Of a stretch of 64,000 nt of DNA, positions 1 to 64,000 are shown one piece after another. This DNA comes from a virus: IMG/VR virus record IMGVR_UViG_3300030103_005932, positions 1 to 64,000 of that record. One strand, given 5' to 3'. Every line of letters begins with the position of its first letter. Position 1 is the stretch's first letter. The position numbers were made by a program, and so were the translations under genes. The notes below the pieces were generated by a model. That model ran no database searches. It was not told where the DNA came from and saw nothing but the letters and a program-made list of their open reading frames with translations.

Positions 1-329
1 AATATGCTGAATCTGGCCGCTATCCGCTCTATGGCCTGTTCGTCCGACTCTGTGTGGTCTGCGGGTGTAACCGCTTCTGCTGTCTTCTGTAATTCGTCAC
101 GATGGGCGATGTATTGTCCCTCCGGAACGATCTGCACTTCCGCTATGCCGGGCACATTTATTCTGGCCTTGTCCAGGCCCTCAAAGCCTCCGAACTCCGA
201 GCAATCAACGGTGACGAAGCCACCTGGCTTGCCTGCGAATGCCTGATAATCTTTTATGATTGGAAATACCCTACCGCTCATGTCCTGATTACGATAGGAA
301 CCTGTTTCTATTCTAATGTACTTTTTCAA
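1..329 (-). CDS. hypothetical protein (partial, runs off the left edge)
   Basis: An open frame of about 109 codons enters the minus strand at a TTG start preceded by GGGAGGA, and continues past the window edge. No other start in the frame has a comparable ribosome site. It sits directly downstream of a near-perfect promoter (356-383), so it is the first gene of an operon continuing leftward. The visible N-terminus (KKYIRIETGSYRNQDMSG) and the middle show no motif I recognise. The frame is clear, the function is unknown. Confidence 0.7.
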   Translation of the reverse strand, partial: MKKYIRIETGSYRNQDMSGRVFPIIKDYQAFAGKPGGFVTVDCSEFGGFEGLDKARINVPGIAEVQIVPEGQYIAHRDELQKTAEAVTPADHTESDEQAIERIAARFSI

Positions 330-355
330 AAAGTCCTCCCTGTTTGTTTAATGCT

Positions 356-383
356 ATTATAATACCTTTTGCAACTCCGTCAA
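356..383 (-). promoter_or_regulatory. sigma70-type promoter
   Basis: On the minus strand TTGACG, a 16-bp spacer and a perfect TATAAT precede the leftmost gene. Same architecture as seven other promoters in the first 13.5 kb. Confidence 0.8.
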
Positions 384-404
384 CCCTTTTTGGTAATATA
401 AGAC

Positions 405-442
405 CAGGCGGGCGAGTTGAATGAGTTGAAAGTTCCCGCCTG
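405..442 (-). terminator. terminator-like hairpin
   Basis: CAGGCGGG pairs with CCCGCCTG over an approximately 22-nt loop just after the stop of the gene at 456-704, and before the next promoter. The tract after the stem is only GTCTTATATT, so intrinsic termination is plausible but not strong. Confidence 0.4.
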
Positions 443-455
443 ATCGTATTCCCTC

Positions 456-704
456 CTAGTTGGAAGAAATTTTGTTGAATGGCCATTTAGACTTGGCATC
501 GTTCCAACTCTTCTGTTGGAAGTCCTTTGTCTTCTCGGCCTCTGACTGCACATGGTTCACGACCTTGCCTGGTAGGCTGGCTATCGCTGACAAGAAGTCC
601 GATACCGATATGCTCTTTGGCTCATCGGCTCTTGCAACTCCTGTCATGATCAAAATCGCTAGTGCCATGATTGTCATCATGATGTACTCTTTTACCTTGT
701 TCAT
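456..704 (-). CDS. small exported protein
   Basis: 82 residues. A hydrophobic stretch at residues 8-23 followed by ARADEP looks like a cleavable signal peptide (cleavage near ARA-D), leaving a mature chain of about 55 residues that is polar and lysine-rich with no cysteines. It overlaps the previous gene by 4 bp and is the last gene of its operon before a hairpin. Its position beside a small membrane protein suggests a periplasmic partner, but no family is recognised. Confidence 0.7.
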   Translation of the reverse strand: MNKVKEYIMMTIMALAILIMTGVARADEPKSISVSDFLSAIASLPGKVVNHVQSEAEKTKDFQQKSWNDAKSKWPFNKISSN

Positions 705-883
705 CCTTGTCTTACCTCCTTTATACGGTCAATCTGTTTCTGAATTTCTGTTCTGTTTTCCTCGCTCTGCTGGGACTTCAGTCGGGCGTTCACCACGAGC
801 AGGATAATGGTCAGGCCTATCGCCATAACGACCAGTCCAAAGGCCAACATTCCCAAACCTGTCGCCATTGTAAAAGTACCCAT
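701..883 (-). CDS. small membrane protein with coiled tail
   Basis: 60 residues from the ATG at 883, which overlaps the upstream TGA and has AAGGAG nine bases before it; a TTG three bases earlier is less likely. One transmembrane segment (about residues 10-31, glycine- and leucine-rich) is followed by a charged, Gln/Glu/Arg-rich tail likely to be helical. The size and topology resemble small phage membrane proteins such as spanin or holin accessory peptides, but nothing proves such a role. Confidence 0.65.
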   Translation of the reverse strand: MGTFTMATGLGMLAFGLVVMAIGLTIILLVVNARLKSQQSEENRTEIQKQIDRIKEVRQG

Positions 884-1221
884 CAAATCTTCTCCTTTTC
901 AAGTTTGTGGATCGGATCATCTTCATAAGGTTCGAACTCAAACCAATTCGCCTCGTATAGATCATACCATTGATCTTCTATGGCCTTGTATTCCTCAATC
1001 AGTTCCGAAGAGTCCATTTTATGATAACCTTTGAATCCACCTTCAAGTATGTAGGTCAGTGTATCGTAGTCACCGCACTTGTAATCTTGATAGATACCCG
1101 ATATCTCCACCTGTAGGCATCTCTCCGCCATCACATATGGAGTCAGTTTCATTGCTCTGTTATCTTCATATAGGAAGTCCTCGTGCCTATCAAATATGAT
1201 CTCTGCCAGTCTCGTTCCCAT
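883..1221 (-). CDS. hypothetical acidic protein
   Basis: 112 residues, with an acidic C-terminal half (YEDDPIHKLEKEKI at the end). The ATG overlaps the upstream TAG as TAATG-type coupling, with AAAGGAGACAG before it. Translational coupling on both sides places it inside the operon that starts at the promoter at 2201-2228. No domain recognised. Confidence 0.7.
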   Translation of the reverse strand: MGTRLAEIIFDRHEDFLYEDNRAMKLTPYVMAERCLQVEISGIYQDYKCGDYDTLTYILEGGFKGYHKMDSSELIEEYKAIEDQWYDLYEANWFEFEPYEDDPIHKLEKEKI

Positions 1222-1784
1222 TAGGCTGTCTCCTTTTCTTTTGTTTCAAGATTGTCTCCGTTTAGATCAAAAAAGTCTCCACGACCTTCATTGTCATACA
1301 CGACCAAATCCATCGCATTACATTCCTGAACATGGAGTGTCACATAGTAAGTGATCTCACCTTCCTTGCCGGAAATACCCCAACCTGTCTTTCTATCCTT
1401 TGCCGGAACCTTGACTATGTCATAGATGCTTTCATCTTCTGGATAGTCCATGTCTATGGTGCAATACACCTTGGCAGATTCATAATATCTAGGACCTTTC
1501 AGCAACTCTACCACATCTCTATTGATCTTGTCTTCAAGGTCATCCCTTTCATCAGTCGTCTTCGCATTGATGTAGAAGTTCATCATCAAGTGATCAACCT
1601 CTGACCACATATCTTTGTCACTATCCCAAGTCACATAGGTGCTGGCCCTCGCGATGTTGATATCTCGGTTTTGAGTGTTAGGAACATAAGGCAAAGTGGC
1701 CAAATCCTGCTTCAAAACTCTTGCATGGAACCTAGCCGATCTCTCGTCCAATCTAGGGTCTTGGTCTTTAGGATAAAATTGCAT
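1221..1784 (-). CDS. hypothetical protein
   Basis: 187 residues starting at the ATG at 1784 (MQFYPKDQDPRL), which overlaps the stop of the upstream gene and has GGAGGAGATAG before it. The longer in-frame start at 1811 would lie inside the upstream gene and has no ribosome site. The protein is mixed alpha/beta in appearance, acidic, and has no membrane segment or motif I can name. Confidence 0.7.
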   Translation of the reverse strand: MQFYPKDQDPRLDERSARFHARVLKQDLATLPYVPNTQNRDINIARASTYVTWDSDKDMWSEVDHLMMNFYINAKTTDERDDLEDKINRDVVELLKGPRYYESAKVYCTIDMDYPEDESIYDIVKVPAKDRKTGWGISGKEGEITYYVTLHVQECNAMDLVVYDNEGRGDFFDLNGDNLETKEKETA

Positions 1785-2179
1785 TAGGCTATCTCCTCCT
1801 CTTTCTTCCATCTGTATTCATCCGAAGTCCAATCAGGATCTTCATAATTTTCAAAATGACCTGCGTCTGAATCATAGTCCTCAAATGGAACACATTCAGC
1901 AACCTTGACAGCATCAAATGACTCCGTGGAATCTGGATTGTAGTCCTGGGCATATATTTCAACAGGCTCATCGTTGTGATAGCCGTCTGACCATTCTATC
2001 TTTTCAATGCCACCATGCTCTATGACAGCATCAATGGCCTCATCTTTGTCCTTTGCCACGACATCATATTCTACCCATGCCGTGTAGGCCTTTCTTACTC
2101 TAAATTTTTGCTTTCCGATATCCTTGTGAGGATTATCTTTGCTAAAAGCACCGTCTACGATTTTAATTTCTTCTGACAT
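1784..2179 (-). CDS. hypothetical acidic protein
   Basis: 131 residues from the ATG at 2179, preceded by the recurrent leader AAAGGAGTTGAAT. First gene behind the promoter at 2201-2228. Rich in Asp/Glu and Trp, with a central segment typical of small phage modulators (RVRKAYTAWVEYDVVAKDKDEA resembles a short beta sheet). No family is recognised; early expression is inferred from the promoter. Confidence 0.7.
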   Translation of the reverse strand: MSEEIKIVDGAFSKDNPHKDIGKQKFRVRKAYTAWVEYDVVAKDKDEAIDAVIEHGGIEKIEWSDGYHNDEPVEIYAQDYNPDSTESFDAVKVAECVPFEDYDSDAGHFENYEDPDWTSDEYRWKKEEEIA

Positions 2180-2200
2180 ATTCAACTCCTTTTTATATTA

Positions 2201-2228
2201 ATTTTAACATGGATTACCAATCCGTCAA
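2201..2228 (-). promoter_or_regulatory. sigma70-type promoter with AGGAGTTGAA leader
   Basis: TTGACG, 16-bp spacer, TAAAAT on the minus strand, then the leader AAAAAGGAGTTGAAT and the ATG at 2179. One of six copies of this promoter plus leader unit. Confidence 0.7.
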
Positions 2229-2232
2229 CCAC

Positions 2233-2415
2233 CTAAATTTCCTCCGCTATTCCCAACACTTCAGCGATGGCTAGGAAAATGGCGGATGTCTGTAAGACAG
2301 GTTCCCCCAAATTAGTTCCCACAATCCAGAGGCCATAACAGGCTCCGAGTCTCATGATACTCTTGAAGATTGATATCAAAAAATGCCTCTTTGATTGTGA
2401 TGCCACTGGTTCCAT
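2233..2415 (-). CDS. small membrane protein
   Basis: 60 residues. A basic N-terminus (SQSKRHF) precedes a long hydrophobic region that can form two short transmembrane helices (about 12-34 and 39-57). GGAGGG lies well spaced before the ATG, which follows the upstream stop by one base. It terminates the short operon begun at 2653-2680. No family recognised. Confidence 0.65.
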   Translation of the reverse strand: MEPVASQSKRHFLISIFKSIMRLGACYGLWIVGTNLGEPVLQTSAIFLAIAEVLGIAEEI

Positions 2416-2416
2416 A

Positions 2417-2560
2417 TTAGAATCCCTCCGCGAACATTATCGTTGCACCTGGAAATCTTGCTTCAACGATGTTCTTTGCCTCGTTGGCAGTTCTACCGTC
2501 TTCTGCAACTTTCATTGGGCCTTTACCTTGTAGGGTCACCCAAAAATAGTAAGTCTTCAT
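2417..2560 (-). CDS. small hypothetical protein
   Basis: 47 residues (MKTYYFWVTLQGKG at the start), with GGGAGAAAG before the ATG. The sequence has the look of a small beta-alpha-beta fold (strand, linker, EAKNIVEARFPG helix), a pattern common in short phage proteins. It is coupled to the downstream membrane-protein gene and lies behind a strong promoter. Function unknown. Confidence 0.65.
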   Translation of the reverse strand: MKTYYFWVTLQGKGPMKVAEDGRTANEAKNIVEARFPGATIMFAEGF

Positions 2561-2652
2561 TTTATCTTTCTCCCTTCATTGTTAGTTTCTTGTAGGCCGT
2601 TATGCTGTCGCAACATTTAAGAGACTGCCGAAATTCTCCACCTACATTATTC

Positions 2653-2680
2653 ATTATATTACAGATTACCAAACCGTCAA
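2653..2680 (-). promoter_or_regulatory. sigma70-type promoter
   Basis: TTGACG, 16-bp spacer and a perfect TATAAT on the minus strand, overlapping the stop codon of the upstream gene. The transcript would carry about 85 nt before the gene at 2560, in which I see no convincing start with a ribosome site. Confidence 0.8.
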
Positions 2681-2947
2681 CCTCGCTGAATCTAAGGCGT
2701 GTTTTATGGCCGTCTGCCTGCCCTCTTCTGTGTTTGGAGCCGTGTATCTGTAGGTCCAATCAATGCCGTCATCGCCATAATTGCCTCTAGGATACTTCTT
2801 GCCGTTAATTCTGACCAACCAACCCCTTACCGCCACACAATCCATCTCGTCTGAATCTGGATGTCTTCTCTCCCAGTAGTCATTCTCCGTGTATTCTGTC
2901 TGAATCTTGAGTGGTAGTCCGTTGTTGGCGATTGCTCTACTAATCAT
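2666..2947 (-). CDS. hypothetical protein
   Basis: 93 residues, overlapping the upstream gene by 8 bp. The middle (VRGWLVRINGKKYPRGNYGDD) and the run of aromatic residues suggest a small beta-rich fold. No catalytic or metal motif is visible. Part of the operon of small genes from 4494 downwards. Confidence 0.65.
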   Translation of the reverse strand: MISRAIANNGLPLKIQTEYTENDYWERRHPDSDEMDCVAVRGWLVRINGKKYPRGNYGDDGIDWTYRYTAPNTEEGRQTAIKHALDSARLTVW

Positions 2948-3197
2948 TCAAGTCCTTCAATTTATTGATTAAGTTTTTCTGTTCTTGGTCATAACTCATT
3001 GAATACCAGTGATATAACATTCCCAAAGGCACCACTATCGCCACGATAGGTAAGAACCAATCTCTCATATCAAAAGCAATTAATATCTTTATGACAGCAA
3101 TCATTATCAAAGTTATTGCCACTCCCTTCAATATCCATTTGAAATTCTTTCTACCATCCCTGTATATTTCTTTCATGATCCATTGTACTCTGTTCAT
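2940..3197 (-). CDS. small membrane protein, two transmembrane helices
   Basis: 85 residues. A basic amphipathic N-terminus (about 1-22) is followed by transmembrane segments at about 24-41 and 47-64 and a polar C-terminal tail (DQEQKNLINKLKDLND) that is probably helical. AAAGGAG lies before the ATG. It may alter the host inner membrane, but no family is recognised. Confidence 0.7.
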   Translation of the reverse strand: MNRVQWIMKEIYRDGRKNFKWILKGVAITLIMIAVIKILIAFDMRDWFLPIVAIVVPLGMLYHWYSMSYDQEQKNLINKLKDLND

Positions 3198-3207
3198 TTT
3201 TTCTCCT

Positions 3208-3438
3208 TTAGTCTAATAAGACCATATATTCTTTTGGATAATGTTTTTGAAACCACTCAATTCCTTTTTCTACGATATCAAAGTCCTCAATCATTTCTGC
3301 TCCTTTGATGCAATCGTACACCGCCACCGCTATCGGTTCCAACATAACTTTTTGGCCCGAAAATGGATTGGCAACTTCTACAGGTTTAGTGTCTATCACT
3401 TCAACCGGAAATGGTGGGTTAGGTTTTAAAATATCCAT
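3208..3438 (-). CDS. hypothetical protein
   Basis: 76 residues, proline-rich at the N-terminus (KPNPPFPVEVIDTKPVEVAN), then an acidic helical part ending GIEWFQKHYPKEYMVLLD. I recall similar short proteins in marine T4-like phages but cannot name a function. The ATG overlaps the stop of the upstream gene. Confidence 0.65.
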   Translation of the reverse strand: MDILKPNPPFPVEVIDTKPVEVANPFSGQKVMLEPIAVAVYDCIKGAEMIEDFDIVEKGIEWFQKHYPKEYMVLLD

Positions 3439-3659
3439 TATTGATTCTCCTGTTCTTGAATTGCCTGCGTCAACATATGGTTCAAGAATTCTCTGATGTT
3501 ATATTCCAACTCTTGTTTTGAATTGTGATCATTTACCAACGGTATCATCACATTAGGATCTGGAAACACCTTGTCCTGCAACTGCTTCACAGACACCGCA
3601 AGGTAGATCAATAAAGCCAATATGGATAGATTGATTACCAAGTTTATTTTATTTGTCAT
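3438..3659 (-). CDS. small membrane-anchored protein
   Basis: 73 residues with one transmembrane segment near the N-terminus (about 6-24), then a polar domain ending in Gln/Glu-rich residues. Start codon overlaps the previous stop. A type II or N-terminal anchor topology is likely. No known family. Confidence 0.65.
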   Translation of the reverse strand: MTNKINLVINLSILALLIYLAVSVKQLQDKVFPDPNVMIPLVNDHNSKQELEYNIREFLNHMLTQAIQEQENQ

Positions 3660-4090
3660 TAGTTCGCTCCTTTGCTTTGATCTTCATAAAATATTTTGAC
3701 TCTATAACATCCATTTTTCTGTTCCTCTTTTATAAAGCCACCTAAACTTCTAATCGGATTATAAAGTTGGTCCAATTTTTCTTGTCTAGATTTAAGATTG
3801 AAATTATGATTTGACGGTTTCACGGTATAGAAAGGTTTGCTTTGATTCTGCCTCGCCGTCACATAGATATCTGATTCGTCAATATCAAAAAAGTTAATCA
3901 TGGCATCTCTTACCAAATCAACTCTTGCCAAAAAGTTCTTGTCTAGAAAAACCTTTGGATTGTTTTCAATTGCTTCATCGCTCTTATCAACCGCATCCAA
4001 GTACCAACCCAAAGATTGTTTTGGTGTAGATGCCTCCCTGTATCCGTTTGATGAAGCCAATTCTGGATCTTCTTTTCCTGGTCTATACAT
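3659..4090 (-). CDS. hypothetical protein
   Basis: 143 residues, polar and soluble. The central part (LARVDLVRDAMINFFDIDESDIYVTARQ, of which only the DIDESDIYV core is distinctive) and the C-terminal KNGCYRVKIFYED suggest an alpha/beta fold. Coupled by overlap on both sides to neighbours of unknown function. Confidence 0.65.
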   Translation of the reverse strand: MYRPGKEDPELASSNGYREASTPKQSLGWYLDAVDKSDEAIENNPKVFLDKNFLARVDLVRDAMINFFDIDESDIYVTARQNQSKPFYTVKPSNHNFNLKSRQEKLDQLYNPIRSLGGFIKEEQKNGCYRVKIFYEDQSKGAN

Positions 4091-4494
4091 TATTTCCCCC
4101 TCTTTGATTCTGCTTCAAGATTAAGAATTGTATCAACTTCGTCTGGCATATTATTGAACATTTCTTCTTCAGCGAATTCTGACCAAATGCCCTTGTCTAT
4201 ATCATCCGGCATCATGCCTTCCTTACCAGAGTAGTCTGCATCTGAAAAAACAGGTGCTTCTCTATCTTCTGGAACGAAGTCAAAAGCGAACTCATCGCCT
4301 ACGGCATACATATTCACGCCACCTTCGTTGTTGATTTGATCTTTGTAAAATGTTCTAATCACTTTATGGAAATGATCACACTCTTTTTCTTCATGTAATT
4401 TTACATAAAGAGTTCCGTGTACTATTTCACGTCTTTCTGTAAGACCTGTGTCTTTGGCAAATTCTAAAATTTGTTTTTCTATCTTTTTAAACAT
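4090..4494 (-). CDS. hypothetical acidic protein
   Basis: 134 residues from the ATG at 4494, preceded by the recurrent AAAAGGAGTTGAAT leader; a TTG six bases upstream is rejected because it falls inside that leader. First gene behind the promoter at 4527-4554. Very acidic in residues 60-120 and basic at the end (ESKRGK). No motif recognised. Confidence 0.7.
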   Translation of the reverse strand: MFKKIEKQILEFAKDTGLTERREIVHGTLYVKLHEEKECDHFHKVIRTFYKDQINNEGGVNMYAVGDEFAFDFVPEDREAPVFSDADYSGKEGMMPDDIDKGIWSEFAEEEMFNNMPDEVDTILNLEAESKRGK

Positions 4495-4526
4495 ATTCAA
4501 CTCCTTTTGTTAATGTTTATAAATTC

Positions 4527-4554
4527 AGTATAACACGGATGGTAATTCCGTCAA
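4527..4554 (-). promoter_or_regulatory. sigma70-type promoter with AGGAGTTGAA leader
   Basis: TTGACG, 16-bp spacer, TATACT on the minus strand. The spacer (ATTACCATCC) and an upstream GCGACTTTTT are nearly identical to those of the promoter at 13283-13310, so these are copies. Confidence 0.8.
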
Positions 4555-4586
4555 CCTGGCAAAAAGTCGCATAATATGGAAGGTTT

Positions 4587-5555
4587 TTAACCAATATTGT
4601 AAAATTCACTGATATTTTTGGCAAAAACCTGGTTAAATTCACTGCCATTATGTACCCCATCCGAGGCCTTTGGGTAATCATCTGATCTCAAAAAAGGCAT
4701 CATGTATTTTTTCAATGCCGTTTTTTCAAAAAGTTCGTTTTCACTTCTTTGATATGTTCCGAAATACAATTTGGTTCCGTGGATAGAGTCTATCCATTCC
4801 TTGAATTGGTCTGCCAAGACTGCCACCGAGTGTTCTTCGCCATGTAGGATAAGATCTTTGTTCTCTTGATCAAGTGTCATTACTTGTTTTACCTTTCCTT
4901 CTTTCAAAATTTGTCGTCTAAAAGTGTGAGGAAGATAGATCAATATCATATTGGCTGTGTAATTCTTGTTGAAATGTTCTACCAAAGATTTAATCTCGTT
5001 GATGTTGGAACCTATCACTCCGTAATTACGGACGACCTTGCCTGTAAGATCCTGCAAGTGGGCAGGCCATGTCTCATTTTTTTCAAGACCCTTGCCATAG
5101 GTTTGGCTACAACCAAAACAGGCTATTTCACAATCCATAAATTCATCTCTCAATTTGATGTTATCTAAATCAACATCACCTTCCAAGTGTCTTTCAGGGA
5201 GAGTCAAACTCCAAACGCCATTCAGGTGCAGGTGATCTGTTTTGATTCTGGCATCCTCCACATATGGGTTTGCTCTTATTTCAAATTCTCCAAACTCCTT
5301 TGCCTTTAGATCTATACCATTTAGATTCACATTTTCTATATTAACTATCTGCTCGTGCCGGTTGTTCACCACTTCCAATGTCTTGCCTGTTTTCTCAATC
5401 TCCAAATGAAATTTTGTGAAATGTCCTAATTGATATTCTAAATCTAAATTCTTCGAAATGACATCATCAAACAACTGCTCTCCGCAACAGGTTATTTTAC
5501 AATGAGGCGCCACTGAATCAAACACCGGCGATAATTTTAGCCTTAGGATGTTCAT
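4587..5555 (-). CDS. SGNH/GDSL-like hydrolase with N-terminal beta domain
   Basis: 322 residues. The C-terminal half looks like an SGNH fold: block I appears as FGCSQTYGKG at about 147-156 with serine in the nucleophile position, and a late SDGVHNG supplies the Asp/His pair of block V. The first approximately 130 residues look beta-rich and may bind a glycan. AAAGGA precedes the ATG. Three other proteins in the window (19684, 20469 and 37131) share the same block I style. Esterase or deacetylase activity on surface sugars is inferred, not proven. Confidence 0.6.
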   Translation of the reverse strand: MNILRLKLSPVFDSVAPHCKITCCGEQLFDDVISKNLDLEYQLGHFTKFHLEIEKTGKTLEVVNNRHEQIVNIENVNLNGIDLKAKEFGEFEIRANPYVEDARIKTDHLHLNGVWSLTLPERHLEGDVDLDNIKLRDEFMDCEIACFGCSQTYGKGLEKNETWPAHLQDLTGKVVRNYGVIGSNINEIKSLVEHFNKNYTANMILIYLPHTFRRQILKEGKVKQVMTLDQENKDLILHGEEHSVAVLADQFKEWIDSIHGTKLYFGTYQRSENELFEKTALKKYMMPFLRSDDYPKASDGVHNGSEFNQVFAKNISEFYNIG

Positions 5556-5559
5556 TCCT

Positions 5560-5736
5560 TTAACTAATCAATTTCTTGATAGTGTCTTCTATCTCCCAAA
5601 CTTCTTGTTCCAACTCTATCATTCTGACATGATTGCCTGAATATGATAATGTTTCTATCTTGTTATTCAGTTCTATCTTCTGTCGTTCTAGATCGGCGAT
5701 CCTTAATTTGGTATCTGCTGTCATTGTTTCTACCAT
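5560..5736 (-). CDS. short coiled-coil protein
   Basis: 58 residues, almost entirely charged heptad-like sequence (LRIADLERQKIELNNKIETL) with no cysteine. GGAGGAAAT precedes the ATG, and the gene overlaps the upstream stop by 7 bp. Probably an oligomerising helical accessory protein. Similar short coiled coils occur in many T4-like phages; function unknown. Confidence 0.65.
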   Translation of the reverse strand: MVETMTADTKLRIADLERQKIELNNKIETLSYSGNHVRMIELEQEVWEIEDTIKKLIS

Positions 5737-5960
5737 ATTTCCTCCACTTCTGACTCAATGTCTTCGTCTTCCCAACCAGTTAATTCCTCGTCGGCATATT
5801 GGCTGTTCTTGGCTCCACATCTCGTACACTTGTCGTCCTTCTCGTCCATAGGACCGTGTTCACAATCCATGCACCACCATTCATCCGCATAATCTCCTTT
5901 TGAGTCTTGCTTCTCCTCTTCAAGGTCTATGTTTGATAAAATGTTATCTAGTTCGTCCAT
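5730..5960 (-). CDS. small acidic zinc-ribbon protein
   Basis: 76 residues. A CxxC pair (CMDC) at about 30-33 and a second (CTRC) at about 44-47 form a four-cysteine zinc ribbon, flanked by strongly acidic tails. Its start overlaps the end of the DNA ligase gene, suggesting shared expression. Zinc-ribbon phage proteins often bind nucleic acids or RNA polymerase, but here that is inference only. Confidence 0.65.
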   Translation of the reverse strand: MDELDNILSNIDLEEEKQDSKGDYADEWWCMDCEHGPMDEKDDKCTRCGAKNSQYADEELTGWEDEDIESEVEEIW

Positions 5961-7249
5961 TATAGTTTCTCCCCTGGTTCAAAGCCTCTGAATCTTAAGA
6001 ACCTTGGAAACCTGAGGCTCCATTCATTTGAGGTGTCCTGGTTCTGTGTTATGGCATCTGCCCTAACTTCTACTATCTGGCCAATCAACTTGTCCTTGGC
6101 CTTCCAAAATGTTTCTCGGTCTGCGTCTGTGAGACCAGAGCCAACATTGGTCTTGATAAACTTATCCATGTCTGTACCCTCAACTATCAGGGCACCCAGT
6201 TTGCCTACATTCCGGCCTGTGCCTTCTTCTGTGTCTACAACTTTCAAAGACACTTCGATGAATGGCTTCACCTTCAACCAAAGGCTAGACCTTTTACATT
6301 CATAGATACCTGTTATTGGCTTCACCATTATACCTTCAAAGCCTTTGTCTATACATAATTTGTTATAATCTGCGAACTGCTTCTGCCCGTCATCCTCACT
6401 CAAATTCATTTTCACAACTTCAACCTTTGAAATGTTAGGACCATATTCATATCCGTCTAACCATTCCTTTCTTTGACCCAAAGTGTTATTTGATCCACCC
6501 TCTTTGAAATGTTCAAGTGGTAGACAATCAAATAGGTTAAGAACCGCATCATCTGTCTTTGCTCCGCCTTTTCTGTGTATCTCTCTCATAAGAGTTTGGA
6601 AGTCATCACTCATGACCTCTCCATCAAACACCATAGACTCTGACATTTGGTCTAGCATTGAATCAAATTGTTCTAGTATCTTTGGAAAGTTATTCAATTC
6701 TTTGCCGTTCCTACTGAACATCTTCACTTCATCTTTGTCCACATCACAGATGGTTATCACTCTAACTCCATCCAGTTTTGGTTCAACGATTACTTCTCCC
6801 GTCATTTTCTTTTCGTGCTTCTTGGAATCATCTGCCAACATACACTCAAACACAGGAACCTTCATTGTTGAATGTTTATTGATTGTCTTATGGGTCACTC
6901 CACATCTCAAATCCTTTATTAATATCCTACGATACCAATCATTCCACTCTTCCATTTTAGATAGATCACATAGGTCTTGAATCACATCTCGCATTTCATT
7001 TCCTGTTAAAGTTCTATCTTCTAATTTTCTCAAAATATCATCAAACTCTTCCTGTCTTATCCCTGGCCCATCTTTCTTTGAAGTAGGAACCTTCTGTATT
7101 CCAAAAGTCCTAAAGCCATCTAAACAGGCACCAACACCGTTGAAGAATCTTATGTTCTCCGCATCGGACTCTCGTCTGATGATCGCTTCTTTCTTCAATC
7201 GGCTGTTATCCGATTCAAGTTCTTGTATGACTTTCCAAGGTTTCATCAT
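5960..7249 (-). CDS. ATP-dependent DNA ligase
   Basis: 429 residues. It seals nicks in DNA using ATP. The nucleotidyltransferase motif I is EPKLDG with the adenylated lysine at 158, followed by motif III-like residues, motif IV (FEGIMVKP) and motif V (SLWLKVKPF), then an OB-like C-terminal domain. The length is close to T4 gp30 (a little shorter). The start is ATGATG overlapping the upstream stop. It probably serves replication, repair and Okazaki-fragment joining. The family call is firm. Confidence 0.9.
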   Translation of the reverse strand: MMKPWKVIQELESDNSRLKKEAIIRRESDAENIRFFNGVGACLDGFRTFGIQKVPTSKKDGPGIRQEEFDDILRKLEDRTLTGNEMRDVIQDLCDLSKMEEWNDWYRRILIKDLRCGVTHKTINKHSTMKVPVFECMLADDSKKHEKKMTGEVIVEPKLDGVRVITICDVDKDEVKMFSRNGKELNNFPKILEQFDSMLDQMSESMVFDGEVMSDDFQTLMREIHRKGGAKTDDAVLNLFDCLPLEHFKEGGSNNTLGQRKEWLDGYEYGPNISKVEVVKMNLSEDDGQKQFADYNKLCIDKGFEGIMVKPITGIYECKRSSLWLKVKPFIEVSLKVVDTEEGTGRNVGKLGALIVEGTDMDKFIKTNVGSGLTDADRETFWKAKDKLIGQIVEVRADAITQNQDTSNEWSLRFPRFLRFRGFEPGEKL

Positions 7250-7374
7250 ATGATCTTCACCAATATTATAATTTGTAATACGATTATCACAACTGGTAAG
7301 ATCGTTCTTATCAATTCCATTGTGTGATTGTATTCGTCCAACTTTCTTTCTAATCTATTTCTTTTCTTTTTCAT
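7246..7374 (-). CDS. small membrane peptide
   Basis: 42 residues. A highly basic N-terminus (MKKKRNRLERKLDEY) is followed by one transmembrane helix (about 22-41, VVIIVLQIIILV). The stop overlaps the ligase start codon, so it is translationally coupled. No ribosome site is obvious before the ATG. Such short basic-plus-membrane peptides are common phage accessory proteins. Confidence 0.55.
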   Translation of the reverse strand: MKKKRNRLERKLDEYNHTMELIRTILPVVIIVLQIIILVKII

Positions 7375-7379
7375 AATTT

Positions 7380-7407
7380 AAACTAACATCCTTTCTATAT
7401 TCGTCAA
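7380..7407 (-). promoter_or_regulatory. possible promoter (weak -10)
   Basis: TTGACG with the same GGTTGACG context as the other early promoters, but with a poor -10 (TAGTTT) after 16 bp. It would make the peptide gene at 7374 nearly leaderless. Confidence 0.35.
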
Positions 7408-7700
7408 CCTCTCCTCATCTTGCTGATTTCTTTGGCATCTTGCTCATCCCATACCGGTACAAGGTTGCTCTTGTGGAGCATTCCGATGCCGATCAATTTC
7501 CGTTCTCCCGAGTATGTGAAAGCCTGTTTCTTACCACCTGTGAACACCGGAATCTTGTCTCCCGTGGGTACGCCATTCCTGTTGCCTCCACCATCAAAAA
7601 CGAAAGTGCCTCTGGACTTTCTTTTCTTGATCTTGTCTATGCCCAATCGCTTTAGGTATAGGTTGTAGTCTGCCAATGCTTTTTTAAGACTCGCTCTCAT
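7404..7700 (-). CDS. conserved phage protein, YSGERKL/HKSNLVPVWD family
   Basis: 98 residues. The C-terminal part contains GDKIPVFTGGKK, YSGERKLIGIGMLHKSNLVP and VWDEQDAKEISKM. The same block occurs in the 120-residue protein at 51529-51891, so the phage carries two paralogues. I recall this motif in hypothetical proteins of marine T4-like phages. The N-terminal half is basic. It overlaps the hydrolase gene by one base. Role unknown; possibly virion-associated. Confidence 0.65.
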   Translation of the reverse strand: MRASLKKALADYNLYLKRLGIDKIKKRKSRGTFVFDGGGNRNGVPTGDKIPVFTGGKKQAFTYSGERKLIGIGMLHKSNLVPVWDEQDAKEISKMRRG

Positions 7701-8287
7701 TATTTGTCCTTCATAAATCTGTGATTGCCTATCATAGCCGTCTCACTATAAACCGCCCCCCAACTTGGGTTCGCGATGTGTGGGTTATAGTAGAAGACAG
7801 CGCCGTCTGTTGGATCATTAGTGTAATCTCCATTCATAATGAATAAAGCGACATGGATAGAATCCCTCCAAGCCGTCATGTTAGACTCTATCACTTCACC
7901 GTTCATATAGGTTGCCCAAATTATGTCCTTCTGTCCATCGCACCACCAACTGAACTGGCATCTGTTCTTGATTGGATAGTATTTTCTTTCGCTGTCGGGT
8001 AGGTCCTTATGCTGTCTAGTCTTCCAACTCTCCCTAACAGGTCCTTGATGCACCACTCCACATATAGTATCTGGAAATCTGTCATCTTCAATTCTGTTCA
8101 TAACCACATGGCCTATCGCAATCTTACCTATCATTGGTTCTGCTCTACCTTCAAAGTAGATGTTCTCTGCCATACATTTTAATTCTGCCTCGTTCACACT
8201 CACGCCTGTCTCAACTTCATAGGACATAGCAAGGGAGGCCATGACCGCCCTCGCTGATTGCAATACGAATTCCAATGTCCCTTGCAT
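7700..8287 (-). CDS. SleB-type cell wall hydrolase
   Basis: 195 residues. It matches the Hydrolase_2/SleB family: AENIYFEGRAEP with the catalytic-type glutamate at about 45, IAIGHVVMNRI, and CQFSWWCDG. These enzymes cleave peptidoglycan glycan strands (lytic transglycosylase-like). There is no clear signal peptide, so export would need a holin or other route, unless it is a virion enzyme. A second wall hydrolase is at 50866. Family call is firm, role in lysis is inferred. Confidence 0.8.
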   Translation of the reverse strand: MQGTLEFVLQSARAVMASLAMSYEVETGVSVNEAELKCMAENIYFEGRAEPMIGKIAIGHVVMNRIEDDRFPDTICGVVHQGPVRESWKTRQHKDLPDSERKYYPIKNRCQFSWWCDGQKDIIWATYMNGEVIESNMTAWRDSIHVALFIMNGDYTNDPTDGAVFYYNPHIANPSWGAVYSETAMIGNHRFMKDK

Positions 8288-8676
8288 TAGTCGGCTCTGC
8301 TTTCTGCATAGACCGTCATGCCATATTTTCTTAATTCATCTCTGAATGCCTCACAGGCTTCTTCTTTGATGCTCATTGATTGAGTAGATCTGTATTGGTG
8401 ATCGTTTGGCATAATATCATAATAAGATATTCTGTATCCACCACCATATCCTGTAGAACCTATGTCTGCTTTCTTCATGAAAGAAACAAATCTACCCCTA
8501 GCAGGATGAATTGAAACATTGGCGAAACCACAATACATTGGTTCACCGTGTTTGGCTACAAAATCATCAACAGCCTTGATGGCAACTTTTCTCGCATTCA
8601 AGAACATATCTGCTGGATGAACTCCTTCTGCATTAAACTTCAAAAGGTCTTTGTTTTCGTCTATTGTTTTTTGCAT
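8287..8676 (-). CDS. hypothetical protein
   Basis: 129 residues from the ATG at 8676, preceded by GAAGGAGTTGAAA; the in-frame ATG 15 bases earlier lies at the start of the ribosome site itself and is rejected. A glycine- and tyrosine-rich segment (GSTGYGGGYRISYYD) occurs in the middle. Shares its promoter, leader and first codons (MQK) with the gene at 10430. No family recognised. Confidence 0.65.
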   Translation of the reverse strand: MQKTIDENKDLLKFNAEGVHPADMFLNARKVAIKAVDDFVAKHGEPMYCGFANVSIHPARGRFVSFMKKADIGSTGYGGGYRISYYDIMPNDHQYRSTQSMSIKEEACEAFRDELRKYGMTVYAESRAD

Positions 8677-8700
8677 TTTCAACTCCTTCATTTATAATAG

Positions 8701-8728
8701 ATAATAACATGGATACCCATACGGTCAA
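8701..8728 (-). promoter_or_regulatory. sigma70-type promoter with AGGAGTTGAA leader
   Basis: TTGACC, 16-bp spacer, TATTAT on the minus strand. The palindromic motif copies at 8740 and 8771 lie just upstream of the -35. Confidence 0.75.
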
Positions 8729-8739
8729 CCTCAGAATGG

Positions 8740-8784
8740 CACTATATCTAGTATCGACCTTTTTTCTTGGCACTAGATCTAGTG
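8740..8784. repeat. palindromic motif cluster A
   Basis: Two copies of CACTAKATCTWGTG: 8740-8753 (one mismatch, flanked by TCGAC) and 8771-8784 (CACTAGATCTAGTG, a perfect 14-bp palindrome). Starts are 31 bp apart. The cluster overlaps the end of the gene at 8748 and abuts the promoter at 8701-8728. It probably binds a dimeric regulator. Confidence 0.65.
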
Positions 8785-9152
8785 GTTTTTCGCGGTGCCC
8801 TATCGTAGTCTATCCATAATTCTCTTAATTTTTGGCGTATTTCCTCTGGCGGTCCACCTTGCTCATCTATCCATGCCCTTAATATCTTAAATCCTCTGTC
8901 ATAATCTGCTGGTTGGTTCACGACAGCACCTTTTGGACCTAGAGGCAATGTCTTTGAAAAGTCATCTTTCTCTTCTGGTAATTGCTTGGCTTTGATAACC
9001 ACTTTGCCTTCTAATTGATTCTTAATGTGATCTATGTCAAATGCTACAACTCTGGTAGGCTTCCGCGAACCTTTAATCCACACCTGCCACACGAATGGAC
9101 CTATAGGTCCTTTAGGCATTCCGCCATTCCAAGTATCATTCTTTTTGGGCAT
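8748..9152 (-). CDS. hypothetical basic-tailed protein
   Basis: 134 residues. The N-terminus is glycine/proline-rich (MPKKNDTWNGGMPKGPIGPF) and the C-terminus very basic (RKTTRSSAKKKGRY), suggesting nucleic-acid contact. The last codons are written across a perfect 14-bp palindrome, so coding and regulatory constraints coincide there. AAGGAGGGGCAG precedes the ATG. No family named. Confidence 0.65.
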   Translation of the reverse strand: MPKKNDTWNGGMPKGPIGPFVWQVWIKGSRKPTRVVAFDIDHIKNQLEGKVVIKAKQLPEEKDDFSKTLPLGPKGAVVNQPADYDRGFKILRAWIDEQGGPPEEIRQKLRELWIDYDRAPRKTTRSSAKKKGRY

Positions 9153-9162
9153 CTGCCCCTCC

Positions 9163-9282
9163 TTATATGTTTAATTCTATGAATCCTATAGCGAATAAGA
9201 ACACCACAATTGGTCCTACCGTATAAGAAGCGAATATCATTGCATCACCAATTGATAATGCGACTGCCTTCACTCTAGCCAC
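9163..9282 (-). CDS. small membrane peptide (GTG start)
   Basis: 39 residues. GTG start with AGGAG five bases before it, nested in the last codons of the upstream gene. One long transmembrane helix (about 14-35, FASYTVGPIVVFLFAIGF). The stop is directly followed by the AAGGAGGGG ribosome site of the next gene. No family recognised. Confidence 0.55.
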   Translation of the reverse strand: MARVKAVALSIGDAMIFASYTVGPIVVFLFAIGFIELNI

Positions 9283-9514
9283 TTAATCTCCTCTCTTCTT
9301 CTTCCATTCTGTAATTGGCTTCTCCGGCAGGTGTTCTCCAAATGTTAAAAATTTGAACTCCTCTGCCTTTGAAGTCCTTGTAGAATTCTTTCAGTACCCT
9401 GTGAAACGGAGTAGGTGTATCCACTTCAACCAAAGTGTATCCACGAGTCATCGCCTCATCTTTGAGGTAGTCACCCTTCTCCTTTAGGAATCTATATTGG
9501 ATATGTACCGACAC
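9275..9514 (-). CDS. small hypothetical protein
   Basis: 79 residues, charged and soluble; the C-terminus is MEEEERRLSG. Starts overlapping the upstream stop. The pattern HIQYRFLKEKGDYLKDEAMTR suggests a strand and helix arrangement. No motif recognised. Confidence 0.6.
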   Translation of the reverse strand: MSVHIQYRFLKEKGDYLKDEAMTRGYTLVEVDTPTPFHRVLKEFYKDFKGRGVQIFNIWRTPAGEANYRMEEEERRLSG

Positions 9515-10065
9515 TAGGCAACCTTCTTTCTTTTTTCGTTTTCATTCATCATTTCCAAATGTCTCTTCAAGATGTCGATGTGTTCAAGTATCGCATATCT
9601 CTCCAAAGGTTTGAACTCCTTGTCAAAAACTTCTTTGCCTTCTGATGTGTATCTGCTTTCAACATAGAACCAACTCATCTTAGGTTTGCCCAAAAAGTTT
9701 GTTTCACCTGCATCTTTCATTAGGTAGACATATTGTTCTCCAGAGTTGAAACCGTTCTCAATGTAATCGGCTTCATCTTTGTAGACTTTATATCCACAGC
9801 CTTTCTCACCTCTGTCTCTTCCGTAATAGCAATTCTGCACCTCATACATCGGATTAGACCTGTCATCAAAGTCTATCTGGTCTCCCACGATGTAATGCCA
9901 TTTGGATGAGTCACCCAATTTGATTGCTTCAGTGACCTTTTTAGAGTCTTCCCAATGTTCACAAAGGTTGTATCCTAGTCCTCCTGGATAACCGTCCCAA
10001 TGTTGGTAAGACGCAATTATTCTTCCGCTCTTCTGTTTTATACCTATCCTCGCTCTAGTGGCCAT
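9514..10065 (-). CDS. conserved phage hypothetical protein (ATRARIG.. HWDGYPGGLG)
   Basis: 183 residues. The N-terminal pattern TRARIGIKQKSGRIIASYQH followed by WDGYPGGLG is one I recall from conserved hypothetical proteins of phages and bacteria. Three cysteines occur without a metal-site spacing. The basic end (NENEKRKKVA) closes the protein. Function unknown. Confidence 0.65.
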   Translation of the reverse strand: MATRARIGIKQKSGRIIASYQHWDGYPGGLGYNLCEHWEDSKKVTEAIKLGDSSKWHYIVGDQIDFDDRSNPMYEVQNCYYGRDRGEKGCGYKVYKDEADYIENGFNSGEQYVYLMKDAGETNFLGKPKMSWFYVESRYTSEGKEVFDKEFKPLERYAILEHIDILKRHLEMMNENEKRKKVA

Positions 10066-10430
10066 TATTTTCCTCCCGTTGCCTTGTTTAAGTTCTTGTT
10101 GATTAAATGTTGATCCCTAGCATCTGGAAAAGGCATTGGAATTTCCTCTCTGCCTTGATGCTTATCCTCGCTCAACTCTTCGGCCGTCTTTGGTTCAACC
10201 TTGTAAGGCTTCTTGCCCTCTTCTCTTTCACTCTTGCTAGGTTCTACCCAAATTTCAGGATCACGGATAACTTTCATTCCGTGAATCTCCAAAACTCTTG
10301 CCATGTTCTCCACAGCCTCTAATCTGTTAGTCCTTGTTGGAAAGTCTTTATCAGACAAATCTAACTTGATGTCTTCAAACAATCTAAACAATTCTTCTAC
10401 TTCTTGTTGATCTAGGTGTGTTTTTGACAT
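10065..10430 (-). CDS. hypothetical charged protein
   Basis: 121 residues, very hydrophilic and probably helical (QQEVEELFRLFEDIKLDLSD at the start), with a low-complexity charged centre (EREEGKKPYKVEPK). Coupled by overlap to both neighbours. No family recognised. Confidence 0.6.
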   Translation of the reverse strand: MSKTHLDQQEVEELFRLFEDIKLDLSDKDFPTRTNRLEAVENMARVLEIHGMKVIRDPEIWVEPSKSEREEGKKPYKVEPKTAEELSEDKHQGREEIPMPFPDARDQHLINKNLNKATGGK

Positions 10431-10807
10431 TAAGCAACCTCCTTAATCTCTTCTTTAGCAGGCCACCAGTCAATACCATTGTCTGAATATTGCCAAGTAC
10501 CTTTCATGAATAAGAATAAATGACCAACATTTTTTCTCATGAATTCTTTATTCCAAGATAAATTAGATTCAATAACATCACCAAATCCATCAACATACCA
10601 ATAGTCGTCTTTTCTAAAACTTGGTACCAATGCTGGTGAGTCAACTGCCTTAATGGCATCTTCTTTAGTTGGATATTTTTCTAATAAAATCTTAGCCATG
10701 TCTTCTGGCTTGATCTTCCAACTTGTTTCTACGGCAACCACATTGTCCGATCTGTCAATGTATCCTACCATAATCGCGTGTTTATTTTTATAGTCTATTT
10801 TTTGCAT
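10430..10807 (-). CDS. hypothetical protein
   Basis: 125 residues from the ATG at 10807, behind GAAGGAGTTGAAA. The promoter, leader and first three codons match those of the gene at 8287, so the two expression units are duplicated, though the proteins are not clearly alike. Trp/Tyr-rich in the centre. No family named. Confidence 0.65.
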   Translation of the reverse strand: MQKIDYKNKHAIMVGYIDRSDNVVAVETSWKIKPEDMAKILLEKYPTKEDAIKAVDSPALVPSFRKDDYWYVDGFGDVIESNLSWNKEFMRKNVGHLFLFMKGTWQYSDNGIDWWPAKEEIKEVA

Positions 10808-10831
10808 TTTCAACTCCTTCATTTATTCTTA

Positions 10832-10859
10832 ATAATAACATAGGTGGTAAAAGCGTCAA
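10832..10859 (-). promoter_or_regulatory. sigma70-type promoter with AGGAGTTGAA leader
   Basis: TTGACG, 16-bp spacer, TATTAT on the minus strand. Motif cluster B (10872-10916) lies 12 bp upstream of the -35. Confidence 0.75.
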
Positions 10860-10871
10860 CCTACCAAAAAC

Positions 10872-10916
10872 CACAACATCTAGTGTCACAACTTGTGGTC
10901 GACACAAGATATAGTG
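10872..10916. repeat. palindromic motif cluster B
   Basis: CACAACATCTAGTG (10872-10885), CACAACTTGTG (10887-10897, odd palindrome) and CACAAGATATAGTG (10903-10916). Starts are 15-16 bp apart, and 31 bp separates the outer two, as in cluster A. The rest of this intergenic stretch holds only the promoter at 10832. Confidence 0.7.
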
Positions 10917-10926
10917 CCATTTTAAA

Positions 10927-11181
10927 CTATCGTTCATATATGGCAAACCTATCTGCGAATTTTCTATGACAAAAAGCGGATGGTCTCCTGTATCCTCCCC
11001 AAGACCTTCCACGATACTTCTTCCTTATCTTGACGACCTTTGCCAATCTACTCGCCATTTGGTGATTCTCCAAACTATTTGGAATATCTTTGGCAAAGGC
11101 CGATTCATTACAAGGAGCCTTATATTGATCTAGCCAAACCTGTATGTCTTTGGGTAGGCAGAATTTTAATAGTCTATCCAT
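10927..11181 (-). CDS. small basic hypothetical protein
   Basis: 84 residues, strongly basic in the second half (KIRKKYRGRSWGGYRRP). Overlaps the upstream gene by 8 bp and is the last gene of its operon. A nucleic-acid-binding role is possible from composition only. Confidence 0.6.
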   Translation of the reverse strand: MDRLLKFCLPKDIQVWLDQYKAPCNESAFAKDIPNSLENHQMASRLAKVVKIRKKYRGRSWGGYRRPSAFCHRKFADRFAIYER

Positions 11182-11863
11182 CTAATTTTTCTCCACAAGC
11201 GACATAGAAACTAGAACTCTTACCGGTGCTGTCTTCTTCTAGATAGTACACTTCACCGTCATATTCTACTTCATTGAAAACCCGGAATCCGTCTGCATTC
11301 ACATATGATATCTTCAATTTGTCCATCTCAATACCGTCTGGACCTGTCTTAATGATGTCTGGTGTGTGCCATCCACCTTTGTTGAAATACTGACCGAACA
11401 CATAATATTCATTCTCACAACTTTTTGAACTTACATGATGTTCTTCTGAACAGACAACTTCTGCTCCTAGGCTTTCAAAGTCCCCAAAGTCGTGTTGGAT
11501 GTCTGCTACGAAGCCACCGTCCTCGTTCTCCAACGGCTTGCCATCCTTGTCTATTTCTTCGATATACATCGTCTGCGAGTCTTCCCATTCAGGTCCACTC
11601 ATGTGACAGATGTTATTGTATTCGTAGAATGGTTGATCAAATTGTGCCCTCTTGGGTATCTCCTTGTTGGCATCATCGGGGTTGAAGTCCACCTGACCCA
11701 TGTACTCTTCAAAACCATCGTTGTCTGACCAATAGTCCCATTGGTCTTTGGTTATGGTTCCCATCGCAACTTCGCCACCGTACCTACTGAAGTTCAATCT
11801 GAAGTACCTGACGGGATTCTTGATAGTCTTAATCAATTTCCGTTTCTGTTCTATCGTTGCCAT
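11174..11863 (-). CDS. hypothetical protein
   Basis: 229 residues, soluble, acidic, rich in Trp, Tyr and Asp. The N-terminus is basic (EQKRKLIKTIKNPVRYFRLN). No metal or nucleotide motif is visible. Coupled to the genes on both sides. Confidence 0.65.
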   Translation of the reverse strand: MATIEQKRKLIKTIKNPVRYFRLNFSRYGGEVAMGTITKDQWDYWSDNDGFEEYMGQVDFNPDDANKEIPKRAQFDQPFYEYNNICHMSGPEWEDSQTMYIEEIDKDGKPLENEDGGFVADIQHDFGDFESLGAEVVCSEEHHVSSKSCENEYYVFGQYFNKGGWHTPDIIKTGPDGIEMDKLKISYVNADGFRVFNEVEYDGEVYYLEEDSTGKSSSFYVACGEKLDG

Positions 11864-12144
11864 TAGTCGTTATGCTTATTCAAAAAATGTCCAAGGTGAT
11901 CCGGTTCCCTGTCCTTTGCAGGAGTGTGACCAAGATAATTGTATCCTTCGTTCACTACCTTTGCCTGTCCATTGCCTGTGTTCAATACCCAACCCATTGG
12001 GCCTATCATCACAGCCTTCCCTTTGCAGGTCTGTCCTTGTTCGTTCTCGTACCAGACTCTGTCGCCTTTCTGTATCTCGTCAAACAACTCGTCCTCCCAC
12101 GGTGTTGACAAATAATGATCTTCCTCTTCTTGTGTCCAAACCAT
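11863..12144 (-). CDS. small hypothetical protein, SH3/KOW-like
   Basis: 93 residues. The segment GDRVWYENEQGQTCKGKAVM resembles a small SH3-like or KOW barrel strand pattern. A similar pattern (MDRVSFQGRHGAILKGTVER) is in the gene at 12960. Such modules often bind RNA or ribosomal partners, but the match is by eye. The start overlaps the preceding stop. Confidence 0.55.
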   Translation of the reverse strand: MVWTQEEEDHYLSTPWEDELFDEIQKGDRVWYENEQGQTCKGKAVMIGPMGWVLNTGNGQAKVVNEGYNYLGHTPAKDREPDHLGHFLNKHND

Positions 12145-12302
12145 TATATTTCCTCCGCCGTTGTTTCAACTTCGTCACCACCCCATAAAGGTTCTCCCCA
12201 ATCGCCACCGTCTGCTTCAGCGATCGCATCTTCCTTCGTTGGTGCTTCTATTATCTGTTCGTAGGTGTCTAACCAAGTCATCTTTACTTTAAATTTAGGC
12301 AT
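12144..12302 (-). CDS. small acidic protein
   Basis: 52 residues, starting KFKVKMTWLDTYEQIIEA. It looks like a strand-helix module of the type seen in short phage proteins (EAPTKEDAIAEAD helix) and ends with an acidic tail. Its start overlaps the stop of the Api92-like gene and its own stop overlaps the next start. Function unknown. Confidence 0.6.
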   Translation of the reverse strand: MPKFKVKMTWLDTYEQIIEAPTKEDAIAEADGGDWGEPLWGGDEVETTAEEI

Positions 12303-12967
12303 TATACATCCTCCCCTATGTTAATCTTTTGACCTTTGGAATACTTGTAGACATCTTCGTTAAGTCTTTCTTCTTCCTGTTCAGCCTCATACTCCGCCAT
12401 TGATTCCGTGATATTGAATATGTCATCCAATGTAGAACCTATGCCGTCCTGCCAAAAGTCATCTGTTGATTTGTAATCGCTTGGAGCATAACAATCATCT
12501 GAACCGTTATCCCACTCGCCCATGAAGTCACAGCCACCTTCGTAGTAGTATGCCTTCAGAGAACAATCATCATTGTCTCTTAAGAATTGTTCATAAGCAC
12601 CAGTTGGTGGTGACCAGGCCGAACTGAATCCAAATGATATTGTTGAATGACCTATCAAGGCGTCTGCCTGTTTATCAACACCATAGAATTCACAAACCTC
12701 CCACTTGGTCTGCCAATTGTTCACTCTCCAATCGTACCAATTTTCTGCTCCGAACTCTAACTTCCTAGCCTTTCTCTCATCCTTCTCTGCCTTTGTCTTT
12801 GCTATTGGACCTGCTTCAGTTTCCAATAATGCCTTAGGCATCGGATGGAAGAATTGTAATAATCCATTTTCTGCATTATTACTTTCTTCATTTACAATCT
12901 TCTCTATCTTGTCTATCACGGAATTAGGTCCCGTGATAGTGACTTGATTATCGCACCAATTAGGCAT
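12302..12967 (-). CDS. Api92/YubB-like ferredoxin-fold protein
   Basis: 221 residues. The start (MPNWCDNQVTITG) matches the PNWCxNxVxI signature of the Api92-like/YubB family, which also has WDxxxxNWxTKW (here WRVNNWQTKWEV) and a FSSAWSPPTG block; all three are present in the right order. The family is widespread in phages and plasmids and its function is not established. I take the ATG at 12967 rather than the TTG before it. Confidence 0.75.
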   Translation of the reverse strand: MPNWCDNQVTITGPNSVIDKIEKIVNEESNNAENGLLQFFHPMPKALLETEAGPIAKTKAEKDERKARKLEFGAENWYDWRVNNWQTKWEVCEFYGVDKQADALIGHSTISFGFSSAWSPPTGAYEQFLRDNDDCSLKAYYYEGGCDFMGEWDNGSDDCYAPSDYKSTDDFWQDGIGSTLDDIFNITESMAEYEAEQEEERLNEDVYKYSKGQKINIGEDV

Positions 12968-13256
12968 CAACCGCCTCCTTGGTATTAATTAAAGTAAGAT
13001 GAGATCCTGGAACATTCCATCTCTGACCTGCATCAGTCTTGACTAAAATGTATTTGATCTTCACTCTCTCAACCGTACCCTTTAGGATCGCACCATGTCT
13101 GCCTTGGAACGACACTCTGTCCATAAATTTGAATTTATGAGCATCAGCGGTATGTAATTGATTTCTTCTTAACTTCACGGCATCTATCACAGCCGTTAAG
13201 TCTGCACCATTCATCTCATAGATGTCTGATATAACTTTCTGCGTCTTCTTGTTCAT
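12960..13256 (-). CDS. small hypothetical protein, KOW-like
   Basis: 98 residues from the ATG at 13256, preceded by AAAGGAGTTGAAC. A helical N-terminus (KTQKVISDIYEMNG) is followed by a KOW-like barrel (KFKFMDRVSFQGRHG, then KGTVERVKIKYILVKTDAG). First gene behind the promoter at 13283-13310. Possibly a nucleic-acid or ribosome-binding modulator; this is inference. Confidence 0.65.
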   Translation of the reverse strand: MNKKTQKVISDIYEMNGADLTAVIDAVKLRRNQLHTADAHKFKFMDRVSFQGRHGAILKGTVERVKIKYILVKTDAGQRWNVPGSHLTLINTKEAVDA

Positions 13257-13282
13257 ATGTTCAACTCCTTTGTTCATAATTC

Positions 13283-13310
13283 AGTATAACATGGATGGTA
13301 ATACCGTCAA
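13283..13310 (-). promoter_or_regulatory. sigma70-type promoter with AGGAGTTGAA leader
   Basis: TTGACG, 16-bp spacer, TATACT on the minus strand. Spacer and upstream GCGACTTTTTT match the promoter at 4527-4554. Confidence 0.8.
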
Positions 13311-13354
13311 CCTACCTAAAAAAGTCGCTAAAAATGGAAATTTTTTGCCCCCAA

Positions 13355-13400
13355 CACAAGATATAGTAGTTGATCTTGTTCCATGGCACTATACAATGTC
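13355..13400. repeat. palindromic motif cluster C
   Basis: CACAAGATATAGTA (13355-13368), a partial TGATCTTGTT (from 13371) and a degenerate CACTATACAATGTC (13387-13400). Starts are 16 bp apart. The cluster lies between two divergent promoters (13283 minus and 13430 plus). Confidence 0.6.
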
Positions 13401-13429
13401 GGCATTATATTATATATTAATCATGGTGG

Positions 13430-13457
13430 TTGACGCTATCCTACTCCGTGTTATTAT
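13430..13457 (+). promoter_or_regulatory. sigma70-type promoter with AGGAGTTGAA leader
   Basis: TTGACG, 16-bp spacer, TATTAT, then AAGGAGTTGAA and the ATG at 13481. The only plus-strand copy of the promoter plus leader unit. Confidence 0.8.
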
Positions 13458-13480
13458 GAAGTATGAAACAAGGAGTTGAA

Positions 13481-13771
13481 ATGTATAAAGAAAGAGTTAG
13501 AAAGAGAAAAGATGTGAATCCTTTCGCAATCAAGAAAGGCTTTTATATAACTGAAATGAACATGGGCATGGTACCAGGAGATGGATACGAACTGATATCT
13601 ACTTCAGATATAGCAGGACCGTTTAAGACTTTGGATAGAGCGAGAGCGGTATTCAAAAAGATAGTATGTGGAAACAAATGGAGAAATCATTGGGATTTTG
13701 GAATCTGTGGTCCAGAGCATAGACCAAATGGATATCCCACTTCATGGTATCCTTTACAGGAGAGAATATGA
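13481..13771 (+). CDS. hypothetical protein
   Basis: 96 residues from the ATG at 13481 behind AAGGAGTTGAA; the longer frame from 13463 begins inside the leader. Basic N-terminus (YKERVRKRKDVNP), two cysteines near the end. First of six coupled small genes on the plus strand. No family recognised. Confidence 0.7.
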   Translation: MYKERVRKRKDVNPFAIKKGFYITEMNMGMVPGDGYELISTSDIAGPFKTLDRARAVFKKIVCGNKWRNHWDFGICGPEHRPNGYPTSWYPLQERI

Positions 13772-14028
13772 AAACAGAAAGTGAACAAATTAAAAAGATA
13801 CTAGAATCAAATGGTATCACAGACATAGACGAGATAGAATATGGTTCTCAATGTTATGATGAACTGATGGATTATTATGCTGACGAGATGCCATATGGTG
13901 TACAGAAGGCCAGAACAGGTATGCCGGATGAGTGGATAATAGATAGACTGATTGATCTTGGTATTGACAAAGAACTTGAACAGGCAAAAGACATGGCCCA
14001 ACACTATAGATGGAAAGGCATGATATGA
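13768..14028 (+). CDS. hypothetical acidic protein
   Basis: 86 residues starting at the ATG at 13768, which overlaps the previous TGA, with AGGAGAGAAT before it. Helical and acidic (IKKILESNGITDIDEIEYGS). No motif recognised. Confidence 0.65.
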   Translation: MKTESEQIKKILESNGITDIDEIEYGSQCYDELMDYYADEMPYGVQKARTGMPDEWIIDRLIDLGIDKELEQAKDMAQHYRWKGMI

Positions 14029-14282
14029 TAGGTGGATTGAAAACAAAATCAATAGAAGATATTTTTGAAGAAATGACTGAAACTTATGTTCAAGGAGAAT
14101 ACTTGGAGGGAATGACACAATGGGGAGATGACGCCCTAATGTCTCCTGGCACTTTCGGTAAGAGATTCCACGATGTATGTCTTGGTTATGGATATAGAGA
14201 AGCAGAAATTATTCCTGCCAAAGAAGAGTTGGAGGAATGGTGCCGAGAGCATCTCTTACATTTGGAGAGTAAATTTAGATGA
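14025..14282 (+). CDS. hypothetical protein
   Basis: 85 residues. I choose the ATG at 14025 (ATGA overlap with the previous stop, GGAAAGG before it) over the ATG at 14010. The C-terminus contains a CREHLLHLES stretch but no complete metal site. Function unknown. Confidence 0.6.
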   Translation: MIGGLKTKSIEDIFEEMTETYVQGEYLEGMTQWGDDALMSPGTFGKRFHDVCLGYGYREAEIIPAKEELEEWCREHLLHLESKFR

Positions 14283-14404
14283 AAAATAAAAAATATAAAC
14301 TAACCAGAGAGGATTGGATTGAACTATTGGAATTTTGGCCATTGTCTATTGTGACGCCGGCCGCGATACTTTTAATATTATTTGGTCCATATATAATGAG
14401 ATGA
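14279..14404 (+). CDS. small membrane peptide
   Basis: 41 residues, ATGA overlap at both ends. A polar N-terminus (MKNKKYKLTREDW) and one transmembrane helix (about 21-37, WPLSIVTPAAILLILFG). Same layout as the other short membrane peptides in the window. Confidence 0.6.
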   Translation: MKNKKYKLTREDWIELLEFWPLSIVTPAAILLILFGPYIMR

Positions 14405-14610
14405 TAATAGAAACTATATTTGGTATATTCCTAACGGTAGTCGGAGGCGGAGATAAGTCGGTTGATCCTGCATCAGTGATTATAAAAGGAGTACAAGGAG
14501 CCAACAAGATATTAGAACAAAAAGAGAAGAAAGAACTTAAGGCTTCAATGCACGAAGAATTCTTTCAAATGACAAAAGATACAATTTATAAAATAGGAGA
14601 TCTAAAATGA
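14401..14610 (+). CDS. small membrane-associated protein, holin-like size
   Basis: 69 residues from the ATG at 14401 (overlapping the previous TGA). One hydrophobic segment (about 2-18, glycine-rich VVGGG), then a charged helical tail with many Lys/Glu. Size and topology would fit a phage membrane accessory protein, but no family match is visible. The longer frame from 14335 overlaps the upstream gene and is rejected. Confidence 0.6.
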   Translation: MIIETIFGIFLTVVGGGDKSVDPASVIIKGVQGANKILEQKEKKELKASMHEEFFQMTKDTIYKIGDLK

Positions 14611-14837
14611 ACGAAACTCATAAACATCATTTTCAGGTTGCCGATGTAGGTGCTTGGGATCTAGACGAGGACAGAAGCATTGTCCCTAGCATTCACAATT
14701 CTTTGAAGTATGCCGGTATCACGGCTGTGGTAGATGGCGACGAAATGAATTCGGCAGGTTTCACGGTCTGGACATATTCACCTAGAGATGTGGTGAGACA
14801 GGCTTTGGAAGATGATGGAATCCAACTAGACGACTAA
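14607..14837 (+). CDS. small acidic hypothetical protein
   Basis: 76 residues, starting NETHKHHFQVADVGAWDLDE; histidines cluster at the N-terminus. ATGA overlap with the preceding gene. Last gene of the short plus-strand operon, facing the convergent gene at 14858. Confidence 0.6.
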   Translation: MNETHKHHFQVADVGAWDLDEDRSIVPSIHNSLKYAGITAVVDGDEMNSAGFTVWTYSPRDVVRQALEDDGIQLDD

Positions 14838-14857
14838 CCTAAATTACCAAAACAACC

Positions 14858-15376
14858 TTATCTTGGTTTGACAACCTTGGATTTGATAGGCGACTTGCCT
14901 CTCATTTTAGGACTGAATGATTTTCCTTTTTGACCTTTTCTCTTGATCTGAGCACCCTTCAACCTTAACGAACCTGCTCCTGACCTTTTGGTCTGTGCCA
15001 GTTTCTTACCCGCCACTCTGGCCTTCTGCTGTCTCTTCTTCCTGATCTTTGCTGATCTAACTGGATCTGTTTTTTGGAAACAGGTACTTGGCTTGGCCAC
15101 GATACGACCTTTCCTTGGGCCAGACGAACACCTAAATCCTTGCTTTGGCTTGCCGCCTTTTTGACGCCTTAAGATTTGGCTCACGCCTTCTGTGATGGCA
15201 GAATGGTCTTCATGCTCTTCCAAGTTGTCAACCTCTAGTGCCAAATCATTTTGTGGTACTATATCTTGTGGCACTATATCTTGTGCCGACCCGTTTTTGA
15301 TGACACTAGATGTAGTATCGCAAGATATTGTATCTTTTGATTCTTTTGGCGCGATGATCAGTTCCGATATCTTCAT
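14858..15376 (-). CDS. basic protein, GFRCSSGPRKGRIVAKPSTCF family
   Basis: 172 residues. The N-terminal half is acidic; the C-terminal half is extremely Lys/Arg-rich, and between them stands GFRCSSGPRKGRIVAKPSTC, a block I recall in conserved hypothetical proteins of T4-like marine phages. The basic half could bind DNA or RNA, or be packaged. Codons 15-42 are written over a cluster of the palindromic motif (15257-15332), producing the repeated QDIVPQDIVPQ. A TAAATA late-promoter motif lies 6 bp upstream of the ATG. Confidence 0.65.
   Translation of the reverse strand: MKISELIIAPKESKDTISCDTTSSVIKNGSAQDIVPQDIVPQNDLALEVDNLEEHEDHSAITEGVSQILRRQKGGKPKQGFRCSSGPRKGRIVAKPSTCFQKTDPVRSAKIRKKRQQKARVAGKKLAQTKRSGAGSLRLKGAQIKRKGQKGKSFSPKMRGKSPIKSKVVKPR
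15257..15332. repeat. palindromic motif cluster D, inside a gene
   Basis: Four copies: TACTATATCTTGTG (15257), CACTATATCTTGTG (15272), CACTAGATGTAGTA (15304) and CGCAAGATATTGTA (15319). The starts fit a 15-16 bp period with one skipped position. The first pair is a tandem 15-bp repeat. All lie within the first part of the coding region at 14858-15376. Confidence 0.7.
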
Positions 15377-15381
15377 GCTGA

Positions 15382-15389
15382 TATTTATT
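15382..15389 (-). promoter_or_regulatory. T4-type late promoter
   Basis: AATAAATA on the minus strand ends 5 bp before the ATG at 15376, so the transcript would start at or next to the start codon. No ribosome site lies between. Confidence 0.55.
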
Positions 15390-15407
15390 GCACCTTACAC
15401 CTAACAC

Positions 15408-15451
15408 CTAAACCTTATAGAACTAAACTGAACTAAACCTTATAGAACTAA
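15408..15451. repeat. direct repeat, 19 bp, period 25
   Basis: CTAAACCTTATAGAACTAA occurs at 15408-15426 and again at 15433-15451, in the 149-bp gap between divergent genes. An ACACCTAACACCTAAACC stretch sits just before. Function unknown; possibly a remnant of strand slippage. Confidence 0.7.
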
Positions 15452-15509
15452 TGCTTAAACTTAAAGGGTGCGTTGTTCTGCACGAGATCAACCCTAGGTG
15501 GATAGATGT

Positions 15510-15517
15510 GTTAAATA
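15510..15517 (+). promoter_or_regulatory. T4-type late promoter
   Basis: GTTAAATA, 8 bp before the ATG at 15526, which supports that start over the longer frame from 15451. Confidence 0.5.
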
Positions 15518-15525
15518 CAAGCACA

Positions 15526-15762
15526 ATGAAGATATACGAGATATACAACACAGATGAAAACATAGGACCTGCCCCAAGAGGCGCATGTTCAAAACCAATG
15601 AGTAGCCTACCTGCCAGTTGGGTAAGCAGTTGCAAGTCGCAAGGCAAGATGAAAAGAACAGGCAACAGGAACGAGAAAGTTGGCGGTAAGACGATGAAAG
15701 TTAGTGGTAAACGTATCAAGGGCAAAAAATATGGTGGCCCTCTTCCAGATTATTCAGCATAA
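15526..15762 (+). CDS. small basic conserved phage protein (KYGGPLPDYS)
   Basis: 78 residues from the ATG at 15526 (MKIYEIYNTDENIGPAPRGA). The C-terminal half is Lys/Arg-rich and ends KRIKGKKYGGPLPDYSA, a motif I recall from small proteins of T4-like cyanophages and pelagiphages. The middle LPASWVSSCKSQGKMK also fits that family. A packaged or virion-associated role is possible but unproven. Confidence 0.65.
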   Translation: MKIYEIYNTDENIGPAPRGACSKPMSSLPASWVSSCKSQGKMKRTGNRNEKVGGKTMKVSGKRIKGKKYGGPLPDYSA

Positions 15763-15782
15763 AACCAAATCACATCAGACCT

Positions 15783-15806
15783 AATAGCGAGCCAATAGCG
15801 AGCCGA
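15783..15806. repeat. short tandem repeat
   Basis: AATAGCGAGCC occurs twice in a row (starts 15783 and 15794), directly upstream of the late promoter at 15808. Its role is unknown. Confidence 0.6.
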
Positions 15807-15807
15807 G

Positions 15808-15813
15808 TAAATA
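15808..15813 (+). promoter_or_regulatory. T4-type late promoter
   Basis: GTAAATAT, 7 bp before the ATG at 15821, with no ribosome site between. Confidence 0.5.
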
Positions 15814-15820
15814 TCCACAC

Positions 15821-17017
15821 ATGACAGAAGTAGATGGATCAAAAATACCGGCAACCGCAGATACATTCAACAACGATAAGATAGGTTGGATAGGATTAGG
15901 CAAACTCGGAATGCCATGTGCAGAAGTTATCGCTGAAAAAGGATTTCCAATCACAGGATATGATATCGAACCGAAACATAGCGATATGATCGACATCAAA
16001 CAATCAATAGCAGAATGCGTCAAGGATAGGTTGCATGTTTTTATAGCAGTACCAACTCCTCACGAAGAAGGATACGATGGCAGGGAACCAACCAGCCACA
16101 AAGAACCTAGAGATTTTGATTACACCATACTGAAAGAAGTAGTCAAAGAATGCAACAAGCACATGGACAAATCACAAAACCTTGTGATAGTTTCTACGTT
16201 GCTACCAGGAACCATGAGGAGAGAAATAGAACCATTGGTGCCTAACACACATCTGATGTACAATCCTTATCTGATAGCCATGGGCACCGTCAAATGGGAT
16301 ATGAAAAATCCTGAGATGATCATGATAGGAAGTAGGCTGAACAGGAGATTGCAACCGAGCAAGACCAGTATGCTGGCGGACTTTTATCACAAGATATGCG
16401 ATAGAACACCCAGGATAGAATTTGGAACATGGGAAGAATGTGAGAGCATGAAGATATTCTACAACACTTTCATCAGCACAAAACTTGTTTTGGTCAACAT
16501 GATACAGGACGTGGCCGAACGCATAGGTTACATGGATGTGGACAGAGTCACACAGTCTTTGGGTAGTTGTGACAAAAGGATTATGAGTGAACACTACATG
16601 AAGGCCGGCATGGGCGACGGAGGAGCGTGTCATCCGAGAGACAATATTGCCCTTAGATGGTTGGCCAGGGAATATGGACTAGGATACGATCTGTTTGAAA
16701 GTGTGATGAGTGCCCGAGAAAAACAAGCAGAAAACATGGCAGAAGCAATACTGAAACATGGCAATAACATATGGTTCAGTTCAGATAGTTATAAATCCGG
16801 CACAGGAATGGTAGACGGATCGTATAGCCTATTGGTGCAAAACTACGTGATAAAACATGGCGGAAAAATAGTAAATGGCTTCGACAACCCTGTTGAAGTA
16901 ATTGTTAGGGTACATGAAACGGATAATTTCTCGGCAGATAACAAAACTATCATATTTGATCCATGGAGATCGTATCCCAAAGCAGAAAATGTCGTATATT
17001 ATGGTAAATATAAGTAG
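15821..17017 (+). CDS. UDP-glucose/GDP-mannose dehydrogenase family protein
   Basis: 398 residues. An N-terminal Rossmann domain has IGWIGLGKLG (GxGxxG at 25-30). The VSTLLPGTMR block and the conserved cysteine region GGACHPRDN (Cys 270) match nucleotide-sugar 6-dehydrogenases, which oxidise UDP-glucose to UDP-glucuronate with NAD. The usual PEFLREG block is replaced by YNPYLIAMG, so the substrate may differ or activity be altered. The C-terminal domain is present. It could feed the sugar-modifying genes that follow on the minus strand. Confidence 0.75.
   Translation: MTEVDGSKIPATADTFNNDKIGWIGLGKLGMPCAEVIAEKGFPITGYDIEPKHSDMIDIKQSIAECVKDRLHVFIAVPTPHEEGYDGREPTSHKEPRDFDYTILKEVVKECNKHMDKSQNLVIVSTLLPGTMRREIEPLVPNTHLMYNPYLIAMGTVKWDMKNPEMIMIGSRLNRRLQPSKTSMLADFYHKICDRTPRIEFGTWEECESMKIFYNTFISTKLVLVNMIQDVAERIGYMDVDRVTQSLGSCDKRIMSEHYMKAGMGDGGACHPRDNIALRWLAREYGLGYDLFESVMSAREKQAENMAEAILKHGNNIWFSSDSYKSGTGMVDGSYSLLVQNYVIKHGGKIVNGFDNPVEVIVRVHETDNFSADNKTIIFDPWRSYPKAENVVYYGKYK
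17009..17016 (+). promoter_or_regulatory. late-promoter-like site
   Basis: TATAAGTA at the end of the upstream gene, followed by AGGAG and the ATG at 17038. One mismatch to TATAAATA. Confidence 0.4.
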
Positions 17018-17037
17018 TTTACAGGAGAAACAAAACT

Positions 17038-17451
17038 ATGCCCAATTCAGATAATGCTTTTGGAACTTATAATAAGATAACAATGATCTATGAAAGAGTA
17101 TGGCCAGATCCTGCTCCGGCAGATACTACACAGTTCAGCCAGGCATGGAAAGAAGGCGCAGAAGGTATTGCCGAAGCAAAGGCATGGCATTTCACAGATG
17201 AAGGATTGGCAGTCTTTGACGAGTGTTGCACAGAGTTGCAATGGGGACTTGTTGAGGATGCAGATGGATGGCCAATGAAACTGAAAGCAACCATGACTTT
17301 TGGAACAAAGGGCACACCCGGCATAGCCGCGGCAGATGACTGGGCAGAACAGTTCAAATCAAGAAAGACAGCATTAATTAATGCCAACAATTTCTTTAAG
17401 AATGGTACAACTGCAACAAATGTTACCGAGTCTTCGGAACACTTATTTTAA
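17038..17451 (+). CDS. hypothetical protein, possibly virion
   Basis: 137 residues, with AGGAG before the ATG and a late-promoter-like site upstream. Trp- and Ala-rich, no cysteine cluster or membrane segment; the end is asparagine/threonine-rich. It overlaps the convergent radical SAM gene by 4 bp. Late expression hints at a structural role. Confidence 0.6.
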   Translation: MPNSDNAFGTYNKITMIYERVWPDPAPADTTQFSQAWKEGAEGIAEAKAWHFTDEGLAVFDECCTELQWGLVEDADGWPMKLKATMTFGTKGTPGIAAADDWAEQFKSRKTALINANNFFKNGTTATNVTESSEHLF

Positions 17452-18338
17452 TCTCGCCATTTAGTACCACAGGTCATAGCACAGACAGGATTACATTTTT
17501 TCGTTTTCCATGTGGCAATTAACTTGTGATGGTCCTCAAGAAGTACCACGGGCCTGCCAGGCATATCATATCCATGATAACAACAGGGTGACACTTCACC
17601 TTTGGCATTTATGTAAGTGTCTTTCAGCATTAGATGTTCACACTTGATGTCATAGATTTTTTCTTCAACATGAAAGTTTTGATGCGTCTCTTTGTATCTT
17701 TTGATTCCCGCAGGTACATCATATTTGCCAGGGGCAAGTGATCCGTCTCTGGGAAGTATCCAGTGTGTGATCTTGCCTTCTCTGTTCAAAGCCGGGCCAT
17801 GACTACGCCCGTGATCCTCAACACTAAAATTTTCAAAACCCATGCCAAGGGCAAGTTTCCTGGTTTCTTCTTCCTGGTGAGAGTTATGTGCAAAAGGTAT
17901 CCACTTCCAGGTAGCATGTCCTCCTGCCGCAATAAACCATTTGGCTCTCTCCATCACTTTGTTCCATTGCACATCTTGTCGATATAAGTGGTTTGTATCT
18001 TCCAGTCCGTCTATGCTGAATCTACATTCAACTCCTAGTTCTGCAAGACCCTCCCAGGTTTCTTTTGTCCCTATACTACCGTTCGATGTGACTGATGTTC
18101 TGCAATTTGTAAGTTCGGCTAACTGAACAATGTTTGGATTCATCATGGGATCGCCTAGATGTCCATTGAAGTAAACATAATTTCTTTCGGGAAATCTTGC
18201 CAATGCCTCTTTGAATTTTTCTACAGATAGATTTACTTCCGGATATACTCCTTCGACTTTGTAGCCATAAAGGCTTCTGGGACAGAGCGGACATCTAGCA
18301 TTACAATAAGTGCTGGCCTCTACGTGTAATCTCTTCAT
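17448..18338 (-). CDS. radical SAM protein with C-terminal cysteine domain
   Basis: 296 residues. The [4Fe-4S] site is CNARCPLC (CxxxCxxC) at about 13-20, followed by a partial TIM barrel and a C-terminal SPASM/twitch-like set of cysteines (CEHL, SPCCYHG, CNPVCAMTCG). The protein at 51906 is a paralogue: both share SIDGLxDTNHLYR and the following VQWxKV. Family members modify peptides or small molecules by radical chemistry. It heads an operon-like group with a deacetylase, a glycosyltransferase and SGNH proteins, suggesting glycan chemistry, though the substrate is unknown. Confidence 0.8.
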   Translation of the reverse strand: MKRLHVEASTYCNARCPLCPRSLYGYKVEGVYPEVNLSVEKFKEALARFPERNYVYFNGHLGDPMMNPNIVQLAELTNCRTSVTSNGSIGTKETWEGLAELGVECRFSIDGLEDTNHLYRQDVQWNKVMERAKWFIAAGGHATWKWIPFAHNSHQEEETRKLALGMGFENFSVEDHGRSHGPALNREGKITHWILPRDGSLAPGKYDVPAGIKRYKETHQNFHVEEKIYDIKCEHLMLKDTYINAKGEVSPCCYHGYDMPGRPVVLLEDHHKLIATWKTKKCNPVCAMTCGTKWRD

Positions 18339-18344
18339 ACATGA

Positions 18345-18350
18345 TATTTA
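18345..18350 (-). promoter_or_regulatory. T4-type late promoter
   Basis: TAAATA on the minus strand, 6 bp before the ATG at 18338, overlapping the stop of the upstream gene. Suggests the radical SAM gene also has its own near-leaderless transcript. Confidence 0.5.
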
Positions 18351-18893
18351 CTGTTGTCGTAAAATCTCCGCGGCCCGTTTATCGCAGTGATAAAATCCGT
18401 CGTAGCGATATACAAATTGCTCTATGACTTCTCTGTGTAAAGGCAGTTTGGATAGGTCTTGCTTTTCTTGTACGTCAGTGATATGTAAGTTAGCAGTGTT
18501 ACCATTACAAAAAAATACTTTGGGCATATCTAATTCATCTATTGTGTTGTGGCAGAACACATGATGAGGATGACCGTACTCTCCGTCATGACCGTGTGTG
18601 ACTATTAAATCAAATTTTTTAACCTTGCTCTGAATAATTTGTTTTACTTTGTCTTTGTCAAACGACACTATTTGTTCCTGTGTTAAATCTGCTTCGTTAT
18701 CCTCAATTCCACAGAAGTCTACACTAACATTTTCAGCCTGCCAAAACTTTGCAATTTCATCACCTCGAGGTGTGCCTCGATCATAAGTCATATACAATAT
18801 GGTCCAGTCTAACTTCTTGTATCGTTTGATTATGGGCCAACCAAATATTACACAATCGTCTGGATGGGCAACCATCATTACTGCTTTAGTCAT
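18348..18893 (-). CDS. LmbE/PIG-L family deacetylase
   Basis: 181 residues. The AHPDD motif (residues 9-13) and the downstream HxxH-type zinc site (HPHHVFCH) are those of LmbE/PIG-L enzymes, zinc-dependent hydrolases that remove acetyl groups from N-acetylglucosamine-type sugars. The length is at the short end for the family. It overlaps the glycosyltransferase gene by 8 bp, which supports a joint role in sugar remodelling. Confidence 0.85.
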   Translation of the reverse strand: MTKAVMMVAHPDDCVIFGWPIIKRYKKLDWTILYMTYDRGTPRGDEIAKFWQAENVSVDFCGIEDNEADLTQEQIVSFDKDKVKQIIQSKVKKFDLIVTHGHDGEYGHPHHVFCHNTIDELDMPKVFFCNGNTANLHITDVQEKQDLSKLPLHREVIEQFVYRYDGFYHCDKRAAEILRQQ

Positions 18894-19680
18894 TTAAAAA
18901 TGTTTCCCATCTGTTTAATTGTTCTTTGTTTAATTTTTTAATTGCACGTTCATGAATAGATTTGGTATGTGAGTCGCTGACTAACATCTCCTCAAACATA
19001 TGCTCCTCTCCGTCCGCTATGTTGAATGGATGCAATACTTTGGCACCATAAAGTTTGTCATAGCCTATAGTGTTTTTGACATATGCAGAATATAACAAGA
19101 ATTCTGTAACAAAAGTCCTGTGTGGCGGATTAGGTTCCAGCACCTTGCTTTGAAACCATGTAGCAAAGTTATCTATACTAGCGATCATTTCCTTGAGAGT
19201 TTCCACATGGAAGAAGAAAGGTACACCGCCCGGACCAATCATTTGTGTCAGGTCTATGTTGTAATAATCTTCTAGATACCTGACCGCATCACTACTGTGT
19301 ATGTTGCTGTCGGTTGTGCCAACACCAGGCTTTCCATCTCTGATTATGTCAAACTTCTTTGTGAAATATGTTTTTGCATCCAAAGTGACTGCCCATGTTT
19401 TATCGCTCATGGCCGATGCTAAAAGTTTACACAACTGTTGTGTTCTCCAACCGTCTATGTGTGGTTGCATTTGTACTTTAAGATCCTTGTGTGTTAGTAT
19501 TTGAACCTTGCTTTGTAAATTGCCATACCAATCTAGATTTATATTACAATTTTGAGAACCATTGTCCACGATGTATATGGTACCAATTTCTTGTTGGTCC
19601 ACAAACTTTTGAAAACTTTTGGCCTGCCATCGCAACAGAGCAACTTCGTCATCAAAGACAACTGTGACAAAATCTAACAT
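18886..19680 (-). CDS. glycosyltransferase-like protein (DUF6492 type)
   Basis: 264 residues. The N-terminus (DFVTVVFDDEVALLRWQAKS) and YIVDNGSQN look like the start of a GT-A fold, and WAVTLDAKTYF occupies the place of a DxD-type metal site. The pattern is close to DUF6492 proteins. It probably transfers a sugar in the same pathway as the adjacent deacetylase. Donor and acceptor are unknown, and the family match was made by eye. Confidence 0.6.
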   Translation of the reverse strand: MLDFVTVVFDDEVALLRWQAKSFQKFVDQQEIGTIYIVDNGSQNCNINLDWYGNLQSKVQILTHKDLKVQMQPHIDGWRTQQLCKLLASAMSDKTWAVTLDAKTYFTKKFDIIRDGKPGVGTTDSNIHSSDAVRYLEDYYNIDLTQMIGPGGVPFFFHVETLKEMIASIDNFATWFQSKVLEPNPPHRTFVTEFLLYSAYVKNTIGYDKLYGAKVLHPFNIADGEEHMFEEMLVSDSHTKSIHERAIKKLNKEQLNRWETFLND

Positions 19681-19683
19681 AAC

Positions 19684-20472
19684 CTATCCTGCTATAATGC
19701 CCTTGTATAAATTTGCTATCCAAACTTGTCCTTCTGGTTCTGAATGATAGCCTGGATCTTTAGTAACATCTTTCAATGGGTGCAAATAAGTGCCTGTGCC
19801 GACTAACTCATTGTCTTGTCTAATGTTCTCCTTTGGAATAAAAGCAGGCACACTGTCTAATATATCTTGCCTATCTTTGTAAAGCATTCCTCTTTCAATG
19901 CTGAATCGTATGTCAGCACCATGCAATTGACATATGCCATCTGACAGTATCCATTTGTCCATTTGTCTTTTCCATGATGAATCATATATGTGACTGATGT
20001 ATTGTTTCACTGCTTCTACTTTTTCTTTGGACAATGCACCTTTTCTATATTCATGCTCAGGTTCATCTGCCAAACTGAATATGGTTTCAAAGATCATGTT
20101 GTTGTCTTCTTTGGTATAGTTGATGTTGTCGATTCCTTTTGCTGGGTCATATGCACTCTTACTGCCGTCTAGTAAAAAGTCTTGCAAAAAGTTTCCATAT
20201 TTCTTTGCAAAAGTTTCTGGTCCATCATAGAAGTTATCCCTCACAGGTATCTCTGTTCTGTCCCAACCTGTTGGCACAATAATGACAAAGTCTGCTTGTT
20301 GTCTGATCGCTTCTTGTATTTGTAATCTTATACCACCATTAGAGCAACCTCTTCTTGCATAGTTCAACAACTGCCACCCAAGTTCGTGTGCCAACACTTC
20401 ACTATAATGTGTTCCTGGCAGTGTCTTTGAAACTGCACTAAAACTATCTCCACATATGGCTAATTTCTTCAT
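19684..20472 (-). CDS. SGNH/GDSL-like hydrolase
   Basis: 262 residues. Block I is clear at the N-terminus: AICGDSFSAV with the nucleophile serine at about 10. A later asparagine/glycine block (RRGCSNGGIRLQIQE) fits block II-III. The Asp/His pair at the C-terminus is not certain (GTYLHPLKD). Such enzymes commonly add or remove O-acyl groups on glycans. It overlaps the next gene by 4 bp. Confidence 0.6.
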   Translation of the reverse strand: MKKLAICGDSFSAVSKTLPGTHYSEVLAHELGWQLLNYARRGCSNGGIRLQIQEAIRQQADFVIIVPTGWDRTEIPVRDNFYDGPETFAKKYGNFLQDFLLDGSKSAYDPAKGIDNINYTKEDNNMIFETIFSLADEPEHEYRKGALSKEKVEAVKQYISHIYDSSWKRQMDKWILSDGICQLHGADIRFSIERGMLYKDRQDILDSVPAFIPKENIRQDNELVGTGTYLHPLKDVTKDPGYHSEPEGQVWIANLYKGIIAG

Positions 20473-21191
20473 GTAATATTTCTATAATGCCCTGCCAAAT
20501 ATTGATTTAAAAGTTCATGCTCTCCGGGTTCACGGTGAACCATCATGTCTGGTGTTTTACCATACTTGCTGATAGGATGATCTTTTATGGGCAAAACTCC
20601 TTGTTCGTGTTGCCATTGTATAGAGCACCAACCAAAAGAGTTTACAAATTCATCATATTTCTTAAACAGTGATAGTCTGGGTGTTGATAAAAAATGATGA
20701 TAACTGTCGTCTGCCTGTTGGAATACAATTACACGATGTCCTCTCGATTTCAAACTATCTATCATGGCACACATACGTATCATTAGATCTTCTGTGCGAT
20801 CCATTAGACTGTACATTTCTTCTTTCAATTTTAAATTTACAAAATCATCTGTGTCCTTTTGTCGCCAATGATCAACCCATCTATGTTCGAATATTTGATT
20901 TTGAGGATTGGTCCATCTTCCTTCGAACGATGTATCTTCGTTTTCTTTATTCTGTAACTCCAATATCGGAGCCTCTGATCTACTAATAAAGGTCATACCC
21001 AGCACATAGAGGGACGGTTCGTTAAGATAACTGTCTTTGAGAGTGGTCCTTAATATTCTACCATTGGCACAACCGCTTTGAGATAAATCTATTGCTGAAT
21101 TAATATTAAGTTTATTTGCTAGATCTATATGTCCATTACCACTTGCATAGGTGTTCATATAACTACACCCATTTACTACTAATCTATTCAT
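20469..21191 (-). CDS. SGNH-like protein
   Basis: 240 residues from the ATG at 21191 (MNRLVVNGCSYMNTYASGNG). The GCSYMNTYA stretch is a divergent block I with serine in place, and SQSGCANGRILRTTLKD parallels the RRGCSNGG block of the neighbour, so the two are paralogues. A possible block V is PGEHELLN. The start is chosen because a TAAATA promoter element lies 5 bp upstream. Hydrolase activity is not assured. Confidence 0.6.
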   Translation of the reverse strand: MNRLVVNGCSYMNTYASGNGHIDLANKLNINSAIDLSQSGCANGRILRTTLKDSYLNEPSLYVLGMTFISRSEAPILELQNKENEDTSFEGRWTNPQNQIFEHRWVDHWRQKDTDDFVNLKLKEEMYSLMDRTEDLMIRMCAMIDSLKSRGHRVIVFQQADDSYHHFLSTPRLSLFKKYDEFVNSFGWCSIQWQHEQGVLPIKDHPISKYGKTPDMMVHREPGEHELLNQYLAGHYRNIT

Positions 21192-21196
21192 GATAG

Positions 21197-21202
21197 TATT
21201 TA
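21197..21202 (-). promoter_or_regulatory. T4-type late promoter
   Basis: TTAAATA on the minus strand, 5 bp before the ATG at 21191, immediately after the terminator of the upstream gene. It would start the SGNH-glycosyltransferase-deacetylase-radical SAM operon. Confidence 0.55.
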
Positions 21203-21210
21203 ACGGCCAC

Positions 21211-21243
21211 AAAAAAAGGGCGATATGATTAGTACCGCCCTTT
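21211..21243 (-). terminator. rho-independent terminator
   Basis: On the minus strand AAAGGGCG pairs with CGCCCTTT around a 12-13 nt loop, followed by a seven-T run. It closes the single-gene unit at 21258-21629. Confidence 0.85.
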
Positions 21244-21257
21244 AATTAAATTATTAA

Positions 21258-21629
21258 TTACGCAGAGTAATTAATTACTTTTCTGCCTGATTTTTTTAAT
21301 AATGAAATGATGTTTGATTTCATTGTTAATGCAGAAGCCTTAGGTGCTGTACCTAATACTTCAACTGTAAAATCAATACCTTTTGATAACAACTTGTTAG
21401 TCGCTGTTTTTCTTGCAGTGTTTTTTACTGCTAGGTTTTTGAACTTGATTTTACCACCGTGTACTTCACCATTCACTTTGTATGAAGAAGCCGGCTCCGC
21501 AAATACACCAATCTGCTTCGCTCTTGATTTGAAGTTTCTTGTGTATACAACGTATTGTGTTGAGTTTGCCATGGTTTGTTTTTCCTTTTTAGTAGAAGGA
21601 AAAAGTGTATTGAACATACTTGTTAGCAT
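21258..21629 (-). CDS. basic hypothetical protein in its own strong transcription unit
   Basis: 123 residues, basic in the second half (KNTARKTATNKLLSKG; SLLKKSGRKVINYSA). The ATG at 21629 has AAGGAAACA before it; an internal ATG at 21572 (MANSTQYVVYTR) is an alternative. A strong promoter (21708-21736), a leader of about 75 nt and a strong terminator make this a monocistronic unit, suggesting heavy expression, possibly of a small DNA-binding or virion protein. No family recognised. Confidence 0.6.
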   Translation of the reverse strand: MLTSMFNTLFPSTKKEKQTMANSTQYVVYTRNFKSRAKQIGVFAEPASSYKVNGEVHGGKIKFKNLAVKNTARKTATNKLLSKGIDFTVEVLGTAPKASALTMKSNIISLLKKSGRKVINYSA

Positions 21630-21707
21630 ATTGTTTCCTTTTCCTTTTTTGTTAATTTACGATGCGCCGGAGTTTCAATCTCTGTTATCCTACGTACCAT
21701 ACACACA

Positions 21708-21736
21708 ATTATATACTAGAAAGTGTATTAAGTCAA
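21708..21736 (-). promoter_or_regulatory. sigma70-type promoter
   Basis: TTGACT, 17-bp spacer and a perfect TATAAT on the minus strand, driving the gene at 21629 with a leader of about 70 nt. Confidence 0.8.
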
Positions 21737-21765
21737 CCTGGCTCAAAAAACCAACAATTATGCGA

Positions 21766-22185
21766 TTAGTTGTCTTTGTAATCTGGCACTGCGAAAAGGT
21801 CTATGCCTTCTTGCAGTAATTTATTGGCCTCTTCTTTGGTAGTGGTTCCATAAAACTTTTGATCACGCTTACCTTTGTGTGCCTTCCTGGCTTCTTTGGC
21901 AAAATTTTTACCAACATTCTGAAAGTCTTTCTTAATCTTCTTATTCAATTTACGTAAAATACTTTCTGCACTTTCTCCCATTACCATGTAATCATCCGGC
22001 AATTTCCTTGTACTTGATTTTTTAACAGCGGGTGCCATGATGTCTTTGCCTACATCGGCGCTATCACACATCGGACACACAAGTTGTCCTTTCTTCACCT
22101 GCTTTTCATAATCTTTGTTAGTAGGAAACCAGCCTTCGAATTTGGCATTACATGAACTACACTTTAAGGAAAACTTGATAGACAT
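21766..22185 (-). CDS. DUF1178 family protein
   Basis: 139 residues. An N-terminal zinc-ribbon (CSSC and CPMC) surrounds KFEGWFPTNKDYEKQVKKGQ, followed by a short MAPAV segment; that order (F-EGWF, CPxC, xxMAPAV) is the signature of DUF1178, a family of unknown function common in alphaproteobacteria. The C-terminal half is helical and ends EEANKLLQEGIDLFAVPDYK. Its presence in a phage suggests capture from the host. Function unknown. Confidence 0.75.
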   Translation of the reverse strand: MSIKFSLKCSSCNAKFEGWFPTNKDYEKQVKKGQLVCPMCDSADVGKDIMAPAVKKSSTRKLPDDYMVMGESAESILRKLNKKIKKDFQNVGKNFAKEARKAHKGKRDQKFYGTTTKEEANKLLQEGIDLFAVPDYKDN

Positions 22186-22234
22186 ATTATTTTTATTTAA
22201 TATTATAATAGGATAATTACATTTTGTCTACACT

Positions 22235-22897
22235 ATGAAACAACCAAAAGAATTCATAAAAAGAAAAAAACAAAGCAAATGGCACTGGAACTTCTGGAAT
22301 AAGCGGATGGATCCAAAGATGTACAAAATTGTTGCCAACATACAGGGCAAGTGGCCTGCTTTACCAAAAATTTTAAAAGAAAACACATTTTTGTATTCAA
22401 ATCCAGTTGCACTAGCACAACAAAATCATTTTGGTGTGGCAAACACACAAAACTATGTTGGCCTAAACCTGGACAAACACACAACAAAAAAGTATGACAA
22501 ATTCATTCAAGCCACAGGGTTGAAAAATCCTGTCGCCTATATCCACATACAGAATCCTGGTCAGATGACTATCCTGCATATGGACAATGCTAGGGCGGAC
22601 AACAGACATAGCGATGAAAATGGCAAAGTGCTGACAGAAAGTCAAAGACGTGCAAGGATAGGTAGATTGTTTATCATGCTCGACGATTGGCACCCAGGCC
22701 AAGTGTTATTGATGGGTAGTGAACATTTTACTCACTGGAAAAAAGGTGATGTGATGTATTTTAGTTGGCAAGATTTACCGCATGGTACCGCAAACTTTGG
22801 GCATGACTCCCGCCCTTTATTGTTTGTCCAAGGGGAAATCACGGAAGAGTTTAAAAAACTGTTAGCCAACAAGAAAAAGAAAACTATTAAAGTATAG
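22235..22897 (+). CDS. 2-oxoglutarate/Fe(II)-dependent hydroxylase-like protein
   Basis: 220 residues. A putative iron site is HMD (115-117) and the distal histidine of LPHGTANFG (183), with an arginine at 193 in SRPLLF placed to bind 2-oxoglutarate. This resembles the aspartyl/asparaginyl beta-hydroxylase-type cupin fold (W..GDVMYF, PHGTAN). T4-like marine phages often carry such oxygenases. The substrate is unknown. The ORF starts at an ATG with no ribosome site. Confidence 0.65.
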   Translation: MKQPKEFIKRKKQSKWHWNFWNKRMDPKMYKIVANIQGKWPALPKILKENTFLYSNPVALAQQNHFGVANTQNYVGLNLDKHTTKKYDKFIQATGLKNPVAYIHIQNPGQMTILHMDNARADNRHSDENGKVLTESQRRARIGRLFIMLDDWHPGQVLLMGSEHFTHWKKGDVMYFSWQDLPHGTANFGHDSRPLLFVQGEITEEFKKLLANKKKKTIKV

Positions 22898-22901
22898 TAG
22901 G

Positions 22902-22929
22902 TTGACTTTAAATTAGTCTAATATATACT
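22902..22929 (+). promoter_or_regulatory. sigma70-type promoter, leaderless output
   Basis: TTGACT, 16-bp spacer, TATACT. The expected transcription start coincides with the ATG at 22936. Confidence 0.75.
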
Positions 22930-22935
22930 AGTGAT

Positions 22936-23076
22936 ATGAGAATAGGAACAAGTGGATATACACCAGGCAAACCCAAAAAGACTTCACAGGGTAAAAACAA
23001 GAGTCGTATCAAAATGAGCTCTATGAACAAGCACAAGAAACGATCATACAAGTCTTATGTTGGGCAAGGAAAATAA
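22936..23076 (+). CDS. small basic conserved phage protein (GTSGYTPGKPKKTSQGK)
   Basis: 46 residues, 17 of them Lys/Arg, ending SYVGQGK. I recall very similar short basic proteins (RxGTSGYTPGKPKKTxQG) in T4-like marine phages. With the promoter -10 ending 6 bp upstream, the message should be leaderless. Role unknown; nucleic-acid binding is likely from composition. Confidence 0.7.
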   Translation: MRIGTSGYTPGKPKKTSQGKNKSRIKMSSMNKHKKRSYKSYVGQGK

Positions 23077-23290
23077 ATCTTACGAAACAGGTTACGTTGA
23101 AGCAAAAACGTCCGGTGGTGCAGTCTTTGAAGCAGGTGTAAAGGAATCAAAAAGAAACAAAGCAATCAGGCGTATTGCACAACCTTTGACAGATAGGCAT
23201 TGGTTAAACAAAGGCCAGAGCGTGACAGAACTGCACAGGATCTATAGGATTGCCGAATACCTGTACAAAAGATCGAAAAGGGCAAAATGA
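23057..23290 (+). CDS. small basic hypothetical protein
   Basis: 77 residues, overlapping the previous gene by 20 bp in another frame. Basic and helical, ending YLYKRSKRAK. No motif recognised. The overlap is long for this genome, so a start further inside is possible. Confidence 0.55.
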   Translation: MLGKENKSYETGYVEAKTSGGAVFEAGVKESKRNKAIRRIAQPLTDRHWLNKGQSVTELHRIYRIAEYLYKRSKRAK

Positions 23291-23457
23291 CAACACAACA
23301 AGAAATAAAATTACTAAAGGCACAGATAGGTAATCTTGAAGTACAAAATTCTGAATACCAACAGATTGTCAAAGAACTTTCTGACAAACTGTCATTGTAC
23401 GAATCAAAATATGGAACTGTCTTTAAGCCGTCTAGAAATAACGAAGTCCAAAAATAA
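23287..23457 (+). CDS. short coiled-coil protein
   Basis: 56 residues, ATGA overlap with the previous gene. Heptad-like in the first 40 residues (EIKLLKAQIGNLEVQNSEYQ) with a polar tail. Probably an oligomerising accessory protein. The 3' end overlaps the convergent gene at 23432 by 26 bp. Confidence 0.6.
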   Translation: MTTQQEIKLLKAQIGNLEVQNSEYQQIVKELSDKLSLYESKYGTVFKPSRNNEVQK

Positions 23458-23869
23458 CAGCATCTTTTTTCCTGCGGAATTTAATGTGCTCGTAATCAAC
23501 AATATGAACATTAAGCCTACCACCATGCTGATCGAGGATCCTTTGCACGTCAAGTGGCCTTATCGTTATCCTGTCCTCATCTGGTAGTTTTGCTTCATAA
23601 CCCCAAAACATGGGCCACCAGTGACAAGGGTTCAGCGAATCATATAACTCTTTCATTATGATCATGAATATGATAGGAGTGATTGTAAAAGGCTCTAGCC
23701 ACCATGGAATGATATCGAAAGTGAGATAGTCTACAAGATGAATAAAGCCTGTCCATAAAACCAATATGCCTATTAGAATGCCCAGCATGGGCCAAAATTC
23801 GTCCTCGAAATCTACATCATGATCATGGTGAGAATAAAGTCTAATCTTCTGTTGATTACTCATTTTCAT
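23432..23869 (-). CDS. membrane protein, two transmembrane helices
   Basis: 145 residues if started at 23869; an ATG at 23911 gives 159. Histidine-rich N-terminus (YSHHDHDVDFEDEF), transmembrane segments at about 28-52 and 60-80, then a polar basic domain. The histidine cluster may bind metal. A weak TATACT motif upstream favours the shorter start. No family recognised. Confidence 0.55.
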   Translation of the reverse strand: MKMSNQQKIRLYSHHDHDVDFEDEFWPMLGILIGILVLWTGFIHLVDYLTFDIIPWWLEPFTITPIIFMIIMKELYDSLNPCHWWPMFWGYEAKLPDEDRITIRPLDVQRILDQHGGRLNVHIVDYEHIKFRRKKDAVIFGLRYF

Positions 23870-23954
23870 AAAAGTATATATGTTTGCAACAGCAAACACT
23901 TCATTTACCATAAAACGAAGTAGACTTTTGCTTTTATTATGCTACAATAGATAG

Positions 23955-23960
23955 TAAATA
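23955..23960 (+). promoter_or_regulatory. T4-type late promoter
   Basis: GTAAATAC, 7 bp before the ATG at 23968, with no ribosome site between. Confidence 0.5.
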
Positions 23961-23967
23961 CCACAGT

Positions 23968-24267
23968 ATGCAAAAACACACAAAAAGCCTATTAGAAGAA
24001 TTAAGTTCTATGCCTCTCAAAAGGGACAAAGAAGAGGTGGTAGAAAGTCGTGCATCTCATATATTGGAATCTGCGATAAGGTTAATGCATTATATTAGAG
24101 AAAACTTCGATCAAGGCACAGCATTCAAACTTGAAAAGAAATTTAATTCTGCACTGAAAAATATGGATGCATCAAAGTTTTCAAAGGGCGTTGCACGTAT
24201 CAAAGAAAACAAGGATCTTAAACAAAACGTTCTCAAGATAAAAGACGGCGAATACCAAGAGGATTAG
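23968..24267 (+). CDS. conserved phage hypothetical protein
   Basis: 99 residues, helical and charged. The block RDKEEVVESRASHILESAIR resembles a conserved hypothetical family of T4-like marine phages that I recall but cannot name. It is transcribed with the downstream KxDG gene (2-bp gap), so the two may act together. Confidence 0.6.
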   Translation: MQKHTKSLLEELSSMPLKRDKEEVVESRASHILESAIRLMHYIRENFDQGTAFKLEKKFNSALKNMDASKFSKGVARIKENKDLKQNVLKIKDGEYQED

Positions 24268-24269
24268 TC

Positions 24270-25484
24270 ATGTTGATCGAAGACGTCCTAAATGAATTCA
24301 AAAGGACACATCTAGAACATATTGAAGATATAGTACTCACAGATGGCTACGAAGGAGGTAAGGCAGTAGTAGAATATTTCCGTGGACTGTTGTTAACTCT
24401 CAAAGGCACGAGCTCTGAAGCAGTTAAAGTCTCGGTTAAATGGGATGGCGCACCTGCTGTGGTGTGTGGCGTTAATCCAGACAACGGCAGATTTTTTGTT
24501 GGAACAAAATCAGTGTTTGCCCAGAACGCCAAGATTAACTACACCAAAAAAGATATTGCAAACAATCACGGAACCGACGATCTAGGACAAAAACTCTTAA
24601 AGTGTCTTGTGCATCTTAAGAAACTAAACATGCAAGGTGTTTATCAAGGCGACTTACTTTTCACTGACGAGGACATCACAAGGAAAAACATAGACGGCAA
24701 ACCACATTTGACTTTTACACCAAATACTATTACCTATGCTGTACCTGAGCAACAGACATTAGGAAAGAGAATAGACAGAGCAAAAGTTGGAATAATATTT
24801 CATACAAGTTACGTTGGCGATTCATTGGCTGACATGAACGCACAGGCCGGAGCCGATGTAGAATCATTCACACAAAGTCCTGACGTGTTTTTTGACAATG
24901 CCACATACAAAGATGTATCAGGATCTGCAAAGTTTACAGACGACGAAACTGTTAACTTTGTTGCGGAGATTGAAAGACTAGAATCATTACTATCAAAAAT
25001 ACCTGCCAACCTATCAAACCTCTTTGGTGCCAATCAAGACTTTGTGCCTTTCTTTCAGATGTATATTAACGCAATGGTCAAACAAGGACAGTTGCCATCT
25101 AATAGCACACAGTTTATAAAAGGATTTCAACAATTTTACATAGATAGAATGAAACAACAAGCCGCAGGACTTAAAGCACAAAAGGCTCTGGCCTTACGTC
25201 AAGATAAAATAAAACAGATGCCACAGTTCCTTAACAAACTAAAAACTCCATTGACAGCAATGTTGATGTTCTATAAACAGGTGCAAAAAATGAAATCTAT
25301 CATTTTACAGAAAATGAATCAAGCACAGGCTATAGGATCTTTCCAGCAGACTGACGGCGGACTACAAGTAACAGAGCCTGAAGGATTTGTAGCAGTAGAT
25401 AAAACAGGCAATGCAGTAAAACTTGTTGATAGATTAGGATTTAGTAGACGTAACTTAACGGCTGTCAGCAAATTTAAGAAATAG
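24270..25484 (+). CDS. KxDG nucleotidyltransferase-like protein (DUF6267 type)
   Basis: 404 residues. VKWDGAPAVV has the lysine of a KxDG motif at 57, followed by GVYQGDLLF in the motif III position and EGFVAVDKTGNAVKLVDR, which fits motifs IV (EGxV) and V (KLxD) of the DNA/RNA ligase superfamily. The approximately 400-residue size matches a marine phage family (DUF6267 as I recall). The helical C-terminal part is Gln/Lys-rich. It may act as a polynucleotide ligase or an AMP-transferring enzyme; this is inference from motifs only. Confidence 0.6.
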   Translation: MLIEDVLNEFKRTHLEHIEDIVLTDGYEGGKAVVEYFRGLLLTLKGTSSEAVKVSVKWDGAPAVVCGVNPDNGRFFVGTKSVFAQNAKINYTKKDIANNHGTDDLGQKLLKCLVHLKKLNMQGVYQGDLLFTDEDITRKNIDGKPHLTFTPNTITYAVPEQQTLGKRIDRAKVGIIFHTSYVGDSLADMNAQAGADVESFTQSPDVFFDNATYKDVSGSAKFTDDETVNFVAEIERLESLLSKIPANLSNLFGANQDFVPFFQMYINAMVKQGQLPSNSTQFIKGFQQFYIDRMKQQAAGLKAQKALALRQDKIKQMPQFLNKLKTPLTAMLMFYKQVQKMKSIILQKMNQAQAIGSFQQTDGGLQVTEPEGFVAVDKTGNAVKLVDRLGFSRRNLTAVSKFKK

Positions 25485-26480
25485 ATTTAACGTATCATTA
25501 ATGGCCAAACTTAATTTATCCTTATTGAAGAAATTGTCATAGTTGTGCTGTCTTAAAGCCTTGCTATGCAGATACATATCTTGCCATGGGGCATCTCGTA
25601 ATCTATCGCAGACATCCACTATGGTGTCTATCCGCAGTGAAGGGTCTTTGTCAAGATCATATACTTCCTCAAAATAACTGTTGAATGTTTTGAATCCAAG
25701 TTCTCTCAATTTTTGTAGATACAAATAGTTTCCGTGCACCACAAACATCTGTTTGGCAATGATTGGCTTCCATATCTTCTCTGTCATAAAAACATCTGTG
25801 TCATTGTCATTACTCTCTGAAACGATACTGAAAGCAGTGTCGTTGTATGGTTTTTCAAATATATCCTGATCCATTCCACGAAAGGGATAATCTTGTGCCC
25901 ATGGCAGTTCATATTCGGGAGGTAATTTCCTTTCAGGCCACTTGGTATATAAACTATTATCCAGTATTCCTTTGGCCAATAATTTATTGAACAATTTGAC
26001 TCTATGAGGCCTATGCATCTTGTTTAGATACAGGAAGTCATATTTCTTGTTAGTGTGATCAAAATTGTAAGATTTGCCTTGATGTTTTCTATACATGTAA
26101 TACCAGAACCAACTAACACCTCCTGTCCATTGCACATGTTCTATTTCTATCTCAGGATGCTGTGGCGTGTTCTTAATATTTTCAAATGATTCCCATGGGT
26201 TTGATTTGATGAAAACAAATCCTTGGCTGTGTAATAATTCACAACGTTTCTTTAATTCTGTATGAAACATTTTGTTGTCCTTTAACCTGTCGTTTGGCTG
26301 TCGTACATCAATTATTGCAAACCTACGGTCATACGAGTCTAGGTCGTAATTGTGTAAAGTGTAGTACTCGCCCGTCATGTCGAACTGTTGTTCTTTTAGA
26401 GTATTCATTTTAATAAAGTCTTCTAGTTCAACATGAAAACCAGTTTTCATAATATCTGTGAGAATAAAATTTCTTTGCAT
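25455..26480 (-). CDS. glycosyltransferase-like protein
   Basis: 341 residues. The C-terminal half (FSIVSESNDNDTDVFMTEKI followed by WKPIIAKQMFVVHG) matches the nucleotide-sugar-binding part of phage glycosyltransferases related to the fucosyltransferase fold. The N-terminal half is less clear. It overlaps the convergent gene at 24270 by 30 bp. Start is uncertain (26480 or 26450). Probably modifies host or phage glycans. Confidence 0.6.
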   Translation of the reverse strand: MQRNFILTDIMKTGFHVELEDFIKMNTLKEQQFDMTGEYYTLHNYDLDSYDRRFAIIDVRQPNDRLKDNKMFHTELKKRCELLHSQGFVFIKSNPWESFENIKNTPQHPEIEIEHVQWTGGVSWFWYYMYRKHQGKSYNFDHTNKKYDFLYLNKMHRPHRVKLFNKLLAKGILDNSLYTKWPERKLPPEYELPWAQDYPFRGMDQDIFEKPYNDTAFSIVSESNDNDTDVFMTEKIWKPIIAKQMFVVHGNYLYLQKLRELGFKTFNSYFEEVYDLDKDPSLRIDTIVDVCDRLRDAPWQDMYLHSKALRQHNYDNFFNKDKLSLAINDTLNLFLKFADSR

Positions 26481-26486
26481 ACGCTC

Positions 26487-26494
26487 TATAAATA
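26487..26494 (+). promoter_or_regulatory. T4-type late promoter (perfect)
   Basis: TATAAATA, 5 bp before the ATG at 26500. Supports that start rather than the longer frame from 26458. Confidence 0.65.
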
Positions 26495-26499
26495 CCTAT

Positions 26500-27066
26500 A
26501 TGTTAGCACCTTTTTTAAAGTATGTATGCGAAGGCAAGGTCATTAGACGTTTTAGTGATTTACAAAGATTCAGTTTTCCCGAAGTCACTGAAAGGATATA
26601 TCTCAGTTTTCTTGCACTGGCCATAATGAGCCAGTTAAAAGATTATAAAGCATTTACCAAATTGTATGCTGACCAAACGATGCACTATGGAACGTTTGAT
26701 CGTGTGAGAATGACTTACAACGATCTGGCTAATATGCTGGCAATTGTCAGTGGTGATCCAGAGATAACAAAGAAACTTAAAAATAAAAATGAAGCACAGG
26801 CCATGAGACAAAGACAACCGTTGCCTGTAATGGCTGTGCGTAGATACCTTAGAAGTTTTGAGGATCATTATGCCAACTTGTCAATGTTAGAGAGATCATT
26901 GAACATCCGAGATGCGAATTACAGAAATCTTAGAAGATCTGTGGCCAACTTTAGAAATCTAGATTCAAAAACTAAAAGCCATGTATTAACAAAAATTAAT
27001 CAACATCTAAAAGCAAAACTACCCAACACCGACATACAAAGAAAGTTTAAAGAAATCAATGCCTAA
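26500..27066 (+). CDS. conserved phage protein, late gene
   Basis: 188 residues from the ATG at 26500 (LAPFLKYVCEGKVIRRFSDL). Strongly helical and basic. The sequence SFPEVTERIYLSFLALAIMS has the feel of T4-like marine phage proteins encoded near neck and tail genes, but I cannot name it. No catalytic motif is visible. Driven by a perfect TATAAATA late promoter, so probably structural or assembly-related. Confidence 0.65.
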   Translation: MLAPFLKYVCEGKVIRRFSDLQRFSFPEVTERIYLSFLALAIMSQLKDYKAFTKLYADQTMHYGTFDRVRMTYNDLANMLAIVSGDPEITKKLKNKNEAQAMRQRQPLPVMAVRRYLRSFEDHYANLSMLERSLNIRDANYRNLRRSVANFRNLDSKTKSHVLTKINQHLKAKLPNTDIQRKFKEINA

Positions 27067-27190
27067 ATCAGAAGATCGTTGCCATAGGTGCTCCTGTAAG
27101 AAACACTGTGATAATACGTGCAAGAACTGTGAAAACTGTGAAACTTGCGATTGTGATAGTTGTCTGCAGAGATTCAACCCTGTAGGCTAA
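27059..27190 (+). CDS. cysteine-rich metallothionein-like peptide
   Basis: 43 residues with 10 cysteines, all between residues 8 and 34, spaced CxxC/CxC (CHRCSC, CKNCENCETCDCDSC). It contains only a short polar head and a tail (LQRFNPVG). The spacing resembles metallothioneins or zinc/iron-binding Cys-rich peptides rather than one zinc finger. Its ATG overlaps the end of the previous gene by 8 bp, so it is probably translated with it. Function unknown; metal binding is inferred. Confidence 0.65.
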   Translation: MPKSEDRCHRCSCKKHCDNTCKNCENCETCDCDSCLQRFNPVG

Positions 27191-27238
27191 AATAAGCAAA
27201 AAACCTTATATTAGCGGTTAATTTACCAAAATAGATAC

Positions 27239-27244
27239 TAAATA
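27239..27244 (+). promoter_or_regulatory. T4-type late promoter with long leader
   Basis: TAAATA, followed by about 60 nt of leader that contains a GATTCCG/CGGAGTC hairpin and ends with AGGAGG before the ATG at 27309. Unlike most late genes here, this one has a leader and a strong ribosome site. Confidence 0.5.
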
Positions 27245-27308
27245 CTTGCAACTTGATTCCGGAGCGGAGTCATAGTGTTGTAAATCAGAACAAATAGGAG
27301 GATATACA

Positions 27309-27707
27309 ATGCCAATAGCAAAAGCAAACTTCTCTAGAAACGAAAACTACGAAGTAGGTTCAGTAGATATGAGCTTCTTCACAGTTGACTTCATCAGTGA
27401 TGTATCAGCAGAGACTTCAGATTTATCTGCGTCTAACTCAACTGCAGGTTTAGAGTTAACTAGAGCAACAATCGAAAACAACGGTGTGCCAGTATTAATG
27501 GAAGGTCCATTAGTAGATTCAGACACACAAAAAACATACGGTACTAGAACAGATTGTTTAGATTCAATCTCTGGTACTACAACTTTAGCGGCTTTACAAG
27601 CGGCTATCAGAGCAACTCACGGTGGTGGAAGAATTTCTGCAACTGTAAGTTCAGCAACAGTTACAGCGACAAAACTTGGTATCTTAACTGCGGCGGCAGT
27701 AAGTTAA
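27309..27707 (+). CDS. probable abundant virion or decoration protein
   Basis: 132 residues, no Trp or membrane segment, rich in Ser, Thr and Ala, ending in a beta-like repetitive stretch (RISATVSSATVTATKLGI). AGGAGGATATACA before the ATG is the best ribosome site in the window, and a very strong terminator follows the gene. Expression logic and composition suggest an abundant structural protein such as a capsid decoration or tail component. No family named. Confidence 0.6.
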   Translation: MPIAKANFSRNENYEVGSVDMSFFTVDFISDVSAETSDLSASNSTAGLELTRATIENNGVPVLMEGPLVDSDTQKTYGTRTDCLDSISGTTTLAALQAAIRATHGGGRISATVSSATVTATKLGILTAAAVS

Positions 27708-27736
27708 TAGTTTTTAACTTAACTTTTACCATAAGG

Positions 27737-27768
27737 GTGGGTCTTATTTTAAGGCCCACTCTTTTTTT
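27737..27768 (+). terminator. rho-independent terminator
   Basis: GTGGGTCTTA pairs with TAAGGCCCAC (10 bp, one G-T) around a TTT loop, followed by CT and seven Ts. One of the two strongest terminators in the window. Confidence 0.9.
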
Positions 27769-27786
27769 ACGGCTAAATTATACTAT

Positions 27787-28419
27787 ATGAGTTTACAAAC
27801 AGTATTAAACATTATGAGGTCTCCGCAGAATGCCATGAGACTCAAAGATCCTGTCATCTTTGACATTGACAAGAAGGTTGGATGGCTACATCTTACAGGC
27901 GGAGCAATGAACAGCGTGTTGGCATGGCTAAACGAATTCCATTTACATCAATTCAAAGAGATACCCAAGGACGATGTCAAAAAATACGACAGAGATATCT
28001 TTGCCATACTAAAGGAACCTGAGAAGAGATATTGGGACGGCATCACAGAATGGAGCACCTGTTGGGGCACACACGAGTGGTGGCAACACGATGACATAAT
28101 GGAATGGTTCCCACACTTTGACAGATATACACTACGTTATTCAGACATGATAGAGCAGGTACCTGATGTAAAACATTTTTTAAAAGTAGACAATGGTTTG
28201 AGTGATAAAATTGAAACACTCGCAAAGGAATATGATTTGAACTGTCCTTACGGCATAGACAAGATTCGTCCACGGTACAAGCGTGATAAAACAACAAAAA
28301 ACATTCATGAGACAGTAACTCCTAAATTCAAACAATTGGTTAACGATAGTCCCGAACTTAAAAAGAAGTTGGAAGATTATCTTGCACCTGATGTTTGGTA
28401 CTATGCAAAGGCGAAATAA
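27787..28419 (+). CDS. hypothetical protein, weakly sulfotransferase-like
   Basis: 210 residues, Trp-rich. DIDKKVGWLHLTGGAMNSVL and FAILKEPEKRYWDGITEW are reminiscent of the PAPS-binding and RxPxxRxxS-like blocks of phage sulfotransferases, but the first loop lacks the usual PKTGGT residues, so the family is doubtful. The end is basic and helical. The TAA overlaps the ATG of the next gene. Confidence 0.55.
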   Translation: MSLQTVLNIMRSPQNAMRLKDPVIFDIDKKVGWLHLTGGAMNSVLAWLNEFHLHQFKEIPKDDVKKYDRDIFAILKEPEKRYWDGITEWSTCWGTHEWWQHDDIMEWFPHFDRYTLRYSDMIEQVPDVKHFLKVDNGLSDKIETLAKEYDLNCPYGIDKIRPRYKRDKTTKNIHETVTPKFKQLVNDSPELKKKLEDYLAPDVWYYAKAK

Positions 28420-28892
28420 TGTACGAGTACAGAGTACATACACTCGTTGACATCACAGATAACGGTATCCTAAAAAAAGCGTTCCCCTTTAAAAGTTTGA
28501 GTGGTGATGTTATACACGACAAGCATTCGCTGGCAATGGCCCGCAACCAGAACAGCAACTTCACCACAATGTTGCAACTGCTACAAATGAGGGCAAACGT
28601 CACATGGGAACACCCTCCTAAAAGGATGGAACTGCAAACACTAGGCAATCATGCTTTTGGGTCATTCTACGAGGGTAAGCACACAACATGGCATTTTCAG
28701 TTCTTCTCTGAACAGCCAGGTCTATACGGCGACGATCTAGACCCTATAGCCAATATCGTTGGAGACTTCCACCAGGTGCCAATTATAAGTTTTTGTAAGG
28801 AGACTGCAACATTTCCTTTAAACACATTTGACACACTAAATGCCGAAACTATAAACACGTACTTTTCGTATAGTGGACCAACAAATAAATAG
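28419..28892 (+). CDS. conserved phage hypothetical protein
   Basis: 157 residues from the ATG at 28419 (YEYRVHTLVDITDNGILKKA). Similar proteins (YRI.T.VDIT.TG..., ANVTxxxPP) occur in T4-like cyanophages as I recall. Beta-rich with an aromatic end. Coupled to the upstream gene by a TAATG overlap. Function unknown. Confidence 0.65.
   Translation: MYEYRVHTLVDITDNGILKKAFPFKSLSGDVIHDKHSLAMARNQNSNFTTMLQLLQMRANVTWEHPPKRMELQTLGNHAFGSFYEGKHTTWHFQFFSEQPGLYGDDLDPIANIVGDFHQVPIISFCKETATFPLNTFDTLNAETINTYFSYSGPTNK
28886..28891 (+). promoter_or_regulatory. T4-type late promoter
   Basis: AATAAATAG overlapping the stop of the upstream gene, with about 40 nt before the ATG at 28936. Confidence 0.45.
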
Positions 28893-28935
28893 TATTTGAT
28901 TAAGGCACTTTTAAAAGCAAAGGCACAACTAGGCA

Positions 28936-29241
28936 ATGACACAGGCTCATCTACAGGCTCTAATGTTCGAGGTAAAAGGCCTCAAAAATGAGATTGAAAA
29001 ATATATGAGTACAACTGAATTAGAAAAACAAAACCTAGAAGCACACGTAGATCTCTGTGCGGAGAGATACAAAGGCCTACACGACAGGCTGTCCGCAATC
29101 GAGCACTCATTGAAAAGAATGAACGAAGATATGATTGCAGGACAAAAAAGTTCATCCAAGACAATCATAGCCACTGCAGGCACAGTGGTTGCAGGTTTAC
29201 TATCAACCGTGGTAGTAATCCTTATGAAGATGCCAGGTTAA
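28936..29241 (+). CDS. coiled-coil protein with C-terminal membrane anchor
   Basis: 101 residues. Residues about 8-70 form a charged coiled coil (LKNEIEKYMSTTELEKQNLE) and residues about 77-98 a single transmembrane helix. The layout, soluble N-terminus and C-terminal anchor, is that of some phage holin or spanin-like proteins. No family match is certain. Confidence 0.6.
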   Translation: MTQAHLQALMFEVKGLKNEIEKYMSTTELEKQNLEAHVDLCAERYKGLHDRLSAIEHSLKRMNEDMIAGQKSSSKTIIATAGTVVAGLLSTVVVILMKMPG

Positions 29242-29266
29242 TCATAACTAATTTTACCAATCCAAT

Positions 29267-29497
29267 ATGTACATACAGATAGCACCAAGAGTGAAAGTAT
29301 ATGTGTCTGCCACGGACATGGAGTTCATTCAACGTTACTGGAAACACAGTTTCAAGGCCAGCGAACTCGAACCTGACATGCAGGATCTTGCCAAACGTCT
29401 CGCCGACAAGGCAATATTTGTAAGAAAGAAACTTGACACCGACACTCAATATGCTTTAAATAGACGCATAAGGATCGTGCGTGATGTCAAAAAGTAA
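29267..29497 (+). CDS. small basic hypothetical protein
   Basis: 76 residues, basic at the end (YALNRRIRIVRDVKK). It overlaps the next gene by 14 bp. No ribosome site is obvious before the ATG. No motif recognised. Confidence 0.6.
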   Translation: MYIQIAPRVKVYVSATDMEFIQRYWKHSFKASELEPDMQDLAKRLADKAIFVRKKLDTDTQYALNRRIRIVRDVKK

Positions 29498-29987
29498 TAC
29501 AGAATTAGTTAAACAAATTGAGGCCTATGGACTTAAGAATAAGTTACAGGACCTTGCCCGTAAGGAAGAAGCCAGAAGACCATTTAGACATCTTCCAAAG
29601 CAATTCTCAAAAGGAATATTGATTGGCAACATAGCCATTGTACCAAAGAAATGGACAGGCACACGATACGTATATGTTATAGCAGACATGATGGAGGCAC
29701 GAGTATTACATGAAGCAATTAACCTAAAGCAGACAGCGATACTGGTTGCTCACTATCTCGCAGATGGCAAGACTGTTCCATCAAATTTACTTGATCTAGA
29801 TGTCAAGTTCGCAAGTCAACTTTTTGATATCCAGAGTGCTAAAAGAATGATTAAAGAGGCACAGAAATCAAAGGATGCTTTGACAGAAGACGTGTATTGG
29901 GATAGGCTTGATGCCGCTAATCATCTTGCTGATCAATGTAAGTCTAGGATACAGAGTATTTTTAACGACACATTTGGTAATCCGTAG
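29484..29987 (+). CDS. hypothetical basic protein
   Basis: 167 residues from the ATG at 29484; a GTG three bases before is an alternative. A basic, helical N-terminus (LKNKLQDLARKEEARRPFRH) is followed by a beta-like centre with WTGTRYVYVIADM, and a helical end. No catalytic motif visible. Conserved hypothetical in T4-like marine phages as far as I recall. Confidence 0.6.
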   Translation: MSKSNTELVKQIEAYGLKNKLQDLARKEEARRPFRHLPKQFSKGILIGNIAIVPKKWTGTRYVYVIADMMEARVLHEAINLKQTAILVAHYLADGKTVPSNLLDLDVKFASQLFDIQSAKRMIKEAQKSKDALTEDVYWDRLDAANHLADQCKSRIQSIFNDTFGNP

Positions 29988-30018
29988 ACAACGAGTGCAA
30001 ATTAGTGTAAAGTAATTC

Positions 30019-30870
30019 ATGCATGATTTAATTCACAAATGGCAAGAACATATGTCTCTAGACAAAGGTATCGCGGCAAGAGATAAAGATTTCTATCTGT
30101 CCAGTGACGAAGTAGATGTCAAGACTCGGCAACATATAACGCCTAATGTGAAACACTTCAAAGATAAGACAGTCGTTGATGTAGGGTGTAATACAGGTTA
30201 TTGGCTCCTACAATTTTATATCAATGGTGCGGCCAAAGTGATAGGAATAGAACCACGCAAACAAATAGTAGAACACTTCAATAAATTTGCTGATGTGAAT
30301 TCAATTCCATGCAGGATGTTGCAAGGCTATCATCCAGAACTGCTTAACATAAAGGAGAATGTGGATTGTATAAGCATGATGAGTGTTGATGAAGAAATCT
30401 ATGATTTTGACGAATATATCTACAAGGTAGGATGTAAACATCCTAACAGTGTGTTACTTTTACAAACCATGCTGATTGATGAGCGAGTCAACAATCCTTT
30501 CCCAACAGAGGATGTACATCATTCTGCTCCTGTCAAAAGATTTAAAGGTTTGATCTACAAATTTGAGGAAAACAACAATAATCATAGGGACGGGTTTGAC
30601 CCTCACATGCCAGTCACTGACAGCCTTGGCCTGCAACACAATAATGGAGAAGAGGCTAGTTATATTCACACTGTGTATAGCAAGGACTATATGTCCTATA
30701 TTATTGCTAGAAACGGCTTTGATATATTGGATATTAAGAAAATTGATAAAGAGATTACAAGACCAATGACGCAGTCTGGAAAGAGTGGGAAATTATGGTG
30801 GATTAGTGCCAAAAACCGTAACATGACATCTAAAGAACCGTTGGACCTTTTTGAATACAAGACTAAATAA
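30019..30870 (+). CDS. SAM-dependent methyltransferase
   Basis: 283 residues. The class I Rossmann motif I is VVDVGCNTGYWLLQF (at about 52-66, DVGxxTGY) with the acidic residue VIGIEP (motif II) at about 76-81. The fold is that of SAM-dependent methyltransferases acting on small molecules or sugars. No DNA-methylase NPPY/DPPY motif is seen, so DNA is not the likely substrate. Lies beside the T4-like late genes. Confidence 0.75.
   Translation: MHDLIHKWQEHMSLDKGIAARDKDFYLSSDEVDVKTRQHITPNVKHFKDKTVVDVGCNTGYWLLQFYINGAAKVIGIEPRKQIVEHFNKFADVNSIPCRMLQGYHPELLNIKENVDCISMMSVDEEIYDFDEYIYKVGCKHPNSVLLLQTMLIDERVNNPFPTEDVHHSAPVKRFKGLIYKFEENNNNHRDGFDPHMPVTDSLGLQHNNGEEASYIHTVYSKDYMSYIIARNGFDILDIKKIDKEITRPMTQSGKSGKLWWISAKNRNMTSKEPLDLFEYKTK
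30864..30869 (+). promoter_or_regulatory. T4-type late promoter
   Basis: TAAATA, 7 bp before the ATG at 30877, overlapping the stop of the methyltransferase gene. Confidence 0.5.
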
Positions 30871-30876
30871 TAGCGT

Positions 30877-31875
30877 ATGAAGAGTTTAGAACTTACAAAA
30901 CCATTAACAACAGAGAGTTTACTTGCAGAATTTGAATCAAGATTCAATCAAACTCTAGATGTAAGCAAATACACAAAAGAAGAATTAGAAGACACGGCCA
31001 ACCATATCAGAACAAAAATACACAACATCACACAAAACACACATTTTGGACAAGAACTGAAAAATGAAAATTATCAGAAGAGCCAAATGATGTTGGATAT
31101 TGTTAACCAAGCGATTGCAGAAAGAAAACTTGCAGAGTATGGTGGCAACACAAACCCAGTTTTAGACAAAGCATCAGCACCTATCAAAGACAAACTTGCA
31201 AAAGGACAAGCATTAAGTCCAGATGAAAGAGAAGCGGCGGCAAAACTGATGTCAAGCAAAGACATGAAAACAGAAAATCCATTAGCGGCAATGGGCATGA
31301 GATTTGCGGGGGCGGCAGGTGCCGCGGCAGGTACCACAGCGGTCAATAGAATTGCAGACAAACTTGGAGCATCGAAAGACCACAAACAAAAGATGATCAA
31401 AAAAGAAGGTGTAGAAGAACAATCAGAATTAATATTAGCGGCCAAGGACATGATGGACAAAGTCACAGGGTACTTGGAAGATCTAGCATCTATGAAAACA
31501 GAAGGCATGTTAGAACTCGCAGACAGAATCAGAGATGAGATGGGTGCAGACAAGGCAGATGCATTCATGCAAAAAATCCAGCCAGCGATTGAACAGGCGG
31601 AGGCCACTTTAACGACAACTAGACAAGAACTAGACAACGGTGTAAGAATATTGACCGGAGAAGAAGTTGCTTCAGAACCTATGGGCGCCGATGACACGAT
31701 GGACATGGACACAGATCTAGACTCACTGGACTCAGACACGGATGCAGAGACAGATGAGTTTGGAGCCTCTGACGCAGAAGCAGGCGGCACGGAACCCGAA
31801 GGCAGAGAACAAAGAGAATCCAAAGAAGTTTTTGAAACTTCTAACAGACTATACAGCAAACTAGCAGGGAAGTAA
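30877..31875 (+). CDS. virion-associated helical protein with acidic tail
   Basis: 332 residues. N-terminal helical part, an alanine/glycine-rich centre (MRFAGAAGAAAGTTAV, possibly membrane-inserting), a second helical block (EEQSELILAAKDMMDKVTGY), then a very acidic tail (DDTMDMDTDLDSLDSDTDAE). The SELILAAKDMxDxV block is one I recall from T4-like cyanophage structural proteins of unknown place. Probably in the capsid or an assembly core, not certain. Confidence 0.6.
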   Translation: MKSLELTKPLTTESLLAEFESRFNQTLDVSKYTKEELEDTANHIRTKIHNITQNTHFGQELKNENYQKSQMMLDIVNQAIAERKLAEYGGNTNPVLDKASAPIKDKLAKGQALSPDEREAAAKLMSSKDMKTENPLAAMGMRFAGAAGAAAGTTAVNRIADKLGASKDHKQKMIKKEGVEEQSELILAAKDMMDKVTGYLEDLASMKTEGMLELADRIRDEMGADKADAFMQKIQPAIEQAEATLTTTRQELDNGVRILTGEEVASEPMGADDTMDMDTDLDSLDSDTDAETDEFGASDAEAGGTEPEGREQRESKEVFETSNRLYSKLAGK

Positions 31876-31879
31876 TCCT

Positions 31880-32236
31880 GTGAGATTTTTCGAATTTAAC
31901 AAAAGCGATACAGACCTTGAGTCGGCTCTGATCAATGTGCTGATGAACATGAAAGGCGATGCTGACGAAAAAGATCAAGCAAGTGATGTTAGCATGGATG
32001 CTGTTCAACAGATAATGAGCAATACAGGATATCCTGCATTCAACTATGATGTCTTTAAAAGAATCTATGACCAGGATGGTGATCTAAAAAATGTTGTTGC
32101 GGACTTTGATAACGAAAAAATTGTTATCAAAACAGACAAGGAAGCAGAAAAAGATCCTGCTATGGACTACGACAATCAAGGTTCTACAGATGTTGTCAAA
32201 AAGATGGCAAGGTCTGCAATGAAAAGAAGATCTTAA
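31880..32236 (+). CDS. hypothetical acidic protein (GTG start)
   Basis: 118 residues, GTG start 2 bp after a weak AAGTAATCCT. Acidic N-terminal two thirds and a short basic end (MARSAMKRRS). The pattern FNYDVFKRIYDQDG suggests a small alpha/beta fold. Overlaps the convergent radical SAM gene by 4 bp. Unknown. Confidence 0.6.
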   Translation: MRFFEFNKSDTDLESALINVLMNMKGDADEKDQASDVSMDAVQQIMSNTGYPAFNYDVFKRIYDQDGDLKNVVADFDNEKIVIKTDKEAEKDPAMDYDNQGSTDVVKKMARSAMKRRS

Positions 32237-33531
32237 AGATCCTTCAACCAATCACTTATTTCAGGAAACACTTTAGTATAATCTGTACCTCTACGTTTAT
32301 CTAATAATGTAAGGTAGGTCTTTAATTGTTTTTGCTTACGTAGGTCAGGTTTTGCATCGGCAAATTCCTTTACATGGCCTTCCATGTATTTCTTTTGTGC
32401 TATCTTTACACTGTCCGGAAATCCATCGGTGTTAGTATCAAATGTATCGATCGCTTTTGTTAGGCCCAACGCATTTATCTTATCTCCGAATATTCCTGGA
32501 TATAGGTATCCGTTACCACTTTCCATGTCTCTGTCAGCCGCCTTCAAGAAACTCCAATAAATTGGTTTTGTTTTGCTCCACTGGTTTATCTTCTCAACCA
32601 TTTGGACCATGCCTGGCACAGATGTCACTGTCAGTGCTGAATTTATCTGTTGTTGCACAGAAGTGTTGTGTAAAATATATTCAAAGTTTTTTTCAAATAG
32701 TTTTAGATCAAGTCCCGATCTTACATACTCTCCTGGTTCTCCCCATGCGTCTAGGCTCCCTACAATGACCAATTTGTCTAGTCGTTGCTGTTCAATTAAT
32801 TTTTCTAAACGATCAACCCAACGCTTGACTCTCTCATGCTCAACATTTAAATTGCTAAAGAAAATTAGTGTCAGATCAGGTAATGTTCTCTTTTCTAAGA
32901 ATTGTATCATCCTTTCTGTTTCTACTTGTAAAAATGGTTCACCACCAAACACATAGATCTTATGGAGGTGTTGGATATTTTTTTCAAACCATTCAAACAA
33001 TCGATCGGTGTCGCGTTTTATGTTTGGATTTAATGTAAAATCATCTGGGTCTAAAACAACTCCATCTTGATCGAATCTTCCAAACCTTTTTTGCTCTGCA
33101 TGTATTTTGTTACTGTAATGAGGTCCACAATAGATGCATTTCATGTTACAAGTGTTCCCCCAGTATATTTCAAGTTGTCTTGGGGTCACTGTTGTGGCGT
33201 CAAGATCTTTATCCAACTCGGGCGGTGCAGTATTACCTTCGAGATATAACTGAATCACTCTATCACTATGTCCTCCTGCTTCTTCGATGTGCTTACAACT
33301 TTCGCAACCTGATGGCCATTTACCGTCTAGCATCTGTTGTCTTTCATTAATCTTTCCTGGTTGATTGTGAAAGTTAAACTCCCCATTTACATTGTAATCA
33401 TGCAACTTCGCTTTATGACAACTTGCACTCTTTCCATCTGTAAGATAGACTGTGCTGAAAGTCCACTTTAATTGACAGGGAAGTCCTTTAGTGATTGGAA
33501 ATTTTTTTGGCGGTTGTTTTGATATACCCAT
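32233..33531 (-). CDS. radical SAM protein, twitch-type
   Basis: 432 residues. An N-terminal cysteine block (SASCHKAK, CESC), then the [4Fe-4S] signature CNMKCIYCG (CxxxCxxC) at about 127-134, a partial TIM barrel with FGGEPFLQ (GGEP, the SAM ribose-binding region), and a long C-terminal domain. The layout fits twitch-type radical SAM enzymes such as the phage/viral family acting on unknown substrates. It overlaps the next gene by one base and probably works with it. Function unknown. Confidence 0.8.
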   Translation of the reverse strand: MGISKQPPKKFPITKGLPCQLKWTFSTVYLTDGKSASCHKAKLHDYNVNGEFNFHNQPGKINERQQMLDGKWPSGCESCKHIEEAGGHSDRVIQLYLEGNTAPPELDKDLDATTVTPRQLEIYWGNTCNMKCIYCGPHYSNKIHAEQKRFGRFDQDGVVLDPDDFTLNPNIKRDTDRLFEWFEKNIQHLHKIYVFGGEPFLQVETERMIQFLEKRTLPDLTLIFFSNLNVEHERVKRWVDRLEKLIEQQRLDKLVIVGSLDAWGEPGEYVRSGLDLKLFEKNFEYILHNTSVQQQINSALTVTSVPGMVQMVEKINQWSKTKPIYWSFLKAADRDMESGNGYLYPGIFGDKINALGLTKAIDTFDTNTDGFPDSVKIAQKKYMEGHVKEFADAKPDLRKQKQLKTYLTLLDKRRGTDYTKVFPEISDWLKDL

Positions 33532-34712
33532 TATGCAAATAATTTAGAATACTCCGGAAATGTATCACTAAATTTTTCCTTCCTTACTGTATCTATTTTC
33601 TTGTTGAATTCCTTGAAAGAGTTTTGATGTTTGTCATAATCAGGTGGTGTGGTATTCAACCATTTTTGCAAATCCTGAAATTTGTTTACCCATACGCGAT
33701 CTGTATTTTTATATTTCGAAAGTTTTTCTATCACGGCCTCTTTGATTTTCTTGGGAAGATATCTGACATCGTTCCACGGTTTGTCATCACACCACATTCC
33801 TATTGCATGTATACCCAATTTTTTAAAGTAGTCATAATTTTCTTCATAATAGTAGATGTTCCATGGTGTAATCGTTGCTCTAATTGTTATTGACACGTTG
33901 TCGTGCCTTTCACAATCTTGCATGTATCTTGAAAGATTGGCCAATATGTTTTTCCATTTACTACCATACCTAATGTATTCGTTCTTTTCTCCAATTGCGT
34001 CAATGCTGAATCCTATGTGGGCACTTTTGAAATTGCTTAACTTCTCAACAAGGTCTTCTTTGTATACCATTCCGTTGGTATGGAGGTTAAACATTTTTTC
34101 TTTCACTGTCGGACTGGCAAGTGCCTGTTCCAACGTCTTCCAAAACAAAGGTATGATCATAGGTTCGCCACCATACATGTCCCAAAAAATAATATTGTCT
34201 TCCCATTCTGCCCATCTCTTTTCTAGTTTTTCATTATTGGTGTAAGCAGTCTTGTGCCGGTCATAGAATGTAAGATAGTCTTTGAATGACTTTCCTTGAT
34301 TATCTAATGCATAGTCTGTTTTGTACCACATGCTACTCGTATGTGAATTACAACTTCTACAGGCATTGTTACATAAGTTGCCAGGCTTCACAATCATTAT
34401 TCTTGGTTGCTCTTCAAGTACTTCAACACCTTGTAGGTCTCTATTGAATCTCTGTCTAGTAGATTCAACACCCGCGTCCTCACGTTGCCAACAGGCTTGG
34501 CAGGCAGGATGCTTGATGTCATTTTTGTGTGCATCAAGTAGTTCTTTGCGATGGGCACTCTTCCATATATCTTTGGCATCATCTGTCAGCACGTTATAAT
34601 GTCTTTGATTTTTATCTTTTAGGTAGTGCCCAATAAGTTGATTGCAAGGTTGCACCATGCCGCTCATGTCGAAGTTCAAAGACAACTGTAAAACTTTACA
34701 CTCTATGGCCAT
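33531..34712 (-). CDS. radical SAM protein, twitch-type
   Basis: 393 residues from the ATG at 34712 (MAIECKVLQLSLNFDMSG); the longer frame from 34874 has no ribosome site. Signature CNNACRSC at about 130-137, then WDMYGGEPMII (GGEP). It shares the twitch architecture of the neighbour but only limited identity, so the pair is related by duplication or co-selection. Together they look like a two-enzyme radical pathway. Substrate unknown. Confidence 0.8.
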   Translation of the reverse strand: MAIECKVLQLSLNFDMSGMVQPCNQLIGHYLKDKNQRHYNVLTDDAKDIWKSAHRKELLDAHKNDIKHPACQACWQREDAGVESTRQRFNRDLQGVEVLEEQPRIMIVKPGNLCNNACRSCNSHTSSMWYKTDYALDNQGKSFKDYLTFYDRHKTAYTNNEKLEKRWAEWEDNIIFWDMYGGEPMIIPLFWKTLEQALASPTVKEKMFNLHTNGMVYKEDLVEKLSNFKSAHIGFSIDAIGEKNEYIRYGSKWKNILANLSRYMQDCERHDNVSITIRATITPWNIYYYEENYDYFKKLGIHAIGMWCDDKPWNDVRYLPKKIKEAVIEKLSKYKNTDRVWVNKFQDLQKWLNTTPPDYDKHQNSFKEFNKKIDTVRKEKFSDTFPEYSKLFA

Positions 34713-34788
34713 TAGTTTACTCCACAGGCCATTATGCTTGTTAGATTGATGGTTGTGATATATGACATTATAATGTATAATTATCTTT

Positions 34789-35493
34789 ATGAAAATACCT
34801 AAAGAGGCTCTCGAAAGCAAAGGTATCGCATATGTTGAGAAATATCCATATGGCGAACTAAACAGGCAGAGCAAAAACGGTAAAAGGCACTATCAGACCC
34901 CAGATGGCAGACTGGTGCCAAGTGTTACCACAGTGTTGAGTGCAACCAAAGATATGACGCACCTACATGCATGGCGTAAGAGAGTGGGAGCCGAAAAGGC
35001 TCAACAGATCACCACAGAGAGTGCTAACATAGGAACCGTGATGCACCGTAGCCTAGAAAAGCACGTGAAGGGTGAAGACCGCACACCGGGATCAAATTTA
35101 ATACAACAAAAAGCACACACAATGGCCAATGTAATCATAGACAACGGATTAAAAGATATTTCTGAGGTATGGGGATCAGAGGTTTCGCTACATTATCCTG
35201 AACTTTACGCCGGCACCACAGACTTGGTTGGAGTGTACAAGGGCGAACCTGCTATTATGGATTTCAAGCAGGCACGTAGATTGAAGAAAAAAGAGTGGGT
35301 GGAGGATTACTATCTCCAATTGGTGGCATACTCCGAAGCACATAACAAACAATACGACACACAGATTAAGACTGGTCGTATCTTTATCTGCACACAGGCC
35401 AACGAATATCAAACATTCGAAATAGACAACTACGATCAGTGGGTGGGTAAATGGTACGCCAAATTGGAACAATACTACAAGTCTATACTGTAA
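34789..35493 (+). CDS. PD-(D/E)XK family nuclease
   Basis: 234 residues. After the alpha helix IGTVMHRSLEKH comes the catalytic pattern TTDLVGVYKGEPAIMDFKQ, in which D, then D-F-K about 13 residues later, form the PD-(D/E)XK site, and VEDYYLQLVAYSEA gives the QxxxY helix of RecB/Cas4-like exonucleases. Matches the PDDEXK-like exonuclease proteins common in marine T4-like phages. Likely in DNA processing or recombination. Confidence 0.75.
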   Translation: MKIPKEALESKGIAYVEKYPYGELNRQSKNGKRHYQTPDGRLVPSVTTVLSATKDMTHLHAWRKRVGAEKAQQITTESANIGTVMHRSLEKHVKGEDRTPGSNLIQQKAHTMANVIIDNGLKDISEVWGSEVSLHYPELYAGTTDLVGVYKGEPAIMDFKQARRLKKKEWVEDYYLQLVAYSEAHNKQYDTQIKTGRIFICTQANEYQTFEIDNYDQWVGKWYAKLEQYYKSIL

Positions 35494-35499
35494 TAAATA
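35494..35499 (+). promoter_or_regulatory. T4-type late promoter
   Basis: AATAAATAAC, 7 bp before the ATG at 35507, with no ribosome site. Drives the tail fibre/spike gene. Confidence 0.55.
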
Positions 35500-35506
35500 A
35501 CAACAT

Positions 35507-37126
35507 ATGCCGATAGTACAGATATCTAGAATACAGCACAGACGCGGAAAAAGAACCGATCTACCACAACTTGCGGCGGGTGAGTTAGGATGGGTGATTG
35601 ACGAACAGAGATTGTTTATAGGAAACGGCACAGTGGCTGACGGCGCACCTGCTGTTGGCAATACAGAGATCATGGTATCGGGCAGTTCAGGATTTACCAC
35701 TGCGGCGACTTATACCTACAAAGGATACTTAGGAGATTCGACTCCAATCACTACAGGTGCCTCAGGTGCAGTCACAAGAACTGTGCAACAAAGATTAGAT
35801 GACTATGCAAATGTAAAACAGTTTGACGCCAAGGGTGACAACAGCACAGACGACTCCGCGGCAATCCAAAGAGCAATAGACGAATTATATTCAGACACAG
35901 ACCAAGATGACACAAGAGCAAGGAGAACATTATTCTTTCCAGCAGGAATTTACAAGATTGATACGACATTAACCATTCCGCCATACGCACACTTGATTGG
36001 CGAAGGACACGACAAAACAATAATTGAAATGTCCGGTGCAAGTGCTATAATGGTGACAGAAGATGACGACGGTAATGGGTACCTAAATATAGGTGCTTCA
36101 AGTGCCACAACACCTACGCAAATCCAATTCAGCAACATGACATTCAAGAATACAAATGCAAGTGGTTCGGGTATGTCGATTGACAGTGCAACTAATTTAT
36201 ATTTTGAAAACTGTAAGTTTCAAGGTGCGTACTCATCAGGTGGTGCTGATGTGTCTGCAAACAAAGGTATCACGGTAAGGTCCACAAATGCATTGCAATG
36301 TTCTAATGTATATTTTCACAACTGCCAATTTACAAAATTTGCTAGGTTAGTTGACATGAGTTTTGACGTTACGACTGTTAGATTTCATAACTGTGATTTC
36401 AGCATAGGATACTATGGTGCAATCATTGGTGACGAATGGGATAGTTCAACCACAAATGGTATGAGTGTTGGACCTAGAGATGTGCAGTTCACAGGAAGTA
36501 GTTGGAGCAGTATATCGCAACAAGCGATCTATGTGAAGGCAAAACAATCTGTTGAAGCACCATCGAGAAATATTATTTCGCATGGTAATTTTTATGCGAA
36601 GACTGTTGCAAATAATTTCGAAGGTGTGGATAGCATACACGAAGTGCCTGTCATTCAATATGACCAAGATGAGTGTAGTTCTATTATGGACTTTTTCGAA
36701 AGGACTGATCTTCGGGACACAGACTTTGGAGACAGCACAAAACCTTCTAATACTCCACCTGAGGTGCAGGGTATAGCAATACACACAAAAGCAGTAAGAC
36801 AGATTACTTTAGCAGACAACACATCGACGGCCACCGATACAGGAATATATCTTCCTGGCTTTCTTGACAAAGGTGTTAGGATCACTTACAAAATGAACCG
36901 CGGAGCAAAGTACAGAACAGGAGTGTTCACTATAAGTGCGGCAGGTGAGATCTGCACGTTCAACGACGACTACGAGGAAACGTCGGATGTCGGTACAACT
37001 TTGACAGCAAAAAGTTCGGACGGTGACTCAACCGCAGGCAACGACACTCTTCGTGTGCAATTCACAACAACGTCTGATTCAAGCACAGACGTTACCATGG
37101 AATATCAAGTACAGATATTAGTGTAA
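35507..37126 (+). CDS. tail fibre/spike protein, beta-helix type
   Basis: 539 residues. The N-terminus (ISRIQHRRGKRTDLPQLAAG then ELGWVIDEQRLFIGNG) is the Major tropism determinant/phage tail attachment-type domain. After it comes VKQFDAKGDNSTDDSAAIQR, the pectate-lyase-superfamily start (GDxxxDDSxAIQxA), and a long right-handed beta-helix with repeating N-C-x-F turns. The C-terminal about 100 residues are beta-rich. It probably binds and may cut host surface polysaccharide. Catalytic residues are not identifiable by eye. Confidence 0.85.
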   Translation: MPIVQISRIQHRRGKRTDLPQLAAGELGWVIDEQRLFIGNGTVADGAPAVGNTEIMVSGSSGFTTAATYTYKGYLGDSTPITTGASGAVTRTVQQRLDDYANVKQFDAKGDNSTDDSAAIQRAIDELYSDTDQDDTRARRTLFFPAGIYKIDTTLTIPPYAHLIGEGHDKTIIEMSGASAIMVTEDDDGNGYLNIGASSATTPTQIQFSNMTFKNTNASGSGMSIDSATNLYFENCKFQGAYSSGGADVSANKGITVRSTNALQCSNVYFHNCQFTKFARLVDMSFDVTTVRFHNCDFSIGYYGAIIGDEWDSSTTNGMSVGPRDVQFTGSSWSSISQQAIYVKAKQSVEAPSRNIISHGNFYAKTVANNFEGVDSIHEVPVIQYDQDECSSIMDFFERTDLRDTDFGDSTKPSNTPPEVQGIAIHTKAVRQITLADNTSTATDTGIYLPGFLDKGVRITYKMNRGAKYRTGVFTISAAGEICTFNDDYEETSDVGTTLTAKSSDGDSTAGNDTLRVQFTTTSDSSTDVTMEYQVQILV

Positions 37127-37130
37127 TAAA

Positions 37131-37832
37131 ATGACATTGTTAATAAATGGTTGCAGTTTTGCACGTATTTGGAATGTCAGCGAAGAATTCAAAAATCATT
37201 TAGGTTGTTCAAAAATTGTCAACATTGGTAAAGTCGGCACCGGATTTGCTCGAACATTAAGATCTACTATCGAATGGGTAGCACAAAATGGCAAACCTAG
37301 GTTTGCTATTATTCCGATAACTTATGCCCACAGATGGGATATGGCAATAGCCAAAGAGGACGACACCCTGGATGGCACATGGCATCCTCTTCTAGAAGAA
37401 CCCCATCTTGATTTAGACCGTATCGATCTAGAAAACGTGTCTGAAGATAAATTAAAAAAGTTAGTACCATACTATCATGGTTGCATTCCAAACGTCAGAA
37501 CATATTGGGACAAGATTTTTACTGAAATAATATCATTGGCATCGTTCTTCGAAGCAAACGGAATAGAGTATTTGATGTGCGACATGGTAAACAACTTTGA
37601 AGAGAAACATTTGGCAGGTTACCAAGGATTTACTAAACTGGACCTTATTAAAAATAATAAAAACATTATTGATTTATTTTCTTTTTGTGGTAATCACTTT
37701 ATGTATAACAAATTACCTGAAAATAAGCGTGTGGGAGTCCATCCATATGCAAACCATCATGGAGCAACTGAATATAAACATTTTGAGCAGTACTTAATCG
37801 ACTACTTAAATTCAAAGTTGTGTATAGAATAA
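37131..37832 (+). CDS. SGNH-like protein
   Basis: 233 residues starting TLLINGCSFARIWN, a block I of the same type as in the proteins at 4587, 19684 and 20469. GKVGTGFARTLRSTIEW parallels the block II-III region of those proteins. The C-terminal GVHPYANHHG gives a plausible DxxH-like block V (here H-P-Y-A-N-H). Sits right after the tail spike, so it may be linked to surface binding or glycan deacylation. Hydrolase activity is uncertain. Confidence 0.6.
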   Translation: MTLLINGCSFARIWNVSEEFKNHLGCSKIVNIGKVGTGFARTLRSTIEWVAQNGKPRFAIIPITYAHRWDMAIAKEDDTLDGTWHPLLEEPHLDLDRIDLENVSEDKLKKLVPYYHGCIPNVRTYWDKIFTEIISLASFFEANGIEYLMCDMVNNFEEKHLAGYQGFTKLDLIKNNKNIIDLFSFCGNHFMYNKLPENKRVGVHPYANHHGATEYKHFEQYLIDYLNSKLCIE

Positions 37833-37966
37833 TCTATTATCCACTAGACAAAAAAGTTTTTTTATCTTAATATTAGTACATAATAAAAACACAAAACGAC
37901 GTGGTGATTTTTATCGTATGAAGGTGACAGGAAAGACAACAAAAAAGTAGATAAGCAGGATTTAGA

Positions 37967-37972
37967 TAAATA
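37967..37972 (+). promoter_or_regulatory. T4-type late promoter
   Basis: ATAAATA whose last base is the A of the ATG at 37972. The transcript would begin beyond that ATG, which supports the NrdA start at 38020 with a leader of about 40 nt. The remaining 130 bp after the upstream gene show no other element apart from a short MKVTGKTTKK reading frame. Confidence 0.5.
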
Positions 37973-38019
37973 TGGACACAACAAAAACAAAAATCAAAAC
38001 AAAAAATTATAAAACAATT

Positions 38020-40374
38020 ATGCCAAACACAAACTCATCTACGATTCAAGTTCAGAAACGAGATGGGAGGCTAGAAAATCTTGACATTAACAAAATTCAT
38101 TTTGTAGTCGAAGAGGCCTGCGAAGGTCTTTCCGGAGTTTCTAGTTCTCTTATCGAAATGAACGCCAACATACAATTCTATGACGGAATGACAACCAAAG
38201 ATATACAAAACGTTTTAGTAAGATCAGCAAATGATCTTATCAGTCTCGAAGCACCAAACTATCAATATGCCGCGGCAAGACTTTTATCTTATGATGTGAG
38301 GAAAGAGGCACACGGTCAGTATGAATATATTCCATTATTGAAATTAATCTTAAGGAATATTAGACTTGGCGTCTATGACAAAGGCATACTAGACAAGTAC
38401 ACAAAAACAGAATTAAAGAAGTTCAATACATGGATCAGAAGAGACAGAGATTTAAAATTCACTTATGCAGGCCTAAGACAAATATGTGACAAGTATCTTG
38501 TACAAGACAGAAGCACAGGTCAACTTTATGAGACACCACAAGACATGTACATGATGATCGCGGCAACACTATTCGCAGACTATCCTACAAAGACCAGGAT
38601 GTCATATGTAAAAAAATATTACGATGCAATATCATTGCACAAAATTAACATACCCACTCCTGTTATGGCAGGTGTGAGAACTCCTATCAGGCAATTTGCT
38701 TCTTGCGTTCTAGTGGACAGTGATGACACATTGCCAAGTATTTTTTCAAGCGACATGGCCATAGGTTTATATGTTGCCAGAAGAGCAGGCATAGGAATAA
38801 ACGCAGGACGTATCAGAGGAATCAATTCTAAAATAAGAGGAGGGGAGGTTCAACACACTGGAGTCATTCCGTTCCTAAAAAAATTCGAATCAACTGTGAG
38901 ATGTTGTACACAAAATGGTGTGCGTGGCGGAAACGCAACAGTTCACTTTCCTATATGGCACCCAGAGATTGAAGACATCCTTGTATTGAAAAACAATAAA
39001 GGTACAGAAGACAACAGAGTGAGACGTATGGACTACTCAATACAAATTTCTAAACTGTTCTATGAGAGATTTATGAACGAAGAAGAGATCACATTGATCT
39101 CTCCACACATGGCTCCTGGATTGTATGAAGCGTTTGGAACAGACGAATTCGATGACTTGTATCTAAAATACGAAGCAGATAAAACTATTCCAAAGAAAAA
39201 AGTTGCGGCACAGGATTTGTTTTTTGATTTATTAAAAGAACGAGCAGAGACAGGCCGTATCTATATTATGAACTTAGACCATTGTAATTCGCACAGCAGT
39301 TTCAAAGATAAAGTGTCAATGAGTAATCTATGTCAAGAAATTACACTGCCCACAACACCAATACAAGATATACACGATGACCAAGGTGAGATAGCACTTT
39401 GTATTCTTTCTGCTGTAAACGTTGGTGCATTGAATGATTTAAATGAATTAGAAAACATCTGTGATTTAAGTGTTAGGGCTCTGGAGCAAATAATAGACTA
39501 CCAAGACTATCCAGTGAAGGCGGCCGAAGTATCCACAAAAGCAAGAAGAAGTCTTGGTATTGGTTACATTGGTCTTGCACACTACCTTGCAAAGAATAAT
39601 GTAAAGTATTATGAAAAAGGAGCATGGGAACTTGTAGACAGACTTTCTGAAGCATTTCAATATTACCTGTTGAGAGCAAGTTGCGATATTGCAAAAGAAA
39701 AAGGCAAATGTGAAGGTTTCGCTAGAACAAAATATGCAGATGGTCAACTGCCAATAGACCATTACAAAAAAGAAGTAGACGAAATTGTGCCACACAAACA
39801 ACGTATGGCATGGGAGTCATTAAGAAAAGACATAGCGAAGTATGGTCTGAGACACAGCACATTGTCTGCACAAATGCCATCTGAAAGTTCTTCCGTTGTC
39901 AGTAACGAAACAAACGGCATAGAACCACCAAGAGCGATGTTGCAGATTAAGAAAAGTAAAAAAGGTCCATTGAAACAGATAGCACCTGGTTTTCCAAAAC
40001 TTAAAAATGACTATACATTACTCTGGGATATGCCTAGCAACGAAGGATATATTAATGTCGTGGCAATGATGCAAAAGTATTTTGATCAAGCGATATCAGG
40101 CAACTGGAGTTATAATCCATTACACTATGAAAATAATGAAGTACCATTGTCTGCAATGGCACAAGACATGTTGGTTGCTTACAAATATGGTTGGAAAACA
40201 AGTTATTATCAAAACACTTATGACTTCAAAGGTGAAGAAGAAGATGTGCAACCTGCAGGCATAGGAACAGCAGAAGATGATGAAGGAGAGGACGTCATCT
40301 TAGAACCTGAAAATGTTGAACAACAGATAAGTAGTACCGCAGACGACGGTGAGTGCGAAGCCTGTACAATCTAA
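38020..40374 (+). CDS. nrdA: ribonucleoside-diphosphate reductase, class Ia alpha subunit
   Basis: 784 residues from the ATG at 38020 (PNTNSSTIQVQKRDGRLENL), which aligns with the start of the E. coli ATP cone. The protein reduces ribonucleotides for phage DNA synthesis with NrdB. Visible features: N-terminal ATP-cone, FASCVLVDSDD (first redox cysteine), NLCQEITLPTTP and CILSAVNVGA (radical site and second redox cysteine), and the C-terminal CEAC pair (GECEACTI) for thioredoxin/glutaredoxin reduction. A longer start at 37972 is rejected because a late promoter overlaps it. Confidence 0.95.
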   Translation: MPNTNSSTIQVQKRDGRLENLDINKIHFVVEEACEGLSGVSSSLIEMNANIQFYDGMTTKDIQNVLVRSANDLISLEAPNYQYAAARLLSYDVRKEAHGQYEYIPLLKLILRNIRLGVYDKGILDKYTKTELKKFNTWIRRDRDLKFTYAGLRQICDKYLVQDRSTGQLYETPQDMYMMIAATLFADYPTKTRMSYVKKYYDAISLHKINIPTPVMAGVRTPIRQFASCVLVDSDDTLPSIFSSDMAIGLYVARRAGIGINAGRIRGINSKIRGGEVQHTGVIPFLKKFESTVRCCTQNGVRGGNATVHFPIWHPEIEDILVLKNNKGTEDNRVRRMDYSIQISKLFYERFMNEEEITLISPHMAPGLYEAFGTDEFDDLYLKYEADKTIPKKKVAAQDLFFDLLKERAETGRIYIMNLDHCNSHSSFKDKVSMSNLCQEITLPTTPIQDIHDDQGEIALCILSAVNVGALNDLNELENICDLSVRALEQIIDYQDYPVKAAEVSTKARRSLGIGYIGLAHYLAKNNVKYYEKGAWELVDRLSEAFQYYLLRASCDIAKEKGKCEGFARTKYADGQLPIDHYKKEVDEIVPHKQRMAWESLRKDIAKYGLRHSTLSAQMPSESSSVVSNETNGIEPPRAMLQIKKSKKGPLKQIAPGFPKLKNDYTLLWDMPSNEGYINVVAMMQKYFDQAISGNWSYNPLHYENNEVPLSAMAQDMLVAYKYGWKTSYYQNTYDFKGEEEDVQPAGIGTAEDDEGEDVILEPENVEQQISSTADDGECEACTI

Positions 40375-40389
40375 CATTAAAGAATTATT

Positions 40390-41490
40390 ATGACAAAAAC
40401 AGTTTTTAACCAGGGCAAAGTTGACTTTACTAAACAGCCTATGTTCTTTGGCGAGGACGGTGGGGTACAAAGATATGATCAATTCAAGTATCCACAGTTC
40501 GATAAACTGAACCAGACAATGATTGGTTATTTCTGGAGACCAGAAGAAGTAAGTTTGCAAAAAGATAGAGCAGACTTTCAAACTTTTAGGCCTGAACAGA
40601 AACACATATTCACAAGTAATCTAAAATATCAAACACTATTGGACAGTGTGCAGGGCAGAGGACCCAGCCTTATGTTCCTGCCTTATGTTTCAAATCCTGA
40701 ACTGGAAGGATGTATTGTTACTTGGGACTTCTTCGAAACAATACACTCAAGATCATACACGCACATAATGAAGAATGTGTATCCAGACCCAACGGAAGTA
40801 TTTGACACTATTGTAAACGACAAAGAAATTTTAAAGAGAGCAAAATCAGTCACTGGCGAGTATGATAAGTTCGGAGCCATGGCACTAGACTACGCGGTTG
40901 GCAAAAAAGTTGATATGCTTGAATTGAAAAAACAATTATACCTAGCAATGAACACAGTGAACTTGTTAGAAGGTTTGAGATTTTACATATCATTTGCTTG
41001 TACTTTTGCATTTGGTGAACTTAAACTGATGGAAGGTTCGGCAAAGATACTTTCGCTTATCGCAAGAGATGAAGCAACACACTTGAACTTGTCCACACAC
41101 GTAATAAAAGCATGGCACAAGGGCGATGATCCAGAAATGACCAAAGCAATCAAAGGCACAGAAAAAACTGTGATACAGATGTTCAAAGACTGTGTTGAAG
41201 AAGAGAAGGCATGGGCAAAACACTTGTTCAAGGATGGTTCTATTATCGGACTAAATGAAAAACTTCTAGGCAACTACGTGGAATGGACAGCAAACAAGAG
41301 ATTAAAAGCATTGGGATATGATCCGATATTTGATCAACCGGCAGGCACTAACCCACTGCCATGGACACAGCACTGGCTATCATCAAAAGGTATGCAGGTG
41401 GCACCACAAGAGACTGAAGTAGAATCCTACATTGTTGGTGGCATCAAGCAAGATGTTAAAAAAGGCCAGTTTAGCAAATTTAAACTTTAA
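40390..41490 (+). CDS. nrdB: ribonucleoside-diphosphate reductase, class Ia beta subunit
   Basis: 366 residues, very similar to E. coli NrdB. Di-iron ligands and radical tyrosine are present: Asp 62 (RADFQT), Glu 116 and His 119 in FETIHSRSY, radical Tyr 123, and a later EGxR and ARDEATH pair. The end (VAPQETEVESYIVGGIKQDV) is the alpha-binding tail. Lies 15 bp after nrdA and 12 bp before the cytochrome b gene, so the three genes are likely cotranscribed. Confidence 0.95.
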   Translation: MTKTVFNQGKVDFTKQPMFFGEDGGVQRYDQFKYPQFDKLNQTMIGYFWRPEEVSLQKDRADFQTFRPEQKHIFTSNLKYQTLLDSVQGRGPSLMFLPYVSNPELEGCIVTWDFFETIHSRSYTHIMKNVYPDPTEVFDTIVNDKEILKRAKSVTGEYDKFGAMALDYAVGKKVDMLELKKQLYLAMNTVNLLEGLRFYISFACTFAFGELKLMEGSAKILSLIARDEATHLNLSTHVIKAWHKGDDPEMTKAIKGTEKTVIQMFKDCVEEEKAWAKHLFKDGSIIGLNEKLLGNYVEWTANKRLKALGYDPIFDQPAGTNPLPWTQHWLSSKGMQVAPQETEVESYIVGGIKQDVKKGQFSKFKL

Positions 41491-41502
41491 TAAGATCTAC
41501 AT

Positions 41503-42756
41503 ATGGATAATAAGGATTACAAACCTGTTCATACCAATAAGGTAAAAGATAATACATCGCCTTTCACCGGACCGCTTGGATGGTTGGACAACAGGCTACC
41601 GATATTTAGAATGTTCAAGCATGAATATCTTGACTTCCAAGTGCCAAAGAACCTAAACTATTTTTGGAGTTTTGGTGCTATTCTAACATTTACATTACTA
41701 GGATTAATTGCCACTGGCCTGGTGTTAGGTATGCACTACAAGCCAAGTGTGGCAGAAGCATTTTCTAGTGTCGAACACATCATGAGAGATGTAAACGGTG
41801 GCTGGCTGATACGGTACGCACACATGAACTTGGCATCGTTCTTTTTCATTGCTGTCTATATACATATGTTCCGCGGATTATATTTTGGCTCTTACAAAGA
41901 ACCGCGACAACTGATGTGGATATTTGGAATTATTATATACTTTTTAATGATGGCAACTGCTTTCCTTGGATATGTTTTACCGTGGGGACAAATGAGTTAT
42001 TGGGGAGCCACAGTAATTACAAGTTTATTTGGTGCTATTCCACTTGTTGGTGATTCCATTGTAACATTGCTATGGGGAGATTATGCAGTGGGAGATGCAT
42101 TTCTAAACAGAGCATTCGTTTTACACTGGCTGATTGCATTTATAATTGTTTTGGTTGTAGTGTTTCATGTCATTGCTTTACATATGACAGGTTCAAACAA
42201 TCCTACAGGCGTAGAACCCAAGGACACACGAGATACAGTTTCATTTCATCCATACGTGACTATGAAGGACATGTACGCTTTCTTGGTCTTCCTATTAATT
42301 TTTATGCTATTCTTGATGTACGTGCCAAACATATTAGGGCACCCTGACAACTACATAGAAGCAAATCCTTTGGTGACACCTGCCCACATTGTTCCTGAAT
42401 GGTACTTCTTGCCTTGGTATGCTGTATTGAGGGCGATACCAGATAAGTTGGGTGGTGTCATTGCAATGGTTTCCGCTATTGGGGTGATGGCCTTACTGCC
42501 ATGGTTGGACACATCTAAAATACGATCTTCCATATATAGGCCAATATGGAAACAGTTCACTTGGTTTCTAGTTGGTGACTTCTTCCTATTGATGTATTGT
42601 GGAGCCATGCCAGCAGAAGGTGGCTGGATATTATTAAGCAGGATTGGCACTGCGTACTGGTTTGCCTACTTCCTGATACTGGCTCCGGTAGTTGGTTGGA
42701 CAGAAAAACCACGGCTGATACCCGACGCAATACATCTCCGCAACAAGAAAACATAG
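41503..42756 (+). CDS. cytochrome b of the bc1 complex (complex III)
   Basis: 417 residues, full length, with eight predicted membrane helices. It carries both heme pairs: His 107/His 208 and His 121/His 222, spaced 14 residues on each helix, the bc1 rather than b6f pattern. The Qo-site PEWY is intact at 298-301, and the cd loop GYVLPWGQMSYWGATVITSL is typical. This subunit holds both quinone sites of the respiratory complex. No Rieske protein or cytochrome c1 is near, so it would have to join host subunits. It lies 12 bp after nrdB, which supports its being a phage gene and not contamination. Confidence 0.95.
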   Translation: MDNKDYKPVHTNKVKDNTSPFTGPLGWLDNRLPIFRMFKHEYLDFQVPKNLNYFWSFGAILTFTLLGLIATGLVLGMHYKPSVAEAFSSVEHIMRDVNGGWLIRYAHMNLASFFFIAVYIHMFRGLYFGSYKEPRQLMWIFGIIIYFLMMATAFLGYVLPWGQMSYWGATVITSLFGAIPLVGDSIVTLLWGDYAVGDAFLNRAFVLHWLIAFIIVLVVVFHVIALHMTGSNNPTGVEPKDTRDTVSFHPYVTMKDMYAFLVFLLIFMLFLMYVPNILGHPDNYIEANPLVTPAHIVPEWYFLPWYAVLRAIPDKLGGVIAMVSAIGVMALLPWLDTSKIRSSIYRPIWKQFTWFLVGDFFLLMYCGAMPAEGGWILLSRIGTAYWFAYFLILAPVVGWTEKPRLIPDAIHLRNKKT

Positions 42757-42772
42757 CACTTTTTGTCGGCAA

Positions 42773-42778
42773 TAAATA
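42773..42778 (+). promoter_or_regulatory. T4-type late promoter
   Basis: AATAAATAT, 5 bp before the ATG at 42784, with no ribosome site; this also settles that start over the longer frame from 42763. Confidence 0.55.
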
Positions 42779-42783
42779 TCCAT

Positions 42784-43098
42784 ATGCCACGAATGTCAAG
42801 AAACAGAGTAGACAGAGCAAGGACAGGACACCTTTGTACTCCTTCGATAGGGTGCATTGCCTCACAGAATTCTGTGTTCGGAAATGGAATATCATTCCTA
42901 AGGCTAGGTGACTCATTAATTAGGCACACTATCTTAGTGCCATGTGGTAAGACCACGTGTTGTAAAATGCATGGTGCATCAATAAGAAGAGGATCACCAA
43001 ACGTGTTTGTGCAAGGCGTTCCGGTCGCACGGGTAGGTGATAGTGCTGACCTAGGAAGTATGATACAGGGTTCACCAAACGTGTTCGCAAACGGATAA
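42784..43098 (+). CDS. PAAR-motif spike tip protein
   Basis: 104 residues. Glycine-bounded repeats (GHLCTPSIG, GSPNVFVQGVPVARVGD, GSPNVFANG) and the PAAR-like H/C pattern are those of the small cone-shaped protein that caps the tail spike (T4 gp5.4-type). GSPNVF occurs twice. In T4 the tip pierces the outer membrane. Four cysteines may stabilise the tip or bind metal. The family call is good. Confidence 0.8.
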   Translation: MPRMSRNRVDRARTGHLCTPSIGCIASQNSVFGNGISFLRLGDSLIRHTILVPCGKTTCCKMHGASIRRGSPNVFVQGVPVARVGDSADLGSMIQGSPNVFANG

Positions 43099-43100
43099 AA

Positions 43101-44384
43101 ATGACAGTAAACAAAGGCTTATCATCTCTCGTAAATTCAGATCCTGATTTCAGTAACCAGGCCGTAGAGAATGCAATCAATGACATCAAGGCAGTTGACA
43201 AAGACGATGGACATCAATTTATTCTTTCTCAATTTGCCGTTGATGAAGCAATACACGACAATGCTGTCTTAACGCAGACACAAAAAAATGACGCACTAGA
43301 AACTATATACAACGCCCAACCTCACCTACAAATTGGACGGTACCTAAACGACGTTGTGAGGCACACAAACAGTATTTTAGATGGATCGATCATACCTGGA
43401 GATCCTGCAATAACAGGTACGTTGGATAACGGACAAGGAGATTTTTTGGAAATATTGAGCTCTGTACAATCTTTACAGACCTTGATACCAAGTTTATACG
43501 GAGTACCTGCCAAGGACAAAGCAAGATCAGTAAATGATCACTTGGGCACCTTAAACAATATATTTTCAGAAACCGAAGACAGTTCGGCGCCTGTGTTTAC
43601 AAGATTAAAAAGGATTATGGAATTGATTGATACTAATTCAAGGAGAACAAGTGCTTTGAATTTGGCCATCACAAACGCATCCGTGGCGAATTATAACTTA
43701 AGAACTTTCCTTACAACCATAACAGATGACTCCACAGACTTCCAGCAAAGTTTGGACAACAGAGTAAACTCTATTGTTACAATGTTCTCCACCCTAAATA
43801 CTCGTATCACAGAAATTACAGGAGATCCTACAACCGATCTGATTGCAATCAGAGAAGAAATAAATGTGCAGGTGCAACTTGAAAAAAGCAATATTTCTGG
43901 AATACGAACTTATCTAAAAAATGTATCGGAATATCAATCCTATGTTGGTTTGGCAGATGATGACGATCTACGAGAATTAATGGCAAAGGTGGCGCAGAAC
44001 ACTAATTGGCAAACTTACTTTACCGAATACCAGGGAAACCAAGCATCTCTGAATCCACTCTACAACGCTACCACAGACTCAGACAAGAGTGCGATCATAG
44101 ACCAAGTGTTGGCAAGTAGTGGACTGCCCGACGTTGTGGATCACTTGGATTTGGACGCGGTTGCCAACAAGGCCAAACGTGATGACAGAATAAGCACCAA
44201 AGGATTTGATCTACTGACCTCCGCACAGCAGATAACAAAATGCTGTGAACAATTGGCACTAGACACAGCCAACAGAGACATATTCGATCAAAGTAATAGG
44301 CTACTCAATAACTTGAATCAGCATGATAGGGATAAGGTTCAACAGGCACTTGATCTTAACGAGGCCAGCAGTACCTTAAGTTAG
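43101..44384 (+). CDS. helical virion structural protein, possibly tail
   Basis: 427 residues, 2 bp after the PAAR gene. Helical with Asn/Gln/Ser/Thr-rich composition and many short repeats of polar residues. No motif or membrane segment is visible. By position beside the spike tip and by size it is probably a baseplate or tail component, but no family is recognised. Confidence 0.6.
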   Translation: MTVNKGLSSLVNSDPDFSNQAVENAINDIKAVDKDDGHQFILSQFAVDEAIHDNAVLTQTQKNDALETIYNAQPHLQIGRYLNDVVRHTNSILDGSIIPGDPAITGTLDNGQGDFLEILSSVQSLQTLIPSLYGVPAKDKARSVNDHLGTLNNIFSETEDSSAPVFTRLKRIMELIDTNSRRTSALNLAITNASVANYNLRTFLTTITDDSTDFQQSLDNRVNSIVTMFSTLNTRITEITGDPTTDLIAIREEINVQVQLEKSNISGIRTYLKNVSEYQSYVGLADDDDLRELMAKVAQNTNWQTYFTEYQGNQASLNPLYNATTDSDKSAIIDQVLASSGLPDVVDHLDLDAVANKAKRDDRISTKGFDLLTSAQQITKCCEQLALDTANRDIFDQSNRLLNNLNQHDRDKVQQALDLNEASSTLS

Positions 44385-44391
44385 GCTTAAC

Positions 44392-44619
44392 TTAACTATC
44401 AATCTTGCTACAACCTACTTGTATAGATTTGAAATCCACACGCATCTCATAAAATCCGTCTATAGTTTCTTCAAGTTTTTTATATGAGGCTAGATTGCAT
44501 TCGTCTACAGTTTTGTATATTTTTGGTGGATCTTCGTAATAGGTTGTGCAGTCAACAACACTGGTCATTATATCATCAGGCCACGATGTTAAACACATAA
44601 TTGCAAACATTTCGAACAT
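44392..44619 (-). CDS. small exported protein
   Basis: 75 residues from the ATG at 44619 (MFEMFAIMCLTSWPDDIMTS); the longer 87-residue frame begins inside the tmRNA. A hydrophobic N-terminus suggests a short signal sequence, and cysteines at the start, centre and near the end (QVGCSKID) would suit a periplasmic fold. The block GFYEMRVDFKSIQVGC is one I recall from T4-like marine phages. A TAAATA motif lies 5 bp upstream. Confidence 0.55.
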   Translation of the reverse strand: MFEMFAIMCLTSWPDDIMTSVVDCTTYYEDPPKIYKTVDECNLASYKKLEETIDGFYEMRVDFKSIQVGCSKIDS

Positions 44620-44624
44620 AAAAC

Positions 44625-44630
44625 TATTTA
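44625..44630 (-). promoter_or_regulatory. T4-type late promoter
   Basis: GTAAATAG on the minus strand, 5 bp before the ATG at 44619 and directly after the U-tract of the tmRNA terminator. Confidence 0.5.
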
Positions 44631-44631
44631 C

Positions 44632-44664
44632 AAAAAGTGGCCCGTTCTGTTGCAAGGTGGGCCA
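44632..44664 (-). terminator. rho-independent terminator of the tmRNA gene
   Basis: TGGCCC pairs with GGGCCA around a 15-nt loop and is followed by ACTTTTT. The stem may double as the last pseudoknot stem of the tmRNA coding piece. Confidence 0.6.
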
Positions 44665-44906
44665 AACCCCTGAAATTATTGGTTATTACGCCGCTAATCT
44701 CAATGCAGGCATACTGACTGTTAGGTCAGCAAACCCTAATGCTCTTTTGTTTGCATTTAAAAACGGCCTGTTTAGGTCAGTGCCATCACCGCAAACTCCC
44801 AAGATCTTTACACACCCGTCGAATCTAGTTCACCCCCGGAAGGGATTACATAGGCCACCAAGTAATAAATTGGTGGAGGTGGTCGGTACTGCCCCGACGT
44901 CCGAAA
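44638..44906 (-). ncRNA. ssrA: circularly permuted (two-piece) tmRNA gene
   Basis: On the minus strand the order is permuted. First, a T-arm-like hairpin (GTCGG/CCGAC) and the 3' acceptor strand ending CACCTCCACCA at 44871, with CCA encoded. Then comes an approximately 33-nt loop. The 5' acceptor strand GGGGGTG follows from 44837, with AACTAGATTCGACGGG, the invariant tmRNA 5' sequence. Seven acceptor pairs form, one G-T. The tag frame runs 44754-44683: resume codon GCA, peptide starting ANKRALGF and ending PALRLAA (22 residues), then TAA TAA. This rescues stalled ribosomes by tagging proteins for ClpXP, and the phage also has ClpX and ClpS. Ends are approximate. Confidence 0.9.
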
Positions 44907-44941
44907 TGTTTATTTCATCTTGATCAACATTTACAAATAAT

Positions 44942-44970
44942 ATTTAAGCACAGAGTTGACCTTTTGTCAA
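44942..44970 (-). promoter_or_regulatory. possible promoter of the tmRNA gene
   Basis: A perfect TTGACA (44965-44970) with TTAAAT 17 bp downstream on the minus strand. Its -35 overlaps that of the divergent plus-strand promoter in the sequence TTGACCTTTTGTCAA. Confidence 0.45.
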
Positions 44971-44983
44971 CAATGTGTATAAT
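44956..44983 (+). promoter_or_regulatory. sigma70-type promoter
   Basis: TTGACC, 16-bp spacer, TATAAT, with the expected start about 3 nt before the ATG at 44993. Back-to-back with the minus-strand TTGACA. Confidence 0.75.
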
Positions 44984-44992
44984 TAGAAGTAT

Positions 44993-45196
44993 ATGCCAAA
45001 AAATAGAATTTTCAAATTTGATGATGGGACAGAGACAAAAGATGTTGAAGCTCTTTCTTTCAAGAAGGCCGTGAAGTCATTTCAGGGCAATTCTAAAGCC
45101 AAGATGGTAACTATTGAGTGGACGACGAAGAACGGGGAGGTTTTCGTCAAGGAACAACAATTACCAATTGGTAGAAAGAAAAAGTTAGGCAGGTAA
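44993..45196 (+). CDS. small basic hypothetical protein
   Basis: 67 residues, N-terminus PKNRIFKFDDGTETKDVEAL and a lysine-rich end (LPIGRKKKLGR). Small beta-alpha-beta pattern (KMVTIEWTTKNGEVFVKEQQ). Almost leaderless transcription is predicted. No family recognised. First of a four-gene run of small coupled genes. Confidence 0.6.
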   Translation: MPKNRIFKFDDGTETKDVEALSFKKAVKSFQGNSKAKMVTIEWTTKNGEVFVKEQQLPIGRKKKLGR

Positions 45197-45363
45197 TGAG
45201 AGTAAATCACAACCCGTTAGTAAAATTATTAGTTAAATTAAGAATGTGGATTGCAGATGTGCGTGGACATCACGGCAAGCCATGGGACTATGAACCAGGT
45301 GACTACTACATGGGCAGTCACAAAGGCCATAGGAAACACGAAGAGAAACACGGAATCAAATGA
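45196..45363 (+). CDS. small histidine-rich protein
   Basis: 55 residues, TAATG overlap with the previous gene. Nine histidines (GHHGKPWDYEPG, GSHKGHRKHEEKHG at the end) suggest metal binding, but the spacing matches no known site. It is too short for the usual length cut-off but has clean overlaps at both ends. Unknown. Confidence 0.5.
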   Translation: MRVNHNPLVKLLVKLRMWIADVRGHHGKPWDYEPGDYYMGSHKGHRKHEEKHGIK

Positions 45364-45434
45364 GCAGATTGATGTGGACAATACTTTTAGTCTACACATC
45401 AGCATTCATTTTTGGTTGTGTCACACTTTTATAA
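45360..45434 (+). CDS. tiny transmembrane peptide
   Basis: 24 residues, ATGA overlap with the previous gene and TAATG overlap with the next. MSRLMWTILLVY then a hydrophobic stretch with GCVTLL. A one-helix membrane peptide or a translational-coupling leader for the next gene. Accepted mainly because it fills the gap exactly. Confidence 0.4.
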   Translation: MSRLMWTILLVYTSAFIFGCVTLL

Positions 45435-45634
45435 TGGGCAAAGTCACAAACAGATATTGGGTAGTTGAAGGGACACACAAGGATCCCAACGACATAGACA
45501 CATTAGATCATAAAACAGAGACAAAGTATGGACCTTACAGCAACGAGGAACAAGCCTCGGAACTGGCAAAGTCATTGATCCAACGCAACATAGATGATTA
45601 TTATCACCGTGCTTGGGTAATCACAAAACACTAA
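45434..45634 (+). CDS. small hypothetical protein
   Basis: 66 residues from the ATG at 45434 (GKVTNRYWVVEGTHKDPNDI); the longer frame from 45251 is out of step with the two small genes upstream. Short charged, Trp/Tyr-containing sequence. No motif recognised. Confidence 0.55.
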   Translation: MGKVTNRYWVVEGTHKDPNDIDTLDHKTETKYGPYSNEEQASELAKSLIQRNIDDYYHRAWVITKH

Positions 45635-45657
45635 TAGAACTCCATAGCCTAAGGATT

Positions 45658-45663
45658 TAAATA
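45658..45663 (+). promoter_or_regulatory. late-promoter-like site
   Basis: TTAAATAA about 20 bp before the ATG at 45684, with AAGGGGGTGG in between as a ribosome site. Confidence 0.4.
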
Positions 45664-45683
45664 ATATTGTCAAGGGGGTGGTC

Positions 45684-45971
45684 ATGTTATTCAAATCAGC
45701 ACAAAAGCGGACTAACTATTGGTCCAAGATACGTAAGAAAGCACCAAAGGTGCCGGATATCACTTGTCCGGACATAGACAAAATTCTTGATATATTGGAT
45801 AGGGCACAAAAAAACGACAAGCCACTTTCAGAAGCAAAGCATAAGCAAATAGAACGTATAATGGAAAAATTGCGAACTGCTAACGACTCATTGAGAGAAT
45901 CTGGAAAATTCTGGCACGACGCCTGCAAGGATACCGTAAGAGATCTATTAGGTAAAAAACGCCTACGTTGA
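45684..45971 (+). CDS. hypothetical helical protein
   Basis: 95 residues from the ATG at 45684 behind AAGGGGG; a GTG six bases earlier is an alternative. Basic N-terminus (LFKSAQKRTNYWSKIRKKAP), then a highly charged helical region. No motif recognised; nucleic-acid binding is possible from composition. Confidence 0.6.
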   Translation: MLFKSAQKRTNYWSKIRKKAPKVPDITCPDIDKILDILDRAQKNDKPLSEAKHKQIERIMEKLRTANDSLRESGKFWHDACKDTVRDLLGKKRLR

Positions 45972-45996
45972 CAAAAATCTATTTCTGTGTTATAAT
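45968..45996 (+). promoter_or_regulatory. sigma70-type promoter
   Basis: TTGACA, 17-bp spacer, TATAAT: near-consensus. Leader of about 70 nt to the ATG at 46072. Confidence 0.85.
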
Positions 45997-46071
45997 ACTT
46001 TTGTATTTTTAGATACAGCCTATTGTTGGCATTTTCTAGAGATACATCATATTAAACAATTGGAGAAAAAT

Positions 46072-47151
46072 ATGGAAAACGTAAGAACGCTTCTTGACGT
46101 CGTTGATGAAGTCAAAAGAGAAGCACCAGAAGACGTGCCAAACTGGACAAAAAGGTACGAAGAAGCAAAAATTAATCTCAACAACAAATTGGAAGAAGGA
46201 TTCAGTCTGCCACTGGGCACTGAAGCACACCCCTTAGAAGATTTCGCATTTAATTACTCTGTGCAGAGAGATGTACGTGCAGGACACGTTATGAATATTA
46301 TGCGGAAGTTTGATCCAAGAGTGTGCTGTCCTGTGTCGGCAGTGAGAAGATCCGATAGCAAAACACTTTACATTTTTGACGGACAACACAGAGCAGTAAG
46401 CCTGGCATTGTTAGGTTTCAAGAGCATTCCGGTTACGATAGTTGAAACCGATGAACCGGCATTTGATGCCATTGCTTTCGAAATAGTAAATGACACAGGT
46501 ATATTAAGGGCAGGTACAGAGGAGATCCATAGAGTCCTATTACACAGATATAAAATGGGCGAAGAAGAAGTTGATAGCAGGCCTTGGATCGCAAGGCAAG
46601 TGCAAGACGCTTTTGATCAAGTTGGCATTGATCTCGAACCAAAAAGGGTAAGAAGCAGTGCAAACAAGAAAGGACCAAATGATCATTATTTTTCACATTT
46701 TGATTATGCCTACAAGGGAATGAAGATGTCCGGAAAGGATGGACTAACCAATGCTTTGAAGGCAATCAAGGAAGTGTTTCCGGACGAGCCAGGTGGAGAG
46801 ATCAATCAAGGTTTGTTTATTGGTCTTATGAAACAGTATGAATTGTCGGCGGGCAGGTTGCACAGGTTGCCGGACGATTGGATGAAACAATTATTGTTGG
46901 CAACTAAATCTGTGTGTGCAAGTGCAACACTAATACACACTGCCAGTAAGAGGCAATGGCAACACGCAAACGGTACTGGATGGGACGCACCTGTGGCAAT
47001 GGCTCATGTTCTGAAAGAGATCTATGAGGCAGAAGTGCCAGAAGGGTTCGAACCAAGTTTCATTCAACAAGTAAATGTTGGACTGAAAGACAGCAATATC
47101 TCACCAGAGTCAGAAGCACAAACAGCCTTCAAGAAATATGTTAATGCTTGA
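46072..47151 (+). CDS. ParB-like (ParB/sulfiredoxin-fold) protein
   Basis: 359 residues from the ATG at 46072, preceded by TTGGAGA. The block YIFDGQHRAVSLALLGF (GQHRxxAL) is the ParB-family nuclease/CTPase signature. An N-terminal helical head (VDEVKREAPEDVPNWTKR) and a long helical C-terminus follow. In phages such proteins may bind DNA, cleave it, or assist segregation. It has its own strong promoter. The dispersed palindromes at 8740-15332 could be its sites, but that is speculation. Confidence 0.65.
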   Translation: MENVRTLLDVVDEVKREAPEDVPNWTKRYEEAKINLNNKLEEGFSLPLGTEAHPLEDFAFNYSVQRDVRAGHVMNIMRKFDPRVCCPVSAVRRSDSKTLYIFDGQHRAVSLALLGFKSIPVTIVETDEPAFDAIAFEIVNDTGILRAGTEEIHRVLLHRYKMGEEEVDSRPWIARQVQDAFDQVGIDLEPKRVRSSANKKGPNDHYFSHFDYAYKGMKMSGKDGLTNALKAIKEVFPDEPGGEINQGLFIGLMKQYELSAGRLHRLPDDWMKQLLLATKSVCASATLIHTASKRQWQHANGTGWDAPVAMAHVLKEIYEAEVPEGFEPSFIQQVNVGLKDSNISPESEAQTAFKKYVNA

Positions 47152-47338
47152 AGAATATGTATATAAGATGAGAGTCACCAAAAACAATAAAACTGAGACT
47201 TGGTGGCTCTGTCTTCCGTTGAACATGATTGATGCAACTGTGCAAGACCATTATGATTGGGGAGCAGATGCAGTTGAATTAGAATTAATGCCAAATATCA
47301 CTAGGGAGCAGTTTCATGATAAACTACCAAAATCTTAA
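47138..47338 (+). CDS. small hypothetical protein
   Basis: 66 residues (64 if started at the ATG at 47144), overlapping the ParB-like gene by 14 bp. Trp-containing N-terminal half, acidic end. No motif recognised. Confidence 0.55.
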   Translation: MLMLEEYVYKMRVTKNNKTETWWLCLPLNMIDATVQDHYDWGADAVELELMPNITREQFHDKLPKS

Positions 47339-47840
47339 AAATATTCCAGAGATAACGTTCAAGTCTAAAACAAAGCCAGCAGTGGCCGAACTATCGAAAT
47401 ACATAGACAGCATGAAATCGGATCTGTTTAATGATGCGTGGAGTCAGGCTACAAAAAAACATATCAAGACATCCTTGACTTTGTACATCAGATCCATGCA
47501 GAAACAATTGGCCCCGATGGGATACCATTATCGTGCAGATGACATAGAAGGCAAACAGCACCTAGAACACGTGATCCCCCAGAACAAAATTATTAACGCA
47601 TATTTGCACGGCTTTATTACTGCCGAGCAGGCCTTACAAATGCCTTTGTGTATTATCAGCGACTCCGATAAACATCTACTAGAAGGTGACTGGCAACAGT
47701 CTGGCAACTGGCAATATCCTTTCCGAAGATATCAATCTGCAGGTTATACTAAAACTATTAGAAGTGTTGATGGACGTGTTATTGACATGCAGAAGCACAC
47801 ACTGGATGGCCATTTCGCTATGCTAGGGATCAAAGCATAA
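47316..47840 (+). CDS. hypothetical protein, weakly HNH-like
   Basis: 174 residues. The centre EGKQHLEHVIPQNKIINAYL has the EHxxPQN arrangement seen in HNH endonucleases, but the later zinc-binding cysteines or histidines are not obvious. Overlaps the previous gene by 23 bp. The nuclease call is tentative. Confidence 0.5.
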   Translation: MINYQNLKNIPEITFKSKTKPAVAELSKYIDSMKSDLFNDAWSQATKKHIKTSLTLYIRSMQKQLAPMGYHYRADDIEGKQHLEHVIPQNKIINAYLHGFITAEQALQMPLCIISDSDKHLLEGDWQQSGNWQYPFRRYQSAGYTKTIRSVDGRVIDMQKHTLDGHFAMLGIKA

Positions 47841-47848
47841 TATAAGTA
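47841..47848 (+). promoter_or_regulatory. T4-type late promoter
   Basis: TATAAGTA (one mismatch), 6 bp before the ATG at 47855, with no ribosome site. Confidence 0.45.
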
Positions 47849-47854
47849 TTCTCG

Positions 47855-48916
47855 ATGATACGTCAAAAACGTCCGACCCAGCAGTACAAATTACTCCAAA
47901 AAGAATATGACGATGTCTATAAGGACATCATGCTGAATGGCTATGATTTCAGTGGACCTTACACAGAAAAGTGCCAAGAAAAACTTAAAGAAATTACAGG
48001 AAGAAAGCATATGTACATGACTATCAGCGGCACCGGTGCCATTACGGCGGCCATATATGCCCTCGACTTATTTGATAAGAAAGTTGCAGTAAGCAGTTGG
48101 AATTATTCGGCCTGCGTTAACCAGTACCAAGCATTTAGCAAACCAGTTTTTGTTGACTGTGATGATAATTTTTTTATAGACATAGAAAAAATACCTTCAG
48201 ACTGTGATGCAGTGATGTTGGTAAATTACTTCGGCAACGTGGTTGACTATGATAAGTTGGCATCTGTGTACAAAGGCAAAGTAGTGGCAGATTGTAGCCA
48301 GGCACTAGGAGCAACCTACAAAGGAAGAACCGACGGATATTTTGGTGATGTCAGCACTTTTGCATTTGGTGGGCAAAAGCCACTAGGAACAAGAGGCTTT
48401 GCAGGTGCAATAGGAACCGACGACGATGACATCGCATATCGAATTGATTGTGTCATCAATCAAGGCAAGGCAGGTGAAAACAGGAACAACAAAACAGAAA
48501 TGTTAGGATTCAGAGGCACACCGCAGGAACTACAATGCGGAATGCTTTATGTTGGTATGAAACACTACAAAGAATGGCAAGAAAAAAGGAAAAAAATTGC
48601 CACACGGATACAAGATGAATTGTCGGATTGCCCATTGCGTTTTATTAAAACAAATTACTGCGACAGCGGATACTTCAAATTGCCGTTTGAATTAGACAAC
48701 AGAGATAAATTTATTGCTTTTATGCATGAGCAAGGAGTTGACGCACAGGTGACATTTCTTGACGACTGGAATGTTGTATTTGGCGATGGTACACCGATGC
48801 CAAACACTCAGAAAATGATATCAAACACAGCAACTTTACCACTTTCACCGTTCTTTTCTGATGAGGAAGTCACTACAATAATTGAAGCAGTGAAAAAATT
48901 TTACAAACAAGGTTGA
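47855..48916 (+). CDS. DegT/DnrJ/EryC1-type sugar aminotransferase
   Basis: 353 residues. PLP-dependent fold with TISGTGAITAAIYALD (phosphate-binding helix), VVADCSQALGA (aspartate for the pyridine nitrogen) and the Schiff-base lysine in FAFGGQKPLG. These enzymes add amino groups to keto sugars in polysaccharide synthesis. Slightly shorter than most (about 370). It would complement the UDP-sugar dehydrogenase and glycosyltransferases of this genome. Confidence 0.8.
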   Translation: MIRQKRPTQQYKLLQKEYDDVYKDIMLNGYDFSGPYTEKCQEKLKEITGRKHMYMTISGTGAITAAIYALDLFDKKVAVSSWNYSACVNQYQAFSKPVFVDCDDNFFIDIEKIPSDCDAVMLVNYFGNVVDYDKLASVYKGKVVADCSQALGATYKGRTDGYFGDVSTFAFGGQKPLGTRGFAGAIGTDDDDIAYRIDCVINQGKAGENRNNKTEMLGFRGTPQELQCGMLYVGMKHYKEWQEKRKKIATRIQDELSDCPLRFIKTNYCDSGYFKLPFELDNRDKFIAFMHEQGVDAQVTFLDDWNVVFGDGTPMPNTQKMISNTATLPLSPFFSDEEVTTIIEAVKKFYKQG

Positions 48917-48940
48917 CTAATAACCAAATTGTAGTATAAT
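48913..48940 (+). promoter_or_regulatory. sigma70-type promoter
   Basis: TTGACT, 16-bp spacer, TATAAT. Transcription should begin near 48947, exactly at the start of the folded leader that follows. Confidence 0.8.
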
Positions 48941-48946
48941 TAGGAC

Positions 48947-49068
48947 AGCGGACCACCAGAGCCGGTAAGGTGCCAGTGCTCATTTGTAAATCTTATTGGA
49001 GACGCTCTACGTCGATGATGGATTATAGCCAAAAGCGGCGAGGCTGGAGTCGATAACGGACTGGTGGT
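48947..49068 (+). ncRNA. candidate structured leader RNA / cis-regulatory element
   Basis: About 122 nt between the promoter and the ATG at 49069, with no coding potential of note. ACCACCAG (48952-48959) pairs with CTGGTGGT (49061-49068), whose last base abuts the ATG, so a closed stem would hide the ribosome site. Inside are GAGC/GCTC, GACG-CTCTA-CGTC, and AGCC/GGCT hairpins, making a multi-branched fold. It resembles a riboswitch or leader regulator in layout, but I match it to no known class. Confidence 0.6.
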
Positions 49069-49611
49069 ATGCTAAACAATATGCCAAGCGATAAAACAAA
49101 AAAATTACTAGAAGGACTAGGCAAAATCACAGATAGCAGTGGTGTTGGCCCTACCAAAGAAGAACCAAAAGTACATTCATTTACAAACAGATTTTACACA
49201 TCCATTTCACCAAGTATCCACGAACTGCCGGCAAAATACAAAAGGGCAAAAAAGAGAAAGGACGAGGATGGAGAAGAATATGTAATGATTGATAGGGTAT
49301 ATGGCAGTATATTTGTTGGGGGTGCAAGGTTATTACAAGCAGACGGTTCAACTTACAAAGGAAAGTTATACACTAAACGGAGATTGATTTCTAACAAAGA
49401 TCCAATGACGAGGGAGAACAAGAGTTTTTACAGTCGATGCACGGTCACTGCAGATGGTAGATGGTTCGACAACGCAGGATTGCCAATAGAGGCTCCAAAA
49501 AATTTAGAGCCAGAAAAGGTTAAGTCCAAGGAAGAAGTAGAAGAAGAACAAAGGATCAAAGCAGAAAAACTAAAAAGGAAAGAAGCCGAGATACTGGCTA
49601 ATTTGAAATGA
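49069..49611 (+). CDS. hypothetical protein with charged C-terminus
   Basis: 180 residues; the ATG at 49081 is an alternative start. Lys/Glu-rich, ending in a helical Lys/Glu stretch (EEQRIKAEKLKRKEAEI). A central block (RKDEDGEEYVMIDRVYGSIF) is probably beta-rich. No family recognised. Preceded by the structured leader at 48947, so it may be controlled at translation. Confidence 0.65.
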   Translation: MLNNMPSDKTKKLLEGLGKITDSSGVGPTKEEPKVHSFTNRFYTSISPSIHELPAKYKRAKKRKDEDGEEYVMIDRVYGSIFVGGARLLQADGSTYKGKLYTKRRLISNKDPMTRENKSFYSRCTVTADGRWFDNAGLPIEAPKNLEPEKVKSKEEVEEEQRIKAEKLKRKEAEILANLK

Positions 49612-49760
49612 CGCCTTTGGCCAAAAAGTTCTTGCCGAGTAAGGATAGATTGGTAAACAATGCTTACCAAATGATGATTACTGCAAAGGACCCATGGTTC
49701 CAGAAATATTGGGAAAAGGTTTACATACACCTTTGCAAACAATATAATAAAATTAACTAA
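49608..49760 (+). CDS. small conserved phage protein
   Basis: 50 residues, ATGA overlap with the previous gene and overlap with the next. LAKKFLPSKDRLVNNAYQMM and WEKVYIHLCKQYNKIN are close to a short protein I recall from T4-like marine phages. Basic and helical. Function unknown. Confidence 0.6.
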   Translation: MTPLAKKFLPSKDRLVNNAYQMMITAKDPWFQKYWEKVYIHLCKQYNKIN

Positions 49761-50332
49761 TGAAAAGAATACTATTAATAGGCGCAACCAGTTTGATCGG
49801 ACAATGTTTGCTCAAAGCAAAAGAACACGACTTTGTTTGCCCGTCTAGGCAGGAACTAGATTTAACTTCGCCTGCAAGTATTGATAACTTCAACTTCAAA
49901 AATTTTGACTGTTTGATATTTGTAGCCGGCGCCGGTATGAGGCATGGACGAAATTTTACATTTGAAGAAGACTGTGTAGATGCCGACTACATAAAAAATA
50001 CCATAGATGTTAATTGCACAGGCGCAACATTGTTGTTGAAACAATATCTAAAACAAAATAAAAAAGGACACGTGGTTGTAATAGGTTCGGTTGTAGTTAA
50101 TGACCTTAAAAATACAAATGTCGTATATGCATCAAGCAAAACTTATTTGGATAGACTGGTAGATCTTTTAGATAACCTTTACAAGGACACCACATTTATC
50201 AAAATAAATCCTGGTGTTTTGGAAAGCAGGACCGAAAATGATTTGCAGAAGTCGATAAAACCAGACACTGTTGCTGATGTAATATGGTCGGCATTAGCAA
50301 AAAATATCAAAAGAATAGACATCCATGAGTAA
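49760..50332 (+). CDS. short-chain dehydrogenase/reductase family protein
   Basis: 190 residues. Rossmann motif GATSLIGQCL (GxxxxxG at 8-14), CLIFVAGAGM (NAG-like motif region), and VYASSKTYLD (YxxxK catalytic pair). SDR enzymes reduce or oxidise small molecules with NAD(P). At 190 residues it is shorter than most (about 250), with a trimmed C-terminal substrate domain. Likely sugar- or metabolite-modifying. Confidence 0.7.
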   Translation: MKRILLIGATSLIGQCLLKAKEHDFVCPSRQELDLTSPASIDNFNFKNFDCLIFVAGAGMRHGRNFTFEEDCVDADYIKNTIDVNCTGATLLLKQYLKQNKKGHVVVIGSVVVNDLKNTNVVYASSKTYLDRLVDLLDNLYKDTTFIKINPGVLESRTENDLQKSIKPDTVADVIWSALAKNIKRIDIHE

Positions 50333-50362
50333 ATCTTTCCAATTTATGGAGTTTTTACCAGG

Positions 50363-50390
50363 TTGACTGTTTACCATTACCTGTTATAAT
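50363..50390 (+). promoter_or_regulatory. sigma70-type promoter
   Basis: TTGACT, 16-bp spacer, perfect TATAAT, then a 20-nt leader with AGGAGA before the ATG at 50416. Confidence 0.85.
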
Positions 50391-50415
50391 AGTGGTAACA
50401 AATAGGAGAAAGAAT

Positions 50416-50772
50416 ATGTACAAATGTTCAGTAAAAGCACAATTGGTTATGGATCAGTTTAGATCTAGATGCCAAGAGGACACGCAGACAAATAACAAAT
50501 GGAGAGGCAGATCAGGCAACTATATGTACATCATGGGCAGAGAAAATGCCGATGGCAAAGCAACAGGTGTTGTACACAAAATTGCAGAAGATGGATCTCA
50601 TAAGTTATGTGGATCTTTCAAGATCATGTCTGATGGTATTATCACGAGATTTACAGGTCTATCAAAGGCTGATTGGAATAATGCGATGAGAAATGCCGAA
50701 GCAGAATATAAGAAGAAATATTCTGATGCAGAAACAGAAACGACAGCAACAGAGCAAAAGGTTGCAGTATAA
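50416..50772 (+). CDS. hypothetical protein
   Basis: 118 residues from the ATG at 50416 behind AGGAGAAAGA. Basic and soluble, with an Ala/Thr/Glu-rich tail. Two cysteines without a clear partner pattern. It has its own strong promoter and is followed by a folded spacer. No family recognised. Confidence 0.65.
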   Translation: MYKCSVKAQLVMDQFRSRCQEDTQTNNKWRGRSGNYMYIMGRENADGKATGVVHKIAEDGSHKLCGSFKIMSDGIITRFTGLSKADWNNAMRNAEAEYKKKYSDAETETTATEQKVAV

Positions 50773-50775
50773 ATT

Positions 50776-50854
50776 AGGGGGACCACAAGTAAGTGGACTC
50801 GAGTATCAAAAGCGCCAAATAGGCCAATGCAATAAAATCTCGGTCCACCTCCCT
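50776..50854 (+). other. long RNA hairpin, possible terminator or processing element
   Basis: AGGGGG (50776) pairs with CTCCCT (50849) and GTGGAC-T-CGAG (50792) with CTCGGTCCAC (50839-50848), giving about 16 pairs with an 11-nt bulge, and a small GCC-AAATA-GGC hairpin in the loop. TTCTT follows the stem. Lies between the stop at 50772 and the ATG at 50866. Confidence 0.5.
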
Positions 50855-50865
50855 TCTTAAAAATT

Positions 50866-51513
50866 ATGAGTAAGAACACATATATAAAATGGATATTTGG
50901 AACACTGGTCGTCAGTGCCATTATAATCGGTGGTGCATTCGTTGGCGGAACATTTTATCCTAATCCATGGACAGTTGAGAAACTAGAAGACCAATTTCAC
51001 AAAAAAGAATTGAGTGAGGTGCATCTTTTGGGTTTGGAAGAACCAGAATTTGAATATGTTGATAAAGAAACATTTTTAGAATCTACGAGGAAGTGTGTAC
51101 AATATTTGAATTACACAACAGATAGATTGAGTAGAGTTCCTACAAGTATCATTATTGCAATGGCAGGTGTTGAATCTGGATGGGGTACAAGTAGGTTCGC
51201 CAAGGAAGGTAATGCACTATTCGGTGTAAGGACCTGGGACCTAAAAAATGTTCCACACATGAAAGCAAAAGGTAATATGGACGCACCGTGGGGTGTTAAG
51301 AAATATATTACAAAATGTAAGTCAGTGAAGGACATGATTGATATTTTAAACAGGCACCCGGCATACAAAGAGTTCAGAAAAGAAAGAGAAAAACAAATAG
51401 ATACCGGTAAATGGGATTATAGAGCATTAATGGTAAGAATGAGTGCATGGAGCACTAATCCTGAATATGCTGAAATAATACTTCAAGCGATAGTTGACAA
51501 TAGACTGCCTTAA
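50866..51513 (+). CDS. membrane-anchored glucosaminidase-type wall hydrolase
   Basis: 215 residues. An N-terminal hydrophobic anchor (about 7-30, FGTLVVSAIIIGGAFVGGTF) is followed by the glucosaminidase/Bax-like domain, with VPTSIIIAMAGVESGWGTSR (catalytic glutamate) and GNALFGVRTW. These enzymes cleave the glycan strand of peptidoglycan. The anchor would put it in the periplasm without a holin (signal-arrest type). Candidate endolysin. No ribosome site precedes the ATG. Confidence 0.8.
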   Translation: MSKNTYIKWIFGTLVVSAIIIGGAFVGGTFYPNPWTVEKLEDQFHKKELSEVHLLGLEEPEFEYVDKETFLESTRKCVQYLNYTTDRLSRVPTSIIIAMAGVESGWGTSRFAKEGNALFGVRTWDLKNVPHMKAKGNMDAPWGVKKYITKCKSVKDMIDILNRHPAYKEFRKEREKQIDTGKWDYRALMVRMSAWSTNPEYAEIILQAIVDNRLP

Positions 51514-51522
51514 ATATATACT
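51494..51522 (+). promoter_or_regulatory. sigma70-type promoter inside a gene end
   Basis: TTGACA, 17-bp spacer, TATACT; the spacer also holds TTAAATA. Transcription would begin about at the ATG at 51529, leaderless. Confidence 0.6.
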
Positions 51523-51528
51523 TTAAGA

Positions 51529-51891
51529 ATGGGATTTATTCAATTGAAACTACCTAAAAGAATAAAACACAAGATAGAAAATTCAAAAAGAAATCGTGAG
51601 GCACAAGCCAACCACGAAGAATGGTTGCAGTCGCAAGGTCTCGACAACTACACACTTAAACAAAGAACAAAGAACTTCAAGGGATATGACATACCCGAGT
51701 ACAAACCAGATCCCAACCATCCTAAGACCGGTGACAAGATTCCGGTCGCTGGCGGCAAAAAACCACAGCCACAGGCTTATTCAGGTGAGAGAAAATTACT
51801 TGGCATAGGTCTTATGCACAAGAGTAATCTTGTTCCTGTTTGGGACGAAGAAGGTGCCAAAGAAATTACTTTGATGAAGGGTAACAAATAG
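51529..51891 (+). CDS. conserved phage protein, YSGERKL/HKSNLVPVWD family (paralogue)
   Basis: 120 residues. The C-terminal block GDKIPVAGGKK, YSGERKLLGIGLMHKSNLVP and VWDEEGAKEI is almost identical to that of the protein at 7404-7700. The N-terminal 50 residues are different and basic (LPKRIKHKIENSKRNREAQ). Role unknown; the duplication across early and late regions suggests two versions of one function. Confidence 0.65.
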   Translation: MGFIQLKLPKRIKHKIENSKRNREAQANHEEWLQSQGLDNYTLKQRTKNFKGYDIPEYKPDPNHPKTGDKIPVAGGKKPQPQAYSGERKLLGIGLMHKSNLVPVWDEEGAKEITLMKGNK

Positions 51892-51893
51892 CA

Positions 51894-51901
51894 TTAAGTA
51901 T
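51894..51901 (+). promoter_or_regulatory. T4-type late promoter-like site
   Basis: TTAAGTAT, 4 bp before the ATG at 51906, with no ribosome site. Confidence 0.4.
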
Positions 51902-51905
51902 TGTC

Positions 51906-52817
51906 ATGCTAGACAATGTCAAAGAAATACATATAGAACCAACCAGCCTCTGTAATGCAGAATGTCCCATGTGTGCAAGGAATGTTTATGGGAAAATGGT
52001 TAATCCATACATTCGACTAAAGAGTCTGCCTTTGCAATGGTTCGAAAAGAATATTACACCCAAACAGATTAAAGCACTTGATAAGGTATTTTTTTGCGGC
52101 AATGTAGGAGATCCTGCTTCGGCACCCGAACTACTCGACATCATCGCCTATTTCAAATCGCACAATTCAAAGTTGGTTGTCGGACTGAATAGTAATGGAG
52201 GATTAAAAACAACGGAGTGGTGGAGTAAATTGGGACGCCTACTAAACGGTGCTTTAGATTATTGTGTGTTCAGTATTGATGGATTGGATGATACCAATCA
52301 TCTATATCGTAGGAATGTTCAATGGCAAAAGGTTATTGAAAATACAAGTGCATTTATTTCAACAGGAGCAAGTGCTCATTGGGATATGTTAGTTTTTGAA
52401 CACAACAAACATCAAGTGAAAGAAGCAAAAGAGCAGGCAGACAAAATGGGATTCACGTGGTTCAGATCAAAGGAAACTGATAGATGGGATACCTACACAA
52501 AGAACTTGGGACTAATGCCAGCAGAAGACTATCAACCTCCATCTTATGGCAGAAATGTTATTTGTGAGAAAGATAGAGATTCTAGTGTGTTCCTTGATTA
52601 CACCGGTAAGTATTGGCCTTGCTGTCACATGGCAGAAGCATATTTGAATAAGGTTGGATTAGAATTACATAGCGATATACGAGATTATGACAACAAAGAA
52701 CTTTTTCGAGAATACAAAGCACGACTGGTCACAGAAACTCCTTTCTACATCTGTCGTCGAGCATGTGGTTCTAAAGGTAAAAAGTCACAATGGAAGAGTG
52801 AGACACAATTAAGATAA
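51906..52817 (+). CDS. radical SAM protein with C-terminal cysteine domain
   Basis: 303 residues. [4Fe-4S] motif CNAECPMC at about 17-24, GNVGDP in the SAM-binding region, and a C-terminal SPASM-like cysteine set (CEKDR, WPCCHM, CRRACGSKG). It is the paralogue of the protein at 17448-18338: SIDGLDDTNHLYRRNVQW is shared. Substrate unknown; the duplication suggests peptide or sugar targets. Confidence 0.8.
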   Translation: MLDNVKEIHIEPTSLCNAECPMCARNVYGKMVNPYIRLKSLPLQWFEKNITPKQIKALDKVFFCGNVGDPASAPELLDIIAYFKSHNSKLVVGLNSNGGLKTTEWWSKLGRLLNGALDYCVFSIDGLDDTNHLYRRNVQWQKVIENTSAFISTGASAHWDMLVFEHNKHQVKEAKEQADKMGFTWFRSKETDRWDTYTKNLGLMPAEDYQPPSYGRNVICEKDRDSSVFLDYTGKYWPCCHMAEAYLNKVGLELHSDIRDYDNKELFREYKARLVTETPFYICRRACGSKGKKSQWKSETQLR

Positions 52818-53107
52818 TGGCCAGAATAGGTAGAAAATCAACTTTGGAATGGATTAAACAGGATTATAGATCAAATCCTAAAAGATTCTTTGCAGAAGTT
52901 ATAGGAATGGCATCAAATGTAATGGCCGCTTTGATCCTGATGTGGTATTCACCAAATCCACCAATGTTTATTGCCTATATTTTTTTCTTGGTTGCAACCT
53001 GTTTTCTAATGTATGGTGCTTTCAGCCGTAAAAGTTTTGGCTTCACCGTGATGTATTTGGTATATTTGGCCATAGACGGCATAGGATTTATCAAAACACT
53101 GCTATAA
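52817..53107 (+). CDS. small membrane protein, three transmembrane helices
   Basis: 96 residues. A basic N-terminus (ARIGRKSTLEWIKQDYRSNP) precedes three hydrophobic helices (about 28-46, 50-68 and 74-92). Overlaps the radical SAM gene at one base. Similar multi-helix proteins in marine T4-like phages have been noted near the PnuC type, but the sequence is too divergent to call. Confidence 0.6.
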   Translation: MARIGRKSTLEWIKQDYRSNPKRFFAEVIGMASNVMAALILMWYSPNPPMFIAYIFFLVATCFLMYGAFSRKSFGFTVMYLVYLAIDGIGFIKTLL

Positions 53108-53147
53108 AAGTCAATAAAATCAACCATTCTAGCAAGATCAACTACGG

Positions 53148-53175
53148 TTGACGTATTTGGAAATTCTGCTATAAT
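53148..53175 (+). promoter_or_regulatory. sigma70-type promoter, leaderless output
   Basis: TTGACG, 16-bp spacer, TATAAT. The ATG at 53182 is where transcription should start. Confidence 0.8.
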
Positions 53176-53181
53176 TGTATT

Positions 53182-53325
53182 ATGATTAGACTAATAATAC
53201 TATTTGCAATCTTCCTTGCGGTATATCCGATGATAGGTGACGGTTGGGCACAGTTCAGCAATGACTTTAATGTTGCTGGAGTATCTAACTTCATATCAGA
53301 GCAGTTTGCAAAACTTAACAAATAA
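53182..53325 (+). CDS. small exported peptide
   Basis: 47 residues. A signal-like N-terminus (IRLIILFAIFLAVYPMIGDG) and AQ at the predicted cleavage site leave about 25 polar residues. No ribosome site. First gene of an envelope-directed cluster with the lipoprotein and two exported proteins. Function unknown. Confidence 0.55.
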   Translation: MIRLIILFAIFLAVYPMIGDGWAQFSNDFNVAGVSNFISEQFAKLNK

Positions 53326-53332
53326 GGACAAC

Positions 53333-53890
53333 ATGAAAAACATAAGCAAATTATTTCTTATACTTTTCGCAGGTTTACTTGTTGCACAATGTTCTACGTA
53401 TTCGATGAAGTCGGATATGACAAAAAACGGTGTGATCAACAAAGTACCTAAATGGTATGTGAAATATCCACACACAACTAAAAAATATTATCAAGAGGCG
53501 GCATCGGCTGTATCTCCTGATCTTGAGTTGGCTGTGAAGAAGGCTACACTATTGGCTAAAGGTAAATTGGCTGATAGGATTAATGGTGAGATGAACAACA
53601 GGACCACTATTAATAAAAACGAAGCAGGTACTAACGAGTCAATGACGGTGACTGCACAATCGCAGGACGTTGTTGTCAATGTGATCAATGACACACTTGT
53701 GACACACTACGAAGTGGACAGACAAGTTATCTACACTACCAAGAATAAATCCTACAGGGTTTATGTAATGGTTAGAATAGGTAAGGACCATGTGGCCACT
53801 ATTGTATCAGAGATCAAACAATTGAAGATGGCGGCAACAATGAGTACCGAGACTATCGACAAAGCGGCAGACAAAGTATTGAACCAATAG
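53333..53890 (+). CDS. LPP20-type outer-membrane lipoprotein
   Basis: 185 residues from the ATG at 53333. A lipobox LLVAQC with the lipid-attaching cysteine at 20 follows a basic-hydrophobic signal. The mature part (YYQEAASAVSPDLELAVKKA followed by LAKGKLADRI) matches LPP20-like lipoproteins, in which A/S-S-A..D precedes a long helix. Probably anchored in the outer membrane. The phage would place its own lipoprotein in the host surface, perhaps for superinfection exclusion (inference). Confidence 0.7.
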   Translation: MKNISKLFLILFAGLLVAQCSTYSMKSDMTKNGVINKVPKWYVKYPHTTKKYYQEAASAVSPDLELAVKKATLLAKGKLADRINGEMNNRTTINKNEAGTNESMTVTAQSQDVVVNVINDTLVTHYEVDRQVIYTTKNKSYRVYVMVRIGKDHVATIVSEIKQLKMAATMSTETIDKAADKVLNQ

Positions 53891-53893
53891 GCT

Positions 53894-54250
53894 ATGAAAA
53901 CACTTTATTATATCATAGCCTTGGTCTTACTAACGGTAGGTATGATCATCTTTTCAGTAAGCACCGCACAGGCGGGTGGCCCATGGATGGATCAATATTG
54001 TGATGTTGAAACAACACAAATAAGAGTTGTAGACCAACAGGGCAATATTATTGAAAGCAAAATAGAAGAAAAAGTAGTTTGCAATGATGGTGCCAAGGAT
54101 TTCTTGCATGGAATGGGCATTGCAGACAGTTGCCAGATGTTCACTTGGGATATGCCTTTAGGAGAAGTATTAGTGACACAAAGGCAGATTGCATGTCATA
54201 AAATGGATGGGGGATATGAGATTGTTCAAGGTTATCATAGTATTGAGTAG
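53894..54250 (+). CDS. exported hypothetical protein
   Basis: 118 residues. Signal peptide (about 1-27, ALVLLTVGMIIFSVSTAQA) with cleavage before GGPWMDQYC. Four cysteines (YC, VC, SC, AC) could form two disulphides in the periplasm. Overlaps the next gene by 35 bp. No family recognised. Confidence 0.65.
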   Translation: MKTLYYIIALVLLTVGMIIFSVSTAQAGGPWMDQYCDVETTQIRVVDQQGNIIESKIEEKVVCNDGAKDFLHGMGIADSCQMFTWDMPLGEVLVTQRQIACHKMDGGYEIVQGYHSIE

Positions 54251-54662
54251 CCTACTGTTCTCGGCTACTGCGTATGCAGGAAATATGCCCACTGAACACA
54301 AAGGCACAATAGGCGATATGCCAGAGCCTAGGTTATTGGGCGATAATTTAAAATATAGTATGCCAGCATATTTGTTCAGGAAAACGCAGTTTATGAGATT
54401 CAAACTAAACAAGACAGAACAAAAACTGCACGAATCCGCGGTATTCTTCATGCTTAACGAGGTACCAAATGGTAAGATAGTGAGTTGGTACAGCAAAAAG
54501 AGGCTTGCCAACGGTAAGGTGCGTGTGATACACTCATACCAAATATCGGGCGGTTATTGCCGTACATATCAGGCATATATTAAGTTGAACGGTAAACAAC
54601 GGCATATTACAAACAATGCCTGCAAATATATTGGTTCCCCAAGTTGGTCATTTTATAAATAA
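54216..54662 (+). CDS. exported protein with surface-antigen-like C-terminus
   Basis: 148 residues from the ATG at 54216 behind GGGGGAT. Signal peptide RLFKVIIVLSSLLFSATAYA, cleavage near AYA-GN. The C-terminal block ISGGYCRTYQAYIKLNGKQR then ITNNACK is the pattern of the 17-kDa surface antigen/RT0821-like C-terminus (SxxxxCRxYxxxxxxxGxxxxxxxxAC). Found in rickettsial and alphaproteobacterial outer-membrane proteins. A phage copy could disguise or alter the host surface. Family call by eye. Confidence 0.65.
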   Translation: MRLFKVIIVLSSLLFSATAYAGNMPTEHKGTIGDMPEPRLLGDNLKYSMPAYLFRKTQFMRFKLNKTEQKLHESAVFFMLNEVPNGKIVSWYSKKRLANGKVRVIHSYQISGGYCRTYQAYIKLNGKQRHITNNACKYIGSPSWSFYK

Positions 54663-54666
54663 TCGT

Positions 54667-54674
54667 TATAAATA
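54667..54674 (+). promoter_or_regulatory. T4-type late promoter (perfect)
   Basis: TATAAATA with a leader of about 20 nt containing AAAGGAA before the ATG at 54701. Confidence 0.65.
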
Positions 54675-54700
54675 AGTACATTAACAAAGGAATTTAAAAT

Positions 54701-55339
54701 ATGGCTTCAACTGAATATCCATTTAATACACACGGAGTTGGTTCCGATACAGGTGAGAACCACCACTTATACAATATATCAATCGCACAAAGCGGCTTTC
54801 TTTCTACAGACGGTAATGCAGTAGCAGGTGGAGTTAACCCATATTCATACAAAGATTTCGCATCACTTCCAACTAACAAGAATGATGGTTTAAACCTAGC
54901 AAGAGGTGGTGTAAGATTTCAAAAAGTTTTGCAGATTTTAGCAACTTACTCAAACTTTAGAGTATTAAAAATAGCGACAGATTCAAGTGCTGACCAAGAC
55001 ACAGCACCAACAAGTTTAACCTTTAACATACTTTTCGAGAATGATTCGGCAATTCCAACTTCAGGAACTTCAATGGACGGATCAACTTCGTTAGGAAGTA
55101 AAGAAGCAGTATTAAAAGATTTGATTGCTAATGCAATTAAAGGTCCATACACTGAAAACGTGTTGTACTATGATCCAACTCATGTAGCAGGCACAGTTGA
55201 CAGAGGTCCTGTTGTTGAATCTCTAACAGTTTCGGCACCACAGGCAGATGGTGAAATTTTCGAAGCAGTCACAGTAACAAGAATTGGTGAAGCAGATTCT
55301 GTTGGTGACGCAGAGAAACCAACTGACAACGCGGCATAA
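54701..55339 (+). CDS. probable virion structural protein
   Basis: 212 residues, Ser/Thr/Ala-rich with no cysteine, beta-rich in appearance, and glycine/serine loops (GTSMDGSTSLGS). Driven by a perfect TATAAATA late promoter with a ribosome site. The tail ends EKPTDNAA. It looks like a virion protein, for instance a tail or head component; no family recognised. Confidence 0.6.
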   Translation: MASTEYPFNTHGVGSDTGENHHLYNISIAQSGFLSTDGNAVAGGVNPYSYKDFASLPTNKNDGLNLARGGVRFQKVLQILATYSNFRVLKIATDSSADQDTAPTSLTFNILFENDSAIPTSGTSMDGSTSLGSKEAVLKDLIANAIKGPYTENVLYYDPTHVAGTVDRGPVVESLTVSAPQADGEIFEAVTVTRIGEADSVGDAEKPTDNAA

Positions 55340-55383
55340 TTACCAAACAATTCACTAGCATAAATCGGCAACCTCTGTTATAG

Positions 55384-55389
55384 TAAATA
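55384..55389 (+). promoter_or_regulatory. T4-type late promoter
   Basis: GTAAATAC, 10 bp before the ATG at 55400, with no ribosome site. Confidence 0.5.
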
Positions 55390-55399
55390 CATCTATAAA

Positions 55400-57415
55400 A
55401 TGTTTATCGCGATTCTTACATTACTATCGGCATTGTCCATATCAGGTGTAGCAATTTTCTATTCTGTAATTGGACTTGCGACCATCTTTCCGGGTGCATT
55501 TGTACCTGTTGTAATAATGGGCGGAGTGTTGGAGATAGGTAAACTGATCACAGCATCCTGGCTGTATAGGAACTGGAAGTTTACACCTTTCATGCTCAAG
55601 ACCTATCTTACGACGGCGGTCATTATTTTAAGTTTGATTACAAGTATGGGTATCTTTGGATTCCTATCCAAAGCACACCTGGAACAGAACCTTGCATCAG
55701 ACACACTAATACAACGTATCACCATACTTGAGGACAAGATAGAGAGCGAGAAGATGTCCATTGAGAGGCAGACACTGATCATCAATAGGGCAGAAAAGTC
55801 AATCAGCAGGGACACAGGAACAGCATCAGGAGACATAGAGGTTCAACAGTCTATTATTGCAGATGCAAATGAAAAATTAAAAACACTACTTGCAGTCGAG
55901 ACCAACACTGTGAGAGACCTCAATGATAGGTTGAAAGTGCTAGACAAAAATGTCAGTGATGTTTTAACTTCAAACAAATCTTTCTTCAATGAAGAAAAAG
56001 CGGCCGCTGAATTGAAGGCATCACAAAAAGAAGAACGTGCCCAGATTGCCATCAAGGTGAAAGAAGCACAGGAGAGAATAGCAGAACTAAAAGAGGATCA
56101 TAAAATTGAGATAGCAAAAGCACAAGAAATTATTGCCAATATGAGGGCAGGATCCCAGGACAATAAAGGACAGTTCACAAAAGAAATCGAGATAGCAGAA
56201 CAAAAGATATTTGAATCCCAAGGCAGAATAGACTTGTTTATAGTTGAAAAGCAACCACTAGAAAAAGAGATGCTGACACTAGAAGCAGAAATAGGTCCTG
56301 TGAAGTACATAGCCGCTCTTGCCGTGGACTGGGGCATAACTGACAATGTCGAAACAAGCAAGGCTGTAAGATGGGTGATATTATTATTGATAGTGGTGTT
56401 TGATCCACTTGCGGTGTTGCTATTGATCGCGGCCAACCAAAGTTTAATGAGAAGATTTCCACCGGAACCTCCAAAACCACAAGAGATAGTCGACCTTGAA
56501 AAACCAGACGAAGAGGGCGTCGATCTTAAATGGAATGAGATGATGCAAAATAACAACAAGGCAAAACAAGAAGCAGAACAACAACTTGCCGAGTGGCAAT
56601 CCAAGTTAGACTCGTTCAATTTAAAAAGACCAAAACCCGAAGAAAAACCAGTTGAGATTATCCAGGAAGACAACACTATTCCGCACATAGATCTAAAAGG
56701 TCAAAAAAAAACTGAAGACGAAGTAATAGTAGTAGATAATTTAACAGACGGATTTGATCCAGCAGAAGTAGAGGGTTTTGAAGAATTCAATAAGAAATAC
56801 GAAGAACCAGCAGAAGACCAAATCGAGAAATTTAAACAGAGAGAAAAAGAAGAACAAGAAGCACTTGAAGAATATGCTCGTAAGGCAAGGGAGGAAGACA
56901 CACAAGAAACAACAACTGTTGAAGAGGCATTGAAAATGCCAGAATCTCAAAGTGTAGAAACTCCAATAGCAGAGCCTACAATCTCAGAACAGATAGAAGA
57001 AGTAATGGAGCCTGAAAGATTAAGGCCGGACTTCACAGAAGTAATTGAACCAGAAAAAAATATAAGCGGGACTGGGTCGTTAGGACAAGTCAAAGTAGAC
57101 AACAAAAATAAGGTGGTGAAGCCCCCAAAGTCAAGCCTGAGTAATTGGCAAAGAGCCGAATTACTCGACAACTTCCACAAAGAACACGGTAACTTCGAAG
57201 ACGTCCAAGAGTACGTACAGAACGAAGAGCAGAATGACAAAACCTTATGGCGAAAAAATAAGAATCAGACAAGCGAAGTGGACTATCACCAAATGATGGA
57301 AGCACGTATAGATGATCTAATTACTAAGATTGAAAACAACGAAATAGAACTTTCGGACTTGTCCAAAGAAGATCAAAAAGTTATACTAGACATACAAAAT
57401 CAAAAAAATGGATAA
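55400..57415 (+). CDS. large coiled-coil membrane protein
   Basis: 671 residues. Three N-terminal membrane helices (about 3-24, 27-46 and 69-93), a coiled coil of about 200 residues (QRITILEDKIESEKMSIERQ and on), another helix at about 333-355 (VILLLIVVFDPLAVLLLIAA), then a long charged, Glu/Lys-rich C-terminal domain. I recall homologous structural-annotated proteins in T4-like cyanophages and pelagiphages. Probably associated with the host membrane or virion; function unknown. Confidence 0.65.
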   Translation: MFIAILTLLSALSISGVAIFYSVIGLATIFPGAFVPVVIMGGVLEIGKLITASWLYRNWKFTPFMLKTYLTTAVIILSLITSMGIFGFLSKAHLEQNLASDTLIQRITILEDKIESEKMSIERQTLIINRAEKSISRDTGTASGDIEVQQSIIADANEKLKTLLAVETNTVRDLNDRLKVLDKNVSDVLTSNKSFFNEEKAAAELKASQKEERAQIAIKVKEAQERIAELKEDHKIEIAKAQEIIANMRAGSQDNKGQFTKEIEIAEQKIFESQGRIDLFIVEKQPLEKEMLTLEAEIGPVKYIAALAVDWGITDNVETSKAVRWVILLLIVVFDPLAVLLLIAANQSLMRRFPPEPPKPQEIVDLEKPDEEGVDLKWNEMMQNNNKAKQEAEQQLAEWQSKLDSFNLKRPKPEEKPVEIIQEDNTIPHIDLKGQKKTEDEVIVVDNLTDGFDPAEVEGFEEFNKKYEEPAEDQIEKFKQREKEEQEALEEYARKAREEDTQETTTVEEALKMPESQSVETPIAEPTISEQIEEVMEPERLRPDFTEVIEPEKNISGTGSLGQVKVDNKNKVVKPPKSSLSNWQRAELLDNFHKEHGNFEDVQEYVQNEEQNDKTLWRKNKNQTSEVDYHQMMEARIDDLITKIENNEIELSDLSKEDQKVILDIQNQKNG

Positions 57416-57722
57416 TAAAGAAAATAAAGCACTTGGCAAGTTAACACTTGTGACACCTCCTTCTATGATCAAACCCGACGACATAAGTTTTACCATAATT
57501 AATTTCAATGACGACCAAAAGAAAACATTTAGCGAAACACTAAATGAAGTGCTTCCATACAACCATGTGACTGTGTTTATTTGGGACAAAGTTACAACCG
57601 AAGATAAGTGGTACAAAATGGCACATGAGATGAGCGACTACCAAATAGACAATCAACAAAACATTGTAGATGTAATTAAAAGCAGTAAGATTGATTATGA
57701 CAGAAGAAAATCTAGTTTGTAG
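57408..57722 (+). CDS. hypothetical protein
   Basis: 104 residues, overlapping the previous gene by 8 bp and the ClpX gene by 26 bp. Beta-like N-terminal half (KLTLVTPPSMIKPDD), Lys/Asp-rich end. No motif recognised. It may be translated together with ClpX. Confidence 0.55.
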   Translation: MDNKENKALGKLTLVTPPSMIKPDDISFTIINFNDDQKKTFSETLNEVLPYNHVTVFIWDKVTTEDKWYKMAHEMSDYQIDNQQNIVDVIKSSKIDYDRRKSSL

Positions 57723-58944
57723 TTTTTGTAATAAAAGCCGTAAAGATGTAACCAAAATGATTGTTGGTGCAAGGAAGACATCTATCTGTAATGAGTGTGT
57801 GAAACTTTGTGTGGAGATACTCGATGAAGATATAGTAAAGGCAAGGAAAGAAAAACTGTATGCAGGTGACAAGAATATTTTAAATCCTGTGGCTATTAAG
57901 GAACATCTTGACCAATATGTCATAGGACAAGACAATGCTAAAACTGTTCTATCTGTTGCAGTGGCCAACCACTATAAAAGAATTGTGCAACCACCTATTG
58001 ATTTTGAATTGGACAAGTCAAATGTGATAGTATTAGGCGCCACTGGTGCAGGAAAAACTTTAATGGCGAGAACGATTGCCAAATATCTAGAAGTTCCTTT
58101 TGCTATTGCTGATGCCACAACGCTGACCGAATCAGGTTACGTTGGCGAGGATGTTGAAAATGTTGTTCAGAAACTCTATGCAAATGCAGACGGTGACATA
58201 GAAAAAACACAAAAGGGCATAATCTTTATAGACGAAATTGATAAGATATGTCGTAAAGGAGAAAACACATCACTTACAAGAGATGTTTCAGGCGAAGGTG
58301 TGCAACAAGGCTTACTTAAGATAGTTGAAGGCACAGAATGTAGAGTGCCTCCCCATGGCGGAAGAAAACATCCAGATCAACAAACTGTAAAGATAGATAC
58401 CACCAATATACTTTTTATAGTAGGAGGAGCATTTACAGAACTTGAAAAACAGATCAGAAGTAAGAAGTCCGGAGGTATGGGATTTGGAACAAAACTGAAA
58501 GAACAGGACGACAGAAACTACCTTTCGGAAGTTAAACCAGAAGATCTTATAAAGTATGGATTGATACCTGAGTTTGTAGGAAGATTCTCTATGATAACCA
58601 ACATTGATTCTTTAAGTGAAGATCAACTGATGAGAATCCTGACAGAACCAAAAAATGCCGTTCTAAAACAAATCAAGTATCTTTTTGGATTGGATGATAT
58701 TGATATTGAGTTTACCAAAGATTCAAAAATAGCAATAGCCAAAAAAGCAAAAGCACTAGGCACAAACGCAAGGGGTCTTAAAAACATAGTAGATTCAGTA
58801 GTCATGCCATATCAGTTTGATGCTAATGAAATGAGAAACAGAGGTGTACACAAGATACAGATCACAGGTGCTGTGGTTGACAAAGGTGCTGACCCTGTGT
58901 TACTATTTAAAAAGACGGATGCGAAAAAACAACAGAACAAATAA
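57697..58944 (+). CDS. clpX: ATP-dependent protease ATPase subunit ClpX
   Basis: 415 residues from the ATG at 57697. Full-length ClpX: N-terminal zinc-binding domain (Cys 8, 11, 31, 34), Walker A GATGAGKT (114-121), pore loop GYVG (147-150), Walker B IIFIDE (175-180), RKH loop (223-225) and GRF (295-297). In the ClpP-binding loop the usual IGF is MGF (261-263), a conservative change that should still dock to ClpP. It unfolds substrates for host ClpP, as no clpP is seen here. It overlaps the bS21 gene by 26 bp. Confidence 0.97.
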
Positions 58945-59191
58945 TAGACCACTAGGATTTCACGGATACTACGTAGAAGTACCGCCGGGAGGAGATGCCG
59001 TTAGAGCATACAGAAAGATCAAAAGGTGGATCAAAGAAGATAAATTTGTAGACCAAATACGAGCCAACAGCACTTACCAAAAACCATCAGAAATCAAACG
59101 TGAGAAACAAAAGGAACGCAGAAAGACATTACGTAGACTTAGGAGAGAACGTGACGACAATCTTTCTGTGAGGGTACAACGTGGCAGATAA
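58919..59191 (+). CDS. rpsU: ribosomal protein bS21 homologue
   Basis: 90 residues from the ATG at 58919 ([20 protein letters not shown]). The centre and end match bS21: GDAVRAYRKIKRWIKEDKFV, then KPSEIKREKQKERRKTLRRL. Family members sit on the 30S platform near the anti-Shine-Dalgarno end and help initiation. bS21 is among the commonest ribosomal proteins in viruses, including pelagiphages. It extends ClpX, suggesting coupled translation. A phage copy could favour phage messages, many of which appear leaderless. Confidence 0.8.
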   Translation: MRKNNRTNNRPLGFHGYYVEVPPGGDAVRAYRKIKRWIKEDKFVDQIRANSTYQKPSEIKREKQKERRKTLRRLRRERDDNLSVRVQRGR

Positions 59192-59202
59192 CTATTTCTA
59201 CC

Positions 59203-60480
59203 ATGTGCGGAATATACTACTCCAATAAAATTAACAAATATAATTCAACCGGTCTTAAAAGACGTGGTCCTGAAAAATGGACGGAAGAACAAAATGAACT
59301 AGGACATTTTGGACATGGTCTTTTGTCTACCATTGGCGAGAAGACAGAACAACCTCTTCATAACTCTCATGGAATCCTATTATACAACGGGAGCACCTAT
59401 AATCAAAAATCAAATGACACAAAATTTATATCAGATAATTTAAATGACAAAGTAGAAGACTGTGTGGAATTTATTAAAACACTCAAAGGAGAATATGCCC
59501 TAATATACAATACGGAAAAATTTGTGGTATTTGGTTGCGATGTGTTCGCGGTTAGGCCATTATATTTCTACTTTGATGAGCAAACTATTAGTGTGGCAAG
59601 TTATCCTCAGGCACTTGAGCATCACATCGCTCAATACAGATGCGAGGGCAACAAGATCTATGTCTATGATAAAACTACAAAGCATCTTAGAAATGTAACA
59701 AATAAAGAATGGAATCTAATACAAAACATCAACAACTACGACAAGGTCTTTGAAAATTTTGAGGACGCAGTGCAGTTAAGACATACAGACAACAACATGT
59801 ACACAGTCAGCGGCGGGCATGACACTGGAGTAATTGCATCTTGCCTGGAGAAAAAATTTAAGTCATTTCACGGATCATTTGTGTTTCCCCATGGAGAGGA
59901 CGAAAGCATCATGAAGGAACGTGCAATAAGGCACAGATTAAAGCCTGCAAATTTCAAGGAGACAGAAGACCTGCATACAGCCGAACAGGTAAGGCAGATG
60001 TTGTTAAGGAGAAACGATGAGTCGAGAAACTCCTATGCATCAAACGGATTGACAACTATAATTTTAAAATATATGAAACCAAACAATATGAAAATATTAG
60101 TAATGGGATCTGGAGGAGATGAAATTTATGCGGACTATGGATTCGCGGGAGAAAGTATAGACTGGCACGGAGCAGGCGGAAAAAAGGAGCAGGCAACAGA
60201 TTCAAAATTTGGAGGGCATTTTCCTCCTAACCTAGAACTAGTATGGCCTTGGCATAACCATGTTCAATATCAAAGTAAATTCATAGAAAAGCACGAAGCC
60301 GTAGGAGGCTATTGGGGGATAGAAGTAAGATGTCCTTTGCTTGATGCGGACCTTGTACAGTCTTGGTTAAACACTACGCATACCTTGAAAAACAAAGAAT
60401 ACAAAGGATGGATGGCAGAATACATGCGACAAAACAATTATCCTTTTTCTGATAAGAAAAAAACCATATTTGCTTGGTAA
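59203..60480 (+). CDS. glutamine-dependent asparagine-synthase-like amidotransferase
   Basis: 425 residues. Class II glutaminase N-terminus MCGIYYS (Cys 2 nucleophile) and KRRGPE; then the ATP-pyrophosphatase loop SGGHDTG (203-209), a variant of SGGLDSS. GSGGDEIYADY and RCPLLDADLV follow, as in AsnB. Shorter than host AsnB (about 550), with a trimmed C-terminal domain. It may make asparagine or amidate another substrate; the loop variant leaves this open. Confidence 0.8.
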   Translation: MCGIYYSNKINKYNSTGLKRRGPEKWTEEQNELGHFGHGLLSTIGEKTEQPLHNSHGILLYNGSTYNQKSNDTKFISDNLNDKVEDCVEFIKTLKGEYALIYNTEKFVVFGCDVFAVRPLYFYFDEQTISVASYPQALEHHIAQYRCEGNKIYVYDKTTKHLRNVTNKEWNLIQNINNYDKVFENFEDAVQLRHTDNNMYTVSGGHDTGVIASCLEKKFKSFHGSFVFPHGEDESIMKERAIRHRLKPANFKETEDLHTAEQVRQMLLRRNDESRNSYASNGLTTIILKYMKPNNMKILVMGSGGDEIYADYGFAGESIDWHGAGGKKEQATDSKFGGHFPPNLELVWPWHNHVQYQSKFIEKHEAVGGYWGIEVRCPLLDADLVQSWLNTTHTLKNKEYKGWMAEYMRQNNYPFSDKKKTIFAW

Positions 60481-60491
60481 AAGGTCGCAAT

Positions 60492-60519
60492 TTGACAAAT
60501 CATACATATATGTTATAAT
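60492..60519 (+). promoter_or_regulatory. sigma70-type promoter
   Basis: TTGACA, 16-bp spacer, perfect TATAAT; overlaps an ATAAATA late-promoter motif at 60518. It serves hsp20 with a leader of about 65 nt, which includes GAAGAT/ATCTTC at 60532-60555. Confidence 0.8.
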
Positions 60520-60524
60520 AAATA
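60519..60524 (+). promoter_or_regulatory. late-promoter-like site
   Basis: TAAATA overlapping the TATAAT of the sigma70-type promoter at 60492, giving hsp20 two possible expression phases. Confidence 0.4.
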
Positions 60525-60590
60525 CAGTTGAAGATTGCTATAGATAGGATCTTCACAACATTAACTCGCTTAACAATAGGAGGAAAGCAC

Positions 60591-61031
60591 ATGACAAAAA
60601 ATCTATCTATCTTTAATAACTTAAGACCACTAACCGTAGGGTTCGATGATATGTTCGATCACTTTGAACATATGATGGACGATAGTTTCTTCAGAGGAAC
60701 TCTCGGAAATTTCCCACCATATAATATAGTAAAAACTGGTGAGAACACCTATGATGTTGAACTTGCACTAGCAGGTTTCAGCAAAAAAGACATCGAAGTA
60801 GAATACAAAGAGAATCTGCTTACAGTCAAATCTAAAAAACAAGAAGAGACAAAAGATGAGGATGGTAATATCATTCACAGAGGCATATCCAAAAGGATGT
60901 TCTCTAAAAGTTTTACCATTGCAAACGATGTAGAGGTCAAAGGTGCCGAACTGAAAGACGGCTTACTGAAAGTGTCCATGGAAAGAATCGTTCCTGAGCA
61001 CAAGAAAGCAAAACTAATCGACATCAAATAA
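60591..61031 (+). CDS. small heat shock protein, Hsp20/alpha-crystallin
   Basis: 146 residues from the ATG at 60591 behind AGGAGGAAAG. The alpha-crystallin domain begins PPYNIVKTGENTYDVELALA, with the typical AGFSKKDIEV and GISKRMFSKSFTI, and GLLKVSM near the end. The chaperone holds unfolding proteins. T4-like phages often carry it. Beside ClpX and ClpS it extends a protein-quality module. A longer start at 60528 (TTG) is rejected. Confidence 0.9.
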   Translation: MTKNLSIFNNLRPLTVGFDDMFDHFEHMMDDSFFRGTLGNFPPYNIVKTGENTYDVELALAGFSKKDIEVEYKENLLTVKSKKQEETKDEDGNIIHRGISKRMFSKSFTIANDVEVKGAELKDGLLKVSMERIVPEHKKAKLIDIK

Positions 61032-61067
61032 TCATTGAGATGGATGGGGTGGTAAAACACCCCACCA

Positions 61068-61095
61068 TTGACATATTACGAATATATGCTACAAT
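61068..61095 (+). promoter_or_regulatory. sigma70-type promoter
   Basis: TTGACA, 16-bp spacer, TACAAT, preceded by a GGGGTG/CACCCC hairpin (61046-61063) that may end the hsp20 transcript. The ATG at 61101 lies about 5 bp beyond the -10, so output would be leaderless or near so. Confidence 0.7.
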
Positions 61096-61100
61096 AAGGA

Positions 61101-61406
61101 ATGACTATGGCTACAGATATACACACACTTACAAAAGAAAAAGTTAAACTAGACGAACCTGGATTATATGATGTCATCTTTTTGAACGACAATATAACGA
61201 CAATGGAATTTGTGGTTAGAGTTCTTAAACAGATATTTGGCAAGACACCGGAACAGGCTCTCAACATAACAAATAAGATACATCAAGACGGACAAGGAGT
61301 TGTCGGCTCGTACGTACACGAAGTGGCAGAGCAGAAAGGTATAGAGACAACACTGTTGGCAAGACAAGAAAACTTTCCGCTACAAATTAAAGTAAAAAAA
61401 CAATGA
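61101..61406 (+). CDS. clpS: ClpS-like protease adaptor
   Basis: 101 residues. The core YDVIFLNDNITTMEFVVRVL and KIHQDGQGVVGSYVHEVAEQ match ClpS, the N-degron adaptor that binds ClpA. The hydrophobic pocket residues (DN, TTM, H-QDG) are in place. The phage lacks clpA here, so it would act with host ClpA. It could redirect proteolysis together with phage ClpX and tmRNA. The second ATG at 61107 is an alternative start. Confidence 0.9.
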   Translation: MTMATDIHTLTKEKVKLDEPGLYDVIFLNDNITTMEFVVRVLKQIFGKTPEQALNITNKIHQDGQGVVGSYVHEVAEQKGIETTLLARQENFPLQIKVKKQ

Positions 61407-61756
61407 TCGAAATAGTGGATCATAGGAAATATGTGATGGACAATCAACCCATCCAACAGTTCTTGCTTGATCGACTTCCAGGACAAAATGATAAGTTTTT
61501 TGGTACCTTGGACAAAGCATTAGAGAGATTCAACAGCATACTGCTTAAATTGAGCCAAGATCCGATATTGGCGCAAGAACATAACCACAAAGTAATACAA
61601 TGCCAAAATGCTATACACGATTTTTACCAATACACTTGTAAACTTACCAATACGGAAAACTGGTTTAAAAAAACTTATTACAGGATCCGTTTACACAGGA
61701 TAGGAATAAAAAGTATTCCAAAGATAAAAAAACTTTTCAATCAACTAGATAATTAA
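61403..61756 (+). CDS. hypothetical basic protein
   Basis: 117 residues, ATGA overlap with clpS. Basic C-terminus (IRLHRIGIKSIPKIKKLFNQ). The block LERFNSILLKLSQDPILAQE suggests helices. No motif recognised. Four-gene run with the membrane protein and glutaredoxin follows. Confidence 0.6.
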   Translation: MIEIVDHRKYVMDNQPIQQFLLDRLPGQNDKFFGTLDKALERFNSILLKLSQDPILAQEHNHKVIQCQNAIHDFYQYTCKLTNTENWFKKTYYRIRLHRIGIKSIPKIKKLFNQLDN

Positions 61757-61760
61757 CGGT

Positions 61761-61967
61761 ATGCTTAACTGGATATTTTGGGCAATACCTAGAGAATATG
61801 TAAAGAGATATTTCATTACCCTTTGGTTGGTTATGTTCATCATACCAAATTACATTTTTGGCTTGTATTTCACTAAAATTGGATTTATAATAAACTTGCT
61901 TTGGTACGACATGATCTTTTATGGATGGGTACGTGTCAAACAAACATTGGAAGGAGATAAAAAATGA
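61761..61967 (+). CDS. small membrane protein
   Basis: 68 residues. Two hydrophobic segments (about 17-37, 40-56) with conserved aromatic residues and a basic N-terminus (PREYVKRYF). It overlaps the glutaredoxin gene by 4 bp. No family recognised; a membrane partner for the redox genes is possible only by position. Confidence 0.55.
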   Translation: MLNWIFWAIPREYVKRYFITLWLVMFIIPNYIFGLYFTKIGFIINLLWYDMIFYGWVRVKQTLEGDKK

Positions 61968-62188
61968 AGGCAATTGTATGGAGCAAACCTGCCTGTGCTT
62001 ATTGCGAAAAGGCAAAAAATCTTTTGAAAACCAAAGGTATAGAGTACGAGGAAAAAAATATTGCTGACGGATACAAAATACAGGATTTGTTGGAATTGGT
62101 TCCAAATGCGAGAACAATGCCGCAGATCTGGTTAGATGAGGAATATGTAGGCGGGTACTTCGAACTTGAAAAGAAATTAACAGAGTAG
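61964..62188 (+). CDS. glutaredoxin
   Basis: 74 residues with a dithiol active site CAYC (11-14), a cis-proline in TMPQIW, and GGYFEL near the end: a complete, short glutaredoxin. It can reduce the ribonucleotide reductase and other disulphides, and would fit with Fe-S handling by the ferredoxin, SufE and SufT genes downstream. T4 has a comparable nrdC. Confidence 0.9.
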   Translation: MKAIVWSKPACAYCEKAKNLLKTKGIEYEEKNIADGYKIQDLLELVPNARTMPQIWLDEEYVGGYFELEKKLTE

Positions 62189-62195
62189 GAGAGAC

Positions 62196-62381
62196 ATGAT
62201 CAAAGACGCACTTATAAAAAAATTGCAAGGTGACATAGAAGTCGCGAAAGCGGACTTGAAAACTTTTATGGCGCAACCAATGGGTGTAGCAGAACATATC
62301 GACTACGTGGTCACAGCAGAAAAAAAACTTGAAGCATTGGCCCACGCAGAAGATAAACTCGAGTCGCTGATGAATTTATAA
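62196..62381 (+). CDS. small conserved phage protein
   Basis: 61 residues, helical and charged ([20 protein letters not shown]). The ATG lies 8 bp past the glutaredoxin stop, with GGAGAGAC before it. I recall such short helical proteins in cyanophages near the ferredoxin/SufE genes. Function unknown. Confidence 0.6.
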
Positions 62382-62382
62382 C

Positions 62383-62706
62383 GTGACCTACACAGTCAAC
62401 GACAAGTGTATAATGTGTAAACACACCGACTGTGTCACGGTATGCCCTGTTGACTGCTTTTACGAAGGAGAGAATATGCTTGTCATTAACCCAGACGAGT
62501 GTATTGATTGCGGAGTTTGTGAACCAGAGTGTCCAGAGGACGCAATATTGCCAGACACAGATCCTGAAGGTGCCAAGTGGGTGGAGTTCAATGGCAAGTG
62601 GTCGCAGGAATGGGCAGTGCTTACAGAAAAGAAAGACCCTATGCCCGACTACGAAAAGCACTCGGGAGAAGAAGGAAGGTTAGAGAAATATTTTAAGGAC
62701 AAATAA
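62383..62706 (+). CDS. 7Fe ferredoxin (FdxA-type)
   Basis: 107 residues with a GTG start. Cysteines at 9, 12, 17, 21, 25 and at 40, 43, 46, 50 form the [17 protein letters not shown] then [11 protein letters not shown] arrangement of [3Fe-4S][4Fe-4S] ferredoxins. The size and C-terminal extension match FdxA. It carries electrons, perhaps to the radical SAM enzymes, the ribonucleotide reductase or Fe-S repair. It overlaps its neighbour at one base. Confidence 0.9.
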
Positions 62707-62897
62707 TGAAAAACAAAAAGAAATCAAAATGGCAAATCAAACGAGAGAAACAAGCCAGCCAAAATTCACAGTTCGATCCCAAGATCCATCAACTAGGTAG
62801 AGAAGGATTTGGATTTCAAATGAAGAAAGACATAAAGGCAACACCCGAAGAACTGTCAGGCAAGAACTTGCCTTTCACAAACAACAATGATAATTGA
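62706..62897 (+). CDS. small basic hypothetical protein
   Basis: 63 residues, lysine-rich N-terminus (KNKKKSKWQIKREKQASQNS). Overlaps the ferredoxin stop by one base and the SufE gene by 11 bp. No motif recognised. Its conserved place between Fdx and SufE suggests co-function, not yet known. Confidence 0.55.
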   Translation: MKNKKKSKWQIKREKQASQNSQFDPKIHQLGREGFGFQMKKDIKATPEELSGKNLPFTNNNDN

Positions 62898-63288
62898 TCG
62901 TATCAAAGAAATGGGAGATAATTTGGCCTTGTTGGAGGGACATGACAGGTTACAGTATCTGGTTGATAAGGCAAAAGAAGTGGAACCTTTGCCAGATGCG
63001 GCAAAGACTGAAATAAACAGGATACACGGTTGTGCCAGTAAACTGTGGATCATAGGTGGAGCCGATATCGAAAACAAAATGAGATACCAAGTGGACGGTG
63101 ATGCATTCATAACAAAAGGCACTGCCAAAGTGGTCACTGATATTGTTAACGGAGCAGACAAAAAGGAAGTAGCAGGATTGACTGTTGAAAGTTTTACTGC
63201 ATTAGGCATTAAAGAACTGCTGACACTCCAGAGACAGAACGGCCTAGGTGAGTTAATTAACAGGATTATAAGGATAGCAAATGATTGA
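62887..63288 (+). CDS. sufE: SufE-type sulfur acceptor
   Basis: 133 residues. The active-site cysteine is Cys 49 in RIHGCASKLWI, in the position of the SufE Cys that accepts persulphide from SufS. Length and fold match SufE. Here there is no sufS, so it would act on host SufS. With SufT downstream it forms an Fe-S assembly pair, useful for the phage ferredoxin and radical SAM enzymes. Confidence 0.9.
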   Translation: MIIDRIKEMGDNLALLEGHDRLQYLVDKAKEVEPLPDAAKTEINRIHGCASKLWIIGGADIENKMRYQVDGDAFITKGTAKVVTDIVNGADKKEVAGLTVESFTALGIKELLTLQRQNGLGELINRIIRIAND

Positions 63289-63679
63289 AACCCCTCCTGG
63301 ATGGACACCACAACCTAACGCATCGATAGATCCGCAACTAAAAACAGATCTAAATGATATCAAAGAGCATCCGCCAACACAACTAGAATACATGCCAAAG
63401 ATTGTAGAAAAATTAAAAGAGTGTTATGATCCGGAGATTAGTGTAGACATATATAACCTCGGATTGATTTATGATGTTAAGGTTACTGAAGAAGGATACG
63501 TACACGTATTGATGAGCCTAACAAGTGCGTTCTGTCCGGCGGCTGACATGATACCAAGAGATGTACAACAGAAAATTGAAAGCATTCCAAATCTAAAATG
63601 CAAAGTAAAGATCACAATGCAACCTCAGTGGGGAAGAGACATGATCAATCCTGAGATAAGGGAGTTAATGGGATTATGA
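63281..63679 (+). CDS. SufT/MIP18 (DUF59) Fe-S assembly protein
   Basis: 132 residues. DUF59 signature DPEISVDIYNLGLIYDVKV (DPEx..xxDLGL..), and SLTSAFCPAAD in place of the usual TxPxCP cysteine, which is kept. Members help load Fe-S clusters on target proteins. Overlaps sufE by 8 bp and the thyX start. A compact phage Fe-S assembly unit. Function by family. Confidence 0.85.
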   Translation: MIETPPGWTPQPNASIDPQLKTDLNDIKEHPPTQLEYMPKIVEKLKECYDPEISVDIYNLGLIYDVKVTEEGYVHVLMSLTSAFCPAADMIPRDVQQKIESIPNLKCKVKITMQPQWGRDMINPEIRELMGL

Positions 63680-64000
63680 TAAAAGTAGAACTGATCGACA
63701 GAATGGGCACAGACTTATCCGTAGTCAATGCGGCTAGGGTAAGTTATGCCAAAACAAAAGAAGTATTCGATGTAAAAGACGAGAAACTAATCAAGTATCT
63801 AGCAGAGCATGAACATTGGTCACCTTTCGCACACGCATCAATACAGTTTAGGATAAAGGCGCCTATATTTGTTGCAAGGCAACTTGTCAAACATCAAGTG
63901 GGTCTTGTGTGGAACGAGGTGTCGAGAAGGTACGTTGATGATGAACCAGAATTCTACACACCAACATCATGGCGTGGTAGGCCCAAGAATAGTAAACAGG
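63676..64000 (+). CDS. thyX: FAD-dependent thymidylate synthase ThyX (partial, runs off the right edge)
   Basis: About 108 residues visible, then the edge. The block AEHEHWSPFAHASIQFRIKA with VARQLVKHQVGLVWNEVSRR gives the ThyX motif (RHRxxSxNExSxRY is KHQVGLVWNEVSRRY here). Makes dTMP with FAD and NADPH, supporting DNA synthesis with NrdAB. The start overlaps the sufT stop as ATGA. Confidence 0.9.
   Translation, partial: MIKVELIDRMGTDLSVVNAARVSYAKTKEVFDVKDEKLIKYLAEHEHWSPFAHASIQFRIKAPIFVARQLVKHQVGLVWNEVSRRYVDDEPEFYTPTSWRGRPKNSKQ

Follow-up and report, generated by a model that had tools for sequence, protein, structure and literature searches.

A two-piece tmRNA with a long, phage-specific tag in a marine T4-like virus contig that also carries ClpX and ClpS genes

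Introduction

Does a phage carry a tmRNA for ribosome rescue, or for steering proteolysis? The question is raised, in a form that can now be tested, by a locus in a stretch of DNA of 64,000 nucleotides (hereafter, the window), which is part of a 66,627-base (66.6 kb) virus contig from IMG/VR with one tmRNA. Phage tmRNAs of the two-piece kind have been described before. They made up 53 of the 133 unique phage tmRNAs obtained from 18,146 genomes and were present in 17 of 47 Melnitz-like contigs (PMC9004378); they are also present in the isolates Mosig and HTVC008M. The class is therefore not new, and the novelty implied by the first-pass annotation of this DNA was set too high. One role proposed for phage tmRNA is the tagging of host proteins, and the host ssrA gene is also discussed as a prophage attachment site; the word ClpX is absent from that paper (PMC9004378). 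As far as could be checked, the new part is a phage-specific family of tags, together with the gene set linked to it. The tag kept by this virus lineage is unlike those of its probable hosts and apparently selected, and the lineage also has an unfoldase of its own.

Results

Identification of the tmRNA gene

ARAGORN and two Rfam models agree on a circularly permuted, phage-encoded tmRNA gene on the minus strand, as had been proposed from the letters of the sequence alone. ARAGORN placed the gene at 44595–44966 (minus strand), with the tag ANKRALGFADLTVSMPALRLAA followed by two stops. The Rfam model RF04321 (tmRNA_permuted; cut-off, 47 bits) matched over its full length at 44934–44721 (−), with a score of 112.5 bits and an E value of 3.8e-21. 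RF01849 (alpha_tmRNA; cut-off, 50 bits) likewise matched over its full length, at 44992–44636 (−), with 108.8 bits and an E value of 8.9e-29. Both scores are far above the respective cut-offs. The features of the gene, with the evidence for each, are listed here.

44636 to 44934, minus strand: gene for the permuted two-piece tmRNA, with the tRNA-like 3′ piece ahead of the coding piece (ARAGORN, RF04321, RF01849, covariation among 24 relatives)
44882 to 44898, minus strand: T-arm, stem GTCGG/CCGAC and loop GGCAGTA, of the alphaproteobacterial tmRNA type (Rfam, sequence, covariation)
44871 to 44881, minus strand: acceptor 3′ strand CACCTCC (44881–44875), then A73 and the encoded CCA (44874–44871) (sequence)
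44838 to 44870, minus strand: intervening segment of 33 nt, from the CCA to the acceptor 5′ strand (position, from Rfam)
44831 to 44837, minus strand: acceptor 5′ strand GGGGGTG (sequence)
44763 to 44790, minus strand: candidate pseudoknot PK1, GGT/ACC and TGGCACTG/CAGGCC (pairing kept in two sequence types)
44683 to 44754, minus strand: tag frame ANKRALGFADLTVSMPALRLAA with two stop codons (ARAGORN, sequence)
44639 to 44663, minus strand: 3′ hairpin GGCCC-ACCTTGCAACAGAAC-GGGCC, in the coding piece and close to its 3′ end (all five pairs covary)

Read along the minus strand, the elements come in the permuted order, 44881–44871, then 44837–44831, then 44754–44683. The CCA, a spacer, the acceptor 5′ strand and the coding part thus follow one another as in the two-piece genes of Alphaproteobacteria, which is the order that the first-pass annotation had recognized. 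By analogy with known two-piece tmRNAs, the intervening segment is expected to be excised, which would yield two pieces. The two acceptor strands pair over 7 bp, again as annotated, and the pairs include G44835 with U44877, the G3·U70 pair of alanine identity. GATTCGACGGG occurs soon after the acceptor 5′ strand. The resume codon is GCA at 44754; the tag codons occupy 44754–44689 and the double stop 44688–44683, so the gene does have a tag frame of its own. It is near certain that the two-piece tmRNA on the minus strand is real. Its earlier placement at 44638–44906 was right as to location and slightly short at the 5′ limit, since the helices common to both halves start at 44934.

The gene order, the T-loop GGCAGTA (in the window copy), GATTCGACGG and the 3′ hairpin with its GCAACAGAA loop are all shared with the RF01849 tmRNAs of Caulobacter and SAR11. 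The RF01849 score of the window copy, in contrast, is lower than the 190–258 bits obtained in host genomes.

Promoter, neighbouring gene and probable host

Two further features lie immediately upstream of the tmRNA gene.

44942 to 44970, minus strand: predicted tmRNA promoter, −35 TTGACA (44970–44965), 17 nt, −10 TTAAAT (44947–44942) (sequence, family alignment)
44993 to 45196, plus strand: gene for a basic protein of 67 aa, back to back with the tmRNA gene (conserved divergence, promoter scan)

The transcript start predicted from this promoter falls at 44934, where the Rfam match also starts. At the site of the −10 element, many relatives read TATAAT, and TTGAC is kept throughout the family alignment, with a TTGAC-N5-GTCAA repeat in most rows. 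The −35 element lies within this repeat, which is common to the promoter-like site of the 67-aa gene on the plus strand (TTGACC at 44956, TATAAT at 44983). About two such sites per region were expected by chance in the promoter scan; the conservation of TTGAC in the alignment is therefore the stronger argument for a promoter.

The 67-aa gene was divergent from the tmRNA gene in 38/38 contigs in which it was found. Relative to nrdB or neighbours, the orientation of the tmRNA gene was the same in 21 contigs and opposite in 18 (18 and 13, respectively, where the 67-aa gene was also present). Given both orientations and the constant divergence, the pair has been inverted as a unit. The AlphaFold2 model of the 67-aa protein (pLDDT 87) has two strands, a helix, two further strands and a basic tail, and a GRxKK tail is conserved in the protein family. 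A PDB fold search with this model gave no match, and the matches found elsewhere were to uncharacterized viral proteins only.

The source contig is from a T4-like marine virus, with nrdA (nearest to the genes of the Pelagibacter phage Mosig and of marine cyanophages), nrdB, tail spike, exonuclease, DUF6267, Hsp20 and DNA ligase genes as its T4-like surroundings. In many independent contigs the tmRNA gene is embedded among phage genes (nrdA and nrdB of T4-like phages, PAAR and small phage genes); it is phage-borne and not a host contamination. The host probably belongs to the SAR11-type Alphaproteobacteria, because the nrdA product is nearest to that of Mosig, the isolate homologues of the 67-aa protein come from pelagiphages only, and the phage cytochrome b has its nearest match in a Fonsibacter genome. 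Melnitz, Mosig and HTVC008M are, like the source of the window, marine T4-like phages with a permuted tmRNA of the alphaproteobacterial type. Melnitz has a glutamine riboswitch (PMC9004378), whereas no riboswitch of the Melnitz type was detected in the window at E values up to 0.1.

Conservation of the fold

A search with the acceptor-junction pattern gave 61 viral contigs, among them a family that shares the gene order and has a near-identical long tag. Covariation was determined for 24 distinct relatives, using a structure derived from Rfam. This structure was paired in 88.3% of cells, compared with 67.0 ± 1.1 for shuffled controls and only 37–49% for controls slid by 1–3 columns. The covariation was 0.575 versus 0.193 for shuffled data, with 0/500 shuffles as good. 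Both sides were altered in 25 of the 36 pairs, and compensatory changes were seen in nearly every helix. All seven positions of the acceptor stem were paired in 24/24 rows, the U–G of G3·U70 was present in 24/24, and the encoded CCA was invariant. The T-arm, on whose presence the first-pass annotation had let its claim depend, consists of 5 bp that were 100% paired across the 24 relatives, with compensatory changes in 4/5 pairs.

A pseudoknot upstream of the resume codon is also likely. Most pairs of PK1 are kept in both sequence types, with few compensatory changes, and within type B both sides have changed at three pairs; a crude de novo pseudoknot search was not above shuffles in most rows.

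The tRNA-like part is strikingly variable under one tag. T-loops of the sequences GGCAGTA, TTCGACT, TTCAAAT, TTCGATT and TGCAATT were observed, as were two acceptor types, and it looks as though RNA domains have been exchanged around a retained tag. In a phylogenetic tree, the long-tag tmRNAs form a phage clade together with two short-tag phage RNAs (L055 and L165), apart from the SAR11 tmRNAs. The gene has therefore probably been resident in phages for a long time, and the tag was probably altered there. A nucleotide search with the tmRNA gave no match in 50,697 phage records, and that set therefore holds no close isolate of the clade.

Prophages commonly use host ssrA for attachment, and the gene could in principle be a functionless scar of it, but a complete gene with a promoter, with compensatory changes in almost all helices, an invariant CCA and G3·U70, and with a phage lineage separate from the SAR11 tmRNAs makes such an origin extremely improbable, and this explanation was rejected as contradicted by the covariation.

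The tag peptide

A tag-pattern search retrieved 46 viral contigs in addition to the window, all with the core ALGFAD(L/F)TV or a close form of it. The pattern itself demanded the core up to T; earlier sets of contigs (acceptor junction, cytochrome b, ClpX) were gathered without requiring the core. The tag is 22–25 residues long in all 47 contigs (22 in the window) and ends in (L/M)RLAA in every one of them. This conserved tag is a sequence handle with which such phages could be counted in ocean data.

The comparison with host tags, which the first-pass annotation had recommended, revealed a clear difference. The tags of SAR11 genomes have nine residues (e.g. ANESYALAA and ANQKFALAA), and those of host genomes in general mostly have 9–15 and start with ANDN, ANES or ANQK, in contrast to the 22 residues and ALGFADLTV core of the window tag. 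That core was not found in 397 Pelagibacterales genomes. Isolate pelagimyophages have short tags, GEDNFALAA in Mosig and ANFNEYALAA in HTVC008M. The string ALGFADLT is absent from the literature searched, and the tag motif was not found as a natural degron in other proteins of the window.

Codon changes were counted in 17 different 22-codon frames. In codons 5–13, which encode ALGFADLTV and were picked as a region after the alignment had been inspected, there were 7 synonymous changes and 1 nonsynonymous change (P about 0.001 versus random change); P for the whole tag was 0.023. Codons 3–4 and 14–18 had thirteen nonsynonymous and three synonymous changes, and the final RLAA codons showed hardly any variation, even at silent sites. 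The core thus looks to be under selection as a protein sequence.

Loss of an SspB site was considered as the origin of the tag and rejected. No SspB adaptor was found in the phages or SAR11 genomes tested, so such a loss does not explain the tag; among other alphaproteobacterial genomes, SspB was present in only three.

A second long tag, ANKRFVSEVKIPSNFVVGRELLAA, was observed in related phages (L019, 6554–6939; also L026, L051, L054 and L061). In one contig of this type, G013, ClpP and ClpS were found and ClpX was not detected.

Association with ClpX and ClpS

The first-pass annotation had noted ClpX and ClpS in the same window as the tmRNA, and both genes are present.

57697 to 58944, plus strand: phage ClpX, full length, with C4 zinc finger, Walker A/B, GYVG and RKH intact
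61101 to 61406, plus strand: phage ClpS

In the window ClpX, MGF replaces the IGF-type ClpP loop; several relatives read IGF. Full-length ClpX is already known from large phages. The proteins of Agrobacterium phage Atu_ph07, Sinorhizobium phage Phosso and Bacillus phage G are complete and match over nearly the whole length, at 46–49% identity; the window ClpX differs from them in that it falls in a separate clade, one that accompanies long-tag tmRNAs. According to the tree, this is an old clade of its own, apart from host ClpX.

The phage contigs compared are mostly fragments. Of the long-tag contigs found without reference to ClpX, five were 58 kb or longer (G000, G001, G003, G005 and G007), and ClpX was present in 5/5 of these and ClpS in 5/5; of the six shorter than 40 kb, one had ClpX (G017). 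When contigs with ClpX at 66–90% identity were newly found, 9 of 10 had a permuted tmRNA, in all cases with a long tag. Mosig and HTVC008M, which have complete genomes and short tags, differ from the window in that neither ClpX nor ClpS was found in them. Ordinary short tags are seen in large ClpX-bearing phages from other lineages, and pelagimyophages with a tmRNA can be without ClpX, so that in general ClpX and a long tag do not always go together.

G004 and G013 were the only records in which ClpP was detected; the window record and G001 had none, and the phage ClpX would therefore need host ClpP. A search for SmpB in 19 phage records gave no match, so rescue would depend on host SmpB. Mosig and HTVC008M resemble the window in this respect.

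A broader set of ClpX-bearing viral contigs (G051–G095, records up to 344 kb) had a permuted tmRNA in 22/45 cases, far more than would be expected from their rarity in published phage genomes, with genome size, host and a shared clade of nine as confounders. Record G004 (L337, L339), a related contig of 65.6 kb, carries two different ClpP-type proteases besides ClpX and ClpS; no tmRNA was found in this fragment.

Proposed function

What is observed at the locus is the gene architecture, a covarying fold, a conserved non-host tag and intact ClpX and ClpS genes. The gene very likely functions as a tmRNA. There is, moreover, a high probability that it specifies a working two-piece phage tmRNA, charged and delivered by the host, that adds a phage-specific RLAA tag and directs rescued products to ClpXP. 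For the expression, processing and charging of this RNA, the rescue and the degradation of the products, we infer the following course. Transcription would proceed from the sigma-70-like promoter of the gene, and two cuts, one at the CCA and one at the 5′ end of the acceptor, would be made by host tRNA-processing enzymes. Host AlaRS, guided by G3·U70, would charge the RNA with alanine, and host SmpB would deliver it to stalled ribosomes. The 22-residue phage-specific tag ending in RLAA would then be added, and the rescued polypeptides would pass to ClpXP. In the weakest step, some protein would read the tag upstream of the LAA, the best candidate being the phage ClpX or an adaptor; it is the conserved core ALGFADLTV that suggests such a reader.

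This explanation has a weaker and a stronger form. In the weaker one, the phage tmRNA may serve mainly for rescue, as an extra supply for the stalls that arise from degradation of host mRNA, in which case the tag needs its LAA only and the rest is weakly constrained. This has a considerable chance of being correct, if not quite an even one. It accords with the other pelagimyophages, which keep a tmRNA with a short, host-like tag and no ClpX, and with the free variation at tag positions 3–4 and 14–18, but it does not account for nine consecutive core residues that are nearly invariant despite synonymous change, or for a tag length held at 22–25 in all 47 contigs.

In the stronger form, the long tag might be preferred by the phage ClpX, either unaided or helped by an adaptor (the 67-aa protein, for example), and the phage would then pick rescued proteins for destruction after takeover, independently of host tag readers. 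A dedicated route from the phage tag to ClpX is plausible, and the protein-level selection on the core while the tRNA-like part varies, the presence of both Clp genes in all long-tag contigs of sufficient length, the separate old clade of the phage ClpX and the complete short-tag pelagimyophages without ClpX are all consistent with it. The C-terminal LAA should, however, suffice for any ClpX, and so should be readable by host ClpX also; the pore loops of the phage ClpX (GYVG and RKH) are unchanged; and docking to host ClpP would be needed in the window phage and G001. A preference of this kind is regarded as possible but unlikely. Slightly more doubtful is the fuller proposal that a phage clade swapped the host label for a tag of its own, with the core read by the phage ClpX and possibly the 67-aa protein as adaptor. 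If that were true, the choice of incomplete proteins to be destroyed in the infected cell would be under private control of the phage.

The earlier suggestion of an alternative degradation tag is thus upheld in part: a tag unlike those of SAR11, an apparently selected core and the ClpX and ClpS genes in 5/5 of the longer long-tag contigs lend it indirect support. That the phage ClpX reads the tag, or that ClpS takes part, is a hypothesis; in studied bacteria ClpS is an N-degron adaptor for ClpA. The tag and ClpX could be reconstituted as a pair in vitro without phage culture.

Other genes of the contig

A complete cytochrome b gene of the bc1 type (41503–42756, plus strand; 417 aa; PF00033, PF13631 and PF00032) is situated between nrdB and the gene for the PAAR protein. 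No earlier report of a phage cytochrome b gene was found in the literature searched. Its relatives comprise 33 viral loci, mostly 65–97% identical. The locus is constant within the clade of the window and lies elsewhere in other phages, and some members of the clade are without the gene. The nearest cellular cytochrome b (71%), that of the Fonsibacter genome, is inside a normal Rieske–cytochrome b–cytochrome c1 operon; Rieske and c1 genes do not adjoin cytochrome b in the window. The source contig also encodes at least four radical-SAM enzymes (17448–18338, 32233–33531, 33531–34874 and 51906–52817), a DegT aminotransferase (47855–48916), an asparagine-synthase-like protein (59203–60480) and an iron–sulfur assembly protein (63281–63679).
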